This document shows positions 1-64,000 of a stretch of DNA of 64,000 nt, one piece after another. Source of the DNA: Veillonella parvula (lineage in GTDB: Bacteria; Bacillota; Negativicutes; Veillonellales; Veillonellaceae). Numbering within the stretch: the first letter of the stretch is position 1; each line of letters starts with the position of its first letter. The notes beneath the pieces were generated by a model. It searched no databases, was not told the DNA's origin, and worked only from the letters and a program-made list of their open reading frames with translations. A program made the translations under genes and the position numbers. Location of the stretch: NCBI RefSeq assembly GCF_036456085.1, contig NZ_CP138632.1, forward strand, positions 1,469,001 through 1,533,000. The letters are read 5' to 3'.

Positions 1-1423
1 AATAGGTAAGCAATGGATTTTCCACAAAGTCCGCTGCGCGGCGATGATGGTCGATAACGATGCGTCGTTCAGAAATTTCAAGCGCCTCTTGAGCCGCCAC
101 CATTTCCTGACGATGCGTATCACACACGACAGTGAGCGTATTCGCATCTACCCATACTCTTGCAGCTTCTGCAGTAATAATATTCTCTTTCCAGAACTCT
201 GACTCATTAAGAACATTCACCATTTTATCGATGGCGCTAGTTTCTTTTGAAAGCGCAATGCGCACGTCTTTACCAAGTGCTCGAGCAATGGCGGCTACAC
301 CGATAATGCCACCTAAGGCATCATAGTCTTCACGCTGATGCCCCATGATAAGGATCTTATCAGAATCAATCATAAGCTCATGTATAGCTTGAGATACAAC
401 ACGAGCACGAACACGTGTATTCTTCTCAACGCCTGCCGTATTGCCACCAAAGAAACGTGTACTTTCACCATCCATAATACACACTTGGTCACCACCGCGA
501 CCTAAGGCGATATCTAAGGCTGCACGAGCACGACCAGATACATCTTTCACAGAACCTACATTTTCACTAATACCAATAGAAATCGTAGCTGGTACTTGAC
601 GCGGAGATGGTACTTTACGGATTCGTTCGAGCACTTTAAACCCGTCTTCCTCCATCTCATGAAGCGCACCACGAGAAATGGCAAAGGTATACATATCATC
701 TTGGAAGTTACGAATAAAACCTTCGTAGCGATCGATTTCATCCATAATGATATTATTTATATCTGTCCAAATACTAGTATACTCACGATCACTAAGGCCT
801 TTTGTCAATTCTTCGAGATTATCGATTTGAATCATACCCCATACAGGCTGCCCCTCTTCGGCTTTAATACGGGCTTTTTCTAGGTCAGTAATGTCCTTAA
901 AGTACAATGCCATCACTGCATGTTCCGCAAGTTCATCTTCACTATCAATATCTGATCGCGTATCCCGAGGATCGATAAATTTATAAATAATTTGAAAATA
1001 TCGATTTTCATATTTTTCCGTCATATATCCGGACTTACCCCAGATTTTATCGATACGGAAACCAGGTAACAAGGCAGACATTTTTTGGAGCTTATTCCAG
1101 TCGACCTTAACCCAGTCAGCGAAAACACTATTATTCCACACCAATGTGCCTTGCTTATTAACAAGAACAATCCCCATTGGCAAATTTTGTAAAGCAAAGT
1201 TAGAAGCTTGTGTGACATTTTTCATCATCGCACTAAACTGCTCTCTTGCTAAACGACGCCGGTTATGAAGGGTATTATAATTAACCAAATACGCCGCTAC
1301 TACAATGATTAATGCTAAAATCGCAATAGCCCAATTTAAATAGGCCAGCAATAATAGCAATAATACGAGAACGGCAACAATGGTAATTTCTAAACCTTTC
1401 CATCTCCGTTGAAAGGATTTCAT
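1..1423 (-). CDS. gdpP: Cyclic-di-AMP phosphodiesterase GdpP (partial, 3' end outside window)
   Basis: The reading frame starts at an ATG at 1423 behind an AGGAGG-like site and runs open for 474 codons off the left edge, so the C-terminus is missing. The N-terminus has two closely spaced hydrophobic segments, followed by a PAS-like region, a degenerate GGDEF domain (GGDQ in place of the active loop) and the start of a DHH phosphoesterase domain with DHH visible at about positions 30-45 of the window. This is the GdpP/YybT architecture: a membrane enzyme that hydrolyses c-di-AMP to pApA and so influences potassium and cell-wall homeostasis. It follows the yybS-like gene by 16 bp, as in the conserved yybS-gdpP-rplI-dnaB cluster of Firmicutes; rplI would be expected just outside the window. 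The family assignment is firm, the regulatory role is from the family. Confidence 0.93.
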   Translation of the reverse strand, partial: MKSFQRRWKGLEITIVAVLVLLLLLLAYLNWAIAILALIIVVAAYLVNYNTLHNRRRLAREQFSAMMKNVTQASNFALQNLPMGIVLVNKQGTLVWNNSVFADWVKVDWNKLQKMSALLPGFRIDKIWGKSGYMTEKYENRYFQIIYKFIDPRDTRSDIDSEDELAEHAVMALYFKDITDLEKARIKAEEGQPVWGMIQIDNLEELTKGLSDREYTSIWTDINNIIMDEIDRYEGFIRNFQDDMYTFAISRGALHEMEEDGFKVLERIRKVPSPRQVPATISIGISENVGSVKDVSGRARAALDIALGRGGDQVCIMDGESTRFFGGNTAGVEKNTRVRARVVSQAIHELMIDSDKILIMGHQREDYDALGGIIGVAAIARALGKDVRIALSKETSAIDKMVNVLNESEFWKENIITAEAARVWVDANTLTVVCDTHRQEMVAAQEALEISERRIVIDHHRRAADFVENPLLTY

Positions 1424-1439
1424 AACGGCCTCCTTTCTA

Positions 1440-2399
1440 TTATGAGCTACGTTTTTCGAAACGTGCTCTCATATCTAAAAACATATCAAAAATACCATAT
1501 ATAACGAGTGCCAATGGACTCATTATATATAAAAAAGCTATAATAGCAAATTTAAAAATACCTGCTAAATTATAGGATTTCATGATGGACAACAAGCATG
1601 TAATGCCATTAAGTCCACAAATCATAGCACCAAATAAAGCTAGGTTAAGGCCTACATCAGCAAGAATACTTTCAGTATAGCCAAGATATGGCCCAGCATA
1701 AGCAAGGATTATACCAACCGCTAGTACACCAGCCCCCCAAAGCGGCATGCGCCACGTATCCATCGTTGGCAATATACGCATCACACTATTTGTACGGCGA
1801 CCGATATACGATACAAGCTTAGCCAAGATATAAATCACTATTGCATTCGCTGCAAACCAATAGGCTAGAAGCATTCGTTTCACTTGCTGAAATGCAAAAT
1901 CTAAACGGTTAATATATGCATCCATCTGTTCTTGTGTCATAGGTTGCTGCTTTACAGACTCAATTATAGCATTCTTAAGATCTACATCGATCATTCGACT
2001 AATCTGAGATAAGTCAAAAGATGTGAGGCCTGCAGAAATTAAAATTCCTATAAGGCTCGTTAAAGTAAGTGCAATAGCAGGTATAACGATAAGTTTACCA
2101 AAAGACCAATTCGCTCTAAAAGCTTCTCCAAGAAAAATACTCGGCAAAGAATATGCCAAAATAGTAGCCATTGCCATTAATGGGCCTACTAAAAGTGAAA
2201 CGAGGACAAAAGCTACCACTGACGCGGCACAACTATATCGGCTCCCCCAGCGAATACCTATCAGTGCAATCCCAGAAGGTGCAACCAAGGTGGCAAGCAA
2301 ACTAAGGAAAGGCACTGTCGATCCTACTATAGTTAACATAACAACAATGGTCGATACAAAGGCAGTTTCCACCATCGCTCTTGTATTTGTTTTATTCAT
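1440..2399 (-). CDS. YybS-like DUF2232 membrane protein
   Basis: A 319-residue polytopic protein with roughly eight hydrophobic segments spread over the whole length, a polar stretch near residues 130-170, and an Arg-rich C-terminus. Length and layout fit the DUF2232/YybS family, which has no established biochemical activity but is regularly found directly upstream of gdpP, as here (16-bp gap). The start ATG at 2399 has a GGTGAT site just before it. A TATAAT-like -10 lies on the minus strand near 2446-2451. The function is unknown; the neighbour suggests a role in envelope or c-di-AMP-linked physiology, which is inference from position only. Confidence 0.85.
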   Translation of the reverse strand: MNKTNTRAMVETAFVSTIVVMLTIVGSTVPFLSLLATLVAPSGIALIGIRWGSRYSCAASVVAFVLVSLLVGPLMAMATILAYSLPSIFLGEAFRANWSFGKLIVIPAIALTLTSLIGILISAGLTSFDLSQISRMIDVDLKNAIIESVKQQPMTQEQMDAYINRLDFAFQQVKRMLLAYWFAANAIVIYILAKLVSYIGRRTNSVMRILPTMDTWRMPLWGAGVLAVGIILAYAGPYLGYTESILADVGLNLALFGAMICGLNGITCLLSIMKSYNLAGIFKFAIIAFLYIMSPLALVIYGIFDMFLDMRARFEKRSS

Positions 2400-2545
2400 A
2401 AATCACCATTCTTACATAAGAAGATATATTAATTGGTATCTTTTAATTATAACAGTTTAAAACGGTAACTTCAAATACCCCATATAGTAGACGAATGCGA
2501 TAGCAGTGCTATTAATGGTAGTTTTTATTGCTCTTTTAAAATGTC

Positions 2546-2577
2546 AAAAGTACCACACCATGAGGTGCGGTACTTTT
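2546..2577 (-). terminator. Intrinsic terminator after RNase J
   Basis: A 14-bp stem with one mismatch and a 4-nt loop, with the arms ending in A and T runs, lies 16 bp past the RNase J stop codon. It could work in both directions. Confidence 0.8.
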
Positions 2578-2592
2578 CTGTATTATATAAGA

Positions 2593-4761
2593 TTATACGT
2601 CTTGAATAATCGGCAAGATCATAGGACGACGACGGGTTTTATCATAGAAGAATTTACCCAATGCGTCACGTACGTTTTGCTTAATGGTTGTCCAGTCTTT
2701 GATGCGTTGCATTTCACAATCTTCAAGAACTTGTTCTACGCGGTGCTCCGCAGCAAGCATGAGTTCTTCTGCGTCACGAACGTATACGAAGCCACGAGAT
2801 ACGAGGTCTGGACCAGCTACGATAGTACCAGACGCTTTGTCCATCGCCATAACAACGATAACCATACCTTCTTGTGCCAATTGTTGACGGTCGCGGATAA
2901 CGATATTACCTACGTCACCAACGCCAAGGCCATCAACGAAGATAGCGCCAGCTTGTACGCGTCCACCTTTACGACCACCATCTTTATCAAATTCAAAGAT
3001 TTGACCATTATCGCCGATAAGGACTTTCTTAGGATCTACGCCCATAGCCACACCAAGTTCACCATGACGACGCAACATACGGTACTCACCATGAACTGGG
3101 ATAAAGTATTCTGGACGAACAAGGTTAAGCATTGTTTTAAGCTCTTCTTGGCTCGCATGACCAGATACGTGGATACCACGGTCTTTACCATATACCACAT
3201 TACAACCTAAACGAAGTAAGTTATCGATAGTTCTACCTACAGCACCTTCGTTGCCTGGAATTGGTGTAGCGGAGATGATAACAGTATCATTCGGTGCCAA
3301 TTCTACAGTGCGATGATTGCTTGTTGCCATACGGGACAAGCCTGCCATCGGTTCACCTTGAGAACCAGTCGTTAAGATCATGATTTGATCATCTGTGTAG
3401 TTGTGCATTACATCTACATCGATGATTGTATTTGGTGGAATATTCAAGTATCCGCGTTCTTGGGCAATTTCTGTAACATTGACCATGCTGCGGCCCATAA
3501 CTACAACCTTACGGTTGAACATAACCGCCGCATCAATAGCTTGTTGGATACGGGATACGTTGGATGCGAATGTTGCCAAAACAACGCGGCCTTTTGCTTC
3601 TCCAACAGCTTGTTTAATCGCAGGACCTACGGAACTTTCAGAACCAGTAGTACCTGGTTTTTCTACATTTGTAGAGTCCGATAATAGCGCTAATACGCCT
3701 TTGTTACCGAGCTCAGCAAATTTGTGCATATCCATCAAACGGCCATCAACTGGGGTTTGGTCAATTTTAAAGTCCCCTGTATGAAGAACCGTCCCGATTG
3801 GTGTATTAAAGTATACAGCGCAGGAGTCAGGAATGGAGTGATTTGTTTGGATGAAACCAACAGTCACTTGACCAATTTGAACTTCATCGCCGGCAGCAAT
3901 CGTACGCAGACATTTTGGAGATACCTTATGTTCTTTAAACTTGCCTTCGATTAATCCACAAACGAGGTTTGTTGCGTATACTGGGCAACTAATTTCTTTC
4001 ATAAGGTATGCCAAAGAACCGATATGATCCTCATGACCATGAGTAATTACGACAGCTTTCACGCGGTCTTTATTCTCGATGATATAGCTCATATCAGGAA
4101 TAACGATATCTACGCCAAGCATATCTTCACTAGGGAATGCAAGCCCAGAGTCAAGAACGATGATTTCGTCCTCGTATTGGAAGATAGTCATATTTTTACC
4201 AATTTCACCAAGACCACCTAATGGAATGATTTGGAATTTTCCCTTGTTGGCGCCATTTGGTGTGCGACCGACTAATTCCACTTGTTCCTCTTGATTGTTC
4301 CAACCTGTAGAACGATTATTTGAGCGGTTATTATTGCGGTTCTGACCATTTTGACCATTGCGACCATTATTAGTACGCGTATTACGTGTATTTTCACCAC
4401 GCGGTGCACGAGTTTGACGAGTTTTGCGTTCTTGACCTTCACCTTGTTCGGCATTGCGACGTGTATTTGTACGGCGAGTCGTATTAGTACGGCCACCATT
4501 CGCACTTGTGCGAGTATTTGTAGAACGGCGTTGGCGTGTTGCACCTTCACCTTCACCAGCTGTTTGTTGGCGCGTACGACCTTCGCCAGCAGGGCGGCGT
4601 GTATTTGTACGGCGACGCGTTTGTTTTTGCTCGCCTTCAGCCGCAGCTGTAAGAGTAGCAGTTTTTGCTACTGTTGGTTCTGCTTTCACTTGCGCAGTAA
4701 CCTGATTATCTGTTGTATTCACAGTTCCTCCTAAAATTTTGTTCATTAATTTATTTAACAT
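2593..4761 (-). CDS. rnj: Ribonuclease J with long basic low-complexity N-terminal extension
   Basis: A metallo-beta-lactamase/beta-CASP ribonuclease that acts in 5'-3' exonucleolytic and endonucleolytic mRNA decay and rRNA maturation. The zinc motif HGHEDH is at about residues 241-246, and the beta-CASP and C-terminal RNase J regions follow. The protein is about 722 residues against roughly 555 for typical RNase J. The extra part is an N-terminal segment of about 120 residues (about 40-160) made almost only of Arg, Thr, Asn, Gly and Gln, which should be disordered and bind RNA. A GTG at 4773 opens the same frame, but the AGGTG site fits the ATG at 4761 better (9-nt spacing), so I chose 4761. 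The gene is monocistronic, with a 270-nt leader and its own terminator. The identity is secure; the role of the extension is inferred. Confidence 0.95.
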   Translation of the reverse strand: MLNKLMNKILGGTVNTTDNQVTAQVKAEPTVAKTATLTAAAEGEQKQTRRRTNTRRPAGEGRTRQQTAGEGEGATRQRRSTNTRTSANGGRTNTTRRTNTRRNAEQGEGQERKTRQTRAPRGENTRNTRTNNGRNGQNGQNRNNNRSNNRSTGWNNQEEQVELVGRTPNGANKGKFQIIPLGGLGEIGKNMTIFQYEDEIIVLDSGLAFPSEDMLGVDIVIPDMSYIIENKDRVKAVVITHGHEDHIGSLAYLMKEISCPVYATNLVCGLIEGKFKEHKVSPKCLRTIAAGDEVQIGQVTVGFIQTNHSIPDSCAVYFNTPIGTVLHTGDFKIDQTPVDGRLMDMHKFAELGNKGVLALLSDSTNVEKPGTTGSESSVGPAIKQAVGEAKGRVVLATFASNVSRIQQAIDAAVMFNRKVVVMGRSMVNVTEIAQERGYLNIPPNTIIDVDVMHNYTDDQIMILTTGSQGEPMAGLSRMATSNHRTVELAPNDTVIISATPIPGNEGAVGRTIDNLLRLGCNVVYGKDRGIHVSGHASQEELKTMLNLVRPEYFIPVHGEYRMLRRHGELGVAMGVDPKKVLIGDNGQIFEFDKDGGRKGGRVQAGAIFVDGLGVGDVGNIVIRDRQQLAQEGMVIVVMAMDKASGTIVAGPDLVSRGFVYVRDAEELMLAAEHRVEQVLEDCEMQRIKDWTTIKQNVRDALGKFFYDKTRRRPMILPIIQDV

Positions 4762-4773
4762 AGTTTTTCTCAC

Positions 4774-5044
4774 CTATCACTTGAATTGATCTATGCCACG
4801 AGGAAATGTCACACAAAGAAAAAGGCGCTATTATACTAGCGTCTCGTCAAATGGGCGCAAAAATGCGCTATCAAATTTTGCCGTTCCTAGTTTGTGTGCC
4901 ATTTGCCGTAGCAAATGAGTATAGTGCACTATCAGATGCTTCAACCGCAAGAGACTTCTATTTTTATCTCAATCCGATACGCAGTGCAATATAGTCCGAT
5001 CTGTTTTGATGAAAGCCTCACTTTCATACGTTGTGCTCATTATA
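4774..5044 (-). promoter_or_regulatory. RNase J promoter and structured 5' leader with terminator-like hairpin
   Basis: A perfect minus-strand TATAAT (5039-5044) predicts a leader of about 270 nt. Inside it are small hairpins (around 4853-4867 and 4898-4917) and a terminator-like hairpin at 4824-4843 followed by a T-rich run. A 13-nt pairing with one mismatch between 4891-4903 and 4805-4817 would enclose the terminator-like hairpin. It matches no riboswitch class that I recognise. RNase E and RNase J messages are known in other bacteria to be autoregulated; that this leader does so is inference. Confidence 0.55.
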
Positions 5045-5121
5045 ACATAAAAACAACATAAACAAAAGAGTTCTACGCTTGATTCATCAAAAGTAACATA
5101 AAATTTTACTACTACTTAAAA

Positions 5122-5144
5122 GGGCGGCTCAAACCGAACCACCC
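5122..5144 (-). terminator. Intrinsic terminator after the DUF805 gene
   Basis: A 9-bp stem with two G-U pairs, a 5-nt loop and a T-run on the minus strand lies 13 bp past the stop codon at 5157. Confidence 0.75.
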
Positions 5145-5156
5145 CAAAGCATTTCA

Positions 5157-6233
5157 TTATTTATCATCTGGCATACTTTTATAAAATCCTTCAATATGCC
5201 ATTCGCCATTTTCTTCGACCAGAGATATGTAGCGTGTCATGTGCGCAGCCTCAACCGCGCCATCTCCGGGTTTAGTGACTTGCAGATCCGCTTCGTAAAT
5301 GATGCGTTTCATGCTGTTTATACGAGTGATACGACTCGCACCTAAGGACCCGACAACCACCTTCGGCGCCGACTTCATAGATTCCATCCATTTTTGCTTT
5401 TCTACGGGATTCGTCTTAGTCTGATTGATAACATAGGTGAAAGCCTTATCATAGTTCTTTTCATTGACGGCATCAAAATAATCGTGTATCGCATCCCGTG
5501 CAGCTTCATCACTGCCTTGACCGACAATGATGTTCGTAAACCATCCGCCCAGCTCCAGTTCACTTTCCGGTCCCATATAACGAGCCGAAACACTGCATAC
5601 GCAGATAGCACTCACCAGCAATGCAACGAGAATTCGAGTGGTGAAAGCACTGCTCGTAGGCGATACTTTCATAATAGATGCCAACCGTTTGTCAATGACG
5701 ATGTTCCTTAACGCCTCACCATATTGATTGGCCTTCGGTTCACCCTTCTTACACAGTAGAGCAAATAGAATTATTGGCCCTATAAAAGGTATTAAAACAA
5801 AAAATAGATGTTCACTACTTTTACCGGTATCATGAAGGCGACGGATACATAGAGCCCCCAACGGAATTAGCAAGACTAGACCGATGATTGTCAGTAACAT
5901 CCATGCCAACAGGATTAAATAAATACCCCTATGAAGCACCGCCGTAAGTCCATAAGCAAGCGCCAGAATTCCAACGATAACTAATAGCCACAACAAAAAG
6001 AACCGCAAAAATTCTCCTTTAGACGCGCGGCCATCTGAATTCATAAATTTGTGGCCTACCACATAAAGAAATGTATCCTTATAACTCAACTGATAATGCG
6101 CCAGCGGATAGATAATATCCCCTTCCGGTGCAATTCTCTCAACCTCCACCGCAGTCGTATACTGCCCGCAATGCGGACAGAACATGGCCGCCTCGTCACA
6201 ATATTGACGGCAGGATTCACAATAACGTTTCAT
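5157..6233 (-). CDS. Zinc-ribbon, DUF805-type membrane protein with extracytoplasmic NTF2-like tail
   Basis: A 358-residue protein in three parts. Residues 4-23 form a zinc ribbon with two CxxC pairs (CESC, CPHC). Residues about 50-180 form a multi-spanning membrane domain with the RRLHDTGKS motif typical of DUF805. After a further hydrophobic segment (about 200-220), the C-terminal 130 residues resemble small NTF2/DUF4878-like domains (DYFDAVNEKNYDKAF). The start at 6233 has an AGAAGG site. It stands alone with its own terminator. Its base composition looks richer in GC than the genes to its left. No function is known for this arrangement; a sensor or scaffold role is possible. Confidence 0.7.
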   Translation of the reverse strand: MKRYCESCRQYCDEAAMFCPHCGQYTTAVEVERIAPEGDIIYPLAHYQLSYKDTFLYVVGHKFMNSDGRASKGEFLRFFLLWLLVIVGILALAYGLTAVLHRGIYLILLAWMLLTIIGLVLLIPLGALCIRRLHDTGKSSEHLFFVLIPFIGPIILFALLCKKGEPKANQYGEALRNIVIDKRLASIMKVSPTSSAFTTRILVALLVSAICVCSVSARYMGPESELELGGWFTNIIVGQGSDEAARDAIHDYFDAVNEKNYDKAFTYVINQTKTNPVEKQKWMESMKSAPKVVVGSLGASRITRINSMKRIIYEADLQVTKPGDGAVEAAHMTRYISLVEENGEWHIEGFYKSMPDDK

Positions 6234-6286
6234 ATGTAATACCTTCTATCTCAAAACTCTCTCTCTATATAGCTTCAACAAGATCT

Positions 6287-7084
6287 TTACGGTATAAATT
6301 GGCCTATAGCTTTAGCAAAACCTTCACGGTATAAATTAGCCCCACCGTTAGCCGGATGTCTAAGACCGATGGCTGAAAGGCCGAATCGCCCCATCGTGTC
6401 CGCCGATTTTTGACCGACAGCGAGCACGAGCGGCTCCGGTCCACCTAATTCGGTGTGCAATGCCAACAGTCTTTTCGTATATTCCCAACCCAGCTGCTGC
6501 TCCGACTCGGTCGGCGTCCGATTAGTGAGCGGTTCGCCCGCCTTGTGAGGGTGAAAGGGAAATATATTCCACAGCAACGCATCGTACGGATCAATTTCCT
6601 GTTCGATGATAGCACTCCATACTACCGTATCCGTAGGCTCGTTGAACCCCTGTTCCTGTTGGGTCCGTTTCAGCATAGGGCTCACAGGAGAGCTGGTTCT
6701 TTGTAATGTAACAGGCGTTATCTGATGCGCCCGAATCGTTTTATGCTTATCCAGCAATATGCGCTCACAGGTAATGGCAATACCCGAAAAGCGCCCACCT
6801 TGATATCCGACAGCCTCCGCCACCACAAAGATCTTGGAGCGTCCCAACCGCGGCAGCAAATACGCCATCAAATTGTTACGACGCACCTGAGCCGCATCAA
6901 AATCAGGCCGAACAATTTCGAGGTCAGGATTCACCTCGCCCCATGGATTGTGAACAAGCTCGCCCCTATATTGACCGAGCCAGTCTATAAACTGCTGTAC
7001 TTTTGCAATCTGATTCGTATCAAACGAGGTCATATATTCATCAAAAGACAGCGTTTTCTCTTCCTCTGATGTAAATAAGGACAT
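6287..7084 (-). CDS. Uracil-DNA glycosylase superfamily protein
   Basis: A 265-residue soluble protein with motifs of the uracil-DNA glycosylase fold: a glycine-rich loop (AEAVGYQGGRFSGIAIT, about residues 88-104), NIFPFHP (about 173-179), and a C-terminal LRHPANGG resembling the HPS loop that grips DNA. This variant lacks the N-terminal iron-sulfur cysteines of family 4 enzymes. It would be expected to remove uracil or act on a related base, but the catalytic residue cannot be assigned with certainty. The start at 7084 follows a GGGGGAGAG site. The coding region looks clearly GC-richer than the window average. A 16-bp near-repeat occurs at 6289-6304 and 6329-6344, next to the stop. Confidence 0.75.
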   Translation of the reverse strand: MSLFTSEEEKTLSFDEYMTSFDTNQIAKVQQFIDWLGQYRGELVHNPWGEVNPDLEIVRPDFDAAQVRRNNLMAYLLPRLGRSKIFVVAEAVGYQGGRFSGIAITCERILLDKHKTIRAHQITPVTLQRTSSPVSPMLKRTQQEQGFNEPTDTVVWSAIIEQEIDPYDALLWNIFPFHPHKAGEPLTNRTPTESEQQLGWEYTKRLLALHTELGGPEPLVLAVGQKSADTMGRFGLSAIGLRHPANGGANLYREGFAKAIGQFIP

Positions 7085-7502
7085 AGGCTCTCCCCCAATT
7101 TATACTACCGAACCATATAATAAATAATGCTGTATATCATAATTATCAATCCTTTATATACTGTATTTATACACTAAAGCCCATAATAATACAATCCATA
7201 TATTACGATATCCAATCATAATATGTGATAATATATCTGATAATCACGCACTACATAAAATGTATGCCGTTACTATATATTATAATAGCATCCATTTCTG
7301 AAAGTTTGATGCGAAACTAATATTCAAAATATCCACATGCAACAAAATATAAAAAACTGTAATTTCAAAGCGACTTTAGATTCTCTACAATCAAAACGAC
7401 AGGCCTCATGTAACAGCCTTGATGGTAATGAACGATCCTACTATCTTTGAAACTACAGTTTTTGTTGGACTTCTGTTGCTACTAATATATACAATATCAC
7501 AT
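7085..7502. other. 418-bp AT-rich intergenic region with long inverted repeat
   Basis: No credible coding sequence. The left half is very AT-rich and probably holds the promoter of the 6287-7084 gene. The right half holds a long inverted repeat (arms 7352-7370 and 7445-7463), described separately. Confidence 0.6.
7352..7463 (-). repeat. Long inverted repeat downstream of the ABC importer, terminator-like
   Basis: The arms AAAAACTGTAATTTCAAAG and CTTTGAAACTACAGTTTTT pair over 19 bp with one mismatch, around a 74-nt loop that contains a smaller AGGC/GGCCT stem. On the minus strand the second arm ends in a T-run, so it can terminate the ABC operon ending at 7503. The unusually large loop sets it apart from the other terminators in the window. 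Confidence 0.7.
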
Positions 7503-8276
7503 TTATATATAAAACTCGATTTTGTCTTCTTTGGCGAGTTGGAATTGTTCAAATATGTGGTTTCGAATATTGACGAAGGACGCCGAGGTCCGGTCCGTCC
7601 TATCGATGAGATTGACGGGGATAATGGTTTGCACCCGTCCCGGATTAGCAGCGAGCACTACGACGCGATCCGCAAGAACCACCGCCTCTTCGATATCATG
7701 CGTAACGAATACGACCGTTTTACCCTCTTCACGGCAGATACGGGAGATTTCATCCTGTAAATTGATGCGTGTCAACGCATCGAGGGCCCCTAGTGGCTCA
7801 TCCATGAAGATAATGTCCGGATCGACCGCCAACGCCCGCGCAATGGATACACGTTGCTGCATCCCGCCGGACAACTCCGCCGGATAGCGATTGCGCGCAT
7901 GGTCGAGCCCCACCATTTTCACGTATTTGTCGATGATAGCAGGTCTCTCTTCCTTAGGCACATTCTTACTTTCAAGGCCCAGTTCAATATTGCTTTCCAC
8001 CGTTCGCCACGGCAACAGTCCGTAATTTTGAAAGACCGTTACATACCGCAGTTGAGGTGCTTTCACCTCCGCGCCGTCGATGGTAACGGAGCCCGAAGTA
8101 ACGAGCTCAAAGCCTGCCATAGCATTTAAAAGCGTACTTTTACCTGACCCGGAAGGACCTAAGAGACAAATAAATTCACCTCGTTCAATGTCCAGATTAA
8201 TATTTTCAAGGATGGTGAGCGGTTCTCCATCTTTCATAAATTCCTTGTGTACATTGCGCACCGAAATGTAACCCAT
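7503..8276 (-). CDS. ABC transporter ATP-binding protein, NitT/TauT (SsuB-like) family
   Basis: The 257-residue ATPase of an import system. Walker A is LLGPSGSGKST (about residues 35-45), the ABC signature is LSGGMQQR (about 135-142) and Walker B is IIFMDEPLG (about 154-162), followed by the switch histidine in VTHDIEEA. The D-loop region with EPLGALDALTR is typical of the SsuB/TauB/NrtD class. It is the last gene of a three-gene operon, 11 bp after the permease. The substrate class covers sulfonates, nitrate, taurine and thiamine precursors; nothing here decides which. The coding DNA looks GC-rich for this genome. Confidence 0.93.
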   Translation of the reverse strand: MGYISVRNVHKEFMKDGEPLTILENINLDIERGEFICLLGPSGSGKSTLLNAMAGFELVTSGSVTIDGAEVKAPQLRYVTVFQNYGLLPWRTVESNIELGLESKNVPKEERPAIIDKYVKMVGLDHARNRYPAELSGGMQQRVSIARALAVDPDIIFMDEPLGALDALTRINLQDEISRICREEGKTVVFVTHDIEEAVVLADRVVVLAANPGRVQTIIPVNLIDRTDRTSASFVNIRNHIFEQFQLAKEDKIEFYI

Positions 8277-8287
8277 GCGTCCACCTC

Positions 8288-9040
8288 CTATTTTTCAATG
8301 CCCCAACGTCTATAAATCCATTTTTCGATGAGGGATACGCCCCAATCGAGCAAAAGTCCCACGAATCCAATCGTCAAAATCGCCACCATCAGAAGATCGT
8401 TACGCAAATTATTCCGCATATCGATGATGAGGAATCCAAGCCCCGTCTGGGAACCTACCATTTCCCCCGTCACCAGGAAGATCCACGCCGTTCCGAGCGC
8501 GATGTGAAGTCCCGATGCAATACCGGGAAACACGGCGGGCAATACAATTTTAAATAACAGTTCCGGCTGCTTGATACCAAAATTTCGAGCCACCTTGATG
8601 TATACGGGGTCGATATTCTGAATCGCGGACACCGTGGACAATAGAACCGGGAAAAACGCCGCGATAAAGATGATGACGATGGCCGGCGCCTGTCCGATAC
8701 CAAAGAACAGTACGATAAACGGCAACCATGCCACCGGTGAAATGGGACGAATCACCTGAACGATGGGATTGATATAATTCCAAATGCCCTTATACCAGCC
8801 TAAAATAAGTCCTAAAAACACGCCGGCTACGACGGAAATGATATAGCCTATGAAAAAGCGCACCAAACTGTCCGCAACATCCTTGAATAACACGCCGTCT
8901 CCGATGAGCTCCCCAAAGCCGAGCAACACTTTGTATGGCGTCGGCAGCAAGGCTTCGTTAAATCCGCCGAGGCGAATGATTAATTCCCAAATTAGCCACG
9001 CTGCGATAAATGAGCCTGGCACATATGTATATTTCTTCAT
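8288..9040 (-). CDS. ABC transporter permease, NitT/TauT (SsuC-like) family
   Basis: A 250-residue inner-membrane permease with about six hydrophobic segments. The EAA-type cytoplasmic loop that docks on the ATPase lies at about residues 145-165 (ARNFGIKQPELLFKIVLPA). Length and motifs match the SsuC/TauC family. It lies between the substrate-binding protein (10-bp gap) and the ATPase (11-bp gap), so the three are co-transcribed. The start at 9040 has a GGAGGGGG site directly upstream. As for the ATPase, the substrate cannot be read from the sequence. Confidence 0.93.
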   Translation of the reverse strand: MKKYTYVPGSFIAAWLIWELIIRLGGFNEALLPTPYKVLLGFGELIGDGVLFKDVADSLVRFFIGYIISVVAGVFLGLILGWYKGIWNYINPIVQVIRPISPVAWLPFIVLFFGIGQAPAIVIIFIAAFFPVLLSTVSAIQNIDPVYIKVARNFGIKQPELLFKIVLPAVFPGIASGLHIALGTAWIFLVTGEMVGSQTGLGFLIIDMRNNLRNDLLMVAILTIGFVGLLLDWGVSLIEKWIYRRWGIEK

Positions 9041-9050
9041 GGTCCCCCTC

Positions 9051-10004
9051 CTATGGTAACAATGTTTGATCTACAAACTCTGAATAGCTCGGCACATTTT
9101 TGATTAAATCAATATGTGTCATGTGATGCACGAGCGCATTGTAACGCTCCTCTGTAAGGGCTAAATCTTTAAACCCAATCACTTTGAGGGAACGTTCAAT
9201 AACAGGATCCTTAAACTTCATGTATTTTAAGGAAATCTCCTTTTGCGCCTCCGGATGCTCGTCTAAATATGTACCTGCATCGAGATAAGCTTTTGTGAAA
9301 GCCTTCGCCAAATCGTGGTGTTCATCGACGAATTGACCGTTGAATACGAGGGCGCAGCAAATATTGTCATGCCATAAGTGATCAGGGTCTTCAAAGACCT
9401 TCCCAGCTCCCATTTCTATAGCAAGAGAACCGAAAGGCTCCGCCACGCTATATCCAGCGATTTGACCGACCGACAATGCGGACGGCATTTCGGGAGGACT
9501 CATCTCCACTATCTGTACGTCCTTCTCGCTAAGACCCGCCCGTTCAAGCATGAGGTCTACGAGGATTTTTTGAGTTGATTGCTTATGAGGGATAGCAAAG
9601 GATTTGCCTTTTAAATCCTGTACAGAGTTAATATCGTTATTTACAACGATAATGTTACCTTCCGTATGACCTAATGCCGCTGCGCGCACATCTATGCCCT
9701 GTTCACGAGCCTTTACACCGAGCTCAACGAGAACGGCTGCAGCGTCTACTTTACCGGTGTTGAGCGCATCCATGAGTTCCGGCCAGGAACCGTATTTAAC
9801 AAGCTCTACATGAACGGGACCATCTGCTGTCTCCAGTTCCTTCATAGCAAATACGGGTAGCGCATGCGTAATCGGTAAATACGCAACGCGCACGGTTTTT
9901 AATTCTTGGGCGGTCTTTGGTTTACTGTGTTCATGATAACCATACGCTAGCCCACTTACTATCAACAGCACGATAGCAATGAATAGATACCAAAATTTCT
10001 TCAT
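9051..10004 (-). CDS. ABC transporter substrate-binding protein, NMT1/SsuA-like
   Basis: A 317-residue binding protein. An N-terminal hydrophobic segment (about residues 4-22) works as a signal peptide or membrane anchor; no lipobox cysteine is present. The mature part starts with VRVAYLPITHALPVFAMKE, and further on GKVDAAAVLVELGVKA and the PPEMPSALSVGQIAGYSVAEP region are typical of the NMT1/SsuA type-II binding fold. It is the first gene of the importer operon. Candidate ligands include sulfonates, nitrate, bicarbonate and pyrimidine precursors. The start at 10004 has a GAGGGG site. Confidence 0.9.
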   Translation of the reverse strand: MKKFWYLFIAIVLLIVSGLAYGYHEHSKPKTAQELKTVRVAYLPITHALPVFAMKELETADGPVHVELVKYGSWPELMDALNTGKVDAAAVLVELGVKAREQGIDVRAAALGHTEGNIIVVNNDINSVQDLKGKSFAIPHKQSTQKILVDLMLERAGLSEKDVQIVEMSPPEMPSALSVGQIAGYSVAEPFGSLAIEMGAGKVFEDPDHLWHDNICCALVFNGQFVDEHHDLAKAFTKAYLDAGTYLDEHPEAQKEISLKYMKFKDPVIERSLKVIGFKDLALTEERYNALVHHMTHIDLIKNVPSYSEFVDQTLLP

Positions 10005-10323
10005 AATGTCCCCTCTTTCTACCTCACAACAAGGGGCGTTTATGACTCATATCATTTTCCGCATTTTTCTAAACCTTAGATGAAATCAGGCTTTAGAACA
10101 CCTCGTCTTCTAAACTTAATATATCCTACTATATCAATATGTATTAATTATGTCAATAAATCATATTAATATTGTAGGTATTATTATTTATGTACGAAAA
10201 ATGTCAATATAGACAAGATCCTATTTATTTAAATAATTATTTTAATATAAAAGGCAAATAAATAGATAGTATATAGAGGATCAACACCAGTAAACTTTCA
10301 GATAACATAAAGCTGCAAGATTT

Positions 10324-10398
10324 TAATTAACCAAAAACAGCAAACAACTAATTAACAAAAAGTGGTAAGGTGCTAATTAACAAAAAACAGATAGTATT
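10324..10398. repeat. Three imperfect 25-bp tandem repeats
   Basis: TAATTAAC(C)AAAAA recurs at 10324, 10349 and 10374, exactly 25 bp apart, with a GTGG or ACAG tail in each. The spacing is close to 2.5 helical turns, so alternate copies face opposite sides of the helix. The third copy runs into the long palindrome at 10383-10472. Confidence 0.8.
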
Positions 10399-10472
10399 CG
10401 TTGTGATATGTACCCCCCCTTTACTAGACAACCAGTAAAGGGGATACATATCATTGGATACTACCTGTTTTT
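10383..10472. repeat. 90-bp imperfect palindrome, probable bidirectional terminator or mobile remnant
   Basis: The inner 10-bp stem (CCCCTTTACT at 10416-10425 with AGTAAAGGGG at 10434-10443) continues through GATATGTA/TACATATC and TAGTAT/ATACTA to outer ends AAAAACAG and CTGTTTTT. It lies 23 bp past the stop of the glycosyltransferase gene and could terminate it. It is several times longer than the other terminators here. Confidence 0.75.
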
Positions 10473-10494
10473 AATGTTTATTAAGTTTTCATAA

Positions 10495-12126
10495 TTATTT
10501 GAATAGAGTCTTTTTATTTAGTACGTAAACTTCAGATGTACCTGCTTCACTAGACTCAGACACATGTGGATAAATGGAGGACTGACGGAAATGCTTAATT
10601 TCCCCTTTAGGAACGATTAACATAAGTGGCTTACCAGATTCGATAATCTTGTTAAATTCCTCTTCACTTACTTGTTCCATAAGATATTTCTTCTGCCATT
10701 CAGCGCTACGTTTTTTTAATTTATCTCGATCATCCCAGCGGCTTTCATCACCATTAATCTTGATAACCTTATGGCCCGTATAATACACAACAGCCGTACT
10801 ATAGCCGTTATAGTAATAGACATCCCCTTCATAGGAATCCACTACTGGAACAACATCAATATTACTACGTTGCTTAACGAATGGCTCTAAACCTTCCATA
10901 ACAACTATAGAAGATATAACCATCGTACCAAGGACAATAATTGTAACTAAACGATATCCTCTTTTCGTATACCATGTATAGAACATAGCCAATATTGCCA
11001 TAGCAACCACGACATAGAGCAAACAATAAAAACCCCATGGTGCGAAGAAAGAACCTGCTACATAAGCAATCCACAAAAGCAACGTCGGCCCCATAATAAT
11101 CCATTTTAAGGCTCTAGATTTGCCTTTGCGAATAAGCTTCATAACGCCCAAAGCACCGATAGCACTAAATGGGACTAAGCTAACAAAGGTATATAGAGGG
11201 TATTTTGTTGCCATCAAGGTGTAGAATAGCACAATTCCAACACCCCAAGTCATATTATAGATAAACCCTGTATGACGTTGTTTAAAGCCATCGATTATAC
11301 CGTAAATAACAGCACCCGTCCACGGCATAGAAGCACCAAGGAAGATAGCGAGATAATACCACCACACATTATCTTCTGGATGTTCCGACTGAGTAGCACG
11401 CGTTACATTGTGAAGTCCTAAGAAGCCATTGATAAAGTCTTGACCATGAACACTATACATGTATACATACCACGGCAAACAAACTACACAAAAGGCTAAA
11501 ATGCCACGCCAATCGAAGATGGCTTTCACCATAGACCAAGAACGATTAATACCTGCAAAAACAAGTAGAATCATACCAGGCAACACAATGGCTACCGGAC
11601 CTTTAGTGAGTACGCCTAACGCAGCGAATACATAGGCCACAATCATGGCATACGGTTTCTGTTCCACCAGTCCCTTGTAGGAGTAAATCATGACCATCAA
11701 TGTCGTATAAAGGAGCACCATATCCGTAATAACGCCATGAGCTACGGTCCAGAACATGAGAGATGTGCCTAGAACGGATGCCCCAATGAGACCAAGTGCC
11801 CACTTACCGCTCATGGTACGCGTAGATTGATACATGGTCGCCACCGACAAAGCACCGAAAATAGCACTCGGTAGGCGCACCACCCAATCAGCAATTCCAA
11901 AAATTTTAAAGCCAAGAGCAATGAGCCAATAAATCATGATGGGTTTATCGTACCAATAAGTACCATAAATCTGCGGAGATAGCCAATCACCTGAAAGAAC
12001 CATTTCCTTTGCCGTTAACGCATAATTAGATTCAACGGGATCTGTAACAGGCAACATATTATTGCCAAACATATAAAACACTAGCCACACAATAAATACG
12101 ACTGGTGTTAATCGAGAGAGTTTCAT
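10495..12126 (-). CDS. ArnT/PMT-like glycosyltransferase (GT39/GT83 family)
   Basis: A 543-residue integral-membrane glycosyltransferase of the lipid-phosphate-sugar type. The first extracytoplasmic loop contains TDPVESNYALTAKEM (about residues 28-42), with the acidic residue expected to coordinate the metal or phosphate donor, followed by WYDKPIMIYWL typical of the ArnT/dolichyl-phosphate mannosyltransferase group. About ten to twelve hydrophobic segments cover residues 10-415, and a soluble extracytoplasmic domain of about 125 residues follows. In a diderm cell it could modify lipid A or another envelope glycan; donor and acceptor are not known. It lies 10 bp after the DedA gene, probably in one operon. 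Confidence 0.85.
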   Translation of the reverse strand: MKLSRLTPVVFIVWLVFYMFGNNMLPVTDPVESNYALTAKEMVLSGDWLSPQIYGTYWYDKPIMIYWLIALGFKIFGIADWVVRLPSAIFGALSVATMYQSTRTMSGKWALGLIGASVLGTSLMFWTVAHGVITDMVLLYTTLMVMIYSYKGLVEQKPYAMIVAYVFAALGVLTKGPVAIVLPGMILLVFAGINRSWSMVKAIFDWRGILAFCVVCLPWYVYMYSVHGQDFINGFLGLHNVTRATQSEHPEDNVWWYYLAIFLGASMPWTGAVIYGIIDGFKQRHTGFIYNMTWGVGIVLFYTLMATKYPLYTFVSLVPFSAIGALGVMKLIRKGKSRALKWIIMGPTLLLWIAYVAGSFFAPWGFYCLLYVVVAMAILAMFYTWYTKRGYRLVTIIVLGTMVISSIVVMEGLEPFVKQRSNIDVVPVVDSYEGDVYYYNGYSTAVVYYTGHKVIKINGDESRWDDRDKLKKRSAEWQKKYLMEQVSEEEFNKIIESGKPLMLIVPKGEIKHFRQSSIYPHVSESSEAGTSEVYVLNKKTLFK

Positions 12127-12136
12127 AAGGGCCTCC

Positions 12137-12724
12137 TTATCGACGATTACGATAGTATCTAAAGCCCAGTACTACAGCTATAATGACAAATACAACGATC
12201 ATAACAATCAAGAACTCATGATTGTACTCGATAAGGTCTTGCCAATTTTCACCAAGTACCTTGCCTAAGTAAACGAGCAAAATCGTCCAAGGAATCGTAC
12301 CGAGTACCGTCCAGATGATGAAATGCCACATGGGATAGCGTGCCATTCCTGCAGGGAAGGAGATAAAGGTACGAACACCAGGTAAAAGTCGACCAAAAAA
12401 TACAGCTACACCGCCATATTTATTAAACATCTTTTCTGCCAGTTCAAATTTATGTTCATTAAAGAATATATATTTACCATATTTCAATAATAAAGGGCGC
12501 CCACCATGCTCACCCATCCAGTAGGATACTATAGAACCAACAATACCTGCTAAGATACCTACCACCATTGTTGTATGCATATCAAATATGCCTTGAGCTA
12601 TCAAATACCCCGCAAAACCAAGTACGATTTCACTTGGAATAGGCACGTTAGCATTTTCTAGAACCATTGCAATAAACATGGCCGTATAGCCATATGTTTC
12701 CATAAACGAAATAATATATTCCAC
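12137..12724 (-). CDS. DedA family membrane protein
   Basis: A 195-residue protein with the SNARE-associated/DedA pattern: ENANVPIPSEIVLGFAGYL near residues 23-41, the conserved GRLLPGVRTFISFPAG at about 112-127, and four to five hydrophobic segments. DedA proteins are inner-membrane transporters thought to flip lipid carriers such as undecaprenyl phosphate or phosphatidylethanolamine. The pairing with an ArnT-like transferase that uses a lipid-linked sugar fits a carrier-recycling role (inference). The start at 12724 has only a weak ribosome site. Confidence 0.9.
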   Translation of the reverse strand: MEYIISFMETYGYTAMFIAMVLENANVPIPSEIVLGFAGYLIAQGIFDMHTTMVVGILAGIVGSIVSYWMGEHGGRPLLLKYGKYIFFNEHKFELAEKMFNKYGGVAVFFGRLLPGVRTFISFPAGMARYPMWHFIIWTVLGTIPWTILLVYLGKVLGENWQDLIEYNHEFLIVMIVVFVIIAVVLGFRYYRNRR

Positions 12725-12836
12725 TATTTTACCTCATTAAAAATCCCCATCCGGGTTCTATAATGTACTTATGCTTGTACATCATTTCGTGAAAATTTCA
12801 CCCAACCATTTGGTACACCATATATTTTACCATAAT

Positions 12837-12868
12837 AAAGAGACCCTCACCACAGGTGGGGTCTCTTT
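12837..12868 (-). terminator. Intrinsic terminator of the iron/corrinoid uptake operon
   Basis: A strong GC-rich stem of about 14 bp with a 3-nt loop, flanked by A and T runs. It lies 107 bp past the ATPase stop and upstream of the DedA gene, so it isolates the two units. Confidence 0.8.
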
Positions 12869-12974
12869 AAGGTATAAACAGTATGCAATTTTCGAAATAG
12901 CTTTTTTGCTATTGTGTACATTTCAGTAAAAACAGCTAACAATTAACTAGTATATAGCATTTAAGTTCCTCTAT

Positions 12975-13763
12975 TTAAGCAAGACCATATGGTACACATA
13001 TAGGACATGTTTCTTCACTGCGAGGACTTTGTAAAATATCCGCTTTAATACCGAACCAGTCTGCTAAATTCTCTGGGGTCATCATCATATGCGGAGTTCC
13101 ATCACCTACAATAGCTCCCTCTTTAAGGGCAATAATGCGGTCACTATAGCGCAAAGCTAGATTCAAATCATGGAGCACCATAACGACCATAATATTTCGT
13201 TCCCGCTGTGTGCGTTTAACTAGCTCCATCAACTCAATTTGATGACGACTGTCAAGATAAGTAGTCGGTTCATCGAGGAGTAGAATATTCGGTTCTTGCG
13301 CCAAACTTAATGAAAGCCATACGCGTTGCCGTTCACCTCCGGATAGTTCCCCTATTTGCCGATACCGATATTTCCATACATCTGTGCATTTCATCGCCTG
13401 CTCCACAGCAGCTAAATCCGCATCAGATAGTTCCTTAAAAATCGATACATACGGATTTCGTCCGGATCGAACCAATTGCTCAACTAACATTCCTGCAGGG
13501 GCGGTCGTAATTTGCGGTAACAAAGCTATATGGCGCGCTAATTCCTTCGTATTCCACGAATGTAAAGATTTTTCATCCAGCGATATGGTGCCTTGTTTTA
13601 TCTTGATAAGTCGCGCCAAAGCTTTCAAAAACGTTGATTTTCCCGAACCATTTGGACCAATGATAGATATTATTTCCGATTTATCAAAGACGATAGATTG
13701 ATTCTCCAGTATCAATCGTTTTCCATAGCCTACCGTTATATTATCGACTGTTAACACACTCAT
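12975..13763 (-). CDS. ABC transporter ATP-binding protein, FecE/FhuC/BtuD family
   Basis: A 262-residue ATPase with Walker A IIGPNGSGKST (about residues 34-44), signature LSGGERQRV (about 138-146) and Walker B ILLLDEPTTYLD (about 160-171), with the H-loop in VLHDLNLALRYSD. The YLD after the Walker B and the DLNLA motif are characteristic of siderophore, haem and cobalamin importers. Its ATG overlaps the permease stop by 4 bp, so it is translationally coupled. It is the last gene of the apparent exbB-to-ATPase operon. The ligand cannot be decided between ferric siderophore, haem and corrinoid. Confidence 0.93.
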   Translation of the reverse strand: MSVLTVDNITVGYGKRLILENQSIVFDKSEIISIIGPNGSGKSTFLKALARLIKIKQGTISLDEKSLHSWNTKELARHIALLPQITTAPAGMLVEQLVRSGRNPYVSIFKELSDADLAAVEQAMKCTDVWKYRYRQIGELSGGERQRVWLSLSLAQEPNILLLDEPTTYLDSRHQIELMELVKRTQRERNIMVVMVLHDLNLALRYSDRIIALKEGAIVGDGTPHMMMTPENLADWFGIKADILQSPRSEETCPICVPYGLA

Positions 13764-14761
13764 CTTCGCCCCACCCCTTTCAATAGATACAAGAAGAATG
13801 GAGCACCCAAGAAGCTCATCAGTACGCCTACAGGAATTTCACCAGGCGCAATCATCATGCGCGCCAATGTATCTGCATAAACAATTAATATGCCACCAAA
13901 GACCATAGACGTAGGAATCAAATAACGATAATCTACACCTACGATGAGGCGCGCCACATGAGGCACTATAAGGCCTACAAATCCCAACATCCCCGACACA
14001 CTCACCGCTGATGCGGCTAGCAAAGAGGCTAATACGAGCAATGACAATCGACATCTTTCAACATGTACCCCCAAGGTACGTGCCGTGTCATCACCTAAAC
14101 TGAGCAATGTAAGCCATCTGATAGATATCATAGATCCAATAATGCCCATAGCCGTATAAGGCCAGATCATCATCACATCGTCCCAGCTGCGCCCTACAAA
14201 ACCACCTGCCATCCAGCTCACCGTTCCTTGAACACGATCCGGATAAAACACGGACAAAATCGTATTAAACCCGCCGAAGAAAGCCGCTACAGCCACACCG
14301 GCTAAGATAAGGCGCAACGGATTAAGTCCACCTTGCCAAGAAATACCGTAAACCAAAAACGATGCCACCAACGCACCAATAAAAGCACCAATAGGAACAA
14401 GCATAACGTAAGTAGGCATGAGAATCATGATGATCATAGCCGCCAAAGCACCGCCAGAGGTAATACCGATAATGCCGGGATCCGCCAAAGGATTTCGCAA
14501 GATGCCTTGTAAAATCACGCCAGCTAAGGCAAGATTCATGCCCGCTAAAAATCCCACTACAACACGTGGTAAGCGTATAGTCATGATAATTTGACCAATT
14601 TTTGATGTATCGCCACCCATTATGATTTGGTATAATTCGCTCCAAGTTAATGGAACGGCGCCCAATTTCATACTCAGTAACACACCTGCTATTAACAGAA
14701 TCAGCGCAGCCACAAAAACGCGTAAGCCACGACGTTCCTGCACATTAATGAGATTGTCCAT
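13760..14761 (-). CDS. ABC transporter permease, FecCD/BtuC family
   Basis: A permease of about 333 residues with nine to ten hydrophobic segments. Family motifs visible are MNLALAGVILQGILRNPLADP (about residues 75-95), PLRLILAGVAVAAFFG (about 148-163) and GFVGLIVPHVARLIVG (about 262-277), as in BtuC/FhuB. I chose the ATG at 14761: it has an AAAGGTG site and lies inside the end of the binding-protein gene (17-bp overlap), whereas an in-frame start at 14821 would overlap by 77 bp. It moves the ligand delivered by the binding protein across the inner membrane. Confidence 0.93.
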   Translation of the reverse strand: MDNLINVQERRGLRVFVAALILLIAGVLLSMKLGAVPLTWSELYQIIMGGDTSKIGQIIMTIRLPRVVVGFLAGMNLALAGVILQGILRNPLADPGIIGITSGGALAAMIIMILMPTYVMLVPIGAFIGALVASFLVYGISWQGGLNPLRLILAGVAVAAFFGGFNTILSVFYPDRVQGTVSWMAGGFVGRSWDDVMMIWPYTAMGIIGSMISIRWLTLLSLGDDTARTLGVHVERCRLSLLVLASLLAASAVSVSGMLGFVGLIVPHVARLIVGVDYRYLIPTSMVFGGILIVYADTLARMMIAPGEIPVGVLMSFLGAPFFLYLLKGVGRR

Positions 14762-15728
14762 ATAACACCTTTTCCGCATATAATAACACTTGATCCATTC
14801 GGGCGGTCGGCACCGACGCAAACAACGGACCCGGCAAGACCTCTATATTCCCATTAGCAATAGCAGGTACATTCTGCCATGCCGGCGTTTTAAAAGCCTT
14901 TTTAAAAGCTGCTATATCTTTCTCACCGCTACTGCCATGATTAATCAAGATAACCTTGTCACAATCAAGAACGGCCATCGTCTCCAGATTAAGCGGAATA
15001 TATCCATCCAAAGCATTCTCCGATACATCTTGTGGCAAATATACATCAGCCACATTTTTTGCTCCTAATCTTTGGAAAATATCTCCCACATATGTTTTAC
15101 TGGAGGCTAGTTGATAACTCGTAGGCGTCCCAAAAACGATGAGAACACGCGGCGCAGACTCATCTTTATGCCGCTGTATGATTTCTGTTAGGATATCATT
15201 ATATTTCTGGACCAATGCAGCCGCCTCCCTATCATGACCAGTCATAGCGCCCACATGCCGAATATGGTCCATGATGTCATCATAATTGGAGGATAGATGG
15301 TAAAAGCTAGGAATATGATTCTCATTAAATGCTTTGCGCAACGCCGTTTGAAACGGCATGGCAATGCCGATAACGAGATTCGGATCGGACATAATAATTC
15401 GTTCAATACTTGGAGATACAGCACTATTCATATTTGGATACTGTGCAATTTTAGCCTGCACCTCTGCCGGTAACTCCCTTGAATTTACTACGCCTACCGG
15501 GCTAACACCTAAAGCGATGAGTAATTCGCTATCTGCCGAAGAAATAGATACTACTCGACTTGCCACACTCGGCAACGACACAATTTGCTTCGTATCATCT
15601 TCAATCTGAATAGCACCTGCCTCGCTGAATACCTCTCGCTTGCCTTCAAAACTTATAACCGTAGTGAAAGCTCCCACAACGGCCACAATCCCCAATAAAC
15701 ATAATAACGGCCTATTGATAATAATCAC
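14745..15728 (-). CDS. Iron-complex/corrinoid ABC transporter substrate-binding protein
   Basis: A 327-residue periplasmic binding protein. An N-terminal hydrophobic segment (about 5-25) acts as a signal or anchor without a lipobox. The mature part shows the class III binding fold: SRVVSISSADSELLIALGVSPVGV (about 57-80, quoted in part), a long central helix with RHVGAMTGHDREA, and a C-terminal lobe. This is the FecB/BtuF/FepB class that receives ferric siderophore, haem or vitamin B12 from the outer-membrane receptor. It lies 123 bp after the receptor gene and overlaps the permease gene. Confidence 0.9.
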   Translation of the reverse strand: MIIINRPLLCLLGIVAVVGAFTTVISFEGKREVFSEAGAIQIEDDTKQIVSLPSVASRVVSISSADSELLIALGVSPVGVVNSRELPAEVQAKIAQYPNMNSAVSPSIERIIMSDPNLVIGIAMPFQTALRKAFNENHIPSFYHLSSNYDDIMDHIRHVGAMTGHDREAAALVQKYNDILTEIIQRHKDESAPRVLIVFGTPTSYQLASSKTYVGDIFQRLGAKNVADVYLPQDVSENALDGYIPLNLETMAVLDCDKVILINHGSSGEKDIAAFKKAFKTPAWQNVPAIANGNIEVLPGPLFASVPTARMDQVLLYAEKVLYGQSH

Positions 15729-15789
15729 CTCGCAGATAACTTATGCAAGCTAAACCTCATAGATTATAATTTCAAATTAATACCACTAT

Positions 15790-15833
15790 ATTATGTATGA
15801 AATACATGCATTAAAGCCTCAGCATTTCATACA
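15790..15833 (-). repeat. Inverted repeat between receptor and binding-protein genes
   Basis: TGTATGAAAT and ATTTCATACA form a perfect 10-bp inverted repeat around a 20-nt loop within the 123-bp gap. No T-run follows, so it may be an mRNA stability or processing element rather than a terminator. Confidence 0.5.
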
Positions 15834-15851
15834 CACATTAATATCTCACTA

Positions 15852-17918
15852 TTACATACGCAGGTTAAGGCCCATGCGGTAAGTGGCGCCATGAATATCT
15901 CGTAAGTCTTGTTTTTCACCAAATATATTTTCAACCCCTACATACATGGATGCATTGTCATTCAACTGACGAGTCACCATGATGTTCCATGTTTGAATGT
16001 TTTTCTTTTTCGGGATGCTGAGACGTGGGTTAACAACAATAGCATCAATGCCATCAAGGTAGTTAATGTAATAATTACCCCAGAACGCACCAGTCCAACG
16101 ACCTTGATGATAATTAACACCACCACTGAATACATGGCGACCACGGTTTAACAGACGGTCGTGGGTCACGTCATTTTTCGCATCCAAATATGTATAATTG
16201 CCGAATACATCCCATTTATCATTGAGTCTATGATTTACAGATAATTCCACACCTTGCAATACAGCACGAGGTAAATTGGAATACGAAACATAAATTCGGC
16301 GATTTGCCATATCAATACGATTAGCACCGCTTTCAATATAATTTTTAATAACATTGTGGAAATAGGACGCCTTAACATTTGTCCGTTTCCAATCTTTTTC
16401 TACAGAGAAATCAAAGTTATATGAGCTTTCAGGTTTCAAATTAGGATTACCTTGCAAATATATATCGAAAGCTCCTAATCGTCCTCTCGGCACATTAGAT
16501 GCCATAAGCCAATGATGATACATTTCCGTCATACCAGGTGTGGAATAGCCTGCACCATAATTCATTTTAAAGCGAAGACTATCATTTGCTTTATAGGTAA
16601 CACCAATCTTAGGCGACCAATGGCTATCAAATGCATTTGACGTATCGTAGCGAACAGCAGGAATAATTACCCATTTACGACTAGGTTTCCATTGATGTTG
16701 CACAAAGTAACTACCGTAATTAATGGTTGCCTTACCCGCGGTATCTGTAATACCTTCTCGAGTTCTTGACCATGCTATGGAGCCATTATTAATACGCGTA
16801 CTAATCGCTTCTTGACGACGGAATTGAACGCCATACGTCAAGAGATTCTTCTTATCAATTGCCGTGTTAACCTGTGCGTCTGTAATCCATTCTTTATTAT
16901 AATATTCATCCCAAATGGATAGTTTTTTTATGCCACCCGTGCGCTTATATTGATCATAAGTGTCTTTGTAATGATTGTAGTAAGACTGCACCATAAGCGA
17001 TGACCGACCGCGACGGCCATTCCAACGAAGACCTGTGCTTGTAGTAGTCGTATTTTTATCAACCGATTGAGTTAATGCGCTACCCTTTTTCGTATTCATA
17101 TCCAAGTCTTCAGTTTCTCGATCTATAAAGAAGGAAAATTTATCCCTTTTTCCCGCTTGATAAGATACGTCAAAATGAAGCGGTATTCGGTCACCATGAT
17201 AATTATTATCCGAGCCAGAATCATTATTACCCGCTATATTCCTGCGAATACCTGCACCAATCGATCCGTTCCACTTTCCTTTTTGCCCACTACGAGCCAA
17301 TACATTGAAGTTATATCCTGTCGCACTCGATGCATCACGACGAGAAATTTCAGTATTAACCTCTACACTTGGCTTTCTAGATTGCTTTGTAATAATATTA
17401 ATAACCCCACCATTCGCCTCAGAACCATAAAGGGCACTCGACGGTCCACGAGTTATTTCGATGCGTTCCACATTATCCATGCCTTGGCGAAGCCAGCCCA
17501 TGGCGTTAGCTCTCGTTTTCGTCAATTCTCCCGTAACACGTCGTCCATCAATAAGAATTAATGTATGACGAGATTCGGCACCACGCATCGTAATATTTTG
17601 TCCACCGTGGGCATCGGTGCTGAAAGCAACGCCTGGCACACTTTGTAAGGCTTGCTCTAAATTACGATATTGGCGATCTTTAATTTCCTCTTGTGAAATA
17701 ATCGTTGTCGCGATTGGCACATCGCGAACTAATGCCTCCGTACGAGTAGCCGTAACCGTAATATCTTTCATGCGTCTTGACTGCTCATCACTCACAGTAT
17801 TTTGAGATTCATTCACACTATCTACACTTGTAGAACTATTATTTTCTGCACCTACCACACCTGCAACAGACGTTAGACATACAACACACAATAGTGCTGC
17901 CCATGACTTTTTCATCAC
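15852..17918 (-). CDS. TonB-dependent outer-membrane receptor
   Basis: A 688-residue receptor. Residues 1-24 form a signal peptide cleaved after VVGA. A TonB-box-like DITVTATRTEA lies at about residues 52-62. The plug domain follows, with QALQSVPGVAFS, NITMRGAESRHTLILIDG and VERIEITRGPSSALYGSEANGGVINIIT. A 22-stranded barrel makes up the rest, ending in an aromatic-poor YRMGLNLRM with terminal M in place of the usual F. It imports a scarce ligand (iron complex, haem or cobalamin) with energy from the neighbouring ExbBD-TonB. It lies 163 bp after tonB. A terminator-like hairpin in between (18042-18073) suggests lower or independent transcription. Confidence 0.93.
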   Translation of the reverse strand: MMKKSWAALLCVVCLTSVAGVVGAENNSSTSVDSVNESQNTVSDEQSRRMKDITVTATRTEALVRDVPIATTIISQEEIKDRQYRNLEQALQSVPGVAFSTDAHGGQNITMRGAESRHTLILIDGRRVTGELTKTRANAMGWLRQGMDNVERIEITRGPSSALYGSEANGGVINIITKQSRKPSVEVNTEISRRDASSATGYNFNVLARSGQKGKWNGSIGAGIRRNIAGNNDSGSDNNYHGDRIPLHFDVSYQAGKRDKFSFFIDRETEDLDMNTKKGSALTQSVDKNTTTTSTGLRWNGRRGRSSLMVQSYYNHYKDTYDQYKRTGGIKKLSIWDEYYNKEWITDAQVNTAIDKKNLLTYGVQFRRQEAISTRINNGSIAWSRTREGITDTAGKATINYGSYFVQHQWKPSRKWVIIPAVRYDTSNAFDSHWSPKIGVTYKANDSLRFKMNYGAGYSTPGMTEMYHHWLMASNVPRGRLGAFDIYLQGNPNLKPESSYNFDFSVEKDWKRTNVKASYFHNVIKNYIESGANRIDMANRRIYVSYSNLPRAVLQGVELSVNHRLNDKWDVFGNYTYLDAKNDVTHDRLLNRGRHVFSGGVNYHQGRWTGAFWGNYYINYLDGIDAIVVNPRLSIPKKKNIQTWNIMVTRQLNDNASMYVGVENIFGEKQDLRDIHGATYRMGLNLRM

Positions 17919-18041
17919 ACACCTCCAGAAAATATATTAGGGCTCTAATAGTATAAAACGATATCTAATCTCAATTATATATTCATCAGGAATAACTATC
18001 AATATTATTTTATGTTATCAAAGTAATATATATACATATAA

Positions 18042-18073
18042 AAAAACTAGTATCCATAAAGATACTAGTTTTT
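18042..18073 (-). terminator. Terminator-like hairpin between tonB and the receptor gene
   Basis: A perfect 13-bp stem (AAAAACTAGTATC with GATACTAGTTTTT) and a 6-nt loop lie 9 bp past the tonB stop. It should reduce read-through into the receptor gene, or the receptor has its own promoter between 17919 and 18040. Confidence 0.8.
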
Positions 18074-18081
18074 CATTATAC

Positions 18082-18885
18082 TTATAAATTATAGTGAATT
18101 GTGATATCTGCATATTGTTGTGTACCTGTAGAATTTTCAGCACCGCCCACACTATAAGCATATTCCCTAGCATGTTCTGATAACATAGGGTCATCAGAAT
18201 TAAGAATTTCCACACTGGCAACACTACCACCTGGGGCAAAATAAATCCTTAGTGTCACATCACCTTGAATCCCCATAGTGTATGCATCTGTAGGGTAATT
18301 ACTATTAATTGCACTTTGTAAATTACTCCAATACCCATCATAGCTAAATACGCCGCCACCGCCGACATCTGCTTCAGTGCCTCCGGTACCTTCACGATCG
18401 CTAAGCCCTTCTCCACTTCCTGTTGATGCATACCCAATTCCAGGACCTTCAGGCCCGACAAGTCCACTCCCCGTATTGCTACCGACAGAAGATTGTTTAA
18501 TAGTACCTGTTTCACCAGCACGCGCTTGTTGACTGGACGGACTTACATCACTTTTTGTAGGAACAGCAGAGTTCCCATTTTGTCCTCCGTGACCGGCTCC
18601 ACCGTTATCAGGTTGAACTTTATTATTTTCCAATTCTTTTTGGTATTGAAGTTCATGAACCTTCTCTTCTTTAATCTGCTCTTTAATTTCTTCTACTTGT
18701 TTCTCCGCTTCCTGTTCCGTTAGAAAATTAATTTGCAAAGATCCGATCATTTGAGATTCGATGTAATCAGAAAAGGAAATAAAAGCAACACCAACCATAA
18801 TAATACTGATAATAGTGGCAATAACAAAGGCTTTTTTATAGGTCATATGTGGATATTTCCACACATCTACATATTTTTTCAGCAT
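18082..18885 (-). CDS. tonB: TonB energy transducer, Gly/Ser-rich linker
   Basis: A 267-residue TonB-type protein: a short cytoplasmic part, one transmembrane helix (about residues 20-40), a charged coiled-coil-like segment (about 60-90), a linker of about 110 residues rich in Gly and Ser, and a C-terminal TonB domain (about 185-267) with GDVTLRIYFAPGGSVASVEI. The linker of classical TonB is Pro-rich with Glu-Pro and Lys-Pro repeats; this one is not. It transmits energy from the proton-driven ExbBD complex to the receptor. The position directly after exbD (8-bp gap) confirms the call. Confidence 0.9.
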   Translation of the reverse strand: MLKKYVDVWKYPHMTYKKAFVIATIISIIMVGVAFISFSDYIESQMIGSLQINFLTEQEAEKQVEEIKEQIKEEKVHELQYQKELENNKVQPDNGGAGHGGQNGNSAVPTKSDVSPSSQQARAGETGTIKQSSVGSNTGSGLVGPEGPGIGYASTGSGEGLSDREGTGGTEADVGGGGVFSYDGYWSNLQSAINSNYPTDAYTMGIQGDVTLRIYFAPGGSVASVEILNSDDPMLSEHAREYAYSVGGAENSTGTQQYADITIHYNL

Positions 18886-18893
18886 AGCATCAC

Positions 18894-19298
18894 CTATTTA
18901 TTAACAGTGGCAATACTAATACTTGCAGCGCCGGCTACTTTCATATCATCCATTAACTCCACGACCTTGCCATAGCTCAAATCCTTATCGGCACGAATAA
19001 GGAAATTTTGATTTTTATTCTCTCCAATCTTGGCTTTCACAGAGCTAATAAGCTGTTCTTTCGTCACATACCCATCATCTATCATCAGCTGCCCAGATTT
19101 TTCAAAATCAATTAAAACCGGGCGCAACTCAGCGGACTGCTGCGTTTTCGTTTTTGGCAGTATAATAGATAAGGATTGTTGTGGAATTGTATATATGGTG
19201 CTAATCATAAAAAATACGAGCAAGAAAAAGATGATATCAATCATAGGAATAACCATTAAAGTAGGCTTTTCTCCCTCCATACGACTCATTCGTTTCAT
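18894..19298 (-). CDS. exbD: Biopolymer transport protein ExbD/TolR
   Basis: A 134-residue protein with one N-terminal transmembrane helix carrying the functional aspartate in PMIDIIFFLLVFFMIST (about residues 18-34), followed by a small periplasmic domain. Together with ExbB it forms the proton channel that powers TonB. Its ATG overlaps the exbB stop by 4 bp and tonB follows after 8 bp. The family includes TolR, but linkage to tonB and a receptor favours ExbD. Confidence 0.95.
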   Translation of the reverse strand: MKRMSRMEGEKPTLMVIPMIDIIFFLLVFFMISTIYTIPQQSLSIILPKTKTQQSAELRPVLIDFEKSGQLMIDDGYVTKEQLISSVKAKIGENKNQNFLIRADKDLSYGKVVELMDDMKVAGAASISIATVNK

Positions 19299-19906
19299 GC
19301 AGCATGCCCCCGATCATAAGAATCTAAAACACGAGAAAATGAATCTTCTAAACGAGATATCGTCATGCGTACATGATGGGTAAATGCAGCATGGAAACAT
19401 AATGCTACAATAGCCACGCAAAGCCCGGAAGCAGTTGCGACAAGGGCTTCCCCCACACCACCGGTAATAGCAGTAGGTACCGCACCGTCAGCACCGAATA
19501 CCTGAAAGGCACCAATCATACCCGTTACAGTACCAAGTAAGCCTAATAATGGTGCTATCGTAATAATGGTAGAGAGCCAATCAAGGCCACGAGAAGCGTG
19601 CGTATAAACATGAGCCACCATATCCTCCATTTTGGATTGCAATACATTACGATTCTGACACTGTCCAAGCACGCGAGGTAGATTATACGAAATATTAGCT
19701 GTATATTTAGATTCTAAGCTAGTTAATAAGGATTGCCAGTTCATTTCGCTCTCTTCTAATGCATCATTCAGAGCAAACATTTCCCGCTTCAATTGTCGAT
19801 AATAAGCTATACGTTCAATCGCTATAGCTACGGCAATGATAAGGGCCACTAGTAATGGCCACATAACAAATCCACCATGTAAGAATAATTCCCAAGCCTC
19901 TTTCAT
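19295..19906 (-). CDS. exbB: MotA/TolQ/ExbB proton channel protein
   Basis: A 203-residue inner-membrane protein with a first transmembrane segment at about residues 14-32 and two more at about 105-130 and 145-170. The signature GLDWLSTIITIAPLLGLLGT and VGEALVATASGLCVAI are typical of ExbB/TolQ. It is the first gene of the uptake operon, with a GGAGG site before the ATG at 19906. The stretch upstream (19907-20129) holds the probable promoter and a partial Fur-like box at 19995-20009. Confidence 0.95.
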   Translation of the reverse strand: MKEAWELFLHGGFVMWPLLVALIIAVAIAIERIAYYRQLKREMFALNDALEESEMNWQSLLTSLESKYTANISYNLPRVLGQCQNRNVLQSKMEDMVAHVYTHASRGLDWLSTIITIAPLLGLLGTVTGMIGAFQVFGADGAVPTAITGGVGEALVATASGLCVAIVALCFHAAFTHHVRMTISRLEDSFSRVLDSYDRGHAA

Positions 19907-20211
19907 CGTAAACCTCCTTTATTAACAGCTTAATTCTATAAACTTATTTTCTCCCCTACTAAACTAGTTTTAAATAAATCAAGTTACATCAAAACGATAA
20001 TTAAAATCACTTAATAAGTCTACCATATCATACTATATTTTCCAACATCATATAAATACCAGTCATTATAAAGGATATTATAAATTATAAACCTGAAATA
20101 AATTTGAACTTACGTCTCAATTGCAACGCAAAAAGAGACCTTGCTTTGATCAAGGTCTCTTTTTATTAAATTATATTTCCACTAACAAAATCACATCGTA
20201 CATAATCAGTA
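19907..20211. other. Promoter region of the tonB-linked operon
   Basis: 305 bp without a gene. It contains a degenerate Fur-type box (19995-20009, 11 of 14 defined positions of TGATAATnATTATCA on the minus strand) and the terminator of the DUF2922 gene (20130-20164). Confidence 0.5.
20130..20164 (-). terminator. Intrinsic terminator after the DUF2922 gene
   Basis: A perfect 14-bp stem including A and T runs, with a 7-nt loop, about 50 bp past the stop codon. Confidence 0.85.
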
Positions 20212-20433
20212 CTATTGCAATTCAGTAGTTTGTGTCTTTACTTCACGAGCCGTAGTAAATGCTGCTAATTCTGCATCACCAGCACCAAGAATGACTTTGT
20301 TAGCCACTAACGCATTAGCCGCTGTTTTAGCATCTTGTAAAGTAATTCCAGCACGAGGAGCACTAATTGTGACTGATGTGCTTTTACCACCGACCGTAGA
20401 AAATGTAAGATATACAACGCGTTTTTCCGCCAT
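20212..20433 (-). CDS. DUF2922 family small protein
   Basis: A 73-residue protein with alternating beta-strand pattern. The sequence VVYLTFSTVGGKSTSVTI and the central DAKTAANALVANKVI helix match DUF2922. A GTG at 20451 opens the frame, but its first codons contain the AAAGGAGG ribosome site, so the ATG at 20433 is the real start. The gene lies 205 bp after a DUF1659 gene; the two families regularly sit together in Firmicutes, often with a YvrJ peptide, which I could not find here. Function unknown. Confidence 0.85.
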   Translation of the reverse strand: MAEKRVVYLTFSTVGGKSTSVTISAPRAGITLQDAKTAANALVANKVILGAGDAELAAFTTAREVKTQTTELQ

Positions 20434-20656
20434 GTGGGCGCCTCCTTTCACGTTTCATAAACAAGTTCATCGAATCTAAATAGACTATATAAACAAGTTA
20501 AATTACAAATATGCCTATCTTCGATTCATATCAATAAGGATGGGAATGTGTGGACTTGCTATTTCTACACCTTTTTACGACTATATAAGAATGTACGAAA
20601 CCAGCAATTAAAAATGTGTTTGGATCACCTAAAACAAAATGGTAGAAAACCTACAC

Positions 20657-20863
20657 TTAATGTCCTAAGGATACTTCATTGACGCGGACCACGTCGGACA
20701 AGCTGTGGTCATACAAGGCTGCCAGCGCATTACCAACGGTTTTCACATGATCGTCAGACGCTTCTTCCGCAACACGAGTATAGGTTACGTCTTTGTACTT
20801 CGGCGCATCTTCGGTACCGATGTTAAAACGCAACACCAATTTAGTGCGTTTAATATTGGCCAT
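20657..20863 (-). CDS. DUF1659 family small protein
   Basis: A 68-residue protein beginning MANIKRTKLVLRFNIG. The strand-helix pattern and the central VKTVGNALAALYD helix match DUF1659. As with its neighbour, an upstream in-frame GTG is really part of the AAAGGAGGTG ribosome site, and the ATG at 20863 is preferred. It shares the general plan of the DUF2922 protein (two strands, a helix, a strand), so the pair may be distant paralogues. Function unknown. Confidence 0.85.
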   Translation of the reverse strand: MANIKRTKLVLRFNIGTEDAPKYKDVTYTRVAEEASDDHVKTVGNALAALYDHSLSDVVRVNEVSLGH

Positions 20864-20991
20864 CGTATCACCTCCTTTCACCCTCTTATATTCCTGAGGC
20901 CCTCATTCGACAACCCTCTTACCGTTATTTAAGGTACTTATGGTGAAAGTAGCTGAACTCTGACTGTAATACTATGAATTGAAATAGAAAA

Positions 20992-21050
20992 AGACCTCTA
21001 CCTAATGTTATCTAGAAGCTTATCAATCTAGATAACACCGGTAAAGGTCT
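20992..21050 (-). terminator. Two-level intrinsic terminator after the kinase-like gene
   Basis: An outer stem (AGACCTCTACC with GGTAAAGGTCT) encloses a perfect 10-bp inner stem (GTTATCTAGA with TCTAGATAAC). A T-run follows on the minus strand. Confidence 0.8.
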
Positions 21051-21088
21051 ATAAAGTGCTCTTACTACGAGTACTATCCATATACATA

Positions 21089-21835
21089 TTATTCGGTTTT
21101 CAAAGCCAACATAAAGTCATATGCTTTAACAGCGGCTTCAGTGTCCACAAAATGTAGAGGATTTAACATACGACAGAATTTAAAAAGATATTCATGTCTA
21201 CGCAAAATGTCTTTTATATGTAGCACTGTCTCACGGGCTGTACAGGCTGAGCTATAGCCATTCATCATAGCATATAGATAAGAAATAGGTAAATTATCCT
21301 CTCGAAAGAAGCTGTGAACAAAGATGAGTAAATCCCATCCTTGTGGTGTTAACTCAGGCCAACGGCGAGTATTCTCCCAATCGAGTAATGTGATCTTATC
21401 TAGTTCAGGCTCATATGTAATGTCGCGCATAGCAGGACGACCATGACTCAAACCATAATCATGCAAGCGACCCAATGTCTTGCCAAACATATAAAAAATA
21501 TGACTTAACATATCTTGCAAACTATCATCCTCTGGATGTTGAGCAGGCAATTGGCTATAATATGTTAACGTTTTGCCACAATCTTCTGTAACAAAATAAT
21601 GTTCTCTAAAACCAGCAATAACAGGAGCTACTGGTAATTGCGTATTCACAAAAGAAATCTTGTAAAACTCATAATCAAAAGAAGCTCTAGGTGCGGGCTT
21701 AATCCAACTAGAGCGATGGTTACTTATATCCTGTTTTACAAAGTACTGTTTGTTGTTAAAATCCACAGAAAAAACACGATGTTCTGTCTCTTGATCAATC
21801 ATTCGATCGATATATTCTAATAGCATATCATTCAT
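21089..21835 (-). CDS. Lipopolysaccharide-kinase-like (BUD32/WaaP-type) protein
   Basis: A 248-residue protein with a kinase-like fold. FVKQDI (about residue 29) could supply the nucleotide-binding lysine, LGRLHDYGLSHGRPAMRDI (about 134-152) resembles the HGD catalytic loop with Arg in place of Asp, and ITLLDWENTRRW (about 161-172) supplies the metal-binding Asp. This pattern fits LPS core kinases and related phosphotransferases. The ATG at 21835 follows a GGGGGA site; an upstream GTG at 21856 is less likely. It is monocistronic. In a diderm cell, phosphorylation of LPS core sugar is the best guess; the altered HGD loop makes catalysis uncertain. Confidence 0.6.
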   Translation of the reverse strand: MNDMLLEYIDRMIDQETEHRVFSVDFNNKQYFVKQDISNHRSSWIKPAPRASFDYEFYKISFVNTQLPVAPVIAGFREHYFVTEDCGKTLTYYSQLPAQHPEDDSLQDMLSHIFYMFGKTLGRLHDYGLSHGRPAMRDITYEPELDKITLLDWENTRRWPELTPQGWDLLIFVHSFFREDNLPISYLYAMMNGYSSACTARETVLHIKDILRRHEYLFKFCRMLNPLHFVDTEAAVKAYDFMLALKTE

Positions 21836-22150
21836 TATTTTCCCCCGTATATACACTCTATAATGCTAATCGCCCTCTCAAAGCATAATAACTAGCATTT
21901 CCAATATAATATCTCCCAAATTTATATTGTATAGTCTAGTATGTATAGCATTATAATAATTTATGAATTACAACATATTAGCTATTACTCATATAAGTGT
22001 ATACAATTTATGTACTTATTATACTACAATTATCAATCGATATCAAAATCAAATTTATTTATAAAGTTAGTATTTTACTGTATTTATTTTACATTTATCG
22101 GTTTATATATATTTCACGATTAATATTTCAGTACACTTAAATCCAAATCT

Positions 22151-22185
22151 ATTACTATTACTATTACTATTACCATTAACATTAC
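22151..22185. repeat. Hexanucleotide microsatellite
   Basis: Six imperfect copies of a 6-bp unit (ATTACT with ATTACC and ATTAAC variants). It lies in non-coding DNA and could vary in length between strains. Confidence 0.8.
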
Positions 22186-22210
22186 TGGAGCTCTATTTAT
22201 AGAAAAGAAA

Positions 22211-22236
22211 AACCCCCTAGCCTAAGCTAGGGGGTT
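22211..22236 (-). terminator. Intrinsic terminator of the sdhABE operon
   Basis: A perfect 11-bp GC-rich stem with a 4-nt loop and a T-run on the minus strand, 78 bp past the last stop codon. Confidence 0.85.
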
Positions 22237-22313
22237 CTTCTGGTAATTATGATAATAGGTTTAGATTCAGACTACTATATAGACCAACTCTGATCATGTC
22301 TAAATCAAACGAA

Positions 22314-23189
22314 TTAACCTACGAATTTTGTCACTGCTGCAGTGTCAGTTAAGTGACGTTTAGGCATGCCCATTTCAGCAGGGGAAATGCCAAGAGCAAG
22401 ACCTACTAATTGGGACATATGCAAGATTGGCATATCTTTGCCGCCGCCTACAACTTCTTTTGCTTCTTTTTGGAACATATCAAGTTGCATTTGGCAAAGT
22501 GGGCAAGGAGTAACTACGCAATCTGCGCCTTCTGTAGCCGCATCTTTGTTGATAGAGCCAGTCATTTGCATTACGGAATCATGTGCAGGGTATACAGCAT
22601 GGAAACCGCAGCAATCAAGTTTACGGGAGAAGTCGATTGGTGTAGCACCGATAGCGGAGATTAAATCTGCTAAAGATGTAGGCATTTGATAATCTTCGAA
22701 GCCCATTTCAGTTTGAGGGCGAAGAATATGGCAACCATAATATTCAGCTACACGTAAACCAGTTAAAGGTTTAACAACTTTAGCTTTCAATTTATCCAAA
22801 CCGTAATCGCGGATCAATACCCATAAGAAATGAGTAATATCAGTTGTACCGCGGTATTGTTTACCGATTTGAGCTAATTTTTTATTAACTTCGTTCTTTT
22901 CTTTTTCGTTTGCATCAAGTTCATTTTTAGCTTCACGAAGCATCAAAGTACAAGTGTTACATACAGTTAAAAGGTTCAAACCTTTTTCTTCTGCCAATGC
23001 AATGTTACGAGCATTTGTAGCAAGTGTAATTTCTGGAGCGATGTCTTGAACGTGGGACGCGCCACAGCAAGTCCAACCGTCAAGTTCTTCCAACTCGATG
23101 CCTAATTTTTTAGCTACAGCAACTGTTGCTAAGTAGTCTTCTTTGGCAGCGCTTTCAAGAACGCAACCTGGGAAAAATGCGTATTTCAT
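22314..23189 (-). CDS. sdhE: SdhE/HdrB-like subunit of fumarate reductase/succinate dehydrogenase
   Basis: A 291-residue protein with two CCG domains: FFPGC (about residue 6), WTCCGASH (about 39-46) and CNTC (about 77-80) in the first, CHILRP, LDCCGFHAVYP and CPLC (about 150-232) in the second. This is the heterodisulfide-reductase-B-like subunit of E-type succinate:quinone oxidoreductases (SdhABE, MfrABE). It replaces the haem-containing membrane anchors, binds an unusual iron-sulfur cluster, and attaches to the membrane by amphipathic helices. It is the last gene of the operon and its ATG touches the sdhB stop. Confidence 0.9.
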   Translation of the reverse strand: MKYAFFPGCVLESAAKEDYLATVAVAKKLGIELEELDGWTCCGASHVQDIAPEITLATNARNIALAEEKGLNLLTVCNTCTLMLREAKNELDANEKEKNEVNKKLAQIGKQYRGTTDITHFLWVLIRDYGLDKLKAKVVKPLTGLRVAEYYGCHILRPQTEMGFEDYQMPTSLADLISAIGATPIDFSRKLDCCGFHAVYPAHDSVMQMTGSINKDAATEGADCVVTPCPLCQMQLDMFQKEAKEVVGGGKDMPILHMSQLVGLALGISPAEMGMPKRHLTDTAAVTKFVG

Positions 23190-24151
23190 TATTTGCTTAC
23201 CTCCTCAGCTGCTTTCATAAGTCTGCGAACACCATCAATACCATTTACAGGTTTTTGAGGTACTACAAGTTCGAATGGATTGATTTTGCTGTGTTTCCAC
23301 AAACGTAAAGCATAGAATGCTTGTTTAGCGGAATCAACAACACCATCAGATTTCAAGCTCATAGAAACTTCTTTCAAGCGACCAGTTTTGTAAAGGTCCT
23401 CTTTGAAAGCAACTGCATGGCGAACGCCTTTGCTGTTAGTAAGACCAGCTTTTGTAGCTTCTTTACGCAAGTTGGAAATATCTTGAGCAGGTTTTAAGTG
23501 TTTAGGGCAACGGGAAATACAGTTCATACAGTGAACGCATTTCCAAAGACCGTTGTCGAATGCAGGTTGAATGTGAGCCATAGGTGCATCATCACGGCTA
23601 TCCAATACGAAACGGTTAGCTTTAGTGAATACATATGGTTCCAAGAAATCATCTTCACGAGCAGTCAATTTGTTACATTCGGATGCGCAGCAACCGCAAA
23701 GAATACATTCTGTACCGGCAACGAATTTTTTGAAGTCTGCCGGAGTTTGACGAACGATTTTGTCGCCTTCGTTGAATTCAGCTTTAAGGAAAATCCAAGG
23801 AGCAACTGTTTTCAAGCGATCAACTTTGGATTCCCAGTCAACAACTAAGTCACGGATAACACGGAAGTTGCCGATTGGAGCGATTGTCAATTCGTCTGTG
23901 CCATAACGTTCTGTTAATTCATCGATTTTAGATTCACAGCCGAGCATCGCTTCGCCGTTTACACGAATGGAGCAAGCGCCGCAAACTGCGGAACGGCAAG
24001 CTGCCAAGAATGTCAATGTTGGATCCTGTGTATCTTTAATTTTTTGAAGGCCCCAGAGGATTGTACGGTCAGGTTCGTAATCAAATTTGAAAGTCTGTAC
24101 AAACGCGCGACCTTGTTGGTAACGGTGAATATGGTAGGTGATTTGTCTCAT
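23189..24151 (-). CDS. sdhB: Fumarate reductase/succinate dehydrogenase iron-sulfur subunit
   Basis: A 320-residue subunit. The [2Fe-2S] cysteines are C52, C57, C60 and C72; two ferredoxin-type motifs follow, CILCGCCASECN (about 152-163) and CVHCMNCISRCP (about 210-221). It carries electrons between the flavin of SdhA and the SdhE subunit. The C-terminal about 80 residues after the last cluster are longer than in the standard 240-residue subunit. The gene lies 1 bp after sdhA. In a lactate fermenter the complex most likely reduces fumarate during succinate formation. Confidence 0.95.
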   Translation of the reverse strand: MRQITYHIHRYQQGRAFVQTFKFDYEPDRTILWGLQKIKDTQDPTLTFLAACRSAVCGACSIRVNGEAMLGCESKIDELTERYGTDELTIAPIGNFRVIRDLVVDWESKVDRLKTVAPWIFLKAEFNEGDKIVRQTPADFKKFVAGTECILCGCCASECNKLTAREDDFLEPYVFTKANRFVLDSRDDAPMAHIQPAFDNGLWKCVHCMNCISRCPKHLKPAQDISNLRKEATKAGLTNSKGVRHAVAFKEDLYKTGRLKEVSMSLKSDGVVDSAKQAFYALRLWKHSKINPFELVVPQKPVNGIDGVRRLMKAAEEVSK

Positions 24152-24152
24152 C

Positions 24153-25871
24153 TTAGTACTTCCTTTCTTGTGGTTCGTATTTAGTGAACACTACGTCGCG
24201 TTCTGTTAATTCGTATTGACCGTCAGCACCTAATTTGATCAAAGAATGTTTTAAGTATTTTTCATCATTACGTTTAGGATGGTCTTCACGAATATGAGCA
24301 CCACGAGATTCACGGCGGTGTAAAGCGCCCATAGCAATAGCTTTTGCTACTGTTAACATGGAGCCGATTTCACAATAGTTTACGAATGCCATATTGTAAG
24401 TACGTTCAGGGTCACCTACATAGCAAGTTTTATAATCTTCAATCAATTGTTCGATTTCTTTTAAGGCTTCAGTAATACCTTCTTCATTACGGAAGATACC
24501 TACTTTATTCCACATTGCATCAGCCAATGCATCGCGGATTTCTACAACCGGACGACCGCCTTCACGGGATGTTACTTCTGTGAAACGAGCTTCCCAAGCT
24601 TTTGCAGCTGCAGCAAGTTCCGCATCTACGTTAGGTTGTTCATGTGTTTCAGCATAATCAGCTGCGCCAGCACCGGATACCTTACCGAATACTACACCGT
24701 CTGCCAAGGAGTTACCACCCAAGCGGTTCGCACCGTGGATGGAGATACAAGATGCTTCGCCAGAAGCGAACAAACCAGGCAATTCACATGCACAAGTTTT
24801 GTAATCCACTACGTCGATACCGCCCATTGTATAGTGACATGTAGGACGAATAGGTACCGGTTGAGTCAATGGATCGCAATGTTCGAAGCACATAGCTAAG
24901 TCGCGGATACCATGAAGTTTTTCGATAATAACTTCAGGGCCCAAGTGACGAAGGTCAGCTACTACATATGCGTTAAGGCCAGAACCGAAACCACGACCTG
25001 CAGCGATTTCATCTTCGATCGCTTTCGCTACAACGTCACGAGATGCCAATTCCATTTTGTTAGGCGCATATTTTTTCATGAAACGTTCGCCTTCAGCGTT
25101 AAGAAGGTAACCACCTTCACCACGAACCGCTTCGGACATCAAGATACCAGTACGACCAAGACCAGTTGGATGGAATTGGATCATTTCCATATCTTTCAAG
25201 CCGTTACCAGCGCGGAATGCTGCTGCCATACCATCGCCTGTGGAAAGGAATGGGTTTGTAGTACGAGTCCAGAAGATACGGCCTGCACCACCAGTAGACA
25301 AGATAATAGCTTTCGCTTTAATTTGTTCTACGCGACCTTCTTTCATGTTCCAAACTACAGCGCCACCAACGTGACCTTCTGCAGATTTAACAAGATCTAA
25401 AAGATACCATTCTTGTAAGAAGTGTACGCCTTCTTTCAAGCATTGTTCGTAAGTTGTGTGCAAAATAACGTGACCAGTTTTATCCGCAGAGTAGCAAGTA
25501 CGTGGATAGGATTGACCACCGAAGTTACGTTGCGCAATTTTATTCTCTTCAGTACGGGAGAATGGAGCACCCATGTGGTCCATTTCAAGTACGCCTTCTG
25601 GACAACGAGAGCAGAAGAATTCGATTGCATCTTGGTCGCCAAGATAGTCAGAACCTTTTACAGTATCGAAAGTATGAGTTTCAACTGTATCTTCAGCTGC
25701 AACGTTGTTCAAACATGCATTTACACCGCCTTGCGCCATTGCTGTTGCAGAGCGAGTTGGGAAAATTTTAGTAATAAGAGCTACTTTTAAGCCTTTGCGA
25801 CGACCTACTTCAAGAGCCGCACGCATGCCGGCGCCACCGCTACCTACTACTAGAACATCAAACTGTTCCAT
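24153..25871 (-). CDS. sdhA: Fumarate reductase/succinate dehydrogenase flavoprotein subunit
   Basis: A 572-residue flavoprotein. The dinucleotide fold VVGSGGAGMRAALEV is at residues 8-22. Active-site elements HPTGLGRTGILMSEAVRGEG and CHYTMGGI are intact. The residue that normally carries covalently bound FAD is a histidine in FPTRSHT; here it reads FPTRSATAMAQGG with Ala at position 42, so FAD should be held non-covalently. There is no Tat signal, so the enzyme faces the cytoplasm. The ATG at 25871 has a GAGGAGG site. First gene of sdhABE, with an 885-bp upstream region that contains a Fur-type box 500 bp away. Confidence 0.95.
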   Translation of the reverse strand: MEQFDVLVVGSGGAGMRAALEVGRRKGLKVALITKIFPTRSATAMAQGGVNACLNNVAAEDTVETHTFDTVKGSDYLGDQDAIEFFCSRCPEGVLEMDHMGAPFSRTEENKIAQRNFGGQSYPRTCYSADKTGHVILHTTYEQCLKEGVHFLQEWYLLDLVKSAEGHVGGAVVWNMKEGRVEQIKAKAIILSTGGAGRIFWTRTTNPFLSTGDGMAAAFRAGNGLKDMEMIQFHPTGLGRTGILMSEAVRGEGGYLLNAEGERFMKKYAPNKMELASRDVVAKAIEDEIAAGRGFGSGLNAYVVADLRHLGPEVIIEKLHGIRDLAMCFEHCDPLTQPVPIRPTCHYTMGGIDVVDYKTCACELPGLFASGEASCISIHGANRLGGNSLADGVVFGKVSGAGAADYAETHEQPNVDAELAAAAKAWEARFTEVTSREGGRPVVEIRDALADAMWNKVGIFRNEEGITEALKEIEQLIEDYKTCYVGDPERTYNMAFVNYCEIGSMLTVAKAIAMGALHRRESRGAHIREDHPKRNDEKYLKHSLIKLGADGQYELTERDVVFTKYEPQERKY

Positions 25872-26756
25872 AATGACCTCCTCATAACTACCTATTAATA
25901 AGAAACCTGTTAGACTATCTCATTTCAAAAACTTATAAAAATTTTTGATAACCTAATCATTTTTCTTTCAAGAAAAACCCCATACTTATGCGATTTTTCT
26001 TATTTCTTTACCTATAATTATAGAGAGCATTTCAGGTCATGTCTAAACCCTATTATGCATAATTAATTTTGATTAATCTAATTGATAATTTATTTCACTT
26101 AGCATTTTTAAGGTAAAAAGAGGAGTCAAAAAATTACCTATATGAATAATTTTTACAAGAAGTTAAGGATTTTACGAAAGTAGTTCGGTTCCGAAATTTT
26201 TCTATGTTTTTATTTCCTTTGGTATCTATAGAATTCGCATAAACACTAGCTTTTTAATTATTGCTAACCATTCCTAATAATTAATATCCATTAAATTCCT
26301 ACTAAATCTACCTCGAATTTAATCATCGAAAATTATCGTATTTCTCCGTTCATAACAAGCATTTATTTCTGTGATAATAATTATCATAAGTTTTTTTAGT
26401 GATTTATCGCACATCATCTAAAATCGATAAAATCACCCTCATCTATGCGCATACGGCAATCTTCGATATAGTTAGATTTTATTCATTAGCAGAATTCATT
26501 AAGTTTCAGTCTTTCACCATTTTTAAGGCTTTCAAAAATGAAGAAAAGTCTTGTAAACTCGCATGTACATTCATCTTTTGCTCATTACTATTGTATAAGG
26601 TATGATAATAGATAAATAAGTTATATAATATTATATATATAGTCACCTTATATGGTGTTGTGGCTTTCAAAAAAAGAAAGTTTATATATATATAATGACT
26701 ATAATTAATGTAGTTGGAGAGCTATATTTTTAAATCATACATAAGGAGAACAGAGA
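25872..26756. other. 885-bp AT-rich intergenic region between sdhA and the response regulator
   Basis: The two flanking genes diverge. The DNA is strongly AT-rich. It contains an exact Fur-type box at 26372-26386, an imperfect stem-loop at 26399-26436, and a short plus-strand frame (26399-26605) with no ribosome site or recognisable product. Room exists for one or more small RNAs. Confidence 0.6.
26372..26386. promoter_or_regulatory. Fur-type operator
   Basis: TGATAATAATTATCA is a perfect 7-1-7 palindrome and matches the Bacillus Fur consensus TGATAATnATTATCA at every defined position. It lies 501 bp upstream of sdhA and 371 bp upstream of the response regulator gene. Confidence 0.7.
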
Positions 26757-27431
26757 ATGAAAATTTTACTTGTAGAAGACGAAGAAATGCTGAATGGTAT
26801 CACGGCTAAATATTTACGTGCAGAAAATATGACAGTTGATACATGCTTCAATGGGCAACAAGCGATCGATTACGTTAACACATCTAGCTATGACGTTATC
26901 GTAATGGATATTATGATGCCAATCCTCGATGGTATCAGTGCTCTTGCACAAATGCGTAACGACGGTAATACAACACCTGTATTGCTTTTAACAGCAAAGG
27001 ATTCCTTACAAGATAAAGTTACAGGCCTTAACACTGGTGCAGATGATTATCTTGTAAAGCCTTTCGATCTTGAAGAGTTAACCGCTCGTATTTATGCATT
27101 GGCTCGTCGTAATGCGCGTCATGCACAAAACGATATCCATGTAGGTCCACTTACCATCAATGTTCCTCAACGTACTGTTAAACGCGACGGCGAAACAATT
27201 ACATTGACTGCAAAAGAATTCGACCTATTATTCTATTTAGCAAGTAACGAAAATATCGTATTATCTCGTCAACAAATCCTTGACCATGTTTGGGAATACG
27301 ATTATGAAAGCTACTCTAACCTTATCGACGTATACATTAAAGATTTGCGCAAGAAAATTGATACTGATGAGAATGTAAAACTCATTCAAACGGTTCGTGG
27401 AGTAGGGTATGTCCTCAAAACAGAAAACTAA
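26757..27431 (+). CDS. OmpR/PhoB-family response regulator
   Basis: A 224-residue regulator: a receiver domain (residues 1-115) with acidic pocket E7/D8, phosphoacceptor D51 in VMDIMMP, and the conserved Lys in YLVKPF; then a winged-helix DNA-binding domain (about 128-222) with LTAKEFDLLFYLA and RGVGYVL. The ATG at 26757 follows AAGGAG. It overlaps the histidine kinase gene by 23 bp and is co-expressed. The overall type is like CutR/ArlR of Firmicutes; the signal is unknown. The promoter region upstream carries a TATATATA-rich stretch. Confidence 0.95.
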   Translation: MKILLVEDEEMLNGITAKYLRAENMTVDTCFNGQQAIDYVNTSSYDVIVMDIMMPILDGISALAQMRNDGNTTPVLLLTAKDSLQDKVTGLNTGADDYLVKPFDLEELTARIYALARRNARHAQNDIHVGPLTINVPQRTVKRDGETITLTAKEFDLLFYLASNENIVLSRQQILDHVWEYDYESYSNLIDVYIKDLRKKIDTDENVKLIQTVRGVGYVLKTEN

Positions 27432-28824
27432 TGATCCTCACCGAGATCTAGATACCATGTCTGGGGCAGCCACCGATTTATTTAATCGGCTGCCCCTAAC
27501 CTTTAAAATTATGTCTTGGTATACCATCTTTTTGCTTATCATTTTGATGGTTGCATCCGCATGGATTTACGCATATACACATGAATCCGATAACAAAGAA
27601 GTGCGCGAACGCTTACAACAACAAGCGATGATTATGGCTACGGATATCCGCAAGTTTAAACCGTACCAAGATAATACATTCTTCTTTGTATCAACTCAAG
27701 ATGGCTATATTATTAAAGGCGCCTTGCCAGATGGGTTTCCAAACCAAACAATCCTTTCCTTAGGCCAAGTTGGTGAAATTGCTGCTGGTGATGATACCTT
27801 CTACTACTACGATACTCCGGTCAACGAACCGAACTATCGTGGTATTTTGCGTGCTGTTACAAAAGTAAAAACAGCCTCTAAAAAGACGGAAAACCTTTTA
27901 TACAGCTTACTGTTAGGGAATATCATTTTCTTACTAATTTCCTCCCTAGGCGGTTATCTTTTCATCAAAAAAGGACTTAAACCGGTCCGAACTTTGACGA
28001 AAACAGCTAAAGTCATCGGTAAGAACAACGACTTGAGCCGTCGTATCGACATTCCGGCTCGCACAGCGAGAGATGAAATCTACGAACTAACTACAACATT
28101 TAACCGTATGATTTCAGGTCTTGAGGATTCTTCCAATCGTGAAAGACAGTTTAGTTCTGACGTATCTCACGAGCTACATACACCAATTGCCGTTATTAAA
28201 GCAGAAAGTGAATTTGCTCTAAAATACGGTCGTACAGAAGCAGATCTACGGGAAGGTTTAACACATATCTTAGAGCAAGCTAAGTTCATGACTAACCTCG
28301 TAAGCCAACTGCTTGATGTAGCCCGCCTTGAAAATGCACAAGGTCTAAGCTTTGCACCTGTCAATGTATCATTGATGTTATCCAATATGGTCCACGACTA
28401 TACAAGACTCTGTACAGAAAATACAGATAAACAGATTACGATTACATCTCATATTGAGCCTAATTTACATATGAATGCTCACGAAGTATCATTACGTCGA
28501 GCTATCACAAACCTAGTGGACAATGCCATTAAGTTTACAAACTCTACTATTGATATTTCGGCTAAACTAGTAGGCAGGGACTTAGTCATTACCGTAACAG
28601 ATAATGGTATTGGCATCGAACCTGAAGCTCTGGATCATATTTGGGATCGGATGTATCAGACGGAACAATCGCGAAATAAAAAGTCTAATCACGGCATCGG
28701 CCTAGGCCTATACTTTGTAAATAAAGTTATTAACTTACACCATGGTACAGTAACGGCCACGAGTGAACCACAAGTAAAAACTACATTTACCGTGCGATTG
28801 CCGTACAATACAAGGGAAGAATAA
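27409..28824 (+). CDS. Sensor histidine kinase
   Basis: A 471-residue kinase with transmembrane helices at about 34-56 and 163-187, an extracytoplasmic sensor of about 105 residues, a HAMP domain, the HisKA box FSSDVSHELHTPIAVIK (about residues 244-260), and a catalytic ATPase domain with NLVDNAIKF, TDNGIGI and GIGLGLYFV. The ATG at 27409 has a GGAG site within the regulator gene; the next ATG at 27457 is an alternative. It phosphorylates the regulator just upstream. The ArlS/CusS-like type leaves the stimulus open. Confidence 0.95.
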   Translation: MSSKQKTNDPHRDLDTMSGAATDLFNRLPLTFKIMSWYTIFLLIILMVASAWIYAYTHESDNKEVRERLQQQAMIMATDIRKFKPYQDNTFFFVSTQDGYIIKGALPDGFPNQTILSLGQVGEIAAGDDTFYYYDTPVNEPNYRGILRAVTKVKTASKKTENLLYSLLLGNIIFLLISSLGGYLFIKKGLKPVRTLTKTAKVIGKNNDLSRRIDIPARTARDEIYELTTTFNRMISGLEDSSNRERQFSSDVSHELHTPIAVIKAESEFALKYGRTEADLREGLTHILEQAKFMTNLVSQLLDVARLENAQGLSFAPVNVSLMLSNMVHDYTRLCTENTDKQITITSHIEPNLHMNAHEVSLRRAITNLVDNAIKFTNSTIDISAKLVGRDLVITVTDNGIGIEPEALDHIWDRMYQTEQSRNKKSNHGIGLGLYFVNKVINLHHGTVTATSEPQVKTTFTVRLPYNTREE

Positions 28825-28827
28825 CAT

Positions 28828-28857
28828 AAAAGGGACTGACCAATGGTAGTCCCTTTT
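28828..28857 (+). terminator. Intrinsic terminator of the two-component operon
   Basis: A perfect 10-bp stem (AAAAGGGACT with AGTCCCTTTT) and a 10-nt loop, 4 bp past the kinase stop codon. Confidence 0.85.
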
Positions 28858-28910
28858 CTATATCCATTTTAATTCAAAAAGCCCATAATGTAGAATTAAT
28901 TAAACCATAA

Positions 28911-28949
28911 AAAACTAGCATATAGAAGCTCCTTCTATATGCTAGTTTT
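28911..28949 (-). terminator. Intrinsic terminator of the DUF445 operon
   Basis: A stem of 18 bp (AAAACTAGCATATAGAAG and its complement) with a short loop, 43 bp past the stop codon at 28992. The flanking A and T runs make it potentially bidirectional. Confidence 0.8.
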
Positions 28950-28991
28950 TGTGTATTTAATTTTAAAGCAACTTATTATAGATAATTAACT

Positions 28992-30305
28992 TTAGCCTAC
29001 AAATTGTTGCCAAAACGGCATATATACATATTCTAGGAAGGTCCATACAAGCAGACCCGCTACAGCACCAACGATAGCACCATTAATGCGGATCCAGCTG
29101 AGATCGTCCTCCACCTTAGATTCAATAAAGTAAATAAATTTATCTGTACTGAGGCCACCTAATACTTGACGTATGATAGTTTCAATAAGGTCATACCCTT
29201 GTTCAAGTACATAGTCGCCAATATCGTGTAAGGTTTTTTCAATACGATTTCTAAGATCTTCTGATTGACCGTAAACATTCCATAACTCAAGAGCAATATT
29301 AACTAAAACCTGAGCCGGAGTTTCTCCATTTTCATCCCCTACAAGCAATAGTTCTTCTATATAAGGACATAAATGGTTTTCGATAACAGATTCCCAGTCT
29401 TGTTCGCGAATCCAGCGTTCCCACGCTTCGTTAAGAGCATCGCAGACTTCATGGTTCTCTTCAATATTACGAATTGGTTCTACCCATTGTCGCAACCAAG
29501 CTGTTCGTTCGGGGCTATTGGGCCGTTTCCAGCTTTCCAGCATCGCATAGGCCTCTTGGACAATAGCCTCTGCCATTTCTTGATAGTTTACTACATCGGT
29601 AGCTTCGGACATAGAAATAAGGAAATCAGACCAGAACCCTTTTCGCTTTTTCTTATGTGCCTCTTCTGCTACGACAGCGGTAAGCCAGGTAACCATAGCT
29701 GGATGATTAATCCGTTCTTGAATCACGTTTAAAACTTGTACGACCATGCTTTCATAGCGATTATGCTCACATAAATCGAGTAATACGTGTTTCAAAACGG
29801 GCACGAGAGAATGTTGTTGAAGCAATCCACGAATGCGTTTTGCCCCCCATTGTGCCCATTCTTCATTAGTTTGAGATTTCCATAAAAGGTGTAGTCCTTG
29901 ATGAATCACAAGGCGTGCTGCTCGTTGCCCCTCAGGAGACAACAAGAACTTCTCAAACAATGGCACAAATTGCACATTTTTTAATAATACTTTACAACGC
30001 TCCTTGGTAAGCATCTTCGTCTCTACAAGTTTAATAACGCCATTAATGAGGCGATCTTTATTTCTAGGAATTAGCGCTGTATGATATGGGAAACCTAGTG
30101 GCTTACGGAATAATGCTGTTACAGCGAACCAGTCGGCCACACTGCCGATGAGGGCAGATTGAACAGCCCAGTACAACGGTTGATACCAACTTTCATAGCC
30201 AAAGAAAAATTGTCCTACAAAAGCAAAACAATACAATACGGCAGTCAAGCCTAAAATGCCATTAGCACGCTGTTTCAAGGTAAGGGATTTCAAATAACTA
30301 ATCAT
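28992..30305 (-). CDS. DUF445 family membrane protein (second copy)
   Basis: A 437-residue protein with N-terminal hydrophobic segments (about 12-32 and 40-60), the family motif GSVADWFAVTALFRKPLGFP (about 53-72) and NKDRLINGVI, a long, mostly helical soluble region, and one C-terminal membrane helix preceded by IRINGAIVGAVAG. This is the DUF445/YheB layout. Its ATG overlaps the stop of the upstream DUF445 gene by 4 bp. The two proteins share motifs and topology and are paralogues. The biochemical role is unknown; YheB of Bacillus localises to spore or cell envelope. Confidence 0.9.
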   Translation of the reverse strand: MISYLKSLTLKQRANGILGLTAVLYCFAFVGQFFFGYESWYQPLYWAVQSALIGSVADWFAVTALFRKPLGFPYHTALIPRNKDRLINGVIKLVETKMLTKERCKVLLKNVQFVPLFEKFLLSPEGQRAARLVIHQGLHLLWKSQTNEEWAQWGAKRIRGLLQQHSLVPVLKHVLLDLCEHNRYESMVVQVLNVIQERINHPAMVTWLTAVVAEEAHKKKRKGFWSDFLISMSEATDVVNYQEMAEAIVQEAYAMLESWKRPNSPERTAWLRQWVEPIRNIEENHEVCDALNEAWERWIREQDWESVIENHLCPYIEELLLVGDENGETPAQVLVNIALELWNVYGQSEDLRNRIEKTLHDIGDYVLEQGYDLIETIIRQVLGGLSTDKFIYFIESKVEDDLSWIRINGAIVGAVAGLLVWTFLEYVYMPFWQQFVG

Positions 30306-31540
30306 TTGAGCACCCCCTCTACAATGATGGTCAAACCGTATAAGGTGCCCCCAAGGACAGCCCCTATAAGGGAACCATTAATACGCACCATTTGAAGGTC
30401 ATAGTACATTTTGCCACGAACAATTTGAGTGATTTCATCAGGCGAATAGCGAGATAATTCCTGACCTACCACACTGTCGATGAGGGGGTTCAATTTCTGC
30501 AACCACGGAATACTACGCAACAAGAAGAACCGCTCAAACGGCGCCTGCTTGTCTGGATTCAACAAAATTTCGGTGCCGAGCACATTAAAGCGATCCATAA
30601 CGATGTCCATGAGGCGTTTCCAATCCAATGTATCCCCATCGATAAGTTTGCCTTCCCATTCTTCAAGAACCATTCTAATCCACTGATTTTTATGTTCTTC
30701 GATGAAAGCTTGCCACTCTGTATTAGTTTCCAAATTATTGAAAAAGCGAATGGCTTGGCCCCATACATAGCGCCCCAATGCAGAGTCAATAGATTCATTT
30801 TCCTTCAAGAATTGAACGGCTTTTTTCTGTACCGTTTCTACCAATCGTTCTGGTGAAAGTCCATCTCCGCCAAAGGCGATGGCCAATTCACGAAAGAAAG
30901 AATCCTTTGTATAAGTTTTCATAATGTCTAGCATGACGCGATACAAATAGGGATATACCTGATTTGATGCGATAACACGCTGACATGTGCGGTTAAAATA
31001 AAGCCAAAACACGCTTGCTGTGTGACGTTCTAGCATACAACGGCCAAAGAGAATAACGAGGGGTGTTGCTTTCCAGTTTGTAACCCCCTTATAAATAGCC
31101 TTATTAATCTCTTGGCGCATCGGTTCAATATCCATATGAGATAAAACTTGATTGCCCACACCGTACAAGAGATTTCGAATTTGAACTTGTCCCACATCGC
31201 TCATGCCGTATTCAACGATACGGACCATAACGCGTTCTTTTTTGATAGCATAATACATCTGTGGCACGCGCAATAGCTCTTCGCTGAGCATAGTGCGGCC
31301 TATCTGAATTAATCGTTCCTTACTGCGCGGCAAGATTGCCGTTTTGAAAGGAATGCCTAAAGGCTTCGTAAAGAGAGCCGTTACTGCATACCAGTCCGCG
31401 AGGCCACCTATCATAGCTGCCCCAGAGATATGCATGATAAAGGCCCAAAATGTATCATGTCGCTGCGGATATGAAATTAAAAATATAATAGCCATGACAA
31501 CCAACAGGGTGGTTGCCACTGGTTTGGTTTTCATCATCAC
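30302..31540 (-). CDS. DUF445 family membrane protein (first copy)
   Basis: A 412-residue paralogue of the following gene: N-terminal hydrophobic segments at about 8-25 and 32-50, motif GGLADWYAVTALFTKPLGIP (about 40-59), SKERLIQIG, helical core, and a C-terminal membrane helix after MVRINGSLIGAVLGG. It starts the two-gene operon. Retention of both copies next to each other, with different soluble regions, suggests they form a hetero-oligomer (inference). Confidence 0.9.
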   Translation of the reverse strand: MMMKTKPVATTLLVVMAIIFLISYPQRHDTFWAFIMHISGAAMIGGLADWYAVTALFTKPLGIPFKTAILPRSKERLIQIGRTMLSEELLRVPQMYYAIKKERVMVRIVEYGMSDVGQVQIRNLLYGVGNQVLSHMDIEPMRQEINKAIYKGVTNWKATPLVILFGRCMLERHTASVFWLYFNRTCQRVIASNQVYPYLYRVMLDIMKTYTKDSFFRELAIAFGGDGLSPERLVETVQKKAVQFLKENESIDSALGRYVWGQAIRFFNNLETNTEWQAFIEEHKNQWIRMVLEEWEGKLIDGDTLDWKRLMDIVMDRFNVLGTEILLNPDKQAPFERFFLLRSIPWLQKLNPLIDSVVGQELSRYSPDEITQIVRGKMYYDLQMVRINGSLIGAVLGGTLYGLTIIVEGVLK

Positions 31541-31633
31541 TTGATCCTAACTTACTCAATTACGCATATAGACTATTCCTATATAACGTAGTGACCTCGA
31601 GGTCTACGGACTTTCACAAATTATATCTACAAT

Positions 31634-32335
31634 CTAAAAAGTAGCCTCATCGCCATCTTTTTGAGGTTCCCAAATCGGCACCTCCCCAAAGAGAGCTTTA
31701 AAGTATACAGACGGTGTCCATAATGGACCATTCAAATGCATTGGAATAAAGGCTTTATTCACCTGTACACGGCGCAAAAATTCAATACTGCCCCACTCCA
31801 TAGCGTCTTCCAAACGATTATCTACAGGGAACATCGCTACATCTACGGCCAAACCGTCTAATTCCTTGAACTCACGCCAAGCCATACGCTTTGCATCCGC
31901 ATTGTTTTCTGGCGTATCACCAAGCCAATGCCACCAATTAAGGTCTCCTGCATGGAAAATAGAGTCAGAGTCGATATTCGCCGTATTTGTCTTTATGTAA
32001 AAAGAGCCACCTTCATCGGTGCTGCCATACATATGGATGCCTACATCATCTAATAGTGCATCTTGGCCAGGGCGCATGGTAATACATTTTTTTACCTTGC
32101 CCTCTAACGGCACATCTTGATGACAAATATAGCGCGTTTGAGGCCCATCAAATTCCGTAATGGATGGGTTAAAGTGATCTCCATGAGTGTGACTTACGAA
32201 GAACCAAAGTTCACGACCTCGTTTAGCCAACTGCCAAACAATATTATTAGGATCCTTATAATAATCAAACACATAGCAACGCTTACCATCCTCTACAAGG
32301 AATCCACTATGCGCTAAAAAAGTAACATGTAACAT
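31634..32335 (-). CDS. Metallo-beta-lactamase-fold hydrolase
   Basis: A protein of 233 residues with the zinc motif SHTHGDHFNPS (about residues 46-56), a second histidine in IFHAGDLNWW (about 126-135), and a final HLNG element. It is compact and lacks accessory domains, resembling the UPF0173/YcjG-like MBL proteins. A TTG at 32344 opens the frame, but a GAGGT site lies 11 nt upstream of the ATG at 32335, which I prefer. The substrate is unknown. It stands between the DUF445 genes and HxlR without an obvious operon partner. Confidence 0.85.
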   Translation of the reverse strand: MLHVTFLAHSGFLVEDGKRCYVFDYYKDPNNIVWQLAKRGRELWFFVSHTHGDHFNPSITEFDGPQTRYICHQDVPLEGKVKKCITMRPGQDALLDDVGIHMYGSTDEGGSFYIKTNTANIDSDSIFHAGDLNWWHWLGDTPENNADAKRMAWREFKELDGLAVDVAMFPVDNRLEDAMEWGSIEFLRRVQVNKAFIPMHLNGPLWTPSVYFKALFGEVPIWEPQKDGDEATF

Positions 32336-32509
32336 TATTATCAATACCTCTGATTTATTGAGAATTTATATCATTCGTATTTTTTATTATACCATATTTT
32401 TCTAAATACATGGCATAAACAAATGGCTATTCATGACACATATAAAGGACTTTTTTAAAGTCTTATCAAATATATAGTGCCCCATATGTATCATAATAAG
32501 GGCAGAAAT

Positions 32510-32541
32510 GCCGCTGGCATTTCTTAGATGCGGCCAGCGGC
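32510..32541 (-). terminator. Terminator hairpin overlapping the end of the HxlR gene
   Basis: GCCGCTGGC and GCCAGCGGC form a perfect 9-bp stem. The first half (minus strand) encodes the last residues of the regulator, including the Lys-Ala-Ala-Gly stretch, so coding and termination share the same bases. Confidence 0.6.
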
Positions 32542-32880
32542 TTTCATATAGTCGATATATTGGTTACCCCAGTTTTCAAGGGAAGCTAATACAGTTTTAA
32601 AACCAGCTCCCACTTCGGTAAGGCTATATTCAACCTTTGGTGGAATGGTTCCATATACTTCACGATGTACAAGGCCGTCATCTTCCATTTGGCGCAACGC
32701 TCTTGTAAGTGTAGCTTGTGTAATTGGATGTAATCTCCGCTCTAGTTCACGGAAGCGCACAGGACCTTCAGATAATTCATGCATAATCAACAAAGACCAT
32801 TTACCAGCCAATAACTTTTGGCTCGTTGCAAAAGGACACCGCCCCACTAAATCATGAACATTTACAAGTTGCTCTGCCAT
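32524..32880 (-). CDS. HxlR-family transcriptional regulator
   Basis: A 118-residue winged-helix regulator. The N-terminal CPFATSQKLLAGKWSLLIMHEL, with a single conserved Cys, is typical of HxlR proteins that sense electrophiles or redox changes (HypR, YodB types). The wing follows with FRELERRLHPITQATLTRAL. Two ATGs are possible; AAGGAG at 8-nt spacing favours that at 32880. It diverges from the dioxygenase gene at 33321 and likely controls it. Confidence 0.9.
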   Translation of the reverse strand: MAEQLVNVHDLVGRCPFATSQKLLAGKWSLLIMHELSEGPVRFRELERRLHPITQATLTRALRQMEDDGLVHREVYGTIPPKVEYSLTEVGAGFKTVLASLENWGNQYIDYMKAAGRI

Positions 32881-32886
32881 TGTCAT

Positions 32887-33320
32887 TCTCCTTATATATC
32901 TAGCTTAAGTAGCTTGTTATAACAAAATTAACATCTATAACTAAGCTACTCTTTATAGCTACACTACAATTTCTATTTCGGTATTAGAAATATTTCCACT
33001 TAATGTAGTTCAAATCATATCACAATTTTTTAGAATTGCAAGTATTTTATAGTATCATTTTTTAGGGTACAATAATTTTTGAAAATATTTTAATCAGTAA
33101 ATATCACAATTCTATCATATTTGATAGTACCTATCTCAAATAATTCTACTATTCAAAATATTTGCACCAATATATAATAAACTCACTAACTAAATACAAT
33201 TATCGGTTGGTGAATCAATAACTATTAGATTTAATCATCAACATTTATAGCTAAACAATTGTATCAATTTTACAGCATTAAACAGATTACACATTATCAA
33301 TTGAAGGATTAGGTGATATT
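32887..33320. other. Divergent promoter region of HxlR regulator and dioxygenase
   Basis: 434 bp, AT-rich, no gene. Near the regulator (about 32900-32965) are related short elements AGCTTAAGTAGCT, TAAGCTACT and TAGCTACAC, which may be regulator sites. Nothing else stands out. Confidence 0.45.
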
Positions 33321-34115
33321 ATGAAACGCATGCCTACACTATTCGTCGGTCACGGCAGCCCTATGATGGCTTTAGAACATACAGAAACAACAAATACTTT
33401 CAAACGTATAGGACAAAATATAATCAACAACTATGGCAAACCAAAAGCCATACTCGCCATCTCTGCTCATTGGTATGCAGATGGCACCTATGTTCAAAGC
33501 ACAGAGAATCCAAAACAAATTTACGATATGTATGGATTTCCGCAAGAACTCTACGAAGTTGTATATCCTGCAAAAGGTGACAGCAATTTAACGAAAGAAG
33601 TACAAAAATTACTGGGTAACTCCGTTTCTATAAATGACACTTGGGGCATCGATCACGGCATGTGGACCGTATTAGTTCACATATTTCCTGATGCATCGAT
33701 TCCCGTTGTCCAACTATCTATCAATAAATACCTAAGCCCAAAAGAAGCCTATCAACTAGGAACAAAGCTTCAGTCATTACGCGATGAAGGCTATCTTATC
33801 ATGGGCAGTGGTAATATCGTTCATAATCTAAGACGCATAGAATGGGATAATCCATCCGGCACCTCTGCCACAATTGAGTTTGACCAATATATTTCTAAGG
33901 CCGTCTTAAAAAACGATATAGATGCTATTGTTAATTACACTCGACATCCTCAGGCTAGCTATGCTGCACCTACACCAGATCACTATCTGCCATTAATCTA
34001 TATTATGGGTGCTAGTGAAAGTACAAAACCGACTGTATTTAATCAAACCTATAGTTTGGGTTCCCTATCGATGACAGGATTTATCTTTGAGGATGAGCCT
34101 CAAAACATACTTTAA
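33321..34115 (+). CDS. DODA-type extradiol aromatic ring-opening dioxygenase (YgiD-like)
   Basis: A 264-residue protein of the LigB/DODA family. Metal-binding histidines are visible in FVGHGSPMMA (about residue 10), AISAHWYAD (about 48) and at GSGNIVHN (about 170), with WGIDHGMWTVL (about 109-119) containing the catalytic His. The related E. coli YgiD acts on L-DOPA as 4,5-dioxygenase; the physiological substrate in a strict anaerobe is uncertain. It diverges from the HxlR gene. A start at ATG 33321 has a GGTGAT site upstream. Confidence 0.9.
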   Translation: MKRMPTLFVGHGSPMMALEHTETTNTFKRIGQNIINNYGKPKAILAISAHWYADGTYVQSTENPKQIYDMYGFPQELYEVVYPAKGDSNLTKEVQKLLGNSVSINDTWGIDHGMWTVLVHIFPDASIPVVQLSINKYLSPKEAYQLGTKLQSLRDEGYLIMGSGNIVHNLRRIEWDNPSGTSATIEFDQYISKAVLKNDIDAIVNYTRHPQASYAAPTPDHYLPLIYIMGASESTKPTVFNQTYSLGSLSMTGFIFEDEPQNIL

Positions 34116-34230
34116 GCCCATAAAGATACAAAAATCTCCTAGGAAATTTTATTTCCTATTCACATAAAACCTTACATTACTATGTATAAACAAAAATAAA
34201 TAAATATATATGTATTTATTTATTTACACA

Positions 34231-34265
34231 AAAGAACCGCTAGTTACAAAAACTAGCGGTTCTTT
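34231..34265. terminator. Bidirectional terminator between dioxygenase and glutathione peroxidase
   Basis: A perfect 15-bp stem (AAAGAACCGCTAGTT with its complement) with a 5-nt loop. It serves the convergent genes on both sides. Confidence 0.85.
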
Positions 34266-34288
34266 TCTTTACCATACTAATGACTCTA

Positions 34289-34831
34289 CTAAATGAGTTT
34301 TTTAATGAAAGCTTCCATTTCCATCGGTTTTACAACAGGCTCGAAGCGCCCTACCACATTACCTTTACGATCTATAACAAACTTAGTGAAGTTCCACTTT
34401 ACCTCATCGTCCTTTAAATAATTAGGATCGATACCATTGAGATAATCTGTAAGCATTTCAGTTTTATCACTAGGTGGGAAGCCTTGGAATGGTTGTTCTC
34501 GTATCATGTATTTGAAAAGGTCTAATGCACTTTCATCGCGTACATCTGCTTTCCCCATAACGGTAAAAGTAACACCGTAATTCAATTTGCAGAAAGATTG
34601 GATTTCGTTATTAGAACCAGGTTCTTCCTCTCCAAATTGATTGGAAGGAACAGCAATAATTTCTAATCCTTGCTCTTTATATTGCTTATAAAGAGCCTCT
34701 AGACCCTCATATTGGTGAGTAAATCCACATTTGCTTGCCGTGTTAACAATGATAAGAACCTTACCTTCATAAGTTTGTAAGGATTGTAATTCACCAGACT
34801 TAGTAGGCAGGGAAAATTGATATACAGACAT
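34289..34831 (-). CDS. Glutathione peroxidase family thiol peroxidase
   Basis: A 180-residue peroxidase. The peroxidatic cysteine is C35 in NTASKCGFT (Cys rather than selenocysteine); the Gln of the tetrad is in PSNQFGEEEPG (about 70-80) and the Trp/Asn in WNFTKF (about 146-151). Bacterial homologues reduce peroxides with thioredoxin more often than glutathione. It fits with catalase and superoxide dismutase elsewhere in the window. The gene is alone; the unknown gene upstream ends 31 bp before its start. Confidence 0.95.
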   Translation of the reverse strand: MSVYQFSLPTKSGELQSLQTYEGKVLIIVNTASKCGFTHQYEGLEALYKQYKEQGLEIIAVPSNQFGEEEPGSNNEIQSFCKLNYGVTFTVMGKADVRDESALDLFKYMIREQPFQGFPPSDKTEMLTDYLNGIDPNYLKDDEVKWNFTKFVIDRKGNVVGRFEPVVKPMEMEAFIKKLI

Positions 34832-34862
34832 GGAATCTCCTAATTTAAATTAAAAATCTTTA

Positions 34863-35657
34863 TTACACTAATAATGTTTTCACATCATAATTAAATTTTG
34901 CCGTTGTTTCCGCCGCAGTTTTTTGCCATTCTGTTGTTGCTGTACCATCTTTTTCAAGGAAGAATCCAGAATCAAGATAGCGAATGATAATATAATTGGA
35001 ATCTTTTTGATCAAAGCCATTACCACGAGTGAAATCGATACCATGACCTGTATTGCGCGTTACGATAGCTTCCAACAAAGGCAACGTAATGGCATTCAAC
35101 GTAATTTTCATATCACATTTGTCGAAAATCTTTTTAAAGAAAGAACTAGGTTTTTCTTCTTTATATACTAATAGTTTACTAATTGTACCATTAGATGCAC
35201 ACACTACGCGACGAATTTCATTAATAGGAATATCTACCTTACCATTCGAAATAACACCGTTTTTAATAGTAATTTCTCGTTTACCCATATAGGAGTAATC
35301 TAGTGGCAATTGAAGAGTATCTAAATTCGCAGGGAAGTCCGCTGTCAATTTATGGCGAGCAAAAGCAGCAATGATTGCTTTGGTTTCACGAATATTATGA
35401 CCAGTATTATAATCTGTACGGTCAGTATCTAAATCTTGACCTTCTATATTTTTCCAATTATGGTCTCTAAATATAATCGAATAGTTACTATTTGAATTTA
35501 AATATCTTGTAAGATGAAGCTCATTTACATCATCAAAATCAATGTCAGTTATAACTTGTCCATTCGAATCTTTACAGAGTACACCATTGTAACTAACCGT
35601 TAATATACGATCCGTACTTTCAAAAACAACAGGATTTGTGTCGAATACAGAAATCAT
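34863..35657 (-). CDS. Hypothetical protein, 264 residues
   Basis: I do not recognise this protein. It is soluble, without signal peptide or membrane segment, acidic, and rich in Asp, Asn and Thr. The N-terminal half looks like beta-strands with polar loops (SNSNYSIIFRDHNWKNIEG); the C-terminal half contains a mixed pattern ending in EWQKTAAETTAKFNYDVKT. It may be co-transcribed with the glutathione peroxidase gene 31 bp downstream. The start ATG at 35657 has a GGAGAGGG site. It is real by codon pattern and ribosome site. Confidence 0.75.
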   Translation of the reverse strand: MISVFDTNPVVFESTDRILTVSYNGVLCKDSNGQVITDIDFDDVNELHLTRYLNSNSNYSIIFRDHNWKNIEGQDLDTDRTDYNTGHNIRETKAIIAAFARHKLTADFPANLDTLQLPLDYSYMGKREITIKNGVISNGKVDIPINEIRRVVCASNGTISKLLVYKEEKPSSFFKKIFDKCDMKITLNAITLPLLEAIVTRNTGHGIDFTRGNGFDQKDSNYIIIRYLDSGFFLEKDGTATTEWQKTAAETTAKFNYDVKTLLV

Positions 35658-35843
35658 AGCCCTCTCCTTTTCACGACTTCAAACATAACTACACCTGTAT
35701 ATATCAAGTGCATTTACTCAATATATTGATTAAAGATATTAATCAAATATAGTTAACTTAATCATACACCTTCTATATGAATTTACGCAAATGATGTATT
35801 TCCCCCATACTATAGCTACAAACTCATGATTCTCAAGATAACA

Positions 35844-35873
35844 AAAGACACCAACCATTCGATTGGTGTCTTT
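35844..35873. terminator. Intrinsic terminator hairpin (distal)
   Basis: An 11-bp stem (AAAGACACCAA with TTGGTGTCTTT) and an 8-nt loop, downstream of the ric gene and upstream of the 35657 start. Confidence 0.75.
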
Positions 35874-35880
35874 ACTACAT

Positions 35881-35910
35881 ACAAGGAGCCATTTTGCAAG
35901 AGCTCCTTGT
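35881..35910 (-). terminator. Stem-loop directly after ric
   Basis: A 9-bp stem (ACAAGGAGC with GCTCCTTGT) lies 24 bp past the ric stop codon; no strong T-run follows, so it may act together with the hairpin at 35844-35873. Confidence 0.55.
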
Positions 35911-35933
35911 CATTATACAGATGATATTATAAT

Positions 35934-36593
35934 CTATTTCATGTCAAACAAAACAGAATTTTCTAAGAAAATATGTTCATGCAGGCCTTCTTCTAAGGCT
36001 TTCATGGTCTTAAATACATAGACATAAGTAGCACAGCCATCTGCTGGTGCTGTGTACTGGTTAGTCAATGCACTTAAGGATTCCAAAAGTACACCTGCAG
36101 CTTCGTGTTCAGCCCGAAGTTCATCAAAGTCTATGGGTTTACCCGCTTTAAACTCAGGAAAGTCTACATGTTCTTCATGCCGGAAATGAGGTACAAGAGC
36201 GGATTTGAGTTGCAAAAAGGTTTGATAAATCTTTGTCAATTCCTCACCATGATGGTCATAATGTACATTTAGTAGTTTTGCCAATCCTTGGTCAATTTCA
36301 TCAATCATATTCAATTGTTCTCGATGATAGGTATGAACGATGTAGTCAATCAATTGGTCTTTAGAATAATTAAGCACCTCTGCACGAGAAGATTTCTGAG
36401 CAACTTGTACATCATTTAACATAGCAATGTATGCATCCACATCTTTACCTGTTTCTGCAATAGCCTCTGCTAAAGGATGTCCACCACCACAGCAAAAATC
36501 AATTCCATCTTTTGCTAATACATCCATTAACTCTGGATTTACTTTAACCGCATCAGCTACGGTCATGGATTTATTAATAGTTCCAAAACTCAT
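35934..36593 (-). CDS. ric: Iron-sulfur cluster repair di-iron protein (Ric/ScdA/YtfE)
   Basis: A 219-residue protein: an N-terminal DUF542/ScdA domain with DFCCGGGHPL (C34, C35) and a hemerythrin-like four-helix domain with metal-ligand histidines at VHTYHREQL, HYDHHGEEL, PHFRHEEHVDFP and HEHIFLEN. It repairs iron-sulfur clusters damaged by nitric oxide or peroxide. A ribosome site GGAGGTG precedes the ATG at 36593; the longer reading frame at 36608 is unlikely. It is monocistronic. Sensitive iron-sulfur enzymes such as Sdh in this window are plausible clients. Confidence 0.93.
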   Translation of the reverse strand: MSFGTINKSMTVADAVKVNPELMDVLAKDGIDFCCGGGHPLAEAIAETGKDVDAYIAMLNDVQVAQKSSRAEVLNYSKDQLIDYIVHTYHREQLNMIDEIDQGLAKLLNVHYDHHGEELTKIYQTFLQLKSALVPHFRHEEHVDFPEFKAGKPIDFDELRAEHEAAGVLLESLSALTNQYTAPADGCATYVYVFKTMKALEEGLHEHIFLENSVLFDMK

Positions 36594-36776
36594 AAGATAC
36601 ACCTCCAATGGTTTACGCCGATCTATATTCTTATAGTGATACTATACGATCAACCATGGATTCTGTCTGTCGCAGTGGCTACGAATTTGAAAGTAACATG
36701 ACAACAATGGTAATGCCGTAGAAAATAACATAAAGTAATGAATATAAAAATACATAGATATATATTGAACATACAA

Positions 36777-36802
36777 AAAGCTGGCCCCATAGAGCCAGCT
36801 TT
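36777..36802 (-). terminator. Intrinsic terminator after pta
   Basis: A 9-bp stem (AAAGCTGGC with GCCAGCTTT) and an 8-nt loop, 54 bp past the stop codon. Confidence 0.75.
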
Positions 36803-36856
36803 CAGCATATCAAAACATGTACGACATATGTTTATATATAATTGTGTGAGTAACTA

Positions 36857-37855
36857 TTAGATGCTTTCAACAGCAGCGATAGCGGCAACGTCTACAACGT
36901 CTTGAGCGGAGCAACCACGGGAAAGGTCATGAAGTGGTTTAGCCAAACCTTGAATCAATGGGCCAAGAGCATCAGCGCCGGAGAAGCGTTGTACCAATTT
37001 GTAACCGATGTTAGCAGCTTGAAGATCAGGGAAGATCAAGATGTTAGCTTTACCAGCTACATTGGAGCCAGGAGCTTTCTTTTCTGCTACGGAAGGAACG
37101 ATGGAAGCGTCCAATTGTAATTCGCCGTCGAATTTGAAGTCAACATTGCGTTCTTTCAAGATGTTAACAGCTTCAACCACTTTATCTACTTCAGGAGTGG
37201 AAGCAGAACCTTTTGTGGAGAAGGACAACATGGATACGCGAGGATCAACCATGCCAACAACTTTGCGAGCTTTTTCTACAGTGGATTCTGCAATATCAGC
37301 CAATTGTTCGCTAGTTGGGTTAGGCAATACGCCGCAATCGGAGAATACAAGCATACCGTCGTCGCCATATTCTTTTTTGCTTGTGAACATGAACATGGAA
37401 GAAGATACAGTTTTAAGACCTGGTTTAGTACCTACAACTTGTAATGCAGCGCGCAATACGTTTGCAGTTGGGCAAGCAGAGCCAGCAACCATGCCGTCTA
37501 CTACACCAAGACGAACAAGCATAGCACCGAAGAACAAGCAATCACCTTTCATAGTTGCATCAGCCTTTTCAGGAGTCATACCTTTTTTAGCGCGCAATTC
37601 TACGAATGTATCAACCATTTCTTGGTAACGATTGTAGTTAGCAGGATCGATGATTTCAGCACCTTCAATGGATACACCAACAGCTTTAGCAGCTTCAGCG
37701 ATTTCAGCAGGGCTACCAACGAGTACAGGTGTTACGAAACCTTCTTTCAAAATAATTTCAGTTGCTTTCAATACGCGTTCATCTTTGTATTCTGGCAACA
37801 CGATTTTTTTACCTAATGGTTTTACTTGGTCTTTTAATTTTTGAATTAAATCCAC
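36857..37855 (-). CDS. pta: Phosphate acetyltransferase
   Basis: A protein of about 332 residues converting acetyl-CoA and phosphate to acetyl phosphate for ATP formation by acetate kinase. Family motifs include KKIVLPEYKDERVLKA (about 16-31), GAMLVRLGVVDGMVAGSA (about 110-127), GMLVFSDCGVLPNP and ILIFPDLQAANIGYKLVQR. I chose the GTG at 37855: it has AAGGAGG at good spacing and begins with the family-typical DLIQKLKDQ. The longer frame to 37894 would include the ribosome site. It is alone; no acetate kinase gene is adjacent. It supports an acetate-producing fermentation. Confidence 0.95.
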   Translation of the reverse strand: MDLIQKLKDQVKPLGKKIVLPEYKDERVLKATEIILKEGFVTPVLVGSPAEIAEAAKAVGVSIEGAEIIDPANYNRYQEMVDTFVELRAKKGMTPEKADATMKGDCLFFGAMLVRLGVVDGMVAGSACPTANVLRAALQVVGTKPGLKTVSSSMFMFTSKKEYGDDGMLVFSDCGVLPNPTSEQLADIAESTVEKARKVVGMVDPRVSMLSFSTKGSASTPEVDKVVEAVNILKERNVDFKFDGELQLDASIVPSVAEKKAPGSNVAGKANILIFPDLQAANIGYKLVQRFSGADALGPLIQGLAKPLHDLSRGCSAQDVVDVAAIAAVESI

Positions 37856-37912
37856 GATTTTTGCCTCCTTAACATTGGCTTTACGCCATATCAATACTAT
37901 TATTATAGCAAG

Positions 37913-39127
37913 TTAACGACTCTCTAACAACCATTCTAAAACATTTCGTTGTTGAATTCCGTCGTAGTTGGCATTTTTATTTAGTTCATCTAAGGTGAGC
38001 AAAAACTTAGAGTATTGGTCTTGTACCGCCTCAAGCGGTGCTAGTTCTCGGCTCAAAGTATTAGAGTCAAGTACGGTCTCACTAACTTGATAATATTCGG
38101 TAATTCCCCCTTTTTGTGCTACAAAATCTATTTCACCCTTAGCAAGTTGCCCTACATATACGGTGTATCCTCGTCTAATGAGCTCTAGAAAAACGATATT
38201 TTCTAGAATATGCCCTGTATCACGACTCGCATTCCCAACTAGCAAATTTCGTAATGTTACATCAACACTATAATACTTTGCATTGATATGTAGTAATTCT
38301 TTACCTCGTACGTCATAGCGATTTACCTTATATAACAACAAGCTATCCTGTAATCCTTGTAAATACCGTTCTACAGTTTTATTATCGATTTTTCGACCTG
38401 CACTAACAAGAGAGTTGGCTATTTTATTTGGTGAAAGTAAACTACCAATATTCGCCATAATATACCGCACTATATCTTGTAAAATTGTGACATCATTAAT
38501 TTTCAATCGAGCCACAACATCATGCAATAACAAGGTATTATATAATCCACGTAAATATTCTTGAATATCAAAGTCTTCGCCCCCTAATTGCTGAGTATAA
38601 GGGAAGGAACTTTCACGAAGATAGGCCTCATAGGCAGGAATCAAAGAATACTGATTACCCTCATACTTGCTATGGTAAAACTCACTGAAGGACAATGGCA
38701 ACATCTGAATTTCCACATATCGTCCAGTCAATAATGTGGCGATATCAGAAGACATAAAGTATGCATTGGATCCCGTAATATATAAATCTGTGTTCTCTTT
38801 TACAAACAAGCTATCTACGACACGATGAAATTGATCTACATGCTGAATTTCATCAAGAAAAATGTAATTCGTTTCATTAGGCTGTATACGTTCTAAAATA
38901 TATTGATACAACGCATGGTAATCTCGCAAATGCTCGTATTCCAATTCTTCAAAATTAATGGAAATAATCTGTTCAGGCTTCACATTATCTGCCAATAACT
39001 CATCTTTAAACAACCTAAACAATGTAGATTTACCACAACGGCGTATGCCTGAAACGACCTTAATAATAGGCCGCTCTCGATTACGCCGTAAAAAATCTAG
39101 ATATCCTTGGCGCTGAATTAACTTCAT
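37913..39127 (-). CDS. AAA ATPase with DUF4143 domain
   Basis: A 404-residue protein. Walker A is SGIRRCGKST (about residues 26-35), Walker B YIFLDEIQ (about 95-102) with a following sensor region, and the C-terminal half is DUF4143, with a nuclease-like core (LENIVFLELIRRGYTVYVG and GEIDFVAQK, resembling a PD-(D/E)xK motif). Many such proteins are found near mobile or defence genes; their function is not known. GAGGAGG precedes the ATG at 39127, preferred over an in-frame upstream ATG at 39193. The promoter contains three 40-bp palindromic repeats. Confidence 0.88.
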   Translation of the reverse strand: MKLIQRQGYLDFLRRNRERPIIKVVSGIRRCGKSTLFRLFKDELLADNVKPEQIISINFEELEYEHLRDYHALYQYILERIQPNETNYIFLDEIQHVDQFHRVVDSLFVKENTDLYITGSNAYFMSSDIATLLTGRYVEIQMLPLSFSEFYHSKYEGNQYSLIPAYEAYLRESSFPYTQQLGGEDFDIQEYLRGLYNTLLLHDVVARLKINDVTILQDIVRYIMANIGSLLSPNKIANSLVSAGRKIDNKTVERYLQGLQDSLLLYKVNRYDVRGKELLHINAKYYSVDVTLRNLLVGNASRDTGHILENIVFLELIRRGYTVYVGQLAKGEIDFVAQKGGITEYYQVSETVLDSNTLSRELAPLEAVQDQYSKFLLTLDELNKNANYDGIQQRNVLEWLLESR

Positions 39128-39472
39128 AAGGGCCTCCTCATCTATGTACCTTCTCATAGATGGAACCCATGTATTAGTAATATCAGATATCATATCACTT
39201 ACCTAATAAATTTGGATTCCATTCCAACTTTATATTAATTTTATCATAAAGTTGGATTTCATTCCAAATTTTTATTATTTTAAGCATAAAATTGGATTAG
39301 ATTCCTAAAGTTTTACTTTAAATTTTAACATACAGCACTTCAATTAATGTTTATCTATGAACCACATACCAATAATTGAACTCTTTACACATAATACGCT
39401 ACAATAATAGAAACAAAATACGGATAGCCAAATGCCAATTTATATTCCTTATACACCCATTTAGGAGGTCTT
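39128..39472. other. Divergent promoter region between ATPase and LUD genes
   Basis: 345 bp, AT-rich. Besides the three repeats at 39213-39331 it holds promoter-like sequence for both genes and the AGGAGG site of the LUD gene. No gene is visible. Confidence 0.55.
39213..39331. repeat. Three 40-bp tandem repeats with palindromic core
   Basis: The core TTGGATTCCATTCCAA recurs at 39213-39228, as TTGGATTTCATTCCAA at 39252-39267, and decayed as TTGGATTAGATTCCTAA at 39292-39308. The start-to-start distance is 39 and 40 bp, and the AT-rich spacers are also similar. Each core is an inverted repeat (TTGGA/TCCAA). They look like operator sites on one face of the helix. Confidence 0.8.
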
Positions 39473-40150
39473 ATGGCGAATACAGAGACAACGATCAACG
39501 CTGTTATACATCCAAAATACAATGACACACCTATAGACATAGAGAAAACAATTAAAGCCTTGGAACGCAATAATTTTGTAGTCCATTATTTCGAAACAGG
39601 TACTGAAGCTATTTCCTATTTAAAAGGTCGTATTCAAAATAAACGTGTAGCCATCGGTGATTCTCACACCTTATTGGAGCTCAAGGTTCATGATGTCTTA
39701 GCCCAGGTCAACGATGATATAACAGATATTCAACGTCCCCTTCCTGGTGAAAGCTTCCGCGACACCGCATTGCGCACCATGGGACGTGATGTATTTCTCA
39801 CCTCTGTAAATGCTCTTGCTCAAACGGGGGAAATGGTCAATATTGATGGTACGGGCAATCGTGTTGCAGCCTCTTTATTCGGCTCTCAAGAGGTATTTTT
39901 TGTGCTAGGCATCAACAAAATCACGCCAGATTTAGCTTCCGCCATCTATCGCGCACGCAATATAGCCGCTCCGCTCAACAGTAAAAAGAATAAAAAGAGC
40001 TCTCTCAATCCATGTGCTACATTAGAAGAAAAATGCTATGACTGTGGTTCTCCGGATCGTATATGCAATGCATTAACCATTTACTATAAAAAGATGCGCA
40101 ATATGCAAACCATGGAAGTCATCATCATTAATGAATCTTTAGGTTTCTAA
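39473..40150 (+). CDS. LUD domain protein (lactate utilisation/DUF162 family)
   Basis: A 225-residue protein of the LutC/LUD type: VAIGDSHTLLELKVHD (about residues 59-74), GRDVFLTSVNALAQTGEMVNIDGTGNR (about 103-129, quoted in part) and VFFVLGINKI. A C-terminal Cys cluster follows (about 180-200: CATLEEKCYDCGSPDRIC), which may bind metal. LUD proteins are parts of lactate oxidation systems (LutABC), but no LutA or LutB lies nearby, so the role is open. An AGGAGG site fits the ATG at 39473. The 3' end overlaps the convergent XRE gene by 23 bp. Confidence 0.9.
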   Translation: MANTETTINAVIHPKYNDTPIDIEKTIKALERNNFVVHYFETGTEAISYLKGRIQNKRVAIGDSHTLLELKVHDVLAQVNDDITDIQRPLPGESFRDTALRTMGRDVFLTSVNALAQTGEMVNIDGTGNRVAASLFGSQEVFFVLGINKITPDLASAIYRARNIAAPLNSKKNKKSSLNPCATLEEKCYDCGSPDRICNALTIYYKKMRNMQTMEVIIINESLGF

Positions 40151-40403
40151 TTGTTTGCGGCCCATTCAAAAAATCTTGTATGTTCATTTCTCCAAGTCCA
40201 TATATGACTCTATAAATTGTAGACCACCGAGGATCTACAGCACCACTTTCAAGGTCACTAATATAAGATTGGGCTAAACCCGATTTATCTGCCAATTGAT
40301 ATTGAGTCATTCCCAATTGTCTACGCCAAAGTAAAATCAATACACCAAGCTTGTGAACTTCTTGTCGAACTTGTAGATCTTGACAACATACGATAGGATT
40401 CAT
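40128..40403 (-). CDS. XRE-family helix-turn-helix regulator
   Basis: A 91-residue protein with a Cro/CI-type domain at about residues 20-78 (RRQLGMTQYQLADKSGLAQSYISDLESG). The first 15 residues contain two adjacent cysteines (VCCQD). It overlaps the LUD gene tail to tail by 23 bp and may regulate it or act on other targets. The start ATG at 40403 has a weak GAGGTTGCC site. Confidence 0.85.
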   Translation of the reverse strand: MNPIVCCQDLQVRQEVHKLGVLILLWRRQLGMTQYQLADKSGLAQSYISDLESGAVDPRWSTIYRVIYGLGEMNIQDFLNGPQTIRNLKIH

Positions 40404-40501
40404 GGCAACCTCTATCTACTTTCTCCCTCAACACATATTTATGCCTTTACTATAAATCTAGGCTCAATCATTGCCTAGTAATGGTTGAAAAGCGATAACA
40501 C

Positions 40502-40550
40502 AAAAGCCTTAACAAAACCAATGTACAAATCGGTTTAGTTAAGGCCTTTT
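40502..40550 (+). terminator. Plus-strand terminator 350 nt beyond the LUD gene
   Basis: The stem AAAAGCCTTAAC/GTTAAGGCCTTTT with an inner ACC/GGT pair is followed by a T-run on the plus strand. If LUD transcripts end here, their 3' part is antisense to the whole XRE gene. Confidence 0.7.
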
Positions 40551-40836
40551 TTCTTATGTGTATTATATTGCGTAGAGTTTCATCATTTCGTGGAATTTTA
40601 GTATATATAAAAGTTATTATCATTAAAAATACAGATAGTAAATCAGAAATACAGGTATTATCTATATATTGCAATTTTTATATAGTATTCATACATTATG
40701 CATACACTTGATTTATAAAATTACCTGGCGCTATTTAGCACTATTAATACTACAAGAAGACTATACGATATATAGTAAATACGCAATATTGTTAAAATAC
40801 ATTTAGGAATAATAAGTCTATTCATAATACAAAAGA

Positions 40837-40859
40837 ACTATACAGTTCAACTGTATAGT
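40837..40859 (-). terminator. Intrinsic terminator after the GltD-like gene
   Basis: A perfect inverted repeat ACTATACAG/CTGTATAGT with a 5-nt loop, followed by TTCTTTT on the minus strand, 24 bp past the stop. Confidence 0.8.
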
Positions 40860-40882
40860 CCTTTCTATGTCTTTATGTAAAA

Positions 40883-42235
40883 TTATTGATTTGCGCTTTC
40901 TTGTGCTTTTTTGATTTCCATGTATTTAACCATGCCATCAACAGCTTTTTTAGCTTCACGCATAGCCAATACTACGGTAGCAGGTTTGTGAACAACGTCA
41001 CCACCTGCAAATACGCCTTCACGACTAGTCATACCATATGGATCTTCAGATGTAATAATATAACCTTTTTCATCTACTTTTAAGTTATTACCTTCACCTA
41101 CAAGACGAGCATTTGGTTTATGACCTGCGGCGATAATGATTTTATCAACAGGCATTACTTGGAAGTTACCAGTGCCGTGGATACCTGCACCATCTTCGTT
41201 AAGTGCCATCACTTCGTATTTGAAGCCTTCTACCTTATCTGTACCTTCTACGCCTACTGGAGAAGCGAACCATTGGAATTGAACGCCTTCAGCACGAGCT
41301 TCTTCGTATTCAGACAACAAGGCTGGCATTTGTTCTTGGCTACGACGATATGCTACAGTTACCGCTTCGCAGCCTAAACGGACGCATGTACGAGCCGCAT
41401 CCATCGCTACGTTGCCACCACCGATGATGATAACACGATCGCCTTTTTTAACAGGAATTTGATCTTCATCAAGTTCCCCATTTTCTACCAATTGTACGTT
41501 AGTCAACAAGTACATCGCTTGGAATACACCATGCACTTCATCGTTTTCCATGCGCACTTCTTGAGGAATATGTGTACCAGTACCGATAAAGATAGAGTCA
41601 AAACCTTCAGCAAAGAGATCATCCAAAGTTTTATCTTGACCAATAAATGTATTACATACGAATTTAACACCTAAGCCTTCAAGACGAGCGATTTCACGAC
41701 GTACAACGGCTTTGGACAAGCGGAATTCGGGAATACCGAATAAGAGTACACCACCTGGTTCAGATTGGCCTTCAAATACAGTTACCTCATAACCGAGTTT
41801 AGCCACATCACCAGCTACGGACAAACCTGCAGGCCCAGAACCTACTACAGCTACCTTGCCGAGATCTTGTTTGATTTTCTTAGGCTTGCGAAGTTCATTG
41901 ATGCTTTCAAAGTCAGCTGCAAAGCGTTCCAATTTACCGATGTTAATAGGCGGTTTCTTCGCCTTATTCATGATACAGTTGCCTTCACATTGGTTTTCAC
42001 GAGGACAGACGCGGCCGCAAATAGCCGGCAAATTCGTCCGTTCCGCCAAAATATCGTTTGCTTCACCAAAATTGCCGCGTGCGATAGCCTGAATAAAACG
42101 AGGAATCTCGTTCTCAATGGGACAACCCATGCGACACAACGGCTTAGGACAATTCAAACAACGCTTCGCCTCCGCAAGCGCCTCCTCCATCGTATAATCC
42201 GCATCAAAATGTAGTGGTTTTAATTCGTTACTCAT
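40883..42235 (-). CDS. gltD: GltD-like NAD(P)H-dependent flavin/iron-sulfur oxidoreductase
   Basis: A 450-residue protein of the glutamate synthase small-subunit family. The N-terminal cysteines C26, C29, C34 and C38 (RCLNCPKPLCRMGC) and a second set in CGRVCPRENQCEGNC bind two [4Fe-4S] clusters. FAD and NAD(P)H folds follow, VAVVGSGPAGLSVAGDVA (about 128-145) and VIIIGGGNVAMDAART (about 268-283). The large subunit GltA/GltB is not adjacent, so it could equally be the NfnB-like subunit of a transhydrogenase or an independent oxidoreductase. The start at 42235 has a GGAGG site. Confidence 0.85.
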   Translation of the reverse strand: MSNELKPLHFDADYTMEEALAEAKRCLNCPKPLCRMGCPIENEIPRFIQAIARGNFGEANDILAERTNLPAICGRVCPRENQCEGNCIMNKAKKPPINIGKLERFAADFESINELRKPKKIKQDLGKVAVVGSGPAGLSVAGDVAKLGYEVTVFEGQSEPGGVLLFGIPEFRLSKAVVRREIARLEGLGVKFVCNTFIGQDKTLDDLFAEGFDSIFIGTGTHIPQEVRMENDEVHGVFQAMYLLTNVQLVENGELDEDQIPVKKGDRVIIIGGGNVAMDAARTCVRLGCEAVTVAYRRSQEQMPALLSEYEEARAEGVQFQWFASPVGVEGTDKVEGFKYEVMALNEDGAGIHGTGNFQVMPVDKIIIAAGHKPNARLVGEGNNLKVDEKGYIITSEDPYGMTSREGVFAGGDVVHKPATVVLAMREAKKAVDGMVKYMEIKKAQESANQ

Positions 42236-42829
42236 GGCACATGCCTCCTAACAAGGATCCAGTACTATACTTACAGCGTTGCATGCACCTAAGCATTCCG
42301 ATGAGCCCTCTCACATAGGGACGCCGCCACATGCTGCTAACATTTATCTTTTGTAACCATTTGATAGACGTGTGGTCACTGGTCAGACTCACACTATTCT
42401 ATAGTATATTCTAAATTGTGAAAGTCCCAACAGTCAAGCAAATATCACACGTTTTGTATACGAATATAGCCCTTATACTTGCAAGGAGTGCATAGAAAAA
42501 GAGGCACCAGTAGGCACCCCTTTCATAGCGATGTATAGTTCTAGGTTTGGTTTAGGATTGTTTTTTAGATTAAATATGTGTGTGCGAATAAAACCTTCTG
42601 TGTGTTTTGTTTGCGAGTTAAGAAAAAGGTTATGACATCGCTATGTAGTGCTGATTTAGCACTACTTTCGCAAAACAATTATGTAATTAATAACATAATT
42701 ACTTTAGTATTATATGCAAGATTAAACTATGTTAATTTTTACATATAACTTGATACATATATATTGATATAATACAAATAGAGATTTACGACTTTTGCAC
42801 GCTAACCACAGCCAAATCTATCCTGAATT
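42236..42829. other. 594-bp intergenic region with GltD leader
   Basis: On the minus strand a possible promoter (TATACT near 42402-42407) leads into a leader of about 150 nt which folds around GTCCC...GGGCT and CATGC elements (about 42270-42345). On the other side are a weak hairpin at 42498-42525 and an AGTGCT/AGCACT hairpin at 42642-42658. No gene is credible. Confidence 0.5.
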
Positions 42830-42850
42830 TTGACTAATGCGAGATTCCCT

Positions 42851-44038
42851 ATGAACACAGCAGAGTTTACCAAAAAATACTATATTGATCGCCGAGGATC
42901 TCATTCCAGAAAATGGGACGGACAACATTTAAAATTCAATCGCATCGATTTATTACCACTATGGGTGGCGGATATGGATTTTATGCCGCCCCGGTGCATC
43001 CAAGAGGCGATTTGCAACTATGTGAAAGCTACTCCTTTAGGCTATACCATGACAAATCCCAATTACCTAAAGGCTGTCATTAGTTGGTACAAACGTCATC
43101 ATAACTGCACAATCGTTAGCGACTGGCTTACTAGTGCCCCCAATGTTATTACAGCCATCATGTGGTGCATAGCAGCTTTCACAAAAACAAATGATGCCAT
43201 CGCAGTGTTAAGCCCTGTGTATGGCGCATTCGACAGTAGCACCAGCGATGCGAAGCGGCAAATCATCGCCGTTCCCATGACGCGCAACGAAGATAATCGC
43301 TATGCCGTTGATTATGAAGCCTTTGAGGCCGCTATCATTAAACACGATGTAAAATTGTTTATTCACTGTAATCCACACAATCCAGTAGGCCACGTATGGA
43401 CTGCAGAAGAAATGGATCGACTATTTAGTATCTGCCAGCAACATAAGGTCCTTATCATTAGTGATGAAATCCATCAGGACCTCATCACGGGACTTACACC
43501 ATTTACATCTGCATTAACTGTGTCTAAAGGAGCGTATACAGACAGGCTCATCGCCATGTCCTCGTTGTCAAAATCGTTCAATATAGCTAGCCTGCACCAC
43601 GCAGAGGTCATTATCCCTGACGAAGAACTGCGGAATCATTACAACGCCTTTAAAGCCCTTGTATACCATACAGATTCGGACGTTCTTGCCGAGGCAGCCA
43701 TCACAGCTGCCTACACGCATCCAGAAGCAGAAGCATGGCTAACGGACCTACTCAATGTAGTGAAAGAAAACTATGATTATATGTGCAATAAACTACTTGC
43801 CAACTTGCCTGAACTTCGCATTAGCCCTATGGACGGCACCTATTTGGCTTGGATCGATTTTAGCGCTTATCTTAAACCAGAGGAAATGCATGATTTCTTT
43901 GAAAATAAATGCGGTATTGCACCAAGCTTTGGTGAATGGTTTGGTGGTGAAAGCTACGCAACCTTTGTGCGCTTGAACTTGGCCACAAGCCTTGAGAACA
44001 TCAAAATTGCTACGAATGCTATCCTACAAAATATTTAA
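42851..44038 (+). CDS. MalY/PatB-type cystathionine beta-lyase/aminotransferase
   Basis: A 395-residue fold-type-I PLP enzyme. LPLWVADMDFMPP (about 37-49) and the NPHNPVGHVW motif (about 178-187) are family-typical; the PLP lysine is in MSSLSKSFNIA (about 237-247). MalY/PatB enzymes cleave cystathionine or cysteine S-conjugates, releasing homocysteine, pyruvate and ammonia, and some release hydrogen sulfide from cysteine. The ATG at 42851 agrees with family length; a TTG at 42830 also opens the frame, and both ribosome sites are poor. The gene is monocistronic with a strong terminator. Confidence 0.9.
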   Translation: MNTAEFTKKYYIDRRGSHSRKWDGQHLKFNRIDLLPLWVADMDFMPPRCIQEAICNYVKATPLGYTMTNPNYLKAVISWYKRHHNCTIVSDWLTSAPNVITAIMWCIAAFTKTNDAIAVLSPVYGAFDSSTSDAKRQIIAVPMTRNEDNRYAVDYEAFEAAIIKHDVKLFIHCNPHNPVGHVWTAEEMDRLFSICQQHKVLIISDEIHQDLITGLTPFTSALTVSKGAYTDRLIAMSSLSKSFNIASLHHAEVIIPDEELRNHYNAFKALVYHTDSDVLAEAAITAAYTHPEAEAWLTDLLNVVKENYDYMCNKLLANLPELRISPMDGTYLAWIDFSAYLKPEEMHDFFENKCGIAPSFGEWFGGESYATFVRLNLATSLENIKIATNAILQNI

Positions 44039-44089
44039 ATATTACAGGTCTAAAATAATAGTTAATTTTCAATATCACTATATAATCAA

Positions 44090-44134
44090 AAGAGGCAGTC
44101 ACAGCTGTTTAGAACACGTCTGTGGCTGCCTCTT
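44090..44134 (+). terminator. Intrinsic terminator after the MalY/PatB gene
   Basis: A 15-bp stem with one mismatch (AAGAGGCAGTCACAG with CTGTGGCTGCCTCTT) and T-rich 3' flank. Confidence 0.85.
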
Positions 44135-44185
44135 ATTATATTTAAACCTACTTTTAGCTAATCATACGTTACTATTACCGACATC

Positions 44186-44405
44186 TAAAGCCTTTATTAG
44201 GAGTATTAAAGCAATTATTTATCAGGAGTATTTGAAATAATCGATTATTCGGAACGTTTGAAAAGCCTTTTAGCAGGGATATTTAATAGTCTTTTACTAA
44301 GAATATTAAAAATCGTTTTTTACTAAGAATGTTTAAAATGGTCTTTTAGTAAAGATATTTAAAATAAAATTTACTAGGAACGTTTGAAATGGTCTTTTGC
44401 AAATT
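44186..44405 (-). repeat. Decayed tandem repeats derived from the 3' end of the DUF438 gene
   Basis: About eight imperfect copies of a 24-27-bp unit run from inside the last codons of the DUF438 gene to 44186. On the minus strand the best-kept unit reads AAAAGACCATTTTAAACATT followed by CTTAGT; the gene itself ends AAAAGACCATTTCAAACGTT then CCTAGT, including its stop codon. Copies near 44320-44345 are best preserved; distal ones are decayed. Confidence 0.75.
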
Positions 44406-46017
44406 GCATGTCTTGCACTAATTCTAATGTACCAAGGTAATTATTGTTTTGGTCGCGCACCGCCATATAGTTTACATAGAATGGACGACCTACCTTTTCA
44501 AGCCATACCGCCACATTATCGCGTTCCCCTTTGCGGAAGGATTCGATAATACCGCGTACGATAGGCTCTATCTTTGGAGGATGGCAAGAGTATACATCGC
44601 GACCGATAGCTGTAGTAGGGCGTTTAAAGACCTTTTCACCATCATTGAAGTAACGGTTAATGTCTTCGTGGTCAACGAAGGTTACTTCCATTGGCATTGT
44701 ATTAAGCATGGCATTTAATTGATCTACAGTTAAGCTACCACCTATTAGAGCAATAGTATTATCATCGCCACTTGCTTTTGTTGTTTGTGTAGCTAATGCA
44801 GCCTCAGCCTCTGCCCAAGCAGTGCGTTTTACCCCAAAGATTTCTTCATACTGTGCTGTATCTTTGTAGATTTGGTACCACTCTTCAGTACTAAAGTTCT
44901 CTGCACAAATTGGGAACAAGATATTTTGCTCTTTGTAGATCATCTCTTGAGCACGTGTGAGAAGACCATCAAACTCTTCGTACCAAGCATCATCAATAGA
45001 CTTAGCACGAGCTAGACGACCAAAGCCATCGCGAATATCGTCATCAACAGTCCACATAACCATGGATGGACCAGAGATATCATAGGCTACTTTCAAATGA
45101 GGATATAAAAGGTCGCCCTTCTTAGCGTAGTGAATAGACACTTGGCGCACTTCGTTCACATCATCTACCGTAGCAGTCTTATCGGCCACCTTAACCTTTG
45201 TAGCTTCAATCAACGCATCAAGAGCTTTGTTTTCTTCTGTTAATCGATTGAGTGGATGACCTACTGTTTCGACTAGCGTTACTACGCTTTGACTTTTTTC
45301 TTGTGCTTCTAGTACAGCCTCAACCTTAGCGTGTTCAGACTCCATTTGTTCATGGATAGTGGAGCCGTGGAACAAGGCAGAGTGAAGGTCACATAATTGT
45401 TGAACCTCTGCTAGTGGTGTGCCTTCACGCATAAGGCCTTGTTCAGCTTTCATGATTTCACTAGCCTCAACATGGGCGAATTGACTAGCAAAGTCTTCAC
45501 GAACGGCACCAAGGTCTTCACCTGTACCTAAACGTTTCAAGAAACCTTTGAGCTGCTCTACGCGTTCGCTATCTTGAACTGTATCTTCAGCCTTAGTTTC
45601 GGAATCTTCATCAGTATTAGCTGGCGCTGTAGTAGATACTGGTTCACTGTTTTCTACTGCATTTGCTGCAACTGTACTAGATGCTACGTTAGCAGATGCA
45701 TCCGTAACATTAGACTTTGTAGCCGTTGCGGTAGGCGCTACACCAGGATGACCCGTAGTTTCCGCATCATCACCAGATAGATTTGGCATTTCACCTTCTA
45801 AGGTAAAGCCAGCTTTCATGAAAGCGCCCACGATATCAATCATGGATACGCCTTTCATCTTAGCCCCTTTCGGGATGGTCATGATTTTACCAACAGAGTT
45901 CAACATCACCTTGTTTGTAATTTCGCTGAACCCTAATTCTTTCATAATATCTGCTACTTCAGGATATTCTTTTACCAAATCATATACAGATTTGGATAGA
46001 TCTAATTTCTTTTCCAT
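44374..46017 (-). CDS. DUF438/DUF1858 hemerythrin-PAS protein
   Basis: A 547-residue protein. Residues about 1-65 form a DUF1858 domain (VYDLVKEYPEVADIMKELGF). A linker of about 65 residues rich in Ala, Thr and Ser (about 85-150) follows, then DUF438 (about 155-235), a hemerythrin-like helical region with His/Glu ligands (HYAKKGDLLYPHLKVAYD, about 310-327), and a C-terminal PAS-like domain (about 415-545). Proteins of this kind are thought to sense oxygen, NO or redox state. The start ATG has a GGGGC-type site. A run of tandem repeats derived from its 3' end lies just past the stop. Confidence 0.88.
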   Translation of the reverse strand: MEKKLDLSKSVYDLVKEYPEVADIMKELGFSEITNKVMLNSVGKIMTIPKGAKMKGVSMIDIVGAFMKAGFTLEGEMPNLSGDDAETTGHPGVAPTATATKSNVTDASANVASSTVAANAVENSEPVSTTAPANTDEDSETKAEDTVQDSERVEQLKGFLKRLGTGEDLGAVREDFASQFAHVEASEIMKAEQGLMREGTPLAEVQQLCDLHSALFHGSTIHEQMESEHAKVEAVLEAQEKSQSVVTLVETVGHPLNRLTEENKALDALIEATKVKVADKTATVDDVNEVRQVSIHYAKKGDLLYPHLKVAYDISGPSMVMWTVDDDIRDGFGRLARAKSIDDAWYEEFDGLLTRAQEMIYKEQNILFPICAENFSTEEWYQIYKDTAQYEEIFGVKRTAWAEAEAALATQTTKASGDDNTIALIGGSLTVDQLNAMLNTMPMEVTFVDHEDINRYFNDGEKVFKRPTTAIGRDVYSCHPPKIEPIVRGIIESFRKGERDNVAVWLEKVGRPFYVNYMAVRDQNNNYLGTLELVQDMQFAKDHFKRS

Positions 46018-46422
46018 TTTGAGCCCCTCATGTCAAAATCTTTATAAAATACTTACTAATATTAATGAGCCCCTATACGTAAAAATCTCGCATATAAGGC
46101 TATCTATTTACTGTGAAAGGTCTATATATAATGACCTATGCATCTATGATAAACGATATCGATTAGAAAATCTGTATCCGTGGCAATACTTTTGAAAGTA
46201 ATTCAAAATTTTTCAGAATATCATGTAACGCTTTACCAATAGTAACTCTTTACCAATAAAATAAATTATACGCTTATACGCTCGAAAACAGTAAAAAAAG
46301 ATAAAAATAACGGATAGATGATTATCCATCCCGGCTCATACATGAAGGGAGACACATCAACTATCCGTTATATATTTAAATTACTTGTCTATTACTGTTT
46401 CTGTTTCTAACAAGTGTACCAC
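46018..46422. other. 405-bp intergenic region before DUF438 gene
   Basis: No gene. It holds the promoter of the DUF438 gene and, at 46308-46370, the terminator-like stem of sodA. Confidence 0.55.
46308..46370 (-). terminator. Large terminator hairpin after sodA
   Basis: Outer arms TAACGGATAG/CTATCCGTTA with inner CCC/GGG pairing, followed by a T-rich run on the minus strand. It lies 52 bp past the sodA stop. Confidence 0.65.
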
Positions 46423-47052
46423 TTAATCATGATGTGGTTTCAATGCTTTTTCGTAGTTTTCAGAAACTTTATCCCAGTTAATAACTCGGAAGAATTCCTT
46501 GATATAGTCTGGGCGACGGTTTTGGTAGTGCAAATAGTATGCATGTTCCCAAACGTCCAAACATAAAATTGCTTTTTTACCTTCCAATAGAGGGTTGTCT
46601 TGGTTCGCAGAGGATGTCACTTCTAGCTTGCCATCTTTGTTAACTACAAGCCAAGCCCAACCGGAGCCAAAACGTGTAGCTGCCGCAGTAGAGAAGCTTT
46701 CAACAAAAGCATCGTATCCACCAAGTTCAGCATCGATAGCCTCTTTCAAAGAACCTTGCAATTTAGAAGTATCTGGTTTTGTCATGATGTCCCAGAACAT
46801 GGTATGGTTCTTGTGACCGCCACCATTGTTGATAACTGCTTGACGGATATCTTCAGGCACATTAGCAATATCGCCGAGAATACAGTCTACACAGCCATAC
46901 GGAAGATCAGGATATTTCGCGATAGCAGCGTTCAAATTATTAACATAGGCTTGATGATGCTTGTCATGATGCAATTTCATTGTTTCAGCATCGATAACAG
47001 GTTCAAGGTAATCATACGCATACGGTAATGGTGCGAGTTCGAAAGGTTTCAT
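46423..47052 (-). CDS. sodA: Superoxide dismutase (Fe/Mn)
   Basis: A 209-residue enzyme that dismutates superoxide. Metal ligands are visible as the first His in [11 protein letters not shown], the second in NHTMFWDIM, and [11 protein letters not shown] carrying the Asp and the last His. GGHKNHT and GSGWAWLV are family-typical. The ATG at 47052 has a GGAGGAC site; the longer frame to 47085 lacks one. Upstream lie an inverted repeat (47195-47222) and a Fur/PerR-like box (47243-47257), which suggests metal or peroxide control. Confidence 0.95.
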
Positions 47053-47194
47053 AGTAGTCCTCCTTAAATTTAGGGCATAGAACAATGCTAACTATTTCGT
47101 ATCATCGTTCTTGTGAAAGCGATTCGATGCACCTGCATCGGTAATATAGAATCAATCTACTAGCATAGCATATATACTTCAAGAAGAGACTGAT

Positions 47195-47222
47195 TATCCT
47201 AACGTAACCAGAAGTTAGGATA
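47195..47222. promoter_or_regulatory. Inverted repeat upstream of sodA
   Basis: TATCCTAAC and GTTAGGATA form a perfect 9-bp inverted repeat with a 10-bp spacer, 143 bp upstream of the sodA start. The arms lie close to two helical turns apart, as expected for a dimeric repressor site. Confidence 0.5.
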
Positions 47223-47242
47223 TAATATTTTAGCTAACAAAT

Positions 47243-47257
47243 TGATATGAATTATCA
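47243..47257. promoter_or_regulatory. Fur/PerR-like box upstream of sodA
   Basis: TGATATGAATTATCA matches TGATAATnATTATCA at 12 of 14 defined positions. It lies 190 bp upstream of sodA. Confidence 0.45.
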
Positions 47258-47411
47258 TTCTTTATCTAATTGTACACATTATATAGAAAAACGTCAATAT
47301 AAAAGACGAACATAAAAGGCCATAGGAACTCCTACAGCCTTTAATTAGTTAATTATTATGTGACTTTTGATCAACAATATCACATAACTTTATATAAATT
47401 CGATCCACAAG

Positions 47412-47951
47412 TTAGTCAATGATGCACTGACACATTTTCATCGTTGTTAATGCCGCTTGATGAGACTCCTCTGTTACGCCAGCACAACAGCTCGAATCAA
47501 TATGTATAGGAATCTCTGGCAAGCCTGCTTTCAACAGGATCGCATTGGAAACAACGCAAATATCTGTGCATAAGCCGATGAGAGTAATAGACTCAATAGG
47601 ATTTACCCTATCCATGCCCTCTAAACGACTTACTAGCTCAAAAGAGGCAAAGTTTGGCTTATCTACAAAGGATACGGGGCTCATGATTGAACGACCTTCT
47701 GCAGCCTCGATCAATCCCTCCACAATATGCCAGCCCTCGGTATTTTTCACGCAGTGAGGCACTGGTAAAAGCTTTCCTTCTTGACGTTCCAAGTAATCCC
47801 TATCATGTGTATCGCGAGTAAAGATAATAGGACCATCAAAGCTTTCAATTTTCTTACGCACATTATCTACGATTAACTGTGCTTGCGATGAACCAAGTGC
47901 ACCATCTACAAAATCATTTTGCATATCGATTACTACCAGAACCTTTTGCAT
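47412..47951 (-). CDS. Isochorismatase-like cysteine hydrolase (nicotinamidase type)
   Basis: A 179-residue alpha/beta hydrolase. The catalytic Asp is in VVIDMQNDFVDGALG (about residue 9), the Lys in SFVDKPNFASF (about 100) and the Cys in LIGLCTDICVVSNAI (about 128-132, two candidates). The Asp-Lys-Cys triad and metal-ligand pattern RDTHDRDYL resemble nicotinamidase PncA and related amidases. Nicotinamide salvage is the best guess. The start at 47951 has an AGGAGG site. Confidence 0.85.
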   Translation of the reverse strand: MQKVLVVIDMQNDFVDGALGSSQAQLIVDNVRKKIESFDGPIIFTRDTHDRDYLERQEGKLLPVPHCVKNTEGWHIVEGLIEAAEGRSIMSPVSFVDKPNFASFELVSRLEGMDRVNPIESITLIGLCTDICVVSNAILLKAGLPEIPIHIDSSCCAGVTEESHQAALTTMKMCQCIID

Positions 47952-48066
47952 AGCTCCTCCTGTATATAGCTACAAAACAAAGTACTTATTTCCAATCAAT
48001 ATTATTTATACTCTTTATTCTTTATAACATCAATAGTATCTACCAACTCTATAAATTGTTATCAAG

Positions 48067-48110
48067 TTGTTGTGAAAGTGTCATCAAATTGTTATGAAAG
48101 TGTTATCAAT
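48067..48110. repeat. Two adjacent 22-bp direct repeats
   Basis: Units at 48067-48088 and 48089-48110 differ at three positions; each contains GAAAGTG and ATCAA. A partial third copy precedes them. They lie between the PgpA gene end and the hydrolase start. Confidence 0.75.
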
Positions 48111-48164
48111 GAGTCATCGAAACCCACCTCATACTTTATCGACAAGTAGATATATGACGGACCT

Positions 48165-48677
48165 CTATTCTTCTACTATAGCATGTTGCACGCGATTTGG
48201 TTCATTATGTGCCAGTTTTCCTGCCGCTGCTGCCGCTACAGCACCTACTAAATCATCAAGGAATGTATTACAGCGTCCCCCTTCTTCGCTATCTAGCTTT
48301 TTGATGATACCTGGCTTCACCTTGTCTAGATATCCATAATTTGTAAAGCCAATAGATCCATACAAATTAACGATGGAAAAAGCTAAAATTTCATCAATAC
48401 CATATAGGCTTTCATCATTAGCAACAATACGTTGCAATGGCTGAGATAGTTTATTCTGCTCCGTTAACTTATCAAGCTCTATGCCCGTAATAATCGCATT
48501 ATGCACCTCACGCTTAGATAGTACAGAAGCCACACTTGTGCGACACTCTTCCAGTTTTAAATTCGGCATATACGGTTTTTGTACGTAAAAAACAAGCTCT
48601 GCAATGTCCTCTAATGTGACACCCCGTTCAGCGAGAAGCTCGTAAGTATATTTCTCTAAATCTTTTGTAGCCTCCAT
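48165..48677 (-). CDS. Phosphatidylglycerophosphatase A-like protein (YutG family)
   Basis: A 170-residue protein of the PgpA/YutG family. The C-terminal half carries GIDEILAFSIVNLYGSIGFTNYGYLDK and the acidic metal-binding segment CNTFLDDLVGAVAAAAAGKL (about 136-155). Members such as Bacillus YutG lack the membrane helices of proteobacterial PgpA and are soluble, as here. The reaction would be dephosphorylation of phosphatidylglycerophosphate, but low-GC homologues are not all tested. It lies 10 bp downstream of a secreted small protein, so the two are co-transcribed. Confidence 0.8.
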   Translation of the reverse strand: MEATKDLEKYTYELLAERGVTLEDIAELVFYVQKPYMPNLKLEECRTSVASVLSKREVHNAIITGIELDKLTEQNKLSQPLQRIVANDESLYGIDEILAFSIVNLYGSIGFTNYGYLDKVKPGIIKKLDSEEGGRCNTFLDDLVGAVAAAAAGKLAHNEPNRVQHAIVEE

Positions 48678-48687
48678 AAGTCCTCCT

Positions 48688-49083
48688 TTATCCTTTCTTC
48701 AGATTGTTATCAGATAACATGACAATACTAACGGGAATCGTTACAACGAGCGCTTCATCAGTATCAACATGCTTAGTATTCCAAGCCGCCTCTTTAGCAG
48801 CCTCCTCAAAAATTGGGTACGCTTCACGATCTAGTTTCCAATTATTAGGACCTGCTTCAACAGCTACAATATTACCCTTATCGTCCGTCTTAATCTCTAT
48901 AGGAACGATTAATGTTCCATCTGCACTCGTTTCAAAAGCCTCTGGTGGAATAATCACGTTATAAGAAATTTGTTGTTGTAATTCATAATTACGCTTGTCC
49001 GCAGGCTTTAAATCTGCAGCTAGAGAAATAATAGGACTCATCATAGAGACTAATAAGGCCAATAAAATAACACGGTTAAACAT
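48688..49083 (-). CDS. Small secreted protein with TonB-C-like fold
   Basis: A 131-residue protein with a signal peptide (residues about 1-22, cleavage after SLAA). The mature part has a beta-alpha-beta pattern, VIIPPEAFETSADGTLIVPIEI (quoted in part), IVAVEAGPNNWKLDREAYPIF and AAWNTK, resembling the C-terminal domain of TonB-like proteins, but no membrane anchor remains. It would be periplasmic. Function unknown. The start at 49083 has a GAGGAAAC site. Confidence 0.65.
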   Translation of the reverse strand: MFNRVILLALLVSMMSPIISLAADLKPADKRNYELQQQISYNVIIPPEAFETSADGTLIVPIEIKTDDKGNIVAVEAGPNNWKLDREAYPIFEEAAKEAAWNTKHVDTDEALVVTIPVSIVMLSDNNLKKG

Positions 49084-49145
49084 AGTTTCCTCTCATCTAA
49101 AAACTCTCTTACTATATGCATTATAAGTTGATTATACCACGAAAA

Positions 49146-49176
49146 AATCCCTACCGAATTTTTATCGGTAGGGATT
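49146..49176 (-). terminator. Intrinsic terminator after the PhnA-like gene
   Basis: A perfect 12-bp stem (AATCCCTACCGA with its complement) and a 7-nt loop with a T-run on the minus strand, 8 bp past the stop. Confidence 0.85.
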
Positions 49177-49183
49177 CCTTAGA

Positions 49184-49528
49184 TTAGATTTTCTTAACCA
49201 TTTCAGATTTCAATGCCATCGCACCGAAGCCATCGATTTTACAATCGATATCGTGACCGTCGCTTGCATCGGTGATGAGTCGAATATTTTTTACGCGCGT
49301 ACCTTGTTTTAATACACCCGCACCTTTTACTTTGAGGTCTTTTACAACAACAACTGTATCGCCATCAGCAAGCTCGTTGCCATTAGCATCGCGAATGATA
49401 CCCGCTTCAGCTGCAGCTTGTGCATCAGCCGCTGTCCATTCGTTGCCACACATAGGGCAGATAAACATATGCCCATCTTCGTATGTGTACTCGTCGCCAC
49501 ACTTAGGGCAGTTAGGTAAATTTGCCAT
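49184..49528 (-). CDS. PhnA/YjdM zinc-ribbon protein
   Basis: A 114-residue protein: an N-terminal zinc ribbon (CPKC and CPMC, residues 7-27) and a compact C-terminal SH3-like domain ([26 protein letters not shown]). This is the PhnA/YjdM family, named after phosphonate genes though most members have no proven role in phosphonate use. The call is certain by length and motifs; function is unknown. An AGGAG site precedes the ATG. Confidence 0.93.
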
Positions 49529-49655
49529 TTAAATCTCCTTTGTTTATTACATAATGAAAGTATTATATCATACCTTGGAAACCAAGCTCTATATTGATAT
49601 GATGACCATTAGCTCCATATTGATACGATGGCTATATAATGTCTACAATAAAAAC

Positions 49656-50018
49656 CTACTCAATCTCATTTTTCTTTACCAAAGTTTCATACAACTCCAA
49701 CTTATCTTCAAGATTATTCTTATAGCCTTCCAATCGTTTGATTTCGGCCTCAATAAATCGATAGTGTTCCTGCAACAGTGTCATTCTTTTACGGGCCGTA
49801 TGAGCTCCGGCATACCGCAAGTCCGCATATCGCTTGATGTTCGCAAGCGGCATTCCCATGTCTTTCAAGCGTTTAATAAACTGTACAAAGCCCACGTCCT
49901 CCGCATGGTAATTGCGAATGCCGTTCTGTCGCTCGATGTGAAGGAACCCCTGATCCTCATAATATCGCAATGTAGAAATGGACAGCCCTACCAATTTTGA
50001 AAATTCACCGATTTTCAT
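49656..50018 (-). CDS. MerR-family transcriptional regulator
   Basis: A 120-residue regulator with an N-terminal winged-helix domain (IGEFSKLVGLSISTLRYYEDQGFL) and a coiled coil (about 80-115). No Cys cluster is present for metals; the type is like the aldehyde/electrophile-responsive NmlR/AdhR group. It diverges from the carboxymuconolactone-decarboxylase-family gene; the 66-bp gap carries a typical MerR operator. Likely a local activator of that gene. Confidence 0.92.
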   Translation of the reverse strand: MKIGEFSKLVGLSISTLRYYEDQGFLHIERQNGIRNYHAEDVGFVQFIKRLKDMGMPLANIKRYADLRYAGAHTARKRMTLLQEHYRFIEAEIKRLEGYKNNLEDKLELYETLVKKNEIE

Positions 50019-50030
50019 ACTTTCACCACC

Positions 50031-50061
50031 TTGACCTCAAGTATACTCGAGCATATATCAT
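50031..50061 (+). promoter_or_regulatory. MerR-type promoter/operator
   Basis: TTGACC (-35, 50031-50036) and TATCAT (-10, 50056-50061) are 19 bp apart, the long spacer typical of MerR-controlled promoters. The near-perfect palindrome CTCAAGTATACTCGAG (50036-50051) lies in the spacer. Confidence 0.75.
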
Positions 50062-50084
50062 ACGTCTAGATGGAGGTAATAATT

Positions 50085-50462
50085 ATGAAAGAAACACGTT
50101 TTAACATCGGTATGAACACATTGAAACAGATTGACGGGATGCACGGCGAGGAGGTGTATAACACAATTCAAGAGATTTCACCGGCCATAGCCGATTTATT
50201 GGTCGAGCTATTCGGCGACATCTACACGCGTCCCAACCTGGATTTCAAGGAACGGGAACTGATTACGCTCGCATCCCTGTTAACGCTGGGCGGTTGCGAG
50301 GCTCAGCTGAAAGTACATACCAACGCGGCACTCAATGTCGGTATCGCGCCCGAGCAAATCGTAGAAGTCTGCACCCACTGCATCCCCTATGCAGGATTTC
50401 CACGCGTGCTGAACGCACTGTTTACGGTGAAAGCAGTCTTTGAAGAGCGAAACGTACTGTAA
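50085..50462 (+). CDS. Carboxymuconolactone decarboxylase/AhpD-family protein
   Basis: A 125-residue protein of the CMD family. FKERELITLASLLTLGGCEAQLKVHTNAALNVG (about 46-78, quoted in part) contains one Cys and a conserved His, and a second Cys lies in EVCTHCIPYAGFP. The CxxC-like motif with a nearby His is found in AhpD-type thiol reductases. The ATG at 50085 has GGAGG. Control by the divergent MerR protein suggests a role in aldehyde or quinone stress, which is inference. The gene pair looks GC-rich compared with its surroundings. Confidence 0.88.
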   Translation: MKETRFNIGMNTLKQIDGMHGEEVYNTIQEISPAIADLLVELFGDIYTRPNLDFKERELITLASLLTLGGCEAQLKVHTNAALNVGIAPEQIVEVCTHCIPYAGFPRVLNALFTVKAVFEERNVL

Positions 50463-50487
50463 TTAAGGAACGACGACAACAAAAATA

Positions 50488-50507
50488 GAGGACCCCGACG
50501 GGCCCTC
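50488..50507 (+). terminator. Stem-loop after the CMD-family gene
   Basis: GAGGACCC and GGGCCCTC pair over 8 bp with one mismatch and a 4-nt loop, 25 bp past the stop; the T-run is weak. Confidence 0.55.
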
Positions 50508-50650
50508 TCAACAACACTATTATATTATGTACATTACACGACACATCCAGATTGACGATATACGCCAATCTCATTATAATGTAATAAAGAGATAGTCGAC
50601 GAGTGGTTCCGTCAGGCTCATCCCAAAACATTATAAGACATGCAGAAATG

Positions 50651-50687
50651 GCCTTTCGTTTTCAGCTACCAGTTGGTAACGAAAGGC
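50651..50687. repeat. Inverted repeat at the end of the holin-like toxin gene
   Basis: GCCTTTCGTT and AACGAAAGGC form a perfect 10-bp stem that begins at the toxin stop codon. A second stem (TTTGTCGT/ACGACAAA) covers the last codons. These are typical of stable type I toxin mRNAs. Confidence 0.65.
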
Positions 50688-50788
50688 TATTTGTCGTTAT
50701 TACGACAAATCAGCACTATCAATGCGCCAAAGGAAATAACGACAGTTAAGATCCCGAGGACAATCATAATGACTTCATAAGCATTCAT
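50687..50788 (-). CDS. Putative holin-like (type I) toxin, 33 residues
   Basis: An open frame shorter than usual annotation limits. The 33-residue peptide starts MNAYEVIMIVLGILTVVISF, continues with a second hydrophobic stretch and ends in the basic-polar RNNDK. One transmembrane helix (about 6-28) with a charged tail is the layout of the putative holin-like toxins and related Fst/PepA1 type I toxins. The ATG at 50788 has an unusually strong AAGGGGGTG ribosome site, and a CACCC element 22 bp upstream can pair with it. No adjacent gene shares the message. The family call rests on pattern; toxicity is inferred. Confidence 0.7.
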   Translation of the reverse strand: MNAYEVIMIVLGILTVVISFGALIVLICRNNDK

Positions 50789-50799
50789 AGGCTTTCACC

Positions 50800-50822
50800 C
50801 CCTTCAAAGAAAAAGGGTGACC
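50800..50822 (-). promoter_or_regulatory. Ribosome-site sequestering hairpin of the toxin mRNA
   Basis: On the minus strand TCACCC (upstream) pairs with GGGTGA in the Shine-Dalgarno region, separated by a T-rich loop. In type I toxins such pairing keeps the primary message untranslated. Confidence 0.55.
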
Positions 50823-50920
50823 CAACCTCGTTCGACTATCTTACGTTTATTATAAACCGAACTTATGTTCTATGCAATAATAAATCTATTAATAAATATT
50901 AGTCTATTTATAACTAACAA

Positions 50921-50946
50921 AGGGAGACTCTTGATAGAGTCTCCCT
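50921..50946 (-). terminator. Intrinsic terminator after the ECF transporter gene
   Basis: A perfect 10-bp stem (AGGGAGACTC with GAGTCTCCCT) with a 6-nt loop, 6 bp past the stop. Confidence 0.85.
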
Positions 50947-50951
50947 ATTTA

Positions 50952-51449
50952 CTATCCAAGTCGTTTACACAAGATCGCATAGAGTATCATGCTAATAATA
51001 ACGCTCATAACAGCTTGAATAGTATTAGTTAAAATACTTGCAATGGCTACGCCTGGGTCGAATACAAAGTATTCAGCGATAAAGTAGCCGGCTACGATAA
51101 CAATACCGCCTACGATAGTTGCTACCAAGGCAGAGGTAGTTGTCTTATTCTTATAGACAGTACCGACAAGATAGCCTTCAAGGCCTTTCACCACGAAGGT
51201 GATGGGTACAAAGACTACATAGCCGAGAAATAAATCGGCTAGCGCCGGGCCGAGAGCACCAATATAGGCGCCATATTTTCGACCTAATAATAGAGCTGAC
51301 GTCATAATAACGACATCTCCTACATTGAAATAGCCGCGAATGCCAGGTACTGGAATTTTCGTATACATTGTAAGCAATGTAGCGAGGGCAATCAATACGG
51401 CTGTGAGTACTAACATAGATGTAGTACTGCGGGTTTGAACGTGTTGCAT
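50952..51449 (-). CDS. ECF transporter S component
   Basis: A 165-residue membrane protein with five to six hydrophobic segments. The pattern GIRGYFNVGDVVIMTSALLLGRKYGAYIGALGPALADLFLG (about 35-75, quoted in part) is typical of the substrate-binding S components of energy-coupling-factor importers. It lacks adjacent EcfA/EcfT genes, so it probably uses a shared module. The vitamin is not evident; a pyrimidine/thiamin or other cofactor-like substrate is possible. The ATG at 51449 has AGGAGG; a longer frame to 51494 would run through the hairpin. It sits directly behind a terminator-like hairpin. Confidence 0.85.
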   Translation of the reverse strand: MQHVQTRSTTSMLVLTAVLIALATLLTMYTKIPVPGIRGYFNVGDVVIMTSALLLGRKYGAYIGALGPALADLFLGYVVFVPITFVVKGLEGYLVGTVYKNKTTTSALVATIVGGIVIVAGYFIAEYFVFDPGVAIASILTNTIQAVMSVIISMILYAILCKRLG

Positions 51450-51463
51450 AGCGTCCTCCTTAT

Positions 51464-51500
51464 AAAAAAATAGACATGTGACTATATCCATCACATGTCT
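51464..51500 (-). promoter_or_regulatory. Attenuator-like hairpin just before the ECF gene
   Basis: AGACATGTGA and TCACATGTCT form a perfect 10-bp stem with a 9-nt loop, followed on the minus strand by A then seven T, and only then by the ribosome site. This is a complete intrinsic terminator placed in the leader, as in riboswitch or attenuation control. A possible promoter (TTGCAG-17-TATAGT) lies only just upstream, which would leave no aptamer. Confidence 0.65.
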
Positions 51501-51682
51501 ATACTATATACCTTTATAGTAACACCTGCAAATAAAAGAAATTAACAATACTTCCTTAGCAAATTCTATTGTCATTTACTTTCAGAATAAATACTCTTCA
51601 CTAGACTTTAACTTAATATAGATACCATTTTACTATACAAATTGCTTCAACCTGACGATGATTAAATAGAAAGGAACTAGCC

Positions 51683-52249
51683 ATGAATATTTTAATCATT
51701 TACACCTATCCTAATCATCAAAGTTTTAATGACGCTATTCTGAAAGTAGTGCAACAGAATCTTTCAAAAGACCACAATGTGAACACCTTGGATTTATATG
51801 AGGAGCAGTTCGATCCTATATTGCGATTTGATGACACGCACAAACGTCGAGATTTAAGCACTGTGCCGGACATGGAAAAGTATCGCAACTTAATTACTTG
51901 GGCAGACCATTTCATCTTTATCTACCCAATTTGGTGGAGTGGTATGCCGGCAATGCTCAAAGGCTTTATCGATCGCGTGTTTACAGCGGGCTTTGCCTAT
52001 TCATACGGAAAACGAGGGCTTATAGGTCATTTACAGGGAAAATCCGCCTGGATCATCACCACCCACAATACTCCCGCCTTTTTGACGCCGTTTATTCAGG
52101 ACTATGGCAAGGTGTTAAAAAATCAAGTTCTGAAATCCTGTGGCATTAAACCGGTTACACATACCCAGTTGGCTGGCACAGAAAACAGCTCAGACGAAAA
52201 ACGCCGGCGCTTCTTAGACAAAATCGCTAATATCGCCGGAAGTATATAA
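51683..52249 (+). CDS. Flavodoxin-fold NAD(P)H-dependent oxidoreductase
   Basis: A 188-residue protein of the Flavodoxin_2 family (YwrO/KefF/NQO-like). FMN-binding elements are ILIIYTYPNHQSFNDAIL (about 3-20), IFIYPIWWSGMPAMLKGFIDRVF (about 78-100, quoted in part) and GKSAWIITTHNTP. These enzymes reduce quinones and other electrophiles by two electrons. The ATG at 51683 has an AAGGA site. It stands alone. Confidence 0.9.
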   Translation: MNILIIYTYPNHQSFNDAILKVVQQNLSKDHNVNTLDLYEEQFDPILRFDDTHKRRDLSTVPDMEKYRNLITWADHFIFIYPIWWSGMPAMLKGFIDRVFTAGFAYSYGKRGLIGHLQGKSAWIITTHNTPAFLTPFIQDYGKVLKNQVLKSCGIKPVTHTQLAGTENSSDEKRRRFLDKIANIAGSI

Positions 52250-52315
52250 AATTTATTATTCGTATAATTCTGGGTATCCTAATATGGAGTCATACTTCAA
52301 CGTAGCAATCTATTC

Positions 52316-52903
52316 CTAAATTCCATTAAACAATTCTAACAAAATAGCCTCTCGCTCTTTAGTTTGATTTAATAATGGTTTACATAGTAAAAGCACTTGA
52401 AGTGAATAGTAGTAGAAGCTAAAGTATAGGTCATCTGGAAACACCTCATCTTCCTCATACCGAATCATATCTTCATCTTCATCGTATACTTCAGACCAAA
52501 GGTATTCTTCGTCGAGCATATCCACAAAATTTGGTAATGGATCCGCATGTTCCAGCACAAGGCTATCTCTAATACTTTCAGCAATGACAATAAACAACTC
52601 TACTAATGCTTCTGCTAAATAACGAGCCACTTCATTTTGACCTTGCGCTTCAACGGCTTTTTTGAAAGTACGCAATAAAAAAATTAATGCAAACGGCGTA
52701 GAATGCCATAAAGTCGATTGATGTTCAATATTTAAGGCTATTTTCTTACCAGCCTCATCAACCGCATCAACACTCTCCATAGCCCATAAAGCATCTAGTT
52801 CCCCAGGAAAATCTGTGGCACGACCGTAAGCTGTCGTCAAACGATGCCACGGTATATCACTGATCTGCACAGTTTCCATGTATCTTTGAGTCACTGTATT
52901 CAT
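52316..52903 (-). CDS. Hypothetical acidic protein, possible immunity protein
   Basis: A 195-residue soluble protein that I cannot assign to a named family. IPWHRLTTAYGRATDFPG near residue 18 and HQSTLWHSTPFALIFLLRTF near 62 look like a helical repeat (HEAT-like) start. Residues about 130-155 are extremely acidic (Glu/Asp runs), a property common in immunity proteins that block basic nuclease toxins. Its downstream-upstream neighbour is a barstar homologue. The immunity role is inferred from acidity and position only. Confidence 0.55.
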   Translation of the reverse strand: MNTVTQRYMETVQISDIPWHRLTTAYGRATDFPGELDALWAMESVDAVDEAGKKIALNIEHQSTLWHSTPFALIFLLRTFKKAVEAQGQNEVARYLAEALVELFIVIAESIRDSLVLEHADPLPNFVDMLDEEYLWSEVYDEDEDMIRYEEDEVFPDDLYFSFYYYSLQVLLLCKPLLNQTKEREAILLELFNGI

Positions 52904-53034
52904 TATATCTACTCCTTGTATCTATGCCCTTTAACAATAATTATGTATGACCACTCTATTTTACCAATTCATAGGTATCTATAAAATGAAGAAATGAAGT
53001 TTACCTATCTAGACTTATATACAATACCCTATAT

Positions 53035-53355
53035 TTAGAGTTTCTCTAGTGTACAATCATGTCCACTATTATCTGTATCTAAGATGATTTCTTCAATCTC
53101 AGCCATTATTTCTCTCCCTAAATTTCTAATGCTTTTATCATAGGAAATCCACCGAATATGGATAGGCTCACCATATTCATGGCGACCAAAACCACCTCGG
53201 AGTACATCGTTGAAAGCATCTAGATTATCTCCGATATGCCAGCCTAAACCATCTGTAAACACAGCCTCTACTTCTTGATAGAACCCTTTTATATTAGAAA
53301 ATTTTCGACCATCAATAGTAAACACTTGTCTTGCTATCGCCTCTACAATCTCCAA
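53035..53355 (-). CDS. Barstar-family ribonuclease inhibitor
   Basis: A 106-residue protein matching barstar: TIDGRKFSNIKGFYQEVEAV at the N-terminus (the strand-helix of barstar), GWHIGDNLDAFNDVLRGGFG in the centre (family NLDAL/FxD motif), and an acidic second helix. Barstar inhibits barnase-type RNases by covering the active site with Asp/Glu. No barnase gene lies next to it on either side, so it is an orphan immunity gene, protective against toxins of neighbours or against a toxin encoded elsewhere. The start at 53355 has a GAGAGGATG site. Confidence 0.85.
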   Translation of the reverse strand: MEIVEAIARQVFTIDGRKFSNIKGFYQEVEAVFTDGLGWHIGDNLDAFNDVLRGGFGRHEYGEPIHIRWISYDKSIRNLGREIMAEIEEIILDTDNSGHDCTLEKL

Positions 53356-53425
53356 TTAATTCATCCTCTCCTTTTATCTTTTTATAGATATATAAAAGTT
53401 CAATATAAATCATATCGTAAAAATT

Positions 53426-53971
53426 TTATTTATCATCAATTTTATAAGGATATGGTGGATAAATTAACTTTAACTTAGACAACCGCTCTTTATAACCTTC
53501 TCCACTCCTTGTTACACCATAACTATCTCTAAACCATTCTTTCCCTTGAAAGTCTCTAAAGAATACACCTATCACTAGAAATTTAGACATTCCTAAGCCT
53601 CTATGTTTCATAGTAAAGTATTCTATATAATGCCCCCGTATCTCTCTAACATAACAAACTTTAGAAATACATTCACCATTAAATAAATCCATATTATTTA
53701 ATCCCTGAAGAATAATAACATCATATACCTTAAAATCAGATTTATTATTAATCACAACAAAAGACTCTCCTAACTCTTGTTGTCCCCCACGCTCAATAGC
53801 AGGTTCTATTTTAACGGCTTCACTAAGCGATTTATAGTACTGTTCTCTTCTCCAAAACTTTTCAGTATTTGTACGAGCCCTCCAACTATTATACAAACCA
53901 AAAAGCGAAATAAAAAAACTAGATATTGCTATAATAAGCCCCCAATCAAAAGTTTCTATATTCACAAACAT
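53426..53971 (-). CDS. Hypothetical membrane-anchored protein
   Basis: A 181-residue protein with one N-terminal transmembrane helix (about residues 10-28), followed by a basic segment (RARTNTEKFWRREQYY) and a beta-rich domain (about 65-175). I do not recognise the family. It is the first of three unknown or immunity genes in a row on the minus strand and may belong with them. The stop lies 70 bp upstream of the barstar gene. A GGGGGAA site precedes the ATG. Confidence 0.65.
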   Translation of the reverse strand: MFVNIETFDWGLIIAISSFFISLFGLYNSWRARTNTEKFWRREQYYKSLSEAVKIEPAIERGGQQELGESFVVINNKSDFKVYDVIILQGLNNMDLFNGECISKVCYVREIRGHYIEYFTMKHRGLGMSKFLVIGVFFRDFQGKEWFRDSYGVTRSGEGYKERLSKLKLIYPPYPYKIDDK

Positions 53972-54113
53972 ACTATTCCCCCTTAACTAATATATCCTCA
54001 CGGTACTACTATAATCATTCCATTAATAGAAGCTGTTATTATTACTAACACACCATATAATTCTAAAAAATAATACCAATAAATATCATACTATTGTCTT
54101 ACGTTGCTAAAAA

Positions 54114-54144
54114 AAGGAGATTACTTAATTCAAGTAACCTCCTT
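54114..54144 (-). terminator. Intrinsic terminator after tRNA-Arg
   Basis: A 13-bp stem with one mismatch (AAGGAGATTACTT with AAGTAACCTCCTT) followed by seven T on the minus strand. It is 87 bp past the tRNA. Confidence 0.8.
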
Positions 54145-54230
54145 AATTGTAGCCAAATCAGAAAATTGGCTTATCTACCAGGCTATTTCTACTTTTCTAT
54201 TATAAGAAAGAAATAGATATCTATTTTTAT

Positions 54231-54306
54231 GGTGCGCCTAGAGGGAATCGAACCCCCAACCTACAGTTTAGGAAACTGACGCTCTCTCCGGTTGAGCTAT
54301 AGACGC
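54231..54306 (-). tRNA. tRNA-Arg (anticodon CCT)
   Basis: A 76-nt cloverleaf with acceptor GCGTCTA/TAGGCGC, D-stem GCTC/GAGC, anticodon loop TTCCTAA (CCT), T-arm GGGGG-TTCGATT-CCCTC, and an encoded CCA end. One mismatch lies at 27-43 of the anticodon stem. It reads AGG, a rare Arg codon in many low-GC genomes. It is transcribed alone. Confidence 0.95.
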
Positions 54307-54354
54307 ATGTATACTTTATTATATCGTTTTTAATAAAGTATACGCAAGACATCC

Positions 54355-55362
54355 TTATTGTTGTAGGTATTGGTTATTCACTTGTTTTTGTTCTTCTGGG
54401 CTTAGGTTTTGGTAGCCTTTCGCTAGTGCACTTACCCAGGATCCGTAAGCAGGGTTTGGAAATACGACAAAAGTAGTACCAAAGTCCTCTTTATGATTGT
54501 CGATGATGGCATTTCTTTCAGCTAGTGTCTTGCCTTTTGTGCCAATAGGGAAATCACCGGCGTTATCGCCCATGTATACAACGACATAATATTTTTTAGC
54601 AATCATATCAAAGCGAGGTTGTTTATCAGAGTCTTTTTCGAATAGTAGTACATGGTCTTTATCGACAGATGGGAATCCTAGTTCTTTAAAATTCTGTATC
54701 GTTACGTCAAGGTTTACAGGTGCGTAGCGATTTGAAACATAGAAGATTTCTACCCCTTGTTTATGAACTTCATTTAAAAATTCAACGGCTCCAGGCATGG
54801 CTTGCGATTTTCCTTGATGCACGGCTTGACGCCACCAAGGAGCATCAAAACGACCATTACCGTTTGCTATACTTTCACCCATCAACTTGGTATTGTCCAC
54901 TACGGTTTCGTCCGCATCAAGAACGATAGCTAAAGGTTTTCTTTGATGAGATGGATCAGTAACGGCCATCTTAACGGCATTCATTGCCACATTGTACCCT
55001 TGATACGCCAACGCTCTGTACTCTGCAGAGGTGCGCATCCATAGCAAGCCCATCGTTTCAGTTTCGGCTTGGTACTGTTGCTTTTGCTTGAGGGCTTCCT
55101 GTGCCACTACATCATTAGCTACTACATTATTAGCTACTACATTATTAGTTACTGTATGATTTGCTGTAGCACTAACTCCATCATTCTTAACTGCTGTAAC
55201 AGTAACAGGCTGAGCTGGTTGAGCCTGCGTTACAATAGCTGCGGGAGCAGAGTTATTTGCTTTCACCGTCGCAGGAGAATTCGCCTGTACTACAGATCCA
55301 ATACAAAGGCTTCCTCCAATACAAGCCACCGCCACATACCATGCCAAACTACTAGATTTCAT
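54355..55362 (-). CDS. Secreted class C acid phosphatase (5'-nucleotidase, e(P4) type)
   Basis: A 335-residue HAD-superfamily phosphatase. A signal peptide (about residues 1-27) is cleaved after VVQA; the lipobox of the e(P4) lipoproteins is absent. A low-complexity segment (about 28-90), with an NNVVA/NDVVA repeat, leads to the catalytic domain: LDADETVVDNT (the DxDxT motif, about 149-159), VSNRYAPVN, and MGDNAGDF (about 255-262). In Haemophilus the enzyme dephosphorylates NMN to nicotinamide riboside for uptake; here a related role is possible. A terminator-like hairpin lies in its leader. Confidence 0.9.
   Translation of the reverse strand: MKSSSLAWYVAVACIGGSLCIGSVVQANSPATVKANNSAPAAIVTQAQPAQPVTVTAVKNDGVSATANHTVTNNVVANNVVANDVVAQEALKQKQQYQAETETMGLLWMRTSAEYRALAYQGYNVAMNAVKMAVTDPSHQRKPLAIVLDADETVVDNTKLMGESIANGNGRFDAPWWRQAVHQGKSQAMPGAVEFLNEVHKQGVEIFYVSNRYAPVNLDVTIQNFKELGFPSVDKDHVLLFEKDSDKQPRFDMIAKKYYVVVYMGDNAGDFPIGTKGKTLAERNAIIDNHKEDFGTTFVVFPNPAYGSWVSALAKGYQNLSPEEQKQVNNQYLQQ
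55107..55157 (-). repeat. 15-bp tandem repeat inside the acid phosphatase gene
   Basis: Three copies of a 15-bp unit (ATTAGCTACTACATT on the plus strand) code for NNVVA, NNVVA and NDVVA. The unit length keeps the frame, so copy number can vary without loss of function. Confidence 0.8.
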
Positions 55363-55468
55363 AACTGCCTCCTATTCACATGTAACATTTCGTGCAAATT
55401 CAACACATCATATAATTCTACATAGTTATACTAAAATCCTATTAAAATTTGTATATTTCTGAAAGTAA

Positions 55469-55529
55469 AAAAGAGCCTATGCACCATACCATAAATCGAT
55501 TCGATTCAGGTAGTTGCTTAGGCTCTTTT
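55469..55529 (-). terminator. Terminator-like hairpin between divergent genes
   Basis: AAAAGAGCCTA/TAGGCTCTTTT flank a 39-nt loop with extra pairing; a T-run follows on the minus strand. It lies 107 bp upstream of the acid phosphatase start, in the leader or at the end of an unknown short RNA. Confidence 0.65.
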
Positions 55530-55631
55530 AGGAGTTAATAAGTACGGTTTTAAATCTATCTATGCAAAAACTATGCTATAATACAGCTATTGATGGTATT
55601 AGAGATTTCTTACTAAAGAGAGGTATATGTA

Positions 55632-56513
55632 ATGAAACTATGTAAACGATCAATTATTGTCAGTTCACTATTAGCTGTATTAGCTATATCATCTGCATAT
55701 GCAGCTGCCCCTGTGCAATCTACCGAAAACACAGATACTGCTATAGTTGATATGGATTACTCCAATCTTCCAGAGCTAAAAAAATCTATCGAAAGTGCAA
55801 CACCGGCTATGGTCCAATCTACTCTTGCTGCTTCTAAGGGAAAGCCTACTAAAGATAAGCCCGTCTATTCGACAGTCACTATGACCGGTAACCGTGTTGT
55901 ATCCGTAAAGACCTACAAAACTAAAGAAGAACAAGAAAAGGCCATGTTAAAGGAGCGTGAACGCTTAGACAAGGTCAGTGCGAAACGTCGTGCTAAACGG
56001 AAAAATGAAACTCGCGCAGATATGCTAAAAGGTTTAAAAGCAATACCTATGTATCCACCTGTTAATGAAACACGAGCATTACAAAGCGAAATGTTCTCTC
56101 AACCATTTGGGAGACAACTCGATTTGCGTTTAGTAGAGGCCTACACACAAGATTATGACAAGGCCAAACCCGGCGATATTTATGTCTATGCAGATTATGT
56201 GGACTATACATCTAAGCAGCTATTAGGTGAAAAAGATGGTACTACGGCTATTTCAGCCATGATTCTACGTACAATCATGAGAAAAGACGAAAACAAAGCT
56301 TTCAGCATCGATGTAAATGCGTACTTCATAAATCCAACAACACATACGATTTCCATAAGTCGTTCTGAAGATGTAAAAGGCATCAATATCAAGAAAAGTG
56401 AAATAGCTGAAACCGTATTTAAACTACCGACACACCAGCTACAACCGGGTGATTCACAATATGAAATTGCTAAGCTTATGTATCAAGACCTAACAAGTAA
56501 AAAATTTGATTAG
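55632..56513 (+). CDS. Hypothetical secreted protein
   Basis: A 293-residue protein with a signal peptide (about residues 1-24, cleavage after AYA). The next 100 residues are charged and helical, including a Lys/Arg-rich stretch (about 95-130: KERERLDKVSAKRRAKRKNE). The C-terminal 150 residues are a mixed alpha/beta domain (LDLRLVEAYTQDYDKAKPGD). No family is recognised. A TATAAT box at 55577-55582 and an AGAGAGG site before the ATG support expression. It would be periplasmic or surface exposed. Confidence 0.7.
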   Translation: MKLCKRSIIVSSLLAVLAISSAYAAAPVQSTENTDTAIVDMDYSNLPELKKSIESATPAMVQSTLAASKGKPTKDKPVYSTVTMTGNRVVSVKTYKTKEEQEKAMLKERERLDKVSAKRRAKRKNETRADMLKGLKAIPMYPPVNETRALQSEMFSQPFGRQLDLRLVEAYTQDYDKAKPGDIYVYADYVDYTSKQLLGEKDGTTAISAMILRTIMRKDENKAFSIDVNAYFINPTTHTISISRSEDVKGINIKKSEIAETVFKLPTHQLQPGDSQYEIAKLMYQDLTSKKFD

Positions 56514-56541
56514 TAATATTAAAATACACTCTCCACAACAA

Positions 56542-56582
56542 AAGCCCCTCCTTACTATGAACTACATAGCAAGGAGGGGCTT
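56542..56582. terminator. Bidirectional terminator between the secreted protein and katA
   Basis: A strong 12-bp stem (AAGCCCCTCCTT with AAGGAGGGGCTT) with an inner ATG/CAT pair lies between two convergent genes. Confidence 0.85.
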
Positions 56583-56666
56583 CGTGTTAGTTTAAGGAAG
56601 TTCTTTTATCGCGTTAGTATTGTGTAGATAAACTATTTTAATATTGTTTAAATAGTATCGTTAGTC

Positions 56667-58130
56667 TTATTTTACATCGCTAAAATCGATGTTCATGCCC
56701 AAGGCTTTAGCAACGCCTTCACCATAAGCAGGATCACATTGATAGCAATGTTTTGCATGACGTTCTTTGATGAAATCAGGTACACCATTCATAGCCGCTG
56801 CGGTATTTTCAAACAAAACTTGTTGTTGTTCAGGGCTCATGAGGCGGAATAATTTACCTGGTTGTGTGAAGAAGTCAGAGTCGTCTTCATAGAAATCATA
56901 TTGGTAAGCTGGACCAGATACATCGAGAGGAGGATTTTTGAATTCTGGTTGTTCAGCCCATTCACCAAAGCTATTTGGTGCGTAGCCAATTGTTGACCCA
57001 TGGTTTCCATCTATACGACCTTGACCATCGCGATGATAGATATTTACAGGGCATTTAGCGGCATTAACAGGGATTTGATAATAATTTGCCCCTAAACGAT
57101 AGCGTTGCGCATCGGCATAAGAGAACAAGCGACCTTGAAGCATTCTATCAGGAGAGAAGGATACACCTGGAATGATAGTTGTTGGTGCAAATGCAGCTTG
57201 TTCTACATCTTGGAAATAATTTTCTGGGTTACGGTTAAGTTCCATCACACCGACTTCGATCAATGGGAATTCGTCATGATACCATACTTTTGTTAAATCG
57301 AATGGATTGTATGGCATATTGTTAGCTTGTTCTTCCGTCATCACTTGGATGCATAATTTCCATTTAGGGAAATCGCCTCTTTCAATAGCCTCAAAGAGGT
57401 CACGTTGGTGACTTTCACGGTCACTCGCCACCACATTAGCCGCCTCAGCATCGGAAAGATTTTCAATCGGCTGTTGGCAAACCCAATGGAATTTAACCCA
57501 TACGCGCTCATCGTTTTCGTTGATAAGACTGTATGTATGACTGCCGAAACCATGCATTGTGCGGTAGGATTTAGGAATACCACGGTCACTCATGACGATT
57601 GTTACTTGGTGGATCGCCTCTGGCAAGCTAGTCCAGAAATCCCAGTTTGCTGTCGCATCGCGAAGATTTGTTTTCGGATTCCGTTTTACAGCGCGGTTCA
57701 AATCAGGGAATTGCAATGGATCGCGAATAAAGAATACAGGTGTATTGTTACCTACGAGGTCCCAGTTCCCTTCTTCCGTATAGAATTTTACGGCAAAGCC
57801 ACGAATATCGCGTTCTGCATCGGCCGCACCACGCTCCCCGGCAACTGTGGAGAAACGCACAAATAACGGTGTTTGCTTGCCTACTTCAGAGAAAATTTTT
57901 GCTTTCGTATATTTTGTAATGTCATTGGTTACTGTGAAAGTACCAAATGCACCGGATCCTTTAGCATGCATACGGCGTTCAGGAATCACTTCGCGCTCAA
58001 AATGAGCTAATTTCTCCATGAGCCAAACATCTTGCATCAATACAGGACCACGTTTACCTGCTGTAGCAGAGTTGCGATTATCTGGTACGGGAGCACCAAA
58101 GGCTGTTGTTAGTTTCTTTTCATTATTCAT
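56667..58130 (-). CDS. katA: Monofunctional haem catalase
   Basis: A 487-residue clade-3-size catalase converting hydrogen peroxide to water and oxygen. The catalytic His is in [17 protein letters not shown] (about residue 54), the Asn in [11 protein letters not shown] (about 127), and the haem-ligand Tyr in [14 protein letters not shown] (about 337). Catalase is unusual in strict anaerobes and varies between Veillonella species. A perfect 29-bp palindrome of Fur/PerR type lies 86 bp upstream, suggesting peroxide- or iron-responsive repression. The gene is monocistronic. Confidence 0.96.
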
Positions 58131-58215
58131 GTTACAAACTCCTACTTAGAGATCAAAATGAAAGTAATTTACTTTACATAATTTTTAAATCATACATCTT
58201 AATTACGATAAAAAT

Positions 58216-58244
58216 TATTAATGGATAATTATTATCCATTAATA
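58216..58244. promoter_or_regulatory. Perfect 14-1-14 palindrome upstream of katA (PerR/Fur-type operator)
   Basis: TATTAATGGATAAT, a central T, and the exact complement. The core GGATAATTATTATCC is the Fur/PerR 7-1-7 motif with altered outer bases. It lies 86-114 bp upstream of the katA start. Confidence 0.75.
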
Positions 58245-58395
58245 TGTAATTAGAATATCACAAATTTTTTAACATAACAACCCTAAACTTTTACAAATCT
58301 TGTATACACGATATCATTTATAATTTTAAAATGAGAATTTCAATGCTATATATTTAAAACCTATTAAGATATACCTACAAAAATACGCAAAACAA

Positions 58396-58438
58396 AAAAC
58401 ACCTTGTTTCTACTAACTTGTAGATCACAAGGTGTTTT
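58396..58438 (-). terminator. Intrinsic terminator after the 94-residue unknown gene
   Basis: A perfect 12-bp stem AAAACACCTTGT/ACAAGGTGTTTT with a 19-nt loop, 9 bp past the stop. Confidence 0.8.
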
Positions 58439-58446
58439 CATTCAAT

Positions 58447-58731
58447 TTATGCTGGACGACTCCAGTCAACTTGTACGTCGATTGCTTCCCACATGCGTGT
58501 TAAAGCTAACTTAAGGTTATCCAAAGATTCTAATGGTTTTACGGTCAACCGTTCATACGTATCAAGACCTGTAGCATGCTCAATAGCATGTTCATTATTT
58601 AAGTAAGCGATTACCTTATCAACCCACTCTTGTTCAGGTAAATCTACGGACACTGTTTTTGTTTCTGTATCATAAGACAAGAAACCATTGCTGTTTACGC
58701 CATAATGGATGGCCACACGAAATAAACTCAT
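58447..58731 (-). CDS. Hypothetical protein, 94 residues
   Basis: A small soluble protein (MSLFRVAIHYGVNSNGFLSY...) that I do not recognise. It has a beta-strand start, a central helix (QEWVDKVIAYLNNEH) and a Trp-containing C-terminus (MWEAIDVQVDW). AGAGAGG precedes the ATG at 58731, which is preferred over the longer frame to 58773. It stands 89 bp downstream of dinB and may be part of that operon. Confidence 0.7.
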   Translation of the reverse strand: MSLFRVAIHYGVNSNGFLSYDTETKTVSVDLPEQEWVDKVIAYLNNEHAIEHATGLDTYERLTVKPLESLDNLKLALTRMWEAIDVQVDWSRPA

Positions 58732-58819
58732 ATCTATACCTCTCTTGCGGTAATTTATTAACACTACACCCATATTGTAACATGAACAATTATATTAGCG
58801 AAAGTATTCAATATAAACT

Positions 58820-60208
58820 TTATAAGTCCTTTTTGACGATCTTTTTAGGTTCTTCAATAGATGCCTCTGCATCCACGGCCGCTTTCAACTCTGACCGTTT
58901 CCTACGTATTCCATTGTCTCCGTGAAAGCGCTGCCATAATGCACCACTCATAACAGCAGTCTCACCAAATTTAGACTCTAAGGAGTCTAACACGCTAGCA
59001 AGCTTATCCTCTGTTTCATCCTGTGGGGAATCAAAGAGACTATCCTGCATAGGAACCTCCTCATCGAGACCACTCACAGTAAGACCTAATAGTCGTATAG
59101 GGCCAGGCGGATCCATACAGGTAATCCCTTTAAAACTACTACATTTAAAATTCGTAGACTTTACCTTTGTAGTGGCCCCTAACGGTTCCGTATCTTTCTT
59201 AGACTCTTTAGGCCGCTTACTCGTCTTATCCTGCATCAATTTATTCCACAGAATCAATGCTGTTTCGAAAAATACATGTTCCTGGTCTGATGGTGTATCT
59301 AAACGTTTTTGTCTTGATACGGTAGTGAAATCATCGTAGCGCACCTTAATAGATACAGTGTGTCCATGAAGGCTACGCCTTCTAAGCCGTTTCGATAGAC
59401 GGTTCGCAAAGTACCTAAACTCTAATTCAATAGCACGGCCCTCTGTGAGATCTTCTTCGTAGGTTTCCTCCACTCCAATTGATTGTATCTTGCGTTCTGT
59501 TTCAACAGGTCTATCGTCGATACCATTCGCCAGCTCCCATATGCGCTTTGCCTGATTCCCCACGAGAGGAATTAAACTGCTTTCATCAGGCAAAGACTGA
59601 ATATGACGCATCAGGTGAAAGCCACCGGCTTTCAAAATTTTCTCTGTCCGAGGACCAACACCCCAAATACGTTTAATAGGCAAAGGAGCCAACACCTCTT
59701 TTTCACGACCGTATGGGATGACTACAAGACCATCGGGTTTATCTAAATCAGAAGCCAATTTAGCAAGAAATTTATTGGGTGCTAAGCCTGCAGAGATAAT
59801 AAGTCCTGTTTTCTCGAATACACGATCTTTAATGGCTCGCCCTAGCGCTTTAGGGCCACTATACATGGTAGACATGCCACTCACTTCAAGAAAGGCTTCA
59901 TCAATAGATAAAGGCTCAATATAAGGGGTGAATTCTTTCATAATGGAAAAAATTTGGTTCGACACCTCTTTATAGCGATCCATTCGAGGATATACATAAA
60001 TCCCATCAGGACAGAGTTTCTTAGCCCTCGAGATTGGCATCGCAGAGTGAACACCAAATTTTCGGGCCTCATAGGAACAGGTAGCTACGACACCACGTGA
60101 AGAAAGACCACCCACGATTACGGGGTGGCCTTTATACTCTGGATGATCCAGTTGTTCTATGGACGCGAAGAATGCATCCATATCAACATGCATAATCCAA
60201 CGTCTCAT
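58820..60208 (-). CDS. dinB: DNA polymerase IV (Y-family, DinB)
   Basis: A 462-residue translesion polymerase. The catalytic Asp is in MHVDMDAFFASIEQ (about residue 8-12), with the steric-gate Phe, YEARKFGVHSAMP (about 45-57), and the second acid pair in PLSIDEAFLEVSG (about 98-110). The protein is about 100 residues longer than E. coli DinB; a Lys/Thr-rich insertion (about 315-365) interrupts the little-finger domain. The C-terminal tail is charged. It follows an ArsR-type regulator by 2 bp, so the two are co-transcribed, an unusual pairing. Confidence 0.94.
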   Translation of the reverse strand: MRRWIMHVDMDAFFASIEQLDHPEYKGHPVIVGGLSSRGVVATCSYEARKFGVHSAMPISRAKKLCPDGIYVYPRMDRYKEVSNQIFSIMKEFTPYIEPLSIDEAFLEVSGMSTMYSGPKALGRAIKDRVFEKTGLIISAGLAPNKFLAKLASDLDKPDGLVVIPYGREKEVLAPLPIKRIWGVGPRTEKILKAGGFHLMRHIQSLPDESSLIPLVGNQAKRIWELANGIDDRPVETERKIQSIGVEETYEEDLTEGRAIELEFRYFANRLSKRLRRRSLHGHTVSIKVRYDDFTTVSRQKRLDTPSDQEHVFFETALILWNKLMQDKTSKRPKESKKDTEPLGATTKVKSTNFKCSSFKGITCMDPPGPIRLLGLTVSGLDEEVPMQDSLFDSPQDETEDKLASVLDSLESKFGETAVMSGALWQRFHGDNGIRRKRSELKAAVDAEASIEEPKKIVKKDL

Positions 60209-60210
60209 TG

Positions 60211-60555
60211 TTACGCTTCTTTTTCGTGCTCAGAAATGCGGCAGTATTTAATTTGCGCGCAAATGCACTCATCTTTAGTTTTGTATAATTGAGGGAGAAT
60301 ATCTAAAATATCCGCAAATGTAGCTTCATTAATGGAGTAACGCGTCCATAAACCATTACGTTGAGAGTTAACTACACCTGCATCAATTAAGATTTTCATG
60401 TGGTAACTCAACGTAGATTGAGACAAATTGAAGCTCGCTAAAATATCGGCTGCACATAATTCATTGCAAGACAACATATCGATGATGTGTAATCTTGTTT
60501 CATCGCTTAATGCCTTAAAAATCGTCGCTAAACGTTCGTAAGAAACTTCAACCAT
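60211..60555 (-). CDS. ArsR-family winged-helix regulator
   Basis: A 114-residue regulator of ArsR/SmtB fold (LATIFKALSDETRLHIIDML, then LSQSTLSYHMKIL). One Cys lies in the SCNELCAAD site where ArsR proteins bind metal, and three more follow in the C-terminal ECICAQIKYC. That arrangement could bind a thiophilic metal or sense oxidation, but is not a known metal site. It is the first gene before dinB (2-bp gap). Possibly autoregulated. Confidence 0.9.
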   Translation of the reverse strand: MVEVSYERLATIFKALSDETRLHIIDMLSCNELCAADILASFNLSQSTLSYHMKILIDAGVVNSQRNGLWTRYSINEATFADILDILPQLYKTKDECICAQIKYCRISEHEKEA

Positions 60556-61094
60556 ATCTTTAACTCCTCAGATCCTTATCAAAAAATATCAATCTACTTC
60601 TTGGTACTATTATATACTATTTCTTAATGTAAATCTATTTTTTTCTTTATATTTGTATCTTAATAATTTATTATGAATACAAAAAAATTATAGATAAGTA
60701 AATTTCGCCTCATTATAAACTAATTTAAGCACGTAGCTATTTGTATAAAATGAATATTTTAAACAAATTTTCATTTTATAGATTTATCTGAGTATACATT
60801 TTTCTGTATATTCAACAATTACGCTCTATTATTCGTTATATATTTTTCGATATGCTCACGCTTTAATAACTATAAAGCATACTTCGATATACCGCACTAC
60901 TGTAGCAACCTAAAGGATTAGATATAGAGGATCCACGTTTGTATTCTACATCCATTCAATACAAAAGACCCCTCTGTGAGGGGTCTAATCTGTATAATTC
61001 TATAAATCGATTGCATAGCAAGAAATGTTAAAATATATAACACTCTATCAATGCTACCAAATGCAAATTTTCTATTATATCAAATTAGTATAGC
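60556..61094. other. 539-bp AT-rich intergenic region
   Basis: No gene or strong repeat found. It holds the promoter of the ArsR-dinB unit on one side and the purA terminator (60966-60986) on the other. Confidence 0.55.
60966..60986 (-). terminator. Intrinsic terminator after purA
   Basis: A perfect 9-bp stem AGACCCCTC/GAGGGGTCT with a 3-nt loop and a T-run on the minus strand; it lies 109 bp past the stop codon. Confidence 0.8.
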
Positions 61095-62725
<1,631 letters not shown>

Positions 62726-62726
62726 A

Positions 62727-63077
62727 TTATCTATACCTCTCAATATAATCCTTTTTATACTTAACAGCCAATGTAATTGCATCCTTAGGCGTTTTCATAG
62801 ATTTTTTAACAAAACCATTCGTCAAAACAATGCATTTTCCCACAAAAAAGAAATATAATATCCTAGAAATATTTGAACCTTGTTTTGTACGCAACTCATA
62901 AATGCCCTCTTCTAAATATTTAGACTGAGGCTCTCTCAAACGATTGCCATATAATTCGAGTATCTTTAGATCTCGAATTGTTTTAGCTCGCTGCTTATCT
63001 GAAAGTTCATTTAAGAATACTTTTGCTGGTTTATCTCCACTTAGAGTTTCATAAAAAACAACAGAAAACGTATCCAT
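62727..63077 (-). CDS. higB: HigB-type RelE-family toxin (Gp49-like)
   Basis: A 116-residue protein of the phage-derived Gp49/HigB type: FYETLSGDKPAKVFLNEL (about 8-25), LREPQSKYLEEGIYELRTKQG (about 46-66, quoted in part) and RILYFFFVGKCIVLTNGFVKKS (about 71-92, quoted in part). These RelE-like toxins cleave mRNA on the ribosome. The toxin gene precedes the antitoxin, the typical HigBA order. Two adjacent ATGs are possible (63080 and 63077); AGGAGG favours the second. Confidence 0.9.
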   Translation of the reverse strand: MDTFSVVFYETLSGDKPAKVFLNELSDKQRAKTIRDLKILELYGNRLREPQSKYLEEGIYELRTKQGSNISRILYFFFVGKCIVLTNGFVKKSMKTPKDAITLAVKYKKDYIERYR

Positions 63078-63219
63078 CATATTCCTCCTAATACTAGAAG
63101 AAATCTTTACCTCAATTATATGTTAAAACATATATCCAGTAAAGATACAGAAATATAGAGATATAAAAATTTAAAGTCTTACTATATCCAATATAGATAA
63201 CTGGTTTATTAAAGTAAAC

Positions 63220-63252
63220 AAATGGGAGGTGACCAATGGTCACCTCCCATTT
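63220..63252. terminator. Perfect terminator palindrome between MFS gene and higBA
   Basis: A 15-bp stem AAATGGGAGGTGACC and complement with a 3-nt loop, between the end of the MFS gene and the start of higB. Confidence 0.85.
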
Positions 63253-63353
63253 ATTGACATTTTAACGAGTCAAAATATTCTATTTTAGTTCTTTTATACG
63301 ATTTTGCTACTTACATGCTATTATGTCTTTAATATGACCCTATTGCAGCGATG

Positions 63354-64000
63354 TTATTTTGGTTCTTTTAGCCAGAAGCTCATTAAGAGCCCTATCAACC
63401 CTACAGGTATTAATGTCATCAATGCCGTTTGTACGTCATAAATATCTGCTAGATGTCCTACATAAGGTGCCACAAGGCCACCTAAGGTAATGCCAAGGCC
63501 TAGCGTAATACCAGATGCAAAGCCCGCATTTTTAGCAAGGTATTTTTGACCTAACACCGTAATTGGCCCGTATTGTGAGAACACACCAAAGGCCATCGGT
63601 ATCATGGCACCAAAGAAGCCCCAAATATTAGACACAAATATAAATACTAAAACAGAAGGCAAGAAAATCAGATTACCTAAGCGTACAGTTTTAAGAAATC
63701 CAAGTCTATCAGATAAAGCCCCTCCCATATAGGTAAGAACGGCCCCCATCGCAAAGTACGCAGTAAGGGCCAAACTAGATGCACTAGCTTCACCATTAAT
63801 AACGGTAATATACAAAATAGGAATAAAAATAGCCAATACAGAGAAGAGTATAGATCGAGAGGCAATCACAAAAAATAACTTACCAAAGCTCGCCCAATCA
63901 TTTGTAGCAGTACTAAGAACCTTAGAACGACTTTCACGGTTACCAGTATCAACAGTATCAGCAGTATCATCGGTATCAGCTTCACCCTCGCCCATAAAGG
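63354..64000 (-). CDS. MFS transporter, C-terminal half (5' end outside window)
   Basis: The frame is open to the right edge; an ATG at 63995 is internal to a polar linker and is not the start. The visible part holds six transmembrane segments of the second MFS half, preceded by an Asp/Thr-rich cytoplasmic loop with a repeated DT pattern (DTDDTADTVDTGN). The motif GGALSDRLGFLKTVRLG resembles MFS motif A and the sequence is close to the Fsr/fosmidomycin-resistance group of exporters. Substrate unknown. Confidence 0.8.
   Translation of the reverse strand, partial: FMGEGEADTDDTADTVDTGNRESRSKVLSTATNDWASFGKLFFVIASRSILFSVLAIFIPILYITVINGEASASSLALTAYFAMGAVLTYMGGALSDRLGFLKTVRLGNLIFLPSVLVFIFVSNIWGFFGAMIPMAFGVFSQYGPITVLGQKYLAKNAGFASGITLGLGITLGGLVAPYVGHLADIYDVQTALMTLIPVGLIGLLMSFWLKEPK

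Follow-up and report, generated by a model that had tools for sequence, protein, structure and literature searches.

A conserved Fur-type palindrome and a phased partner element between sdhA and a response regulator gene in Veillonellaceae

In the 885-bp gap that separates sdhA (minus strand) from the gene of an OmpR-family response regulator (plus strand), a 15-bp Fur-type palindrome (hereafter designated box 2) is conserved in place and stands in helical phase with a second conserved element (element E), a looser palindrome (box 1) lies at a fixed distance from the sdhA promoter, and the box 2–E unit co-occurs with the sdhA–regulator gene order. From comparison of these sequences, we read box 2 as a DNA operator of a Fur-family protein (Fur being the likeliest candidate), coupled to E, and box 1 as the operator that serves sdhA, and assign to this reading a probability of roughly 0.55. 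Iron would probably act on the DNA of the gap rather than through a small RNA. The features concerned are as follows, with positions referring to the window (the whole 64,000-nucleotide stretch of DNA analysed) and strands given for genes, promoters, and promoter regions.

24153–25871, minus strand: sdhA/frdA flavoprotein gene (TIGR01812, 749 bits, cut-off 567)
26017–26045, minus strand: conserved sdhA promoter TAGACA-17-TATAAT (promoter scan, 11 of 12 consensus positions)
26083–26097: box 1, a looser Fur-type palindrome, TGATAATTTATTTCA in the window, 37 bp upstream of the sdhA −35
26186–26202: conserved block, the inverted repeat TTCGGTTCCGAA, conserved through most of the genus (alignment)
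26290–26322: conserved block C, TTAAATTCCTACTAAA, 3′ half inverted (alignment)
26372–26386: box 2, exact 7-1-7 Fur-type palindrome TGATAATAATTATCA (sequence, genome counts, conservation)
26387–26397: T-rich conserved tract directly 3′ of box 2, part of the block 26370–26397
26399–26416 (approximate limits): CRP/Rex-like imperfect palindrome (read by eye)
26441–26475: element E, ATCTATGCGCATACGGCAATCTTCGATATAGTTAG, conserved block phase-locked to box 2
26571–26616, plus strand: conserved region 5′ of the response regulator gene, with TTCAT-type repeats and a promoter-like TATGAT, presumably the regulator promoter (alignment)
26757–27431, plus strand: OmpR-family response regulator gene (best model RppA at 215 bits, short of the cut-off of 250)

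Conservation of box 2 in the gap

All 14 non-central positions of box 2 are palindromic, and as a 15-bp inverted repeat it matches the 7-1-7 Fur box consensus (TGATAATNATTATCA), in agreement with the sequence-only reading that had singled out this 15-mer. The distances given in that reading are likewise correct, box 2 starting 501 bp from the sdhA ATG (25871) and ending 371 bp before the regulator ATG (26757). An exact match was found once in the window (0.01 expected from shuffles) and once in the whole 2.21-Mb genome. The wider class of Fur boxes was not enriched in the genome, where sites with two mismatches or fewer numbered 41 vs 56 for the reversed control pattern, and with one mismatch or fewer to box 2 the reversed control was often equal or higher; thus, the evidence for box 2 lies in its conservation in place and not in the number of matches. 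Ten of 14 Veillonella genomes carry the exact box 2 once each, always in the sdhA gap and about 500 bp from sdhA, and in the other four the same gap carries TGATAACTATTATCA, TGATAAATATTATCA, or TGAAAATCATTATCA (one mismatch each) or TGATAATGTTTCTCA (two mismatches). Loss of the box from close relatives that keep the gap did not occur, all 14 Veillonella genomes retaining it, and box 2 is also conserved in place in 8/8 genomes of two other genera. A chance AT-rich palindrome without function might be suggested by the low G+C content of the gap (about 26%) and by near-matches that are no commoner than the reversed control, but the conservation in place in all these genomes, amid flanks that are far less alike, makes this explanation scarcely credible. 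On this comparative evidence, box 2 is kept by selection, and the earlier proposal of a genuine Fur-type box with a likely iron link to sdh is supported.

Alignment of 11 gaps resolved 12 conserved blocks with diverged sequence between them, including the sdhA leader and promoter, the region ending in box 1, two blocks that contain inverted repeats (26186–26202 and 26290–26308), and element E. The gap of V. parvula SKV38 (G007) is nearly identical to that of the window, and a plasmid search gave no match. Block C was considered as an RNA hairpin and rejected, because, by eye, substitutions in its 3′ half are not matched by any in the invariant 5′ half; with a stem that shows no covariation, it is read as a putative DNA site. 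Box 2 itself was rejected as a terminator hairpin, its stem being A+T-rich and having no direct junction with the T run. The imperfect palindrome beside box 2 becomes TTGTGA-N6-TCACAA in V. denticariosi and G009 and is confined to part of the genus. As a Rex/CRP site it was likewise rejected, fewer than 16 of 18 positions fitting in the window, where the loose Rex/CRP pattern gave five matches vs 3.7 expected, 26399–26416 not being among them. The TTCAT-type direct repeats 5′ of the response regulator gene are retained after relocation (L231, L233–L236, L244), and PhoB-type autoregulation through these repeats is likely.

Box 1 and the sdhA promoter

Box 1 reads TGATA-N5-TATCA in most species and is, together with box 2, among the four matches in the window to the loose pattern TGAWA-N5-TWTCA (0.74 expected). 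In 16 of 24 sequences, 68–69 bp separate its centre from the sdhA −10, and the promoter is TAGACA or TGGACA with TATAAT (among the 24, the rows of the window and SKV38 are near-identical); the distance from box 1 to the sdhA ATG varies from 168 to 293. In the g2 lineage (six sequences), box 1 lies 82–83 bp from the −10, with a different −35 and out of phase with 68 bp, and before second sdhA copies the corresponding distance is 72 bp in V. magna and 71 bp in V. montpellierensis. The earlier statement that no gene is attached is therefore incomplete, box 1 (26083–26097) being fixed to the sdhA promoter.

In the review PMC3788343, the boxes of Fur-activated genes are placed about 90–130 bp upstream of the transcription start and those of repressed genes overlap the promoter. 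Box 1 and sdhA show the arrangement of the former class, a box upstream at a fixed distance from the core promoter, box 1 lying some 80 bp 5′ of the presumed sdhA start. The geometry is close to that of the published Fur-activated promoters, and by analogy Fur would presumably activate sdhA. Direct Fur-activated promoters given in that review are those of Neisseria norB, aniA, and nuoA, V. cholerae ompT, and H. pylori oorB. Like these, box 1 stands upstream of the presumed start of a gene of energy metabolism, the published range of distances reaching 130 bp; unlike these, the gap holds a second, exact box coupled to element E by helical phase, and activation here is presumptive.

Two sdhA copies are present in V. 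montpellierensis (L050, L059), one of them adjoining the regulator, and likewise in V. magna (L054, L055). The gene that sdhA faces in the g2 lineage (L047, L049, L051, L052, L056, L057) resembles one for an anaerobic ribonucleotide reductase, and by eye an FNR-like site, TTGATTTTTATCAC, is conserved between the two genes.

The box 2–element E unit and its possible transcripts

The spacer from box 2 to the TATGC of element E is either 46–47 or 56–57 bp in all 21 distinct sequences. The longer spacer is found in Veillonella sensu stricto, V. agrestimuris, and G020, and the shorter one in G001, V. montpellierensis, and the other genomes of the third genus. For 20 of the distinct sequences, the box was sought at spacers of about 31–65 bp upstream of E; for G016, which represents a fourth genus, the gap was scanned blind from end to end, without that limit, and TGATATATAATTTCA was located 47 bp from a TATGC. 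An illustrative P value for the spacer phase is 3.5e-5, taking eight clades as independent and spacers as uniform over 44–59 bp, and the independent 10-bp changes of the spacer probably number two or three. Since a step of about 10 bp corresponds to one helical turn, the spacing points to partners that bind DNA on the same side of the helix. Simple looping between boxes 1 and 2 was rejected, because their spacing (288–289 in most Veillonella and 144–311 elsewhere) has no common helical phase across lineages.

A profile of the box 2–E unit (R1) matched 21 of the 28 genomes of the family once each, in the sdhA–regulator gap and with E from 8e-25 to 3e-11; at other sites, no score was better than E 0.0018. 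All 22 genomes with adjoining sdhA and regulator genes carry the unit (21 by profile and G016 by pattern), adjacency having been established from sdhA seen in 20 regulator loci, from coordinates for G004, and from the first sdhA codons at a contig end for G016. In the six genomes in which the two genes lie apart, the unit was undetected (best profile E 0.04–0.19); there, the TTCAT-type promoter region still precedes the regulator, unaccompanied by the unit, and box 1 still precedes sdhA. Thus, the unit belongs to the sdhA–regulator junction and not to the regulator alone.

This distribution bears on the idea that box 2 and E form a distal promoter, activated by a Fur-family protein, that gives the response regulator–kinase operon an iron input. 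The presence of the unit wherever the regulator adjoins sdhA, and in none of the six other genomes, agrees with it, as does a −10-like TATAGT or TATACT inside E in 12 of 20 aligned sequences (absent in the other eight), with the box centre 77–88 bp upstream, a distance that agrees in phase with the 68 bp found for box 1 and sdhA. Against it, the relocated g2 regulator came without the unit and retains the TTCAT-type region only, the unit of V. montpellierensis lies 983 bp from the regulator, and no convincing −35 for E was found in the aligned sequences. We regard such a promoter as rather unlikely, and control of the regulator alone was rejected because the unit did not accompany the regulator when it moved.

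The sequence-only reading had raised, as an attractive idea, a Fur-controlled small RNA transcribed from the gap, comparable to RyhB or FsrA, in which box 2 would repress a promoter and the RNA would lower sdh mRNA when iron is short. Precedents are B. subtilis FsrA, which represses succinate dehydrogenase (PMC9993123), and E. coli RyhB, which targets sdhCDAB (PMC3788343). In the window, moreover, a promoter-like plus-strand sequence, TTCATA-18-GATAAT, was recovered by promoter scan with its −10 inside box 2, and the distance of 983 bp in V. montpellierensis could mean that the unit is an independent transcription unit. The scan of the region, however, returned five such sites vs 6.6 expected. 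When relatives were compared for box and promoter together, the box proved to be conserved but the overlapping promoter did not, its −35 not being conserved among species by eye. No terminator-like site was found in the gap of the window; such sites were present in the gaps of 5 of 16 species, the best ones at different places. From box 2 to E, no conserved RNA fold was obtained (−0.81 kcal/mol, five pairs, all inside the box palindrome), and the one covarying pair inside that palindrome is equally expected of a DNA palindrome; z-scores from an RNAalifold window scan were discarded because the column shuffling destroyed all structure. The gap gave no Rfam match. The pairing with sdhA that the earlier reading envisaged was not borne out within the stretch covered, the sdhA leader from −60 to +30, duplex energies lying between −1.9 and +1.4 SD of shuffles (10 sequences, both directions). 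The 10-bp steps of the spacer, finally, follow a rule of the DNA helix and not one of RNA. Collectively, the small RNA is not supported and is judged quite improbable; the promoter-like match overlapping box 2 leaves it some small probability, and an RNA that is unstructured or ends by Rho-dependent termination is conceivable.

Candidate binders and the proposed iron control

The genome encodes three Fur-family proteins, one nearest to Fur, one nearest to PerR, and one that by eye lies beside genes of a zinc-type ABC transporter. As none of them reaches its NCBIfam cut-off, we infer the binder of the boxes rather than name it by family assignment. Similar boxes accompany other genes. Upstream of feoAB, TGATAATWATTGTTG, with three mismatches to the full consensus, overlaps the −35 in 12 of 14 genomes. 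The superoxide dismutase gene (46423–47085, minus strand) has TGATAATTCATATCA at 47243–47257 on the minus strand, 11 bp after the −10 of a promoter read by eye as TTGACG-17-TACAAT; a box just downstream of the −10 has the geometry of repression. Among 12 stretches, a superoxide dismutase match was found in nine and one partial gene was dropped, leaving nine usable sequences with the window included, of which eight fit the loose pattern at this box and the ninth has one mismatch. Rubrerythrin has TGATAAATATTATCA upstream in 7 of 14 genomes, these seven having been examined; its box centre lies 66 bp from the −10 of a promoter read by eye as TTGCAT-16-TACAAT, which is below the scan threshold and makes the geometry tentative. 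Most of the exbB-type iron-uptake operons examined are without a comparable conserved box, so that the Fur motif of the genus is not firmly established.

As a separate observation, a region of about 340 bp 5′ of rubrerythrin is nearly invariant in seven Veillonella genomes and ends with TGATAAATATTATCA (L004:1160–1515, genome 2057401–2057756). This region may hold a long structured leader; a search of Rfam gave no match to a rubrerythrin leader.

Superoxide dismutase and rubrerythrin are typical PerR targets. The binder could accordingly be PerR or another Fur-family paralogue, in which case the gap would sense peroxide or manganese instead of iron. A PerR-like protein is encoded in the genome, similar boxes stand before both of these genes, and PerR would use a similar box. 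Nevertheless, feoAB carries the half site TGATAAT, and the 15-mer has TGATAAT, which we take to be the Fur form, and not TTATAAT, presumably the form of B. subtilis PerR. We consider a binder other than Fur rather unlikely.

In the preferred reading, that of operators acting on DNA, the gap would hold two operators of a Fur-family protein. With iron present, Fur would bind box 1 and sdhABE would be on; when iron is scarce, Fur would leave box 1 and the iron-rich enzyme would be spared. Box 2 would be the operator half of a second unit, consisting of box 2 and E on one face of the helix, in which Fur on box 2 would touch a protein on E, which may be another regulator or else RNA polymerase on a weak promoter directed rightward. 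Putative in this scheme are the identity of Fur as the bound protein, the positive sign of its effect, the partner on E, and the transcript that would be served.

The presumed outcome resembles that of RyhB and FsrA as described in PMC9993123 and PMC3788343, sdh being lowered when iron is short, but no RNA gene was found here and control is apparently exerted on the DNA. Direct activation by the Fur protein, as proposed here, has a counterpart in the same phylum in B. subtilis pfeT (PMC9993123); this likeness is drawn without regard to site geometry, and pfeT is the gene of an efflux pump and not of an iron-using enzyme. For feoAB and sod, which are presumably repressed, the box lies on the promoter, as in the scheme of PMC3788343.

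With boxes in common, feoAB, sod, rbr, and sdhA make up a candidate regulon, of which no description appeared among the papers listed in literature searches. The phasing of box 2 and E provides a sharp prediction at the level of DNA. As a tentative extension, box 2 and E may form a family-wide, single-copy iron-responsive unit in which the Fur-family protein, bound at a distance of one or two helical turns from its partner, acts as the switch of either an unannotated promoter (for a regulator leader or an RNA) or a co-regulator. The best-known agents of iron sparing at succinate dehydrogenase are small RNAs (RyhB and FsrA), whereas the anatomy described here points to direct operator control in the Veillonellaceae, abundant anaerobes of the mouth and gut; together with box 1, the unit may provide this family with a direct, RNA-free iron sparing of fumarate/succinate respiration.
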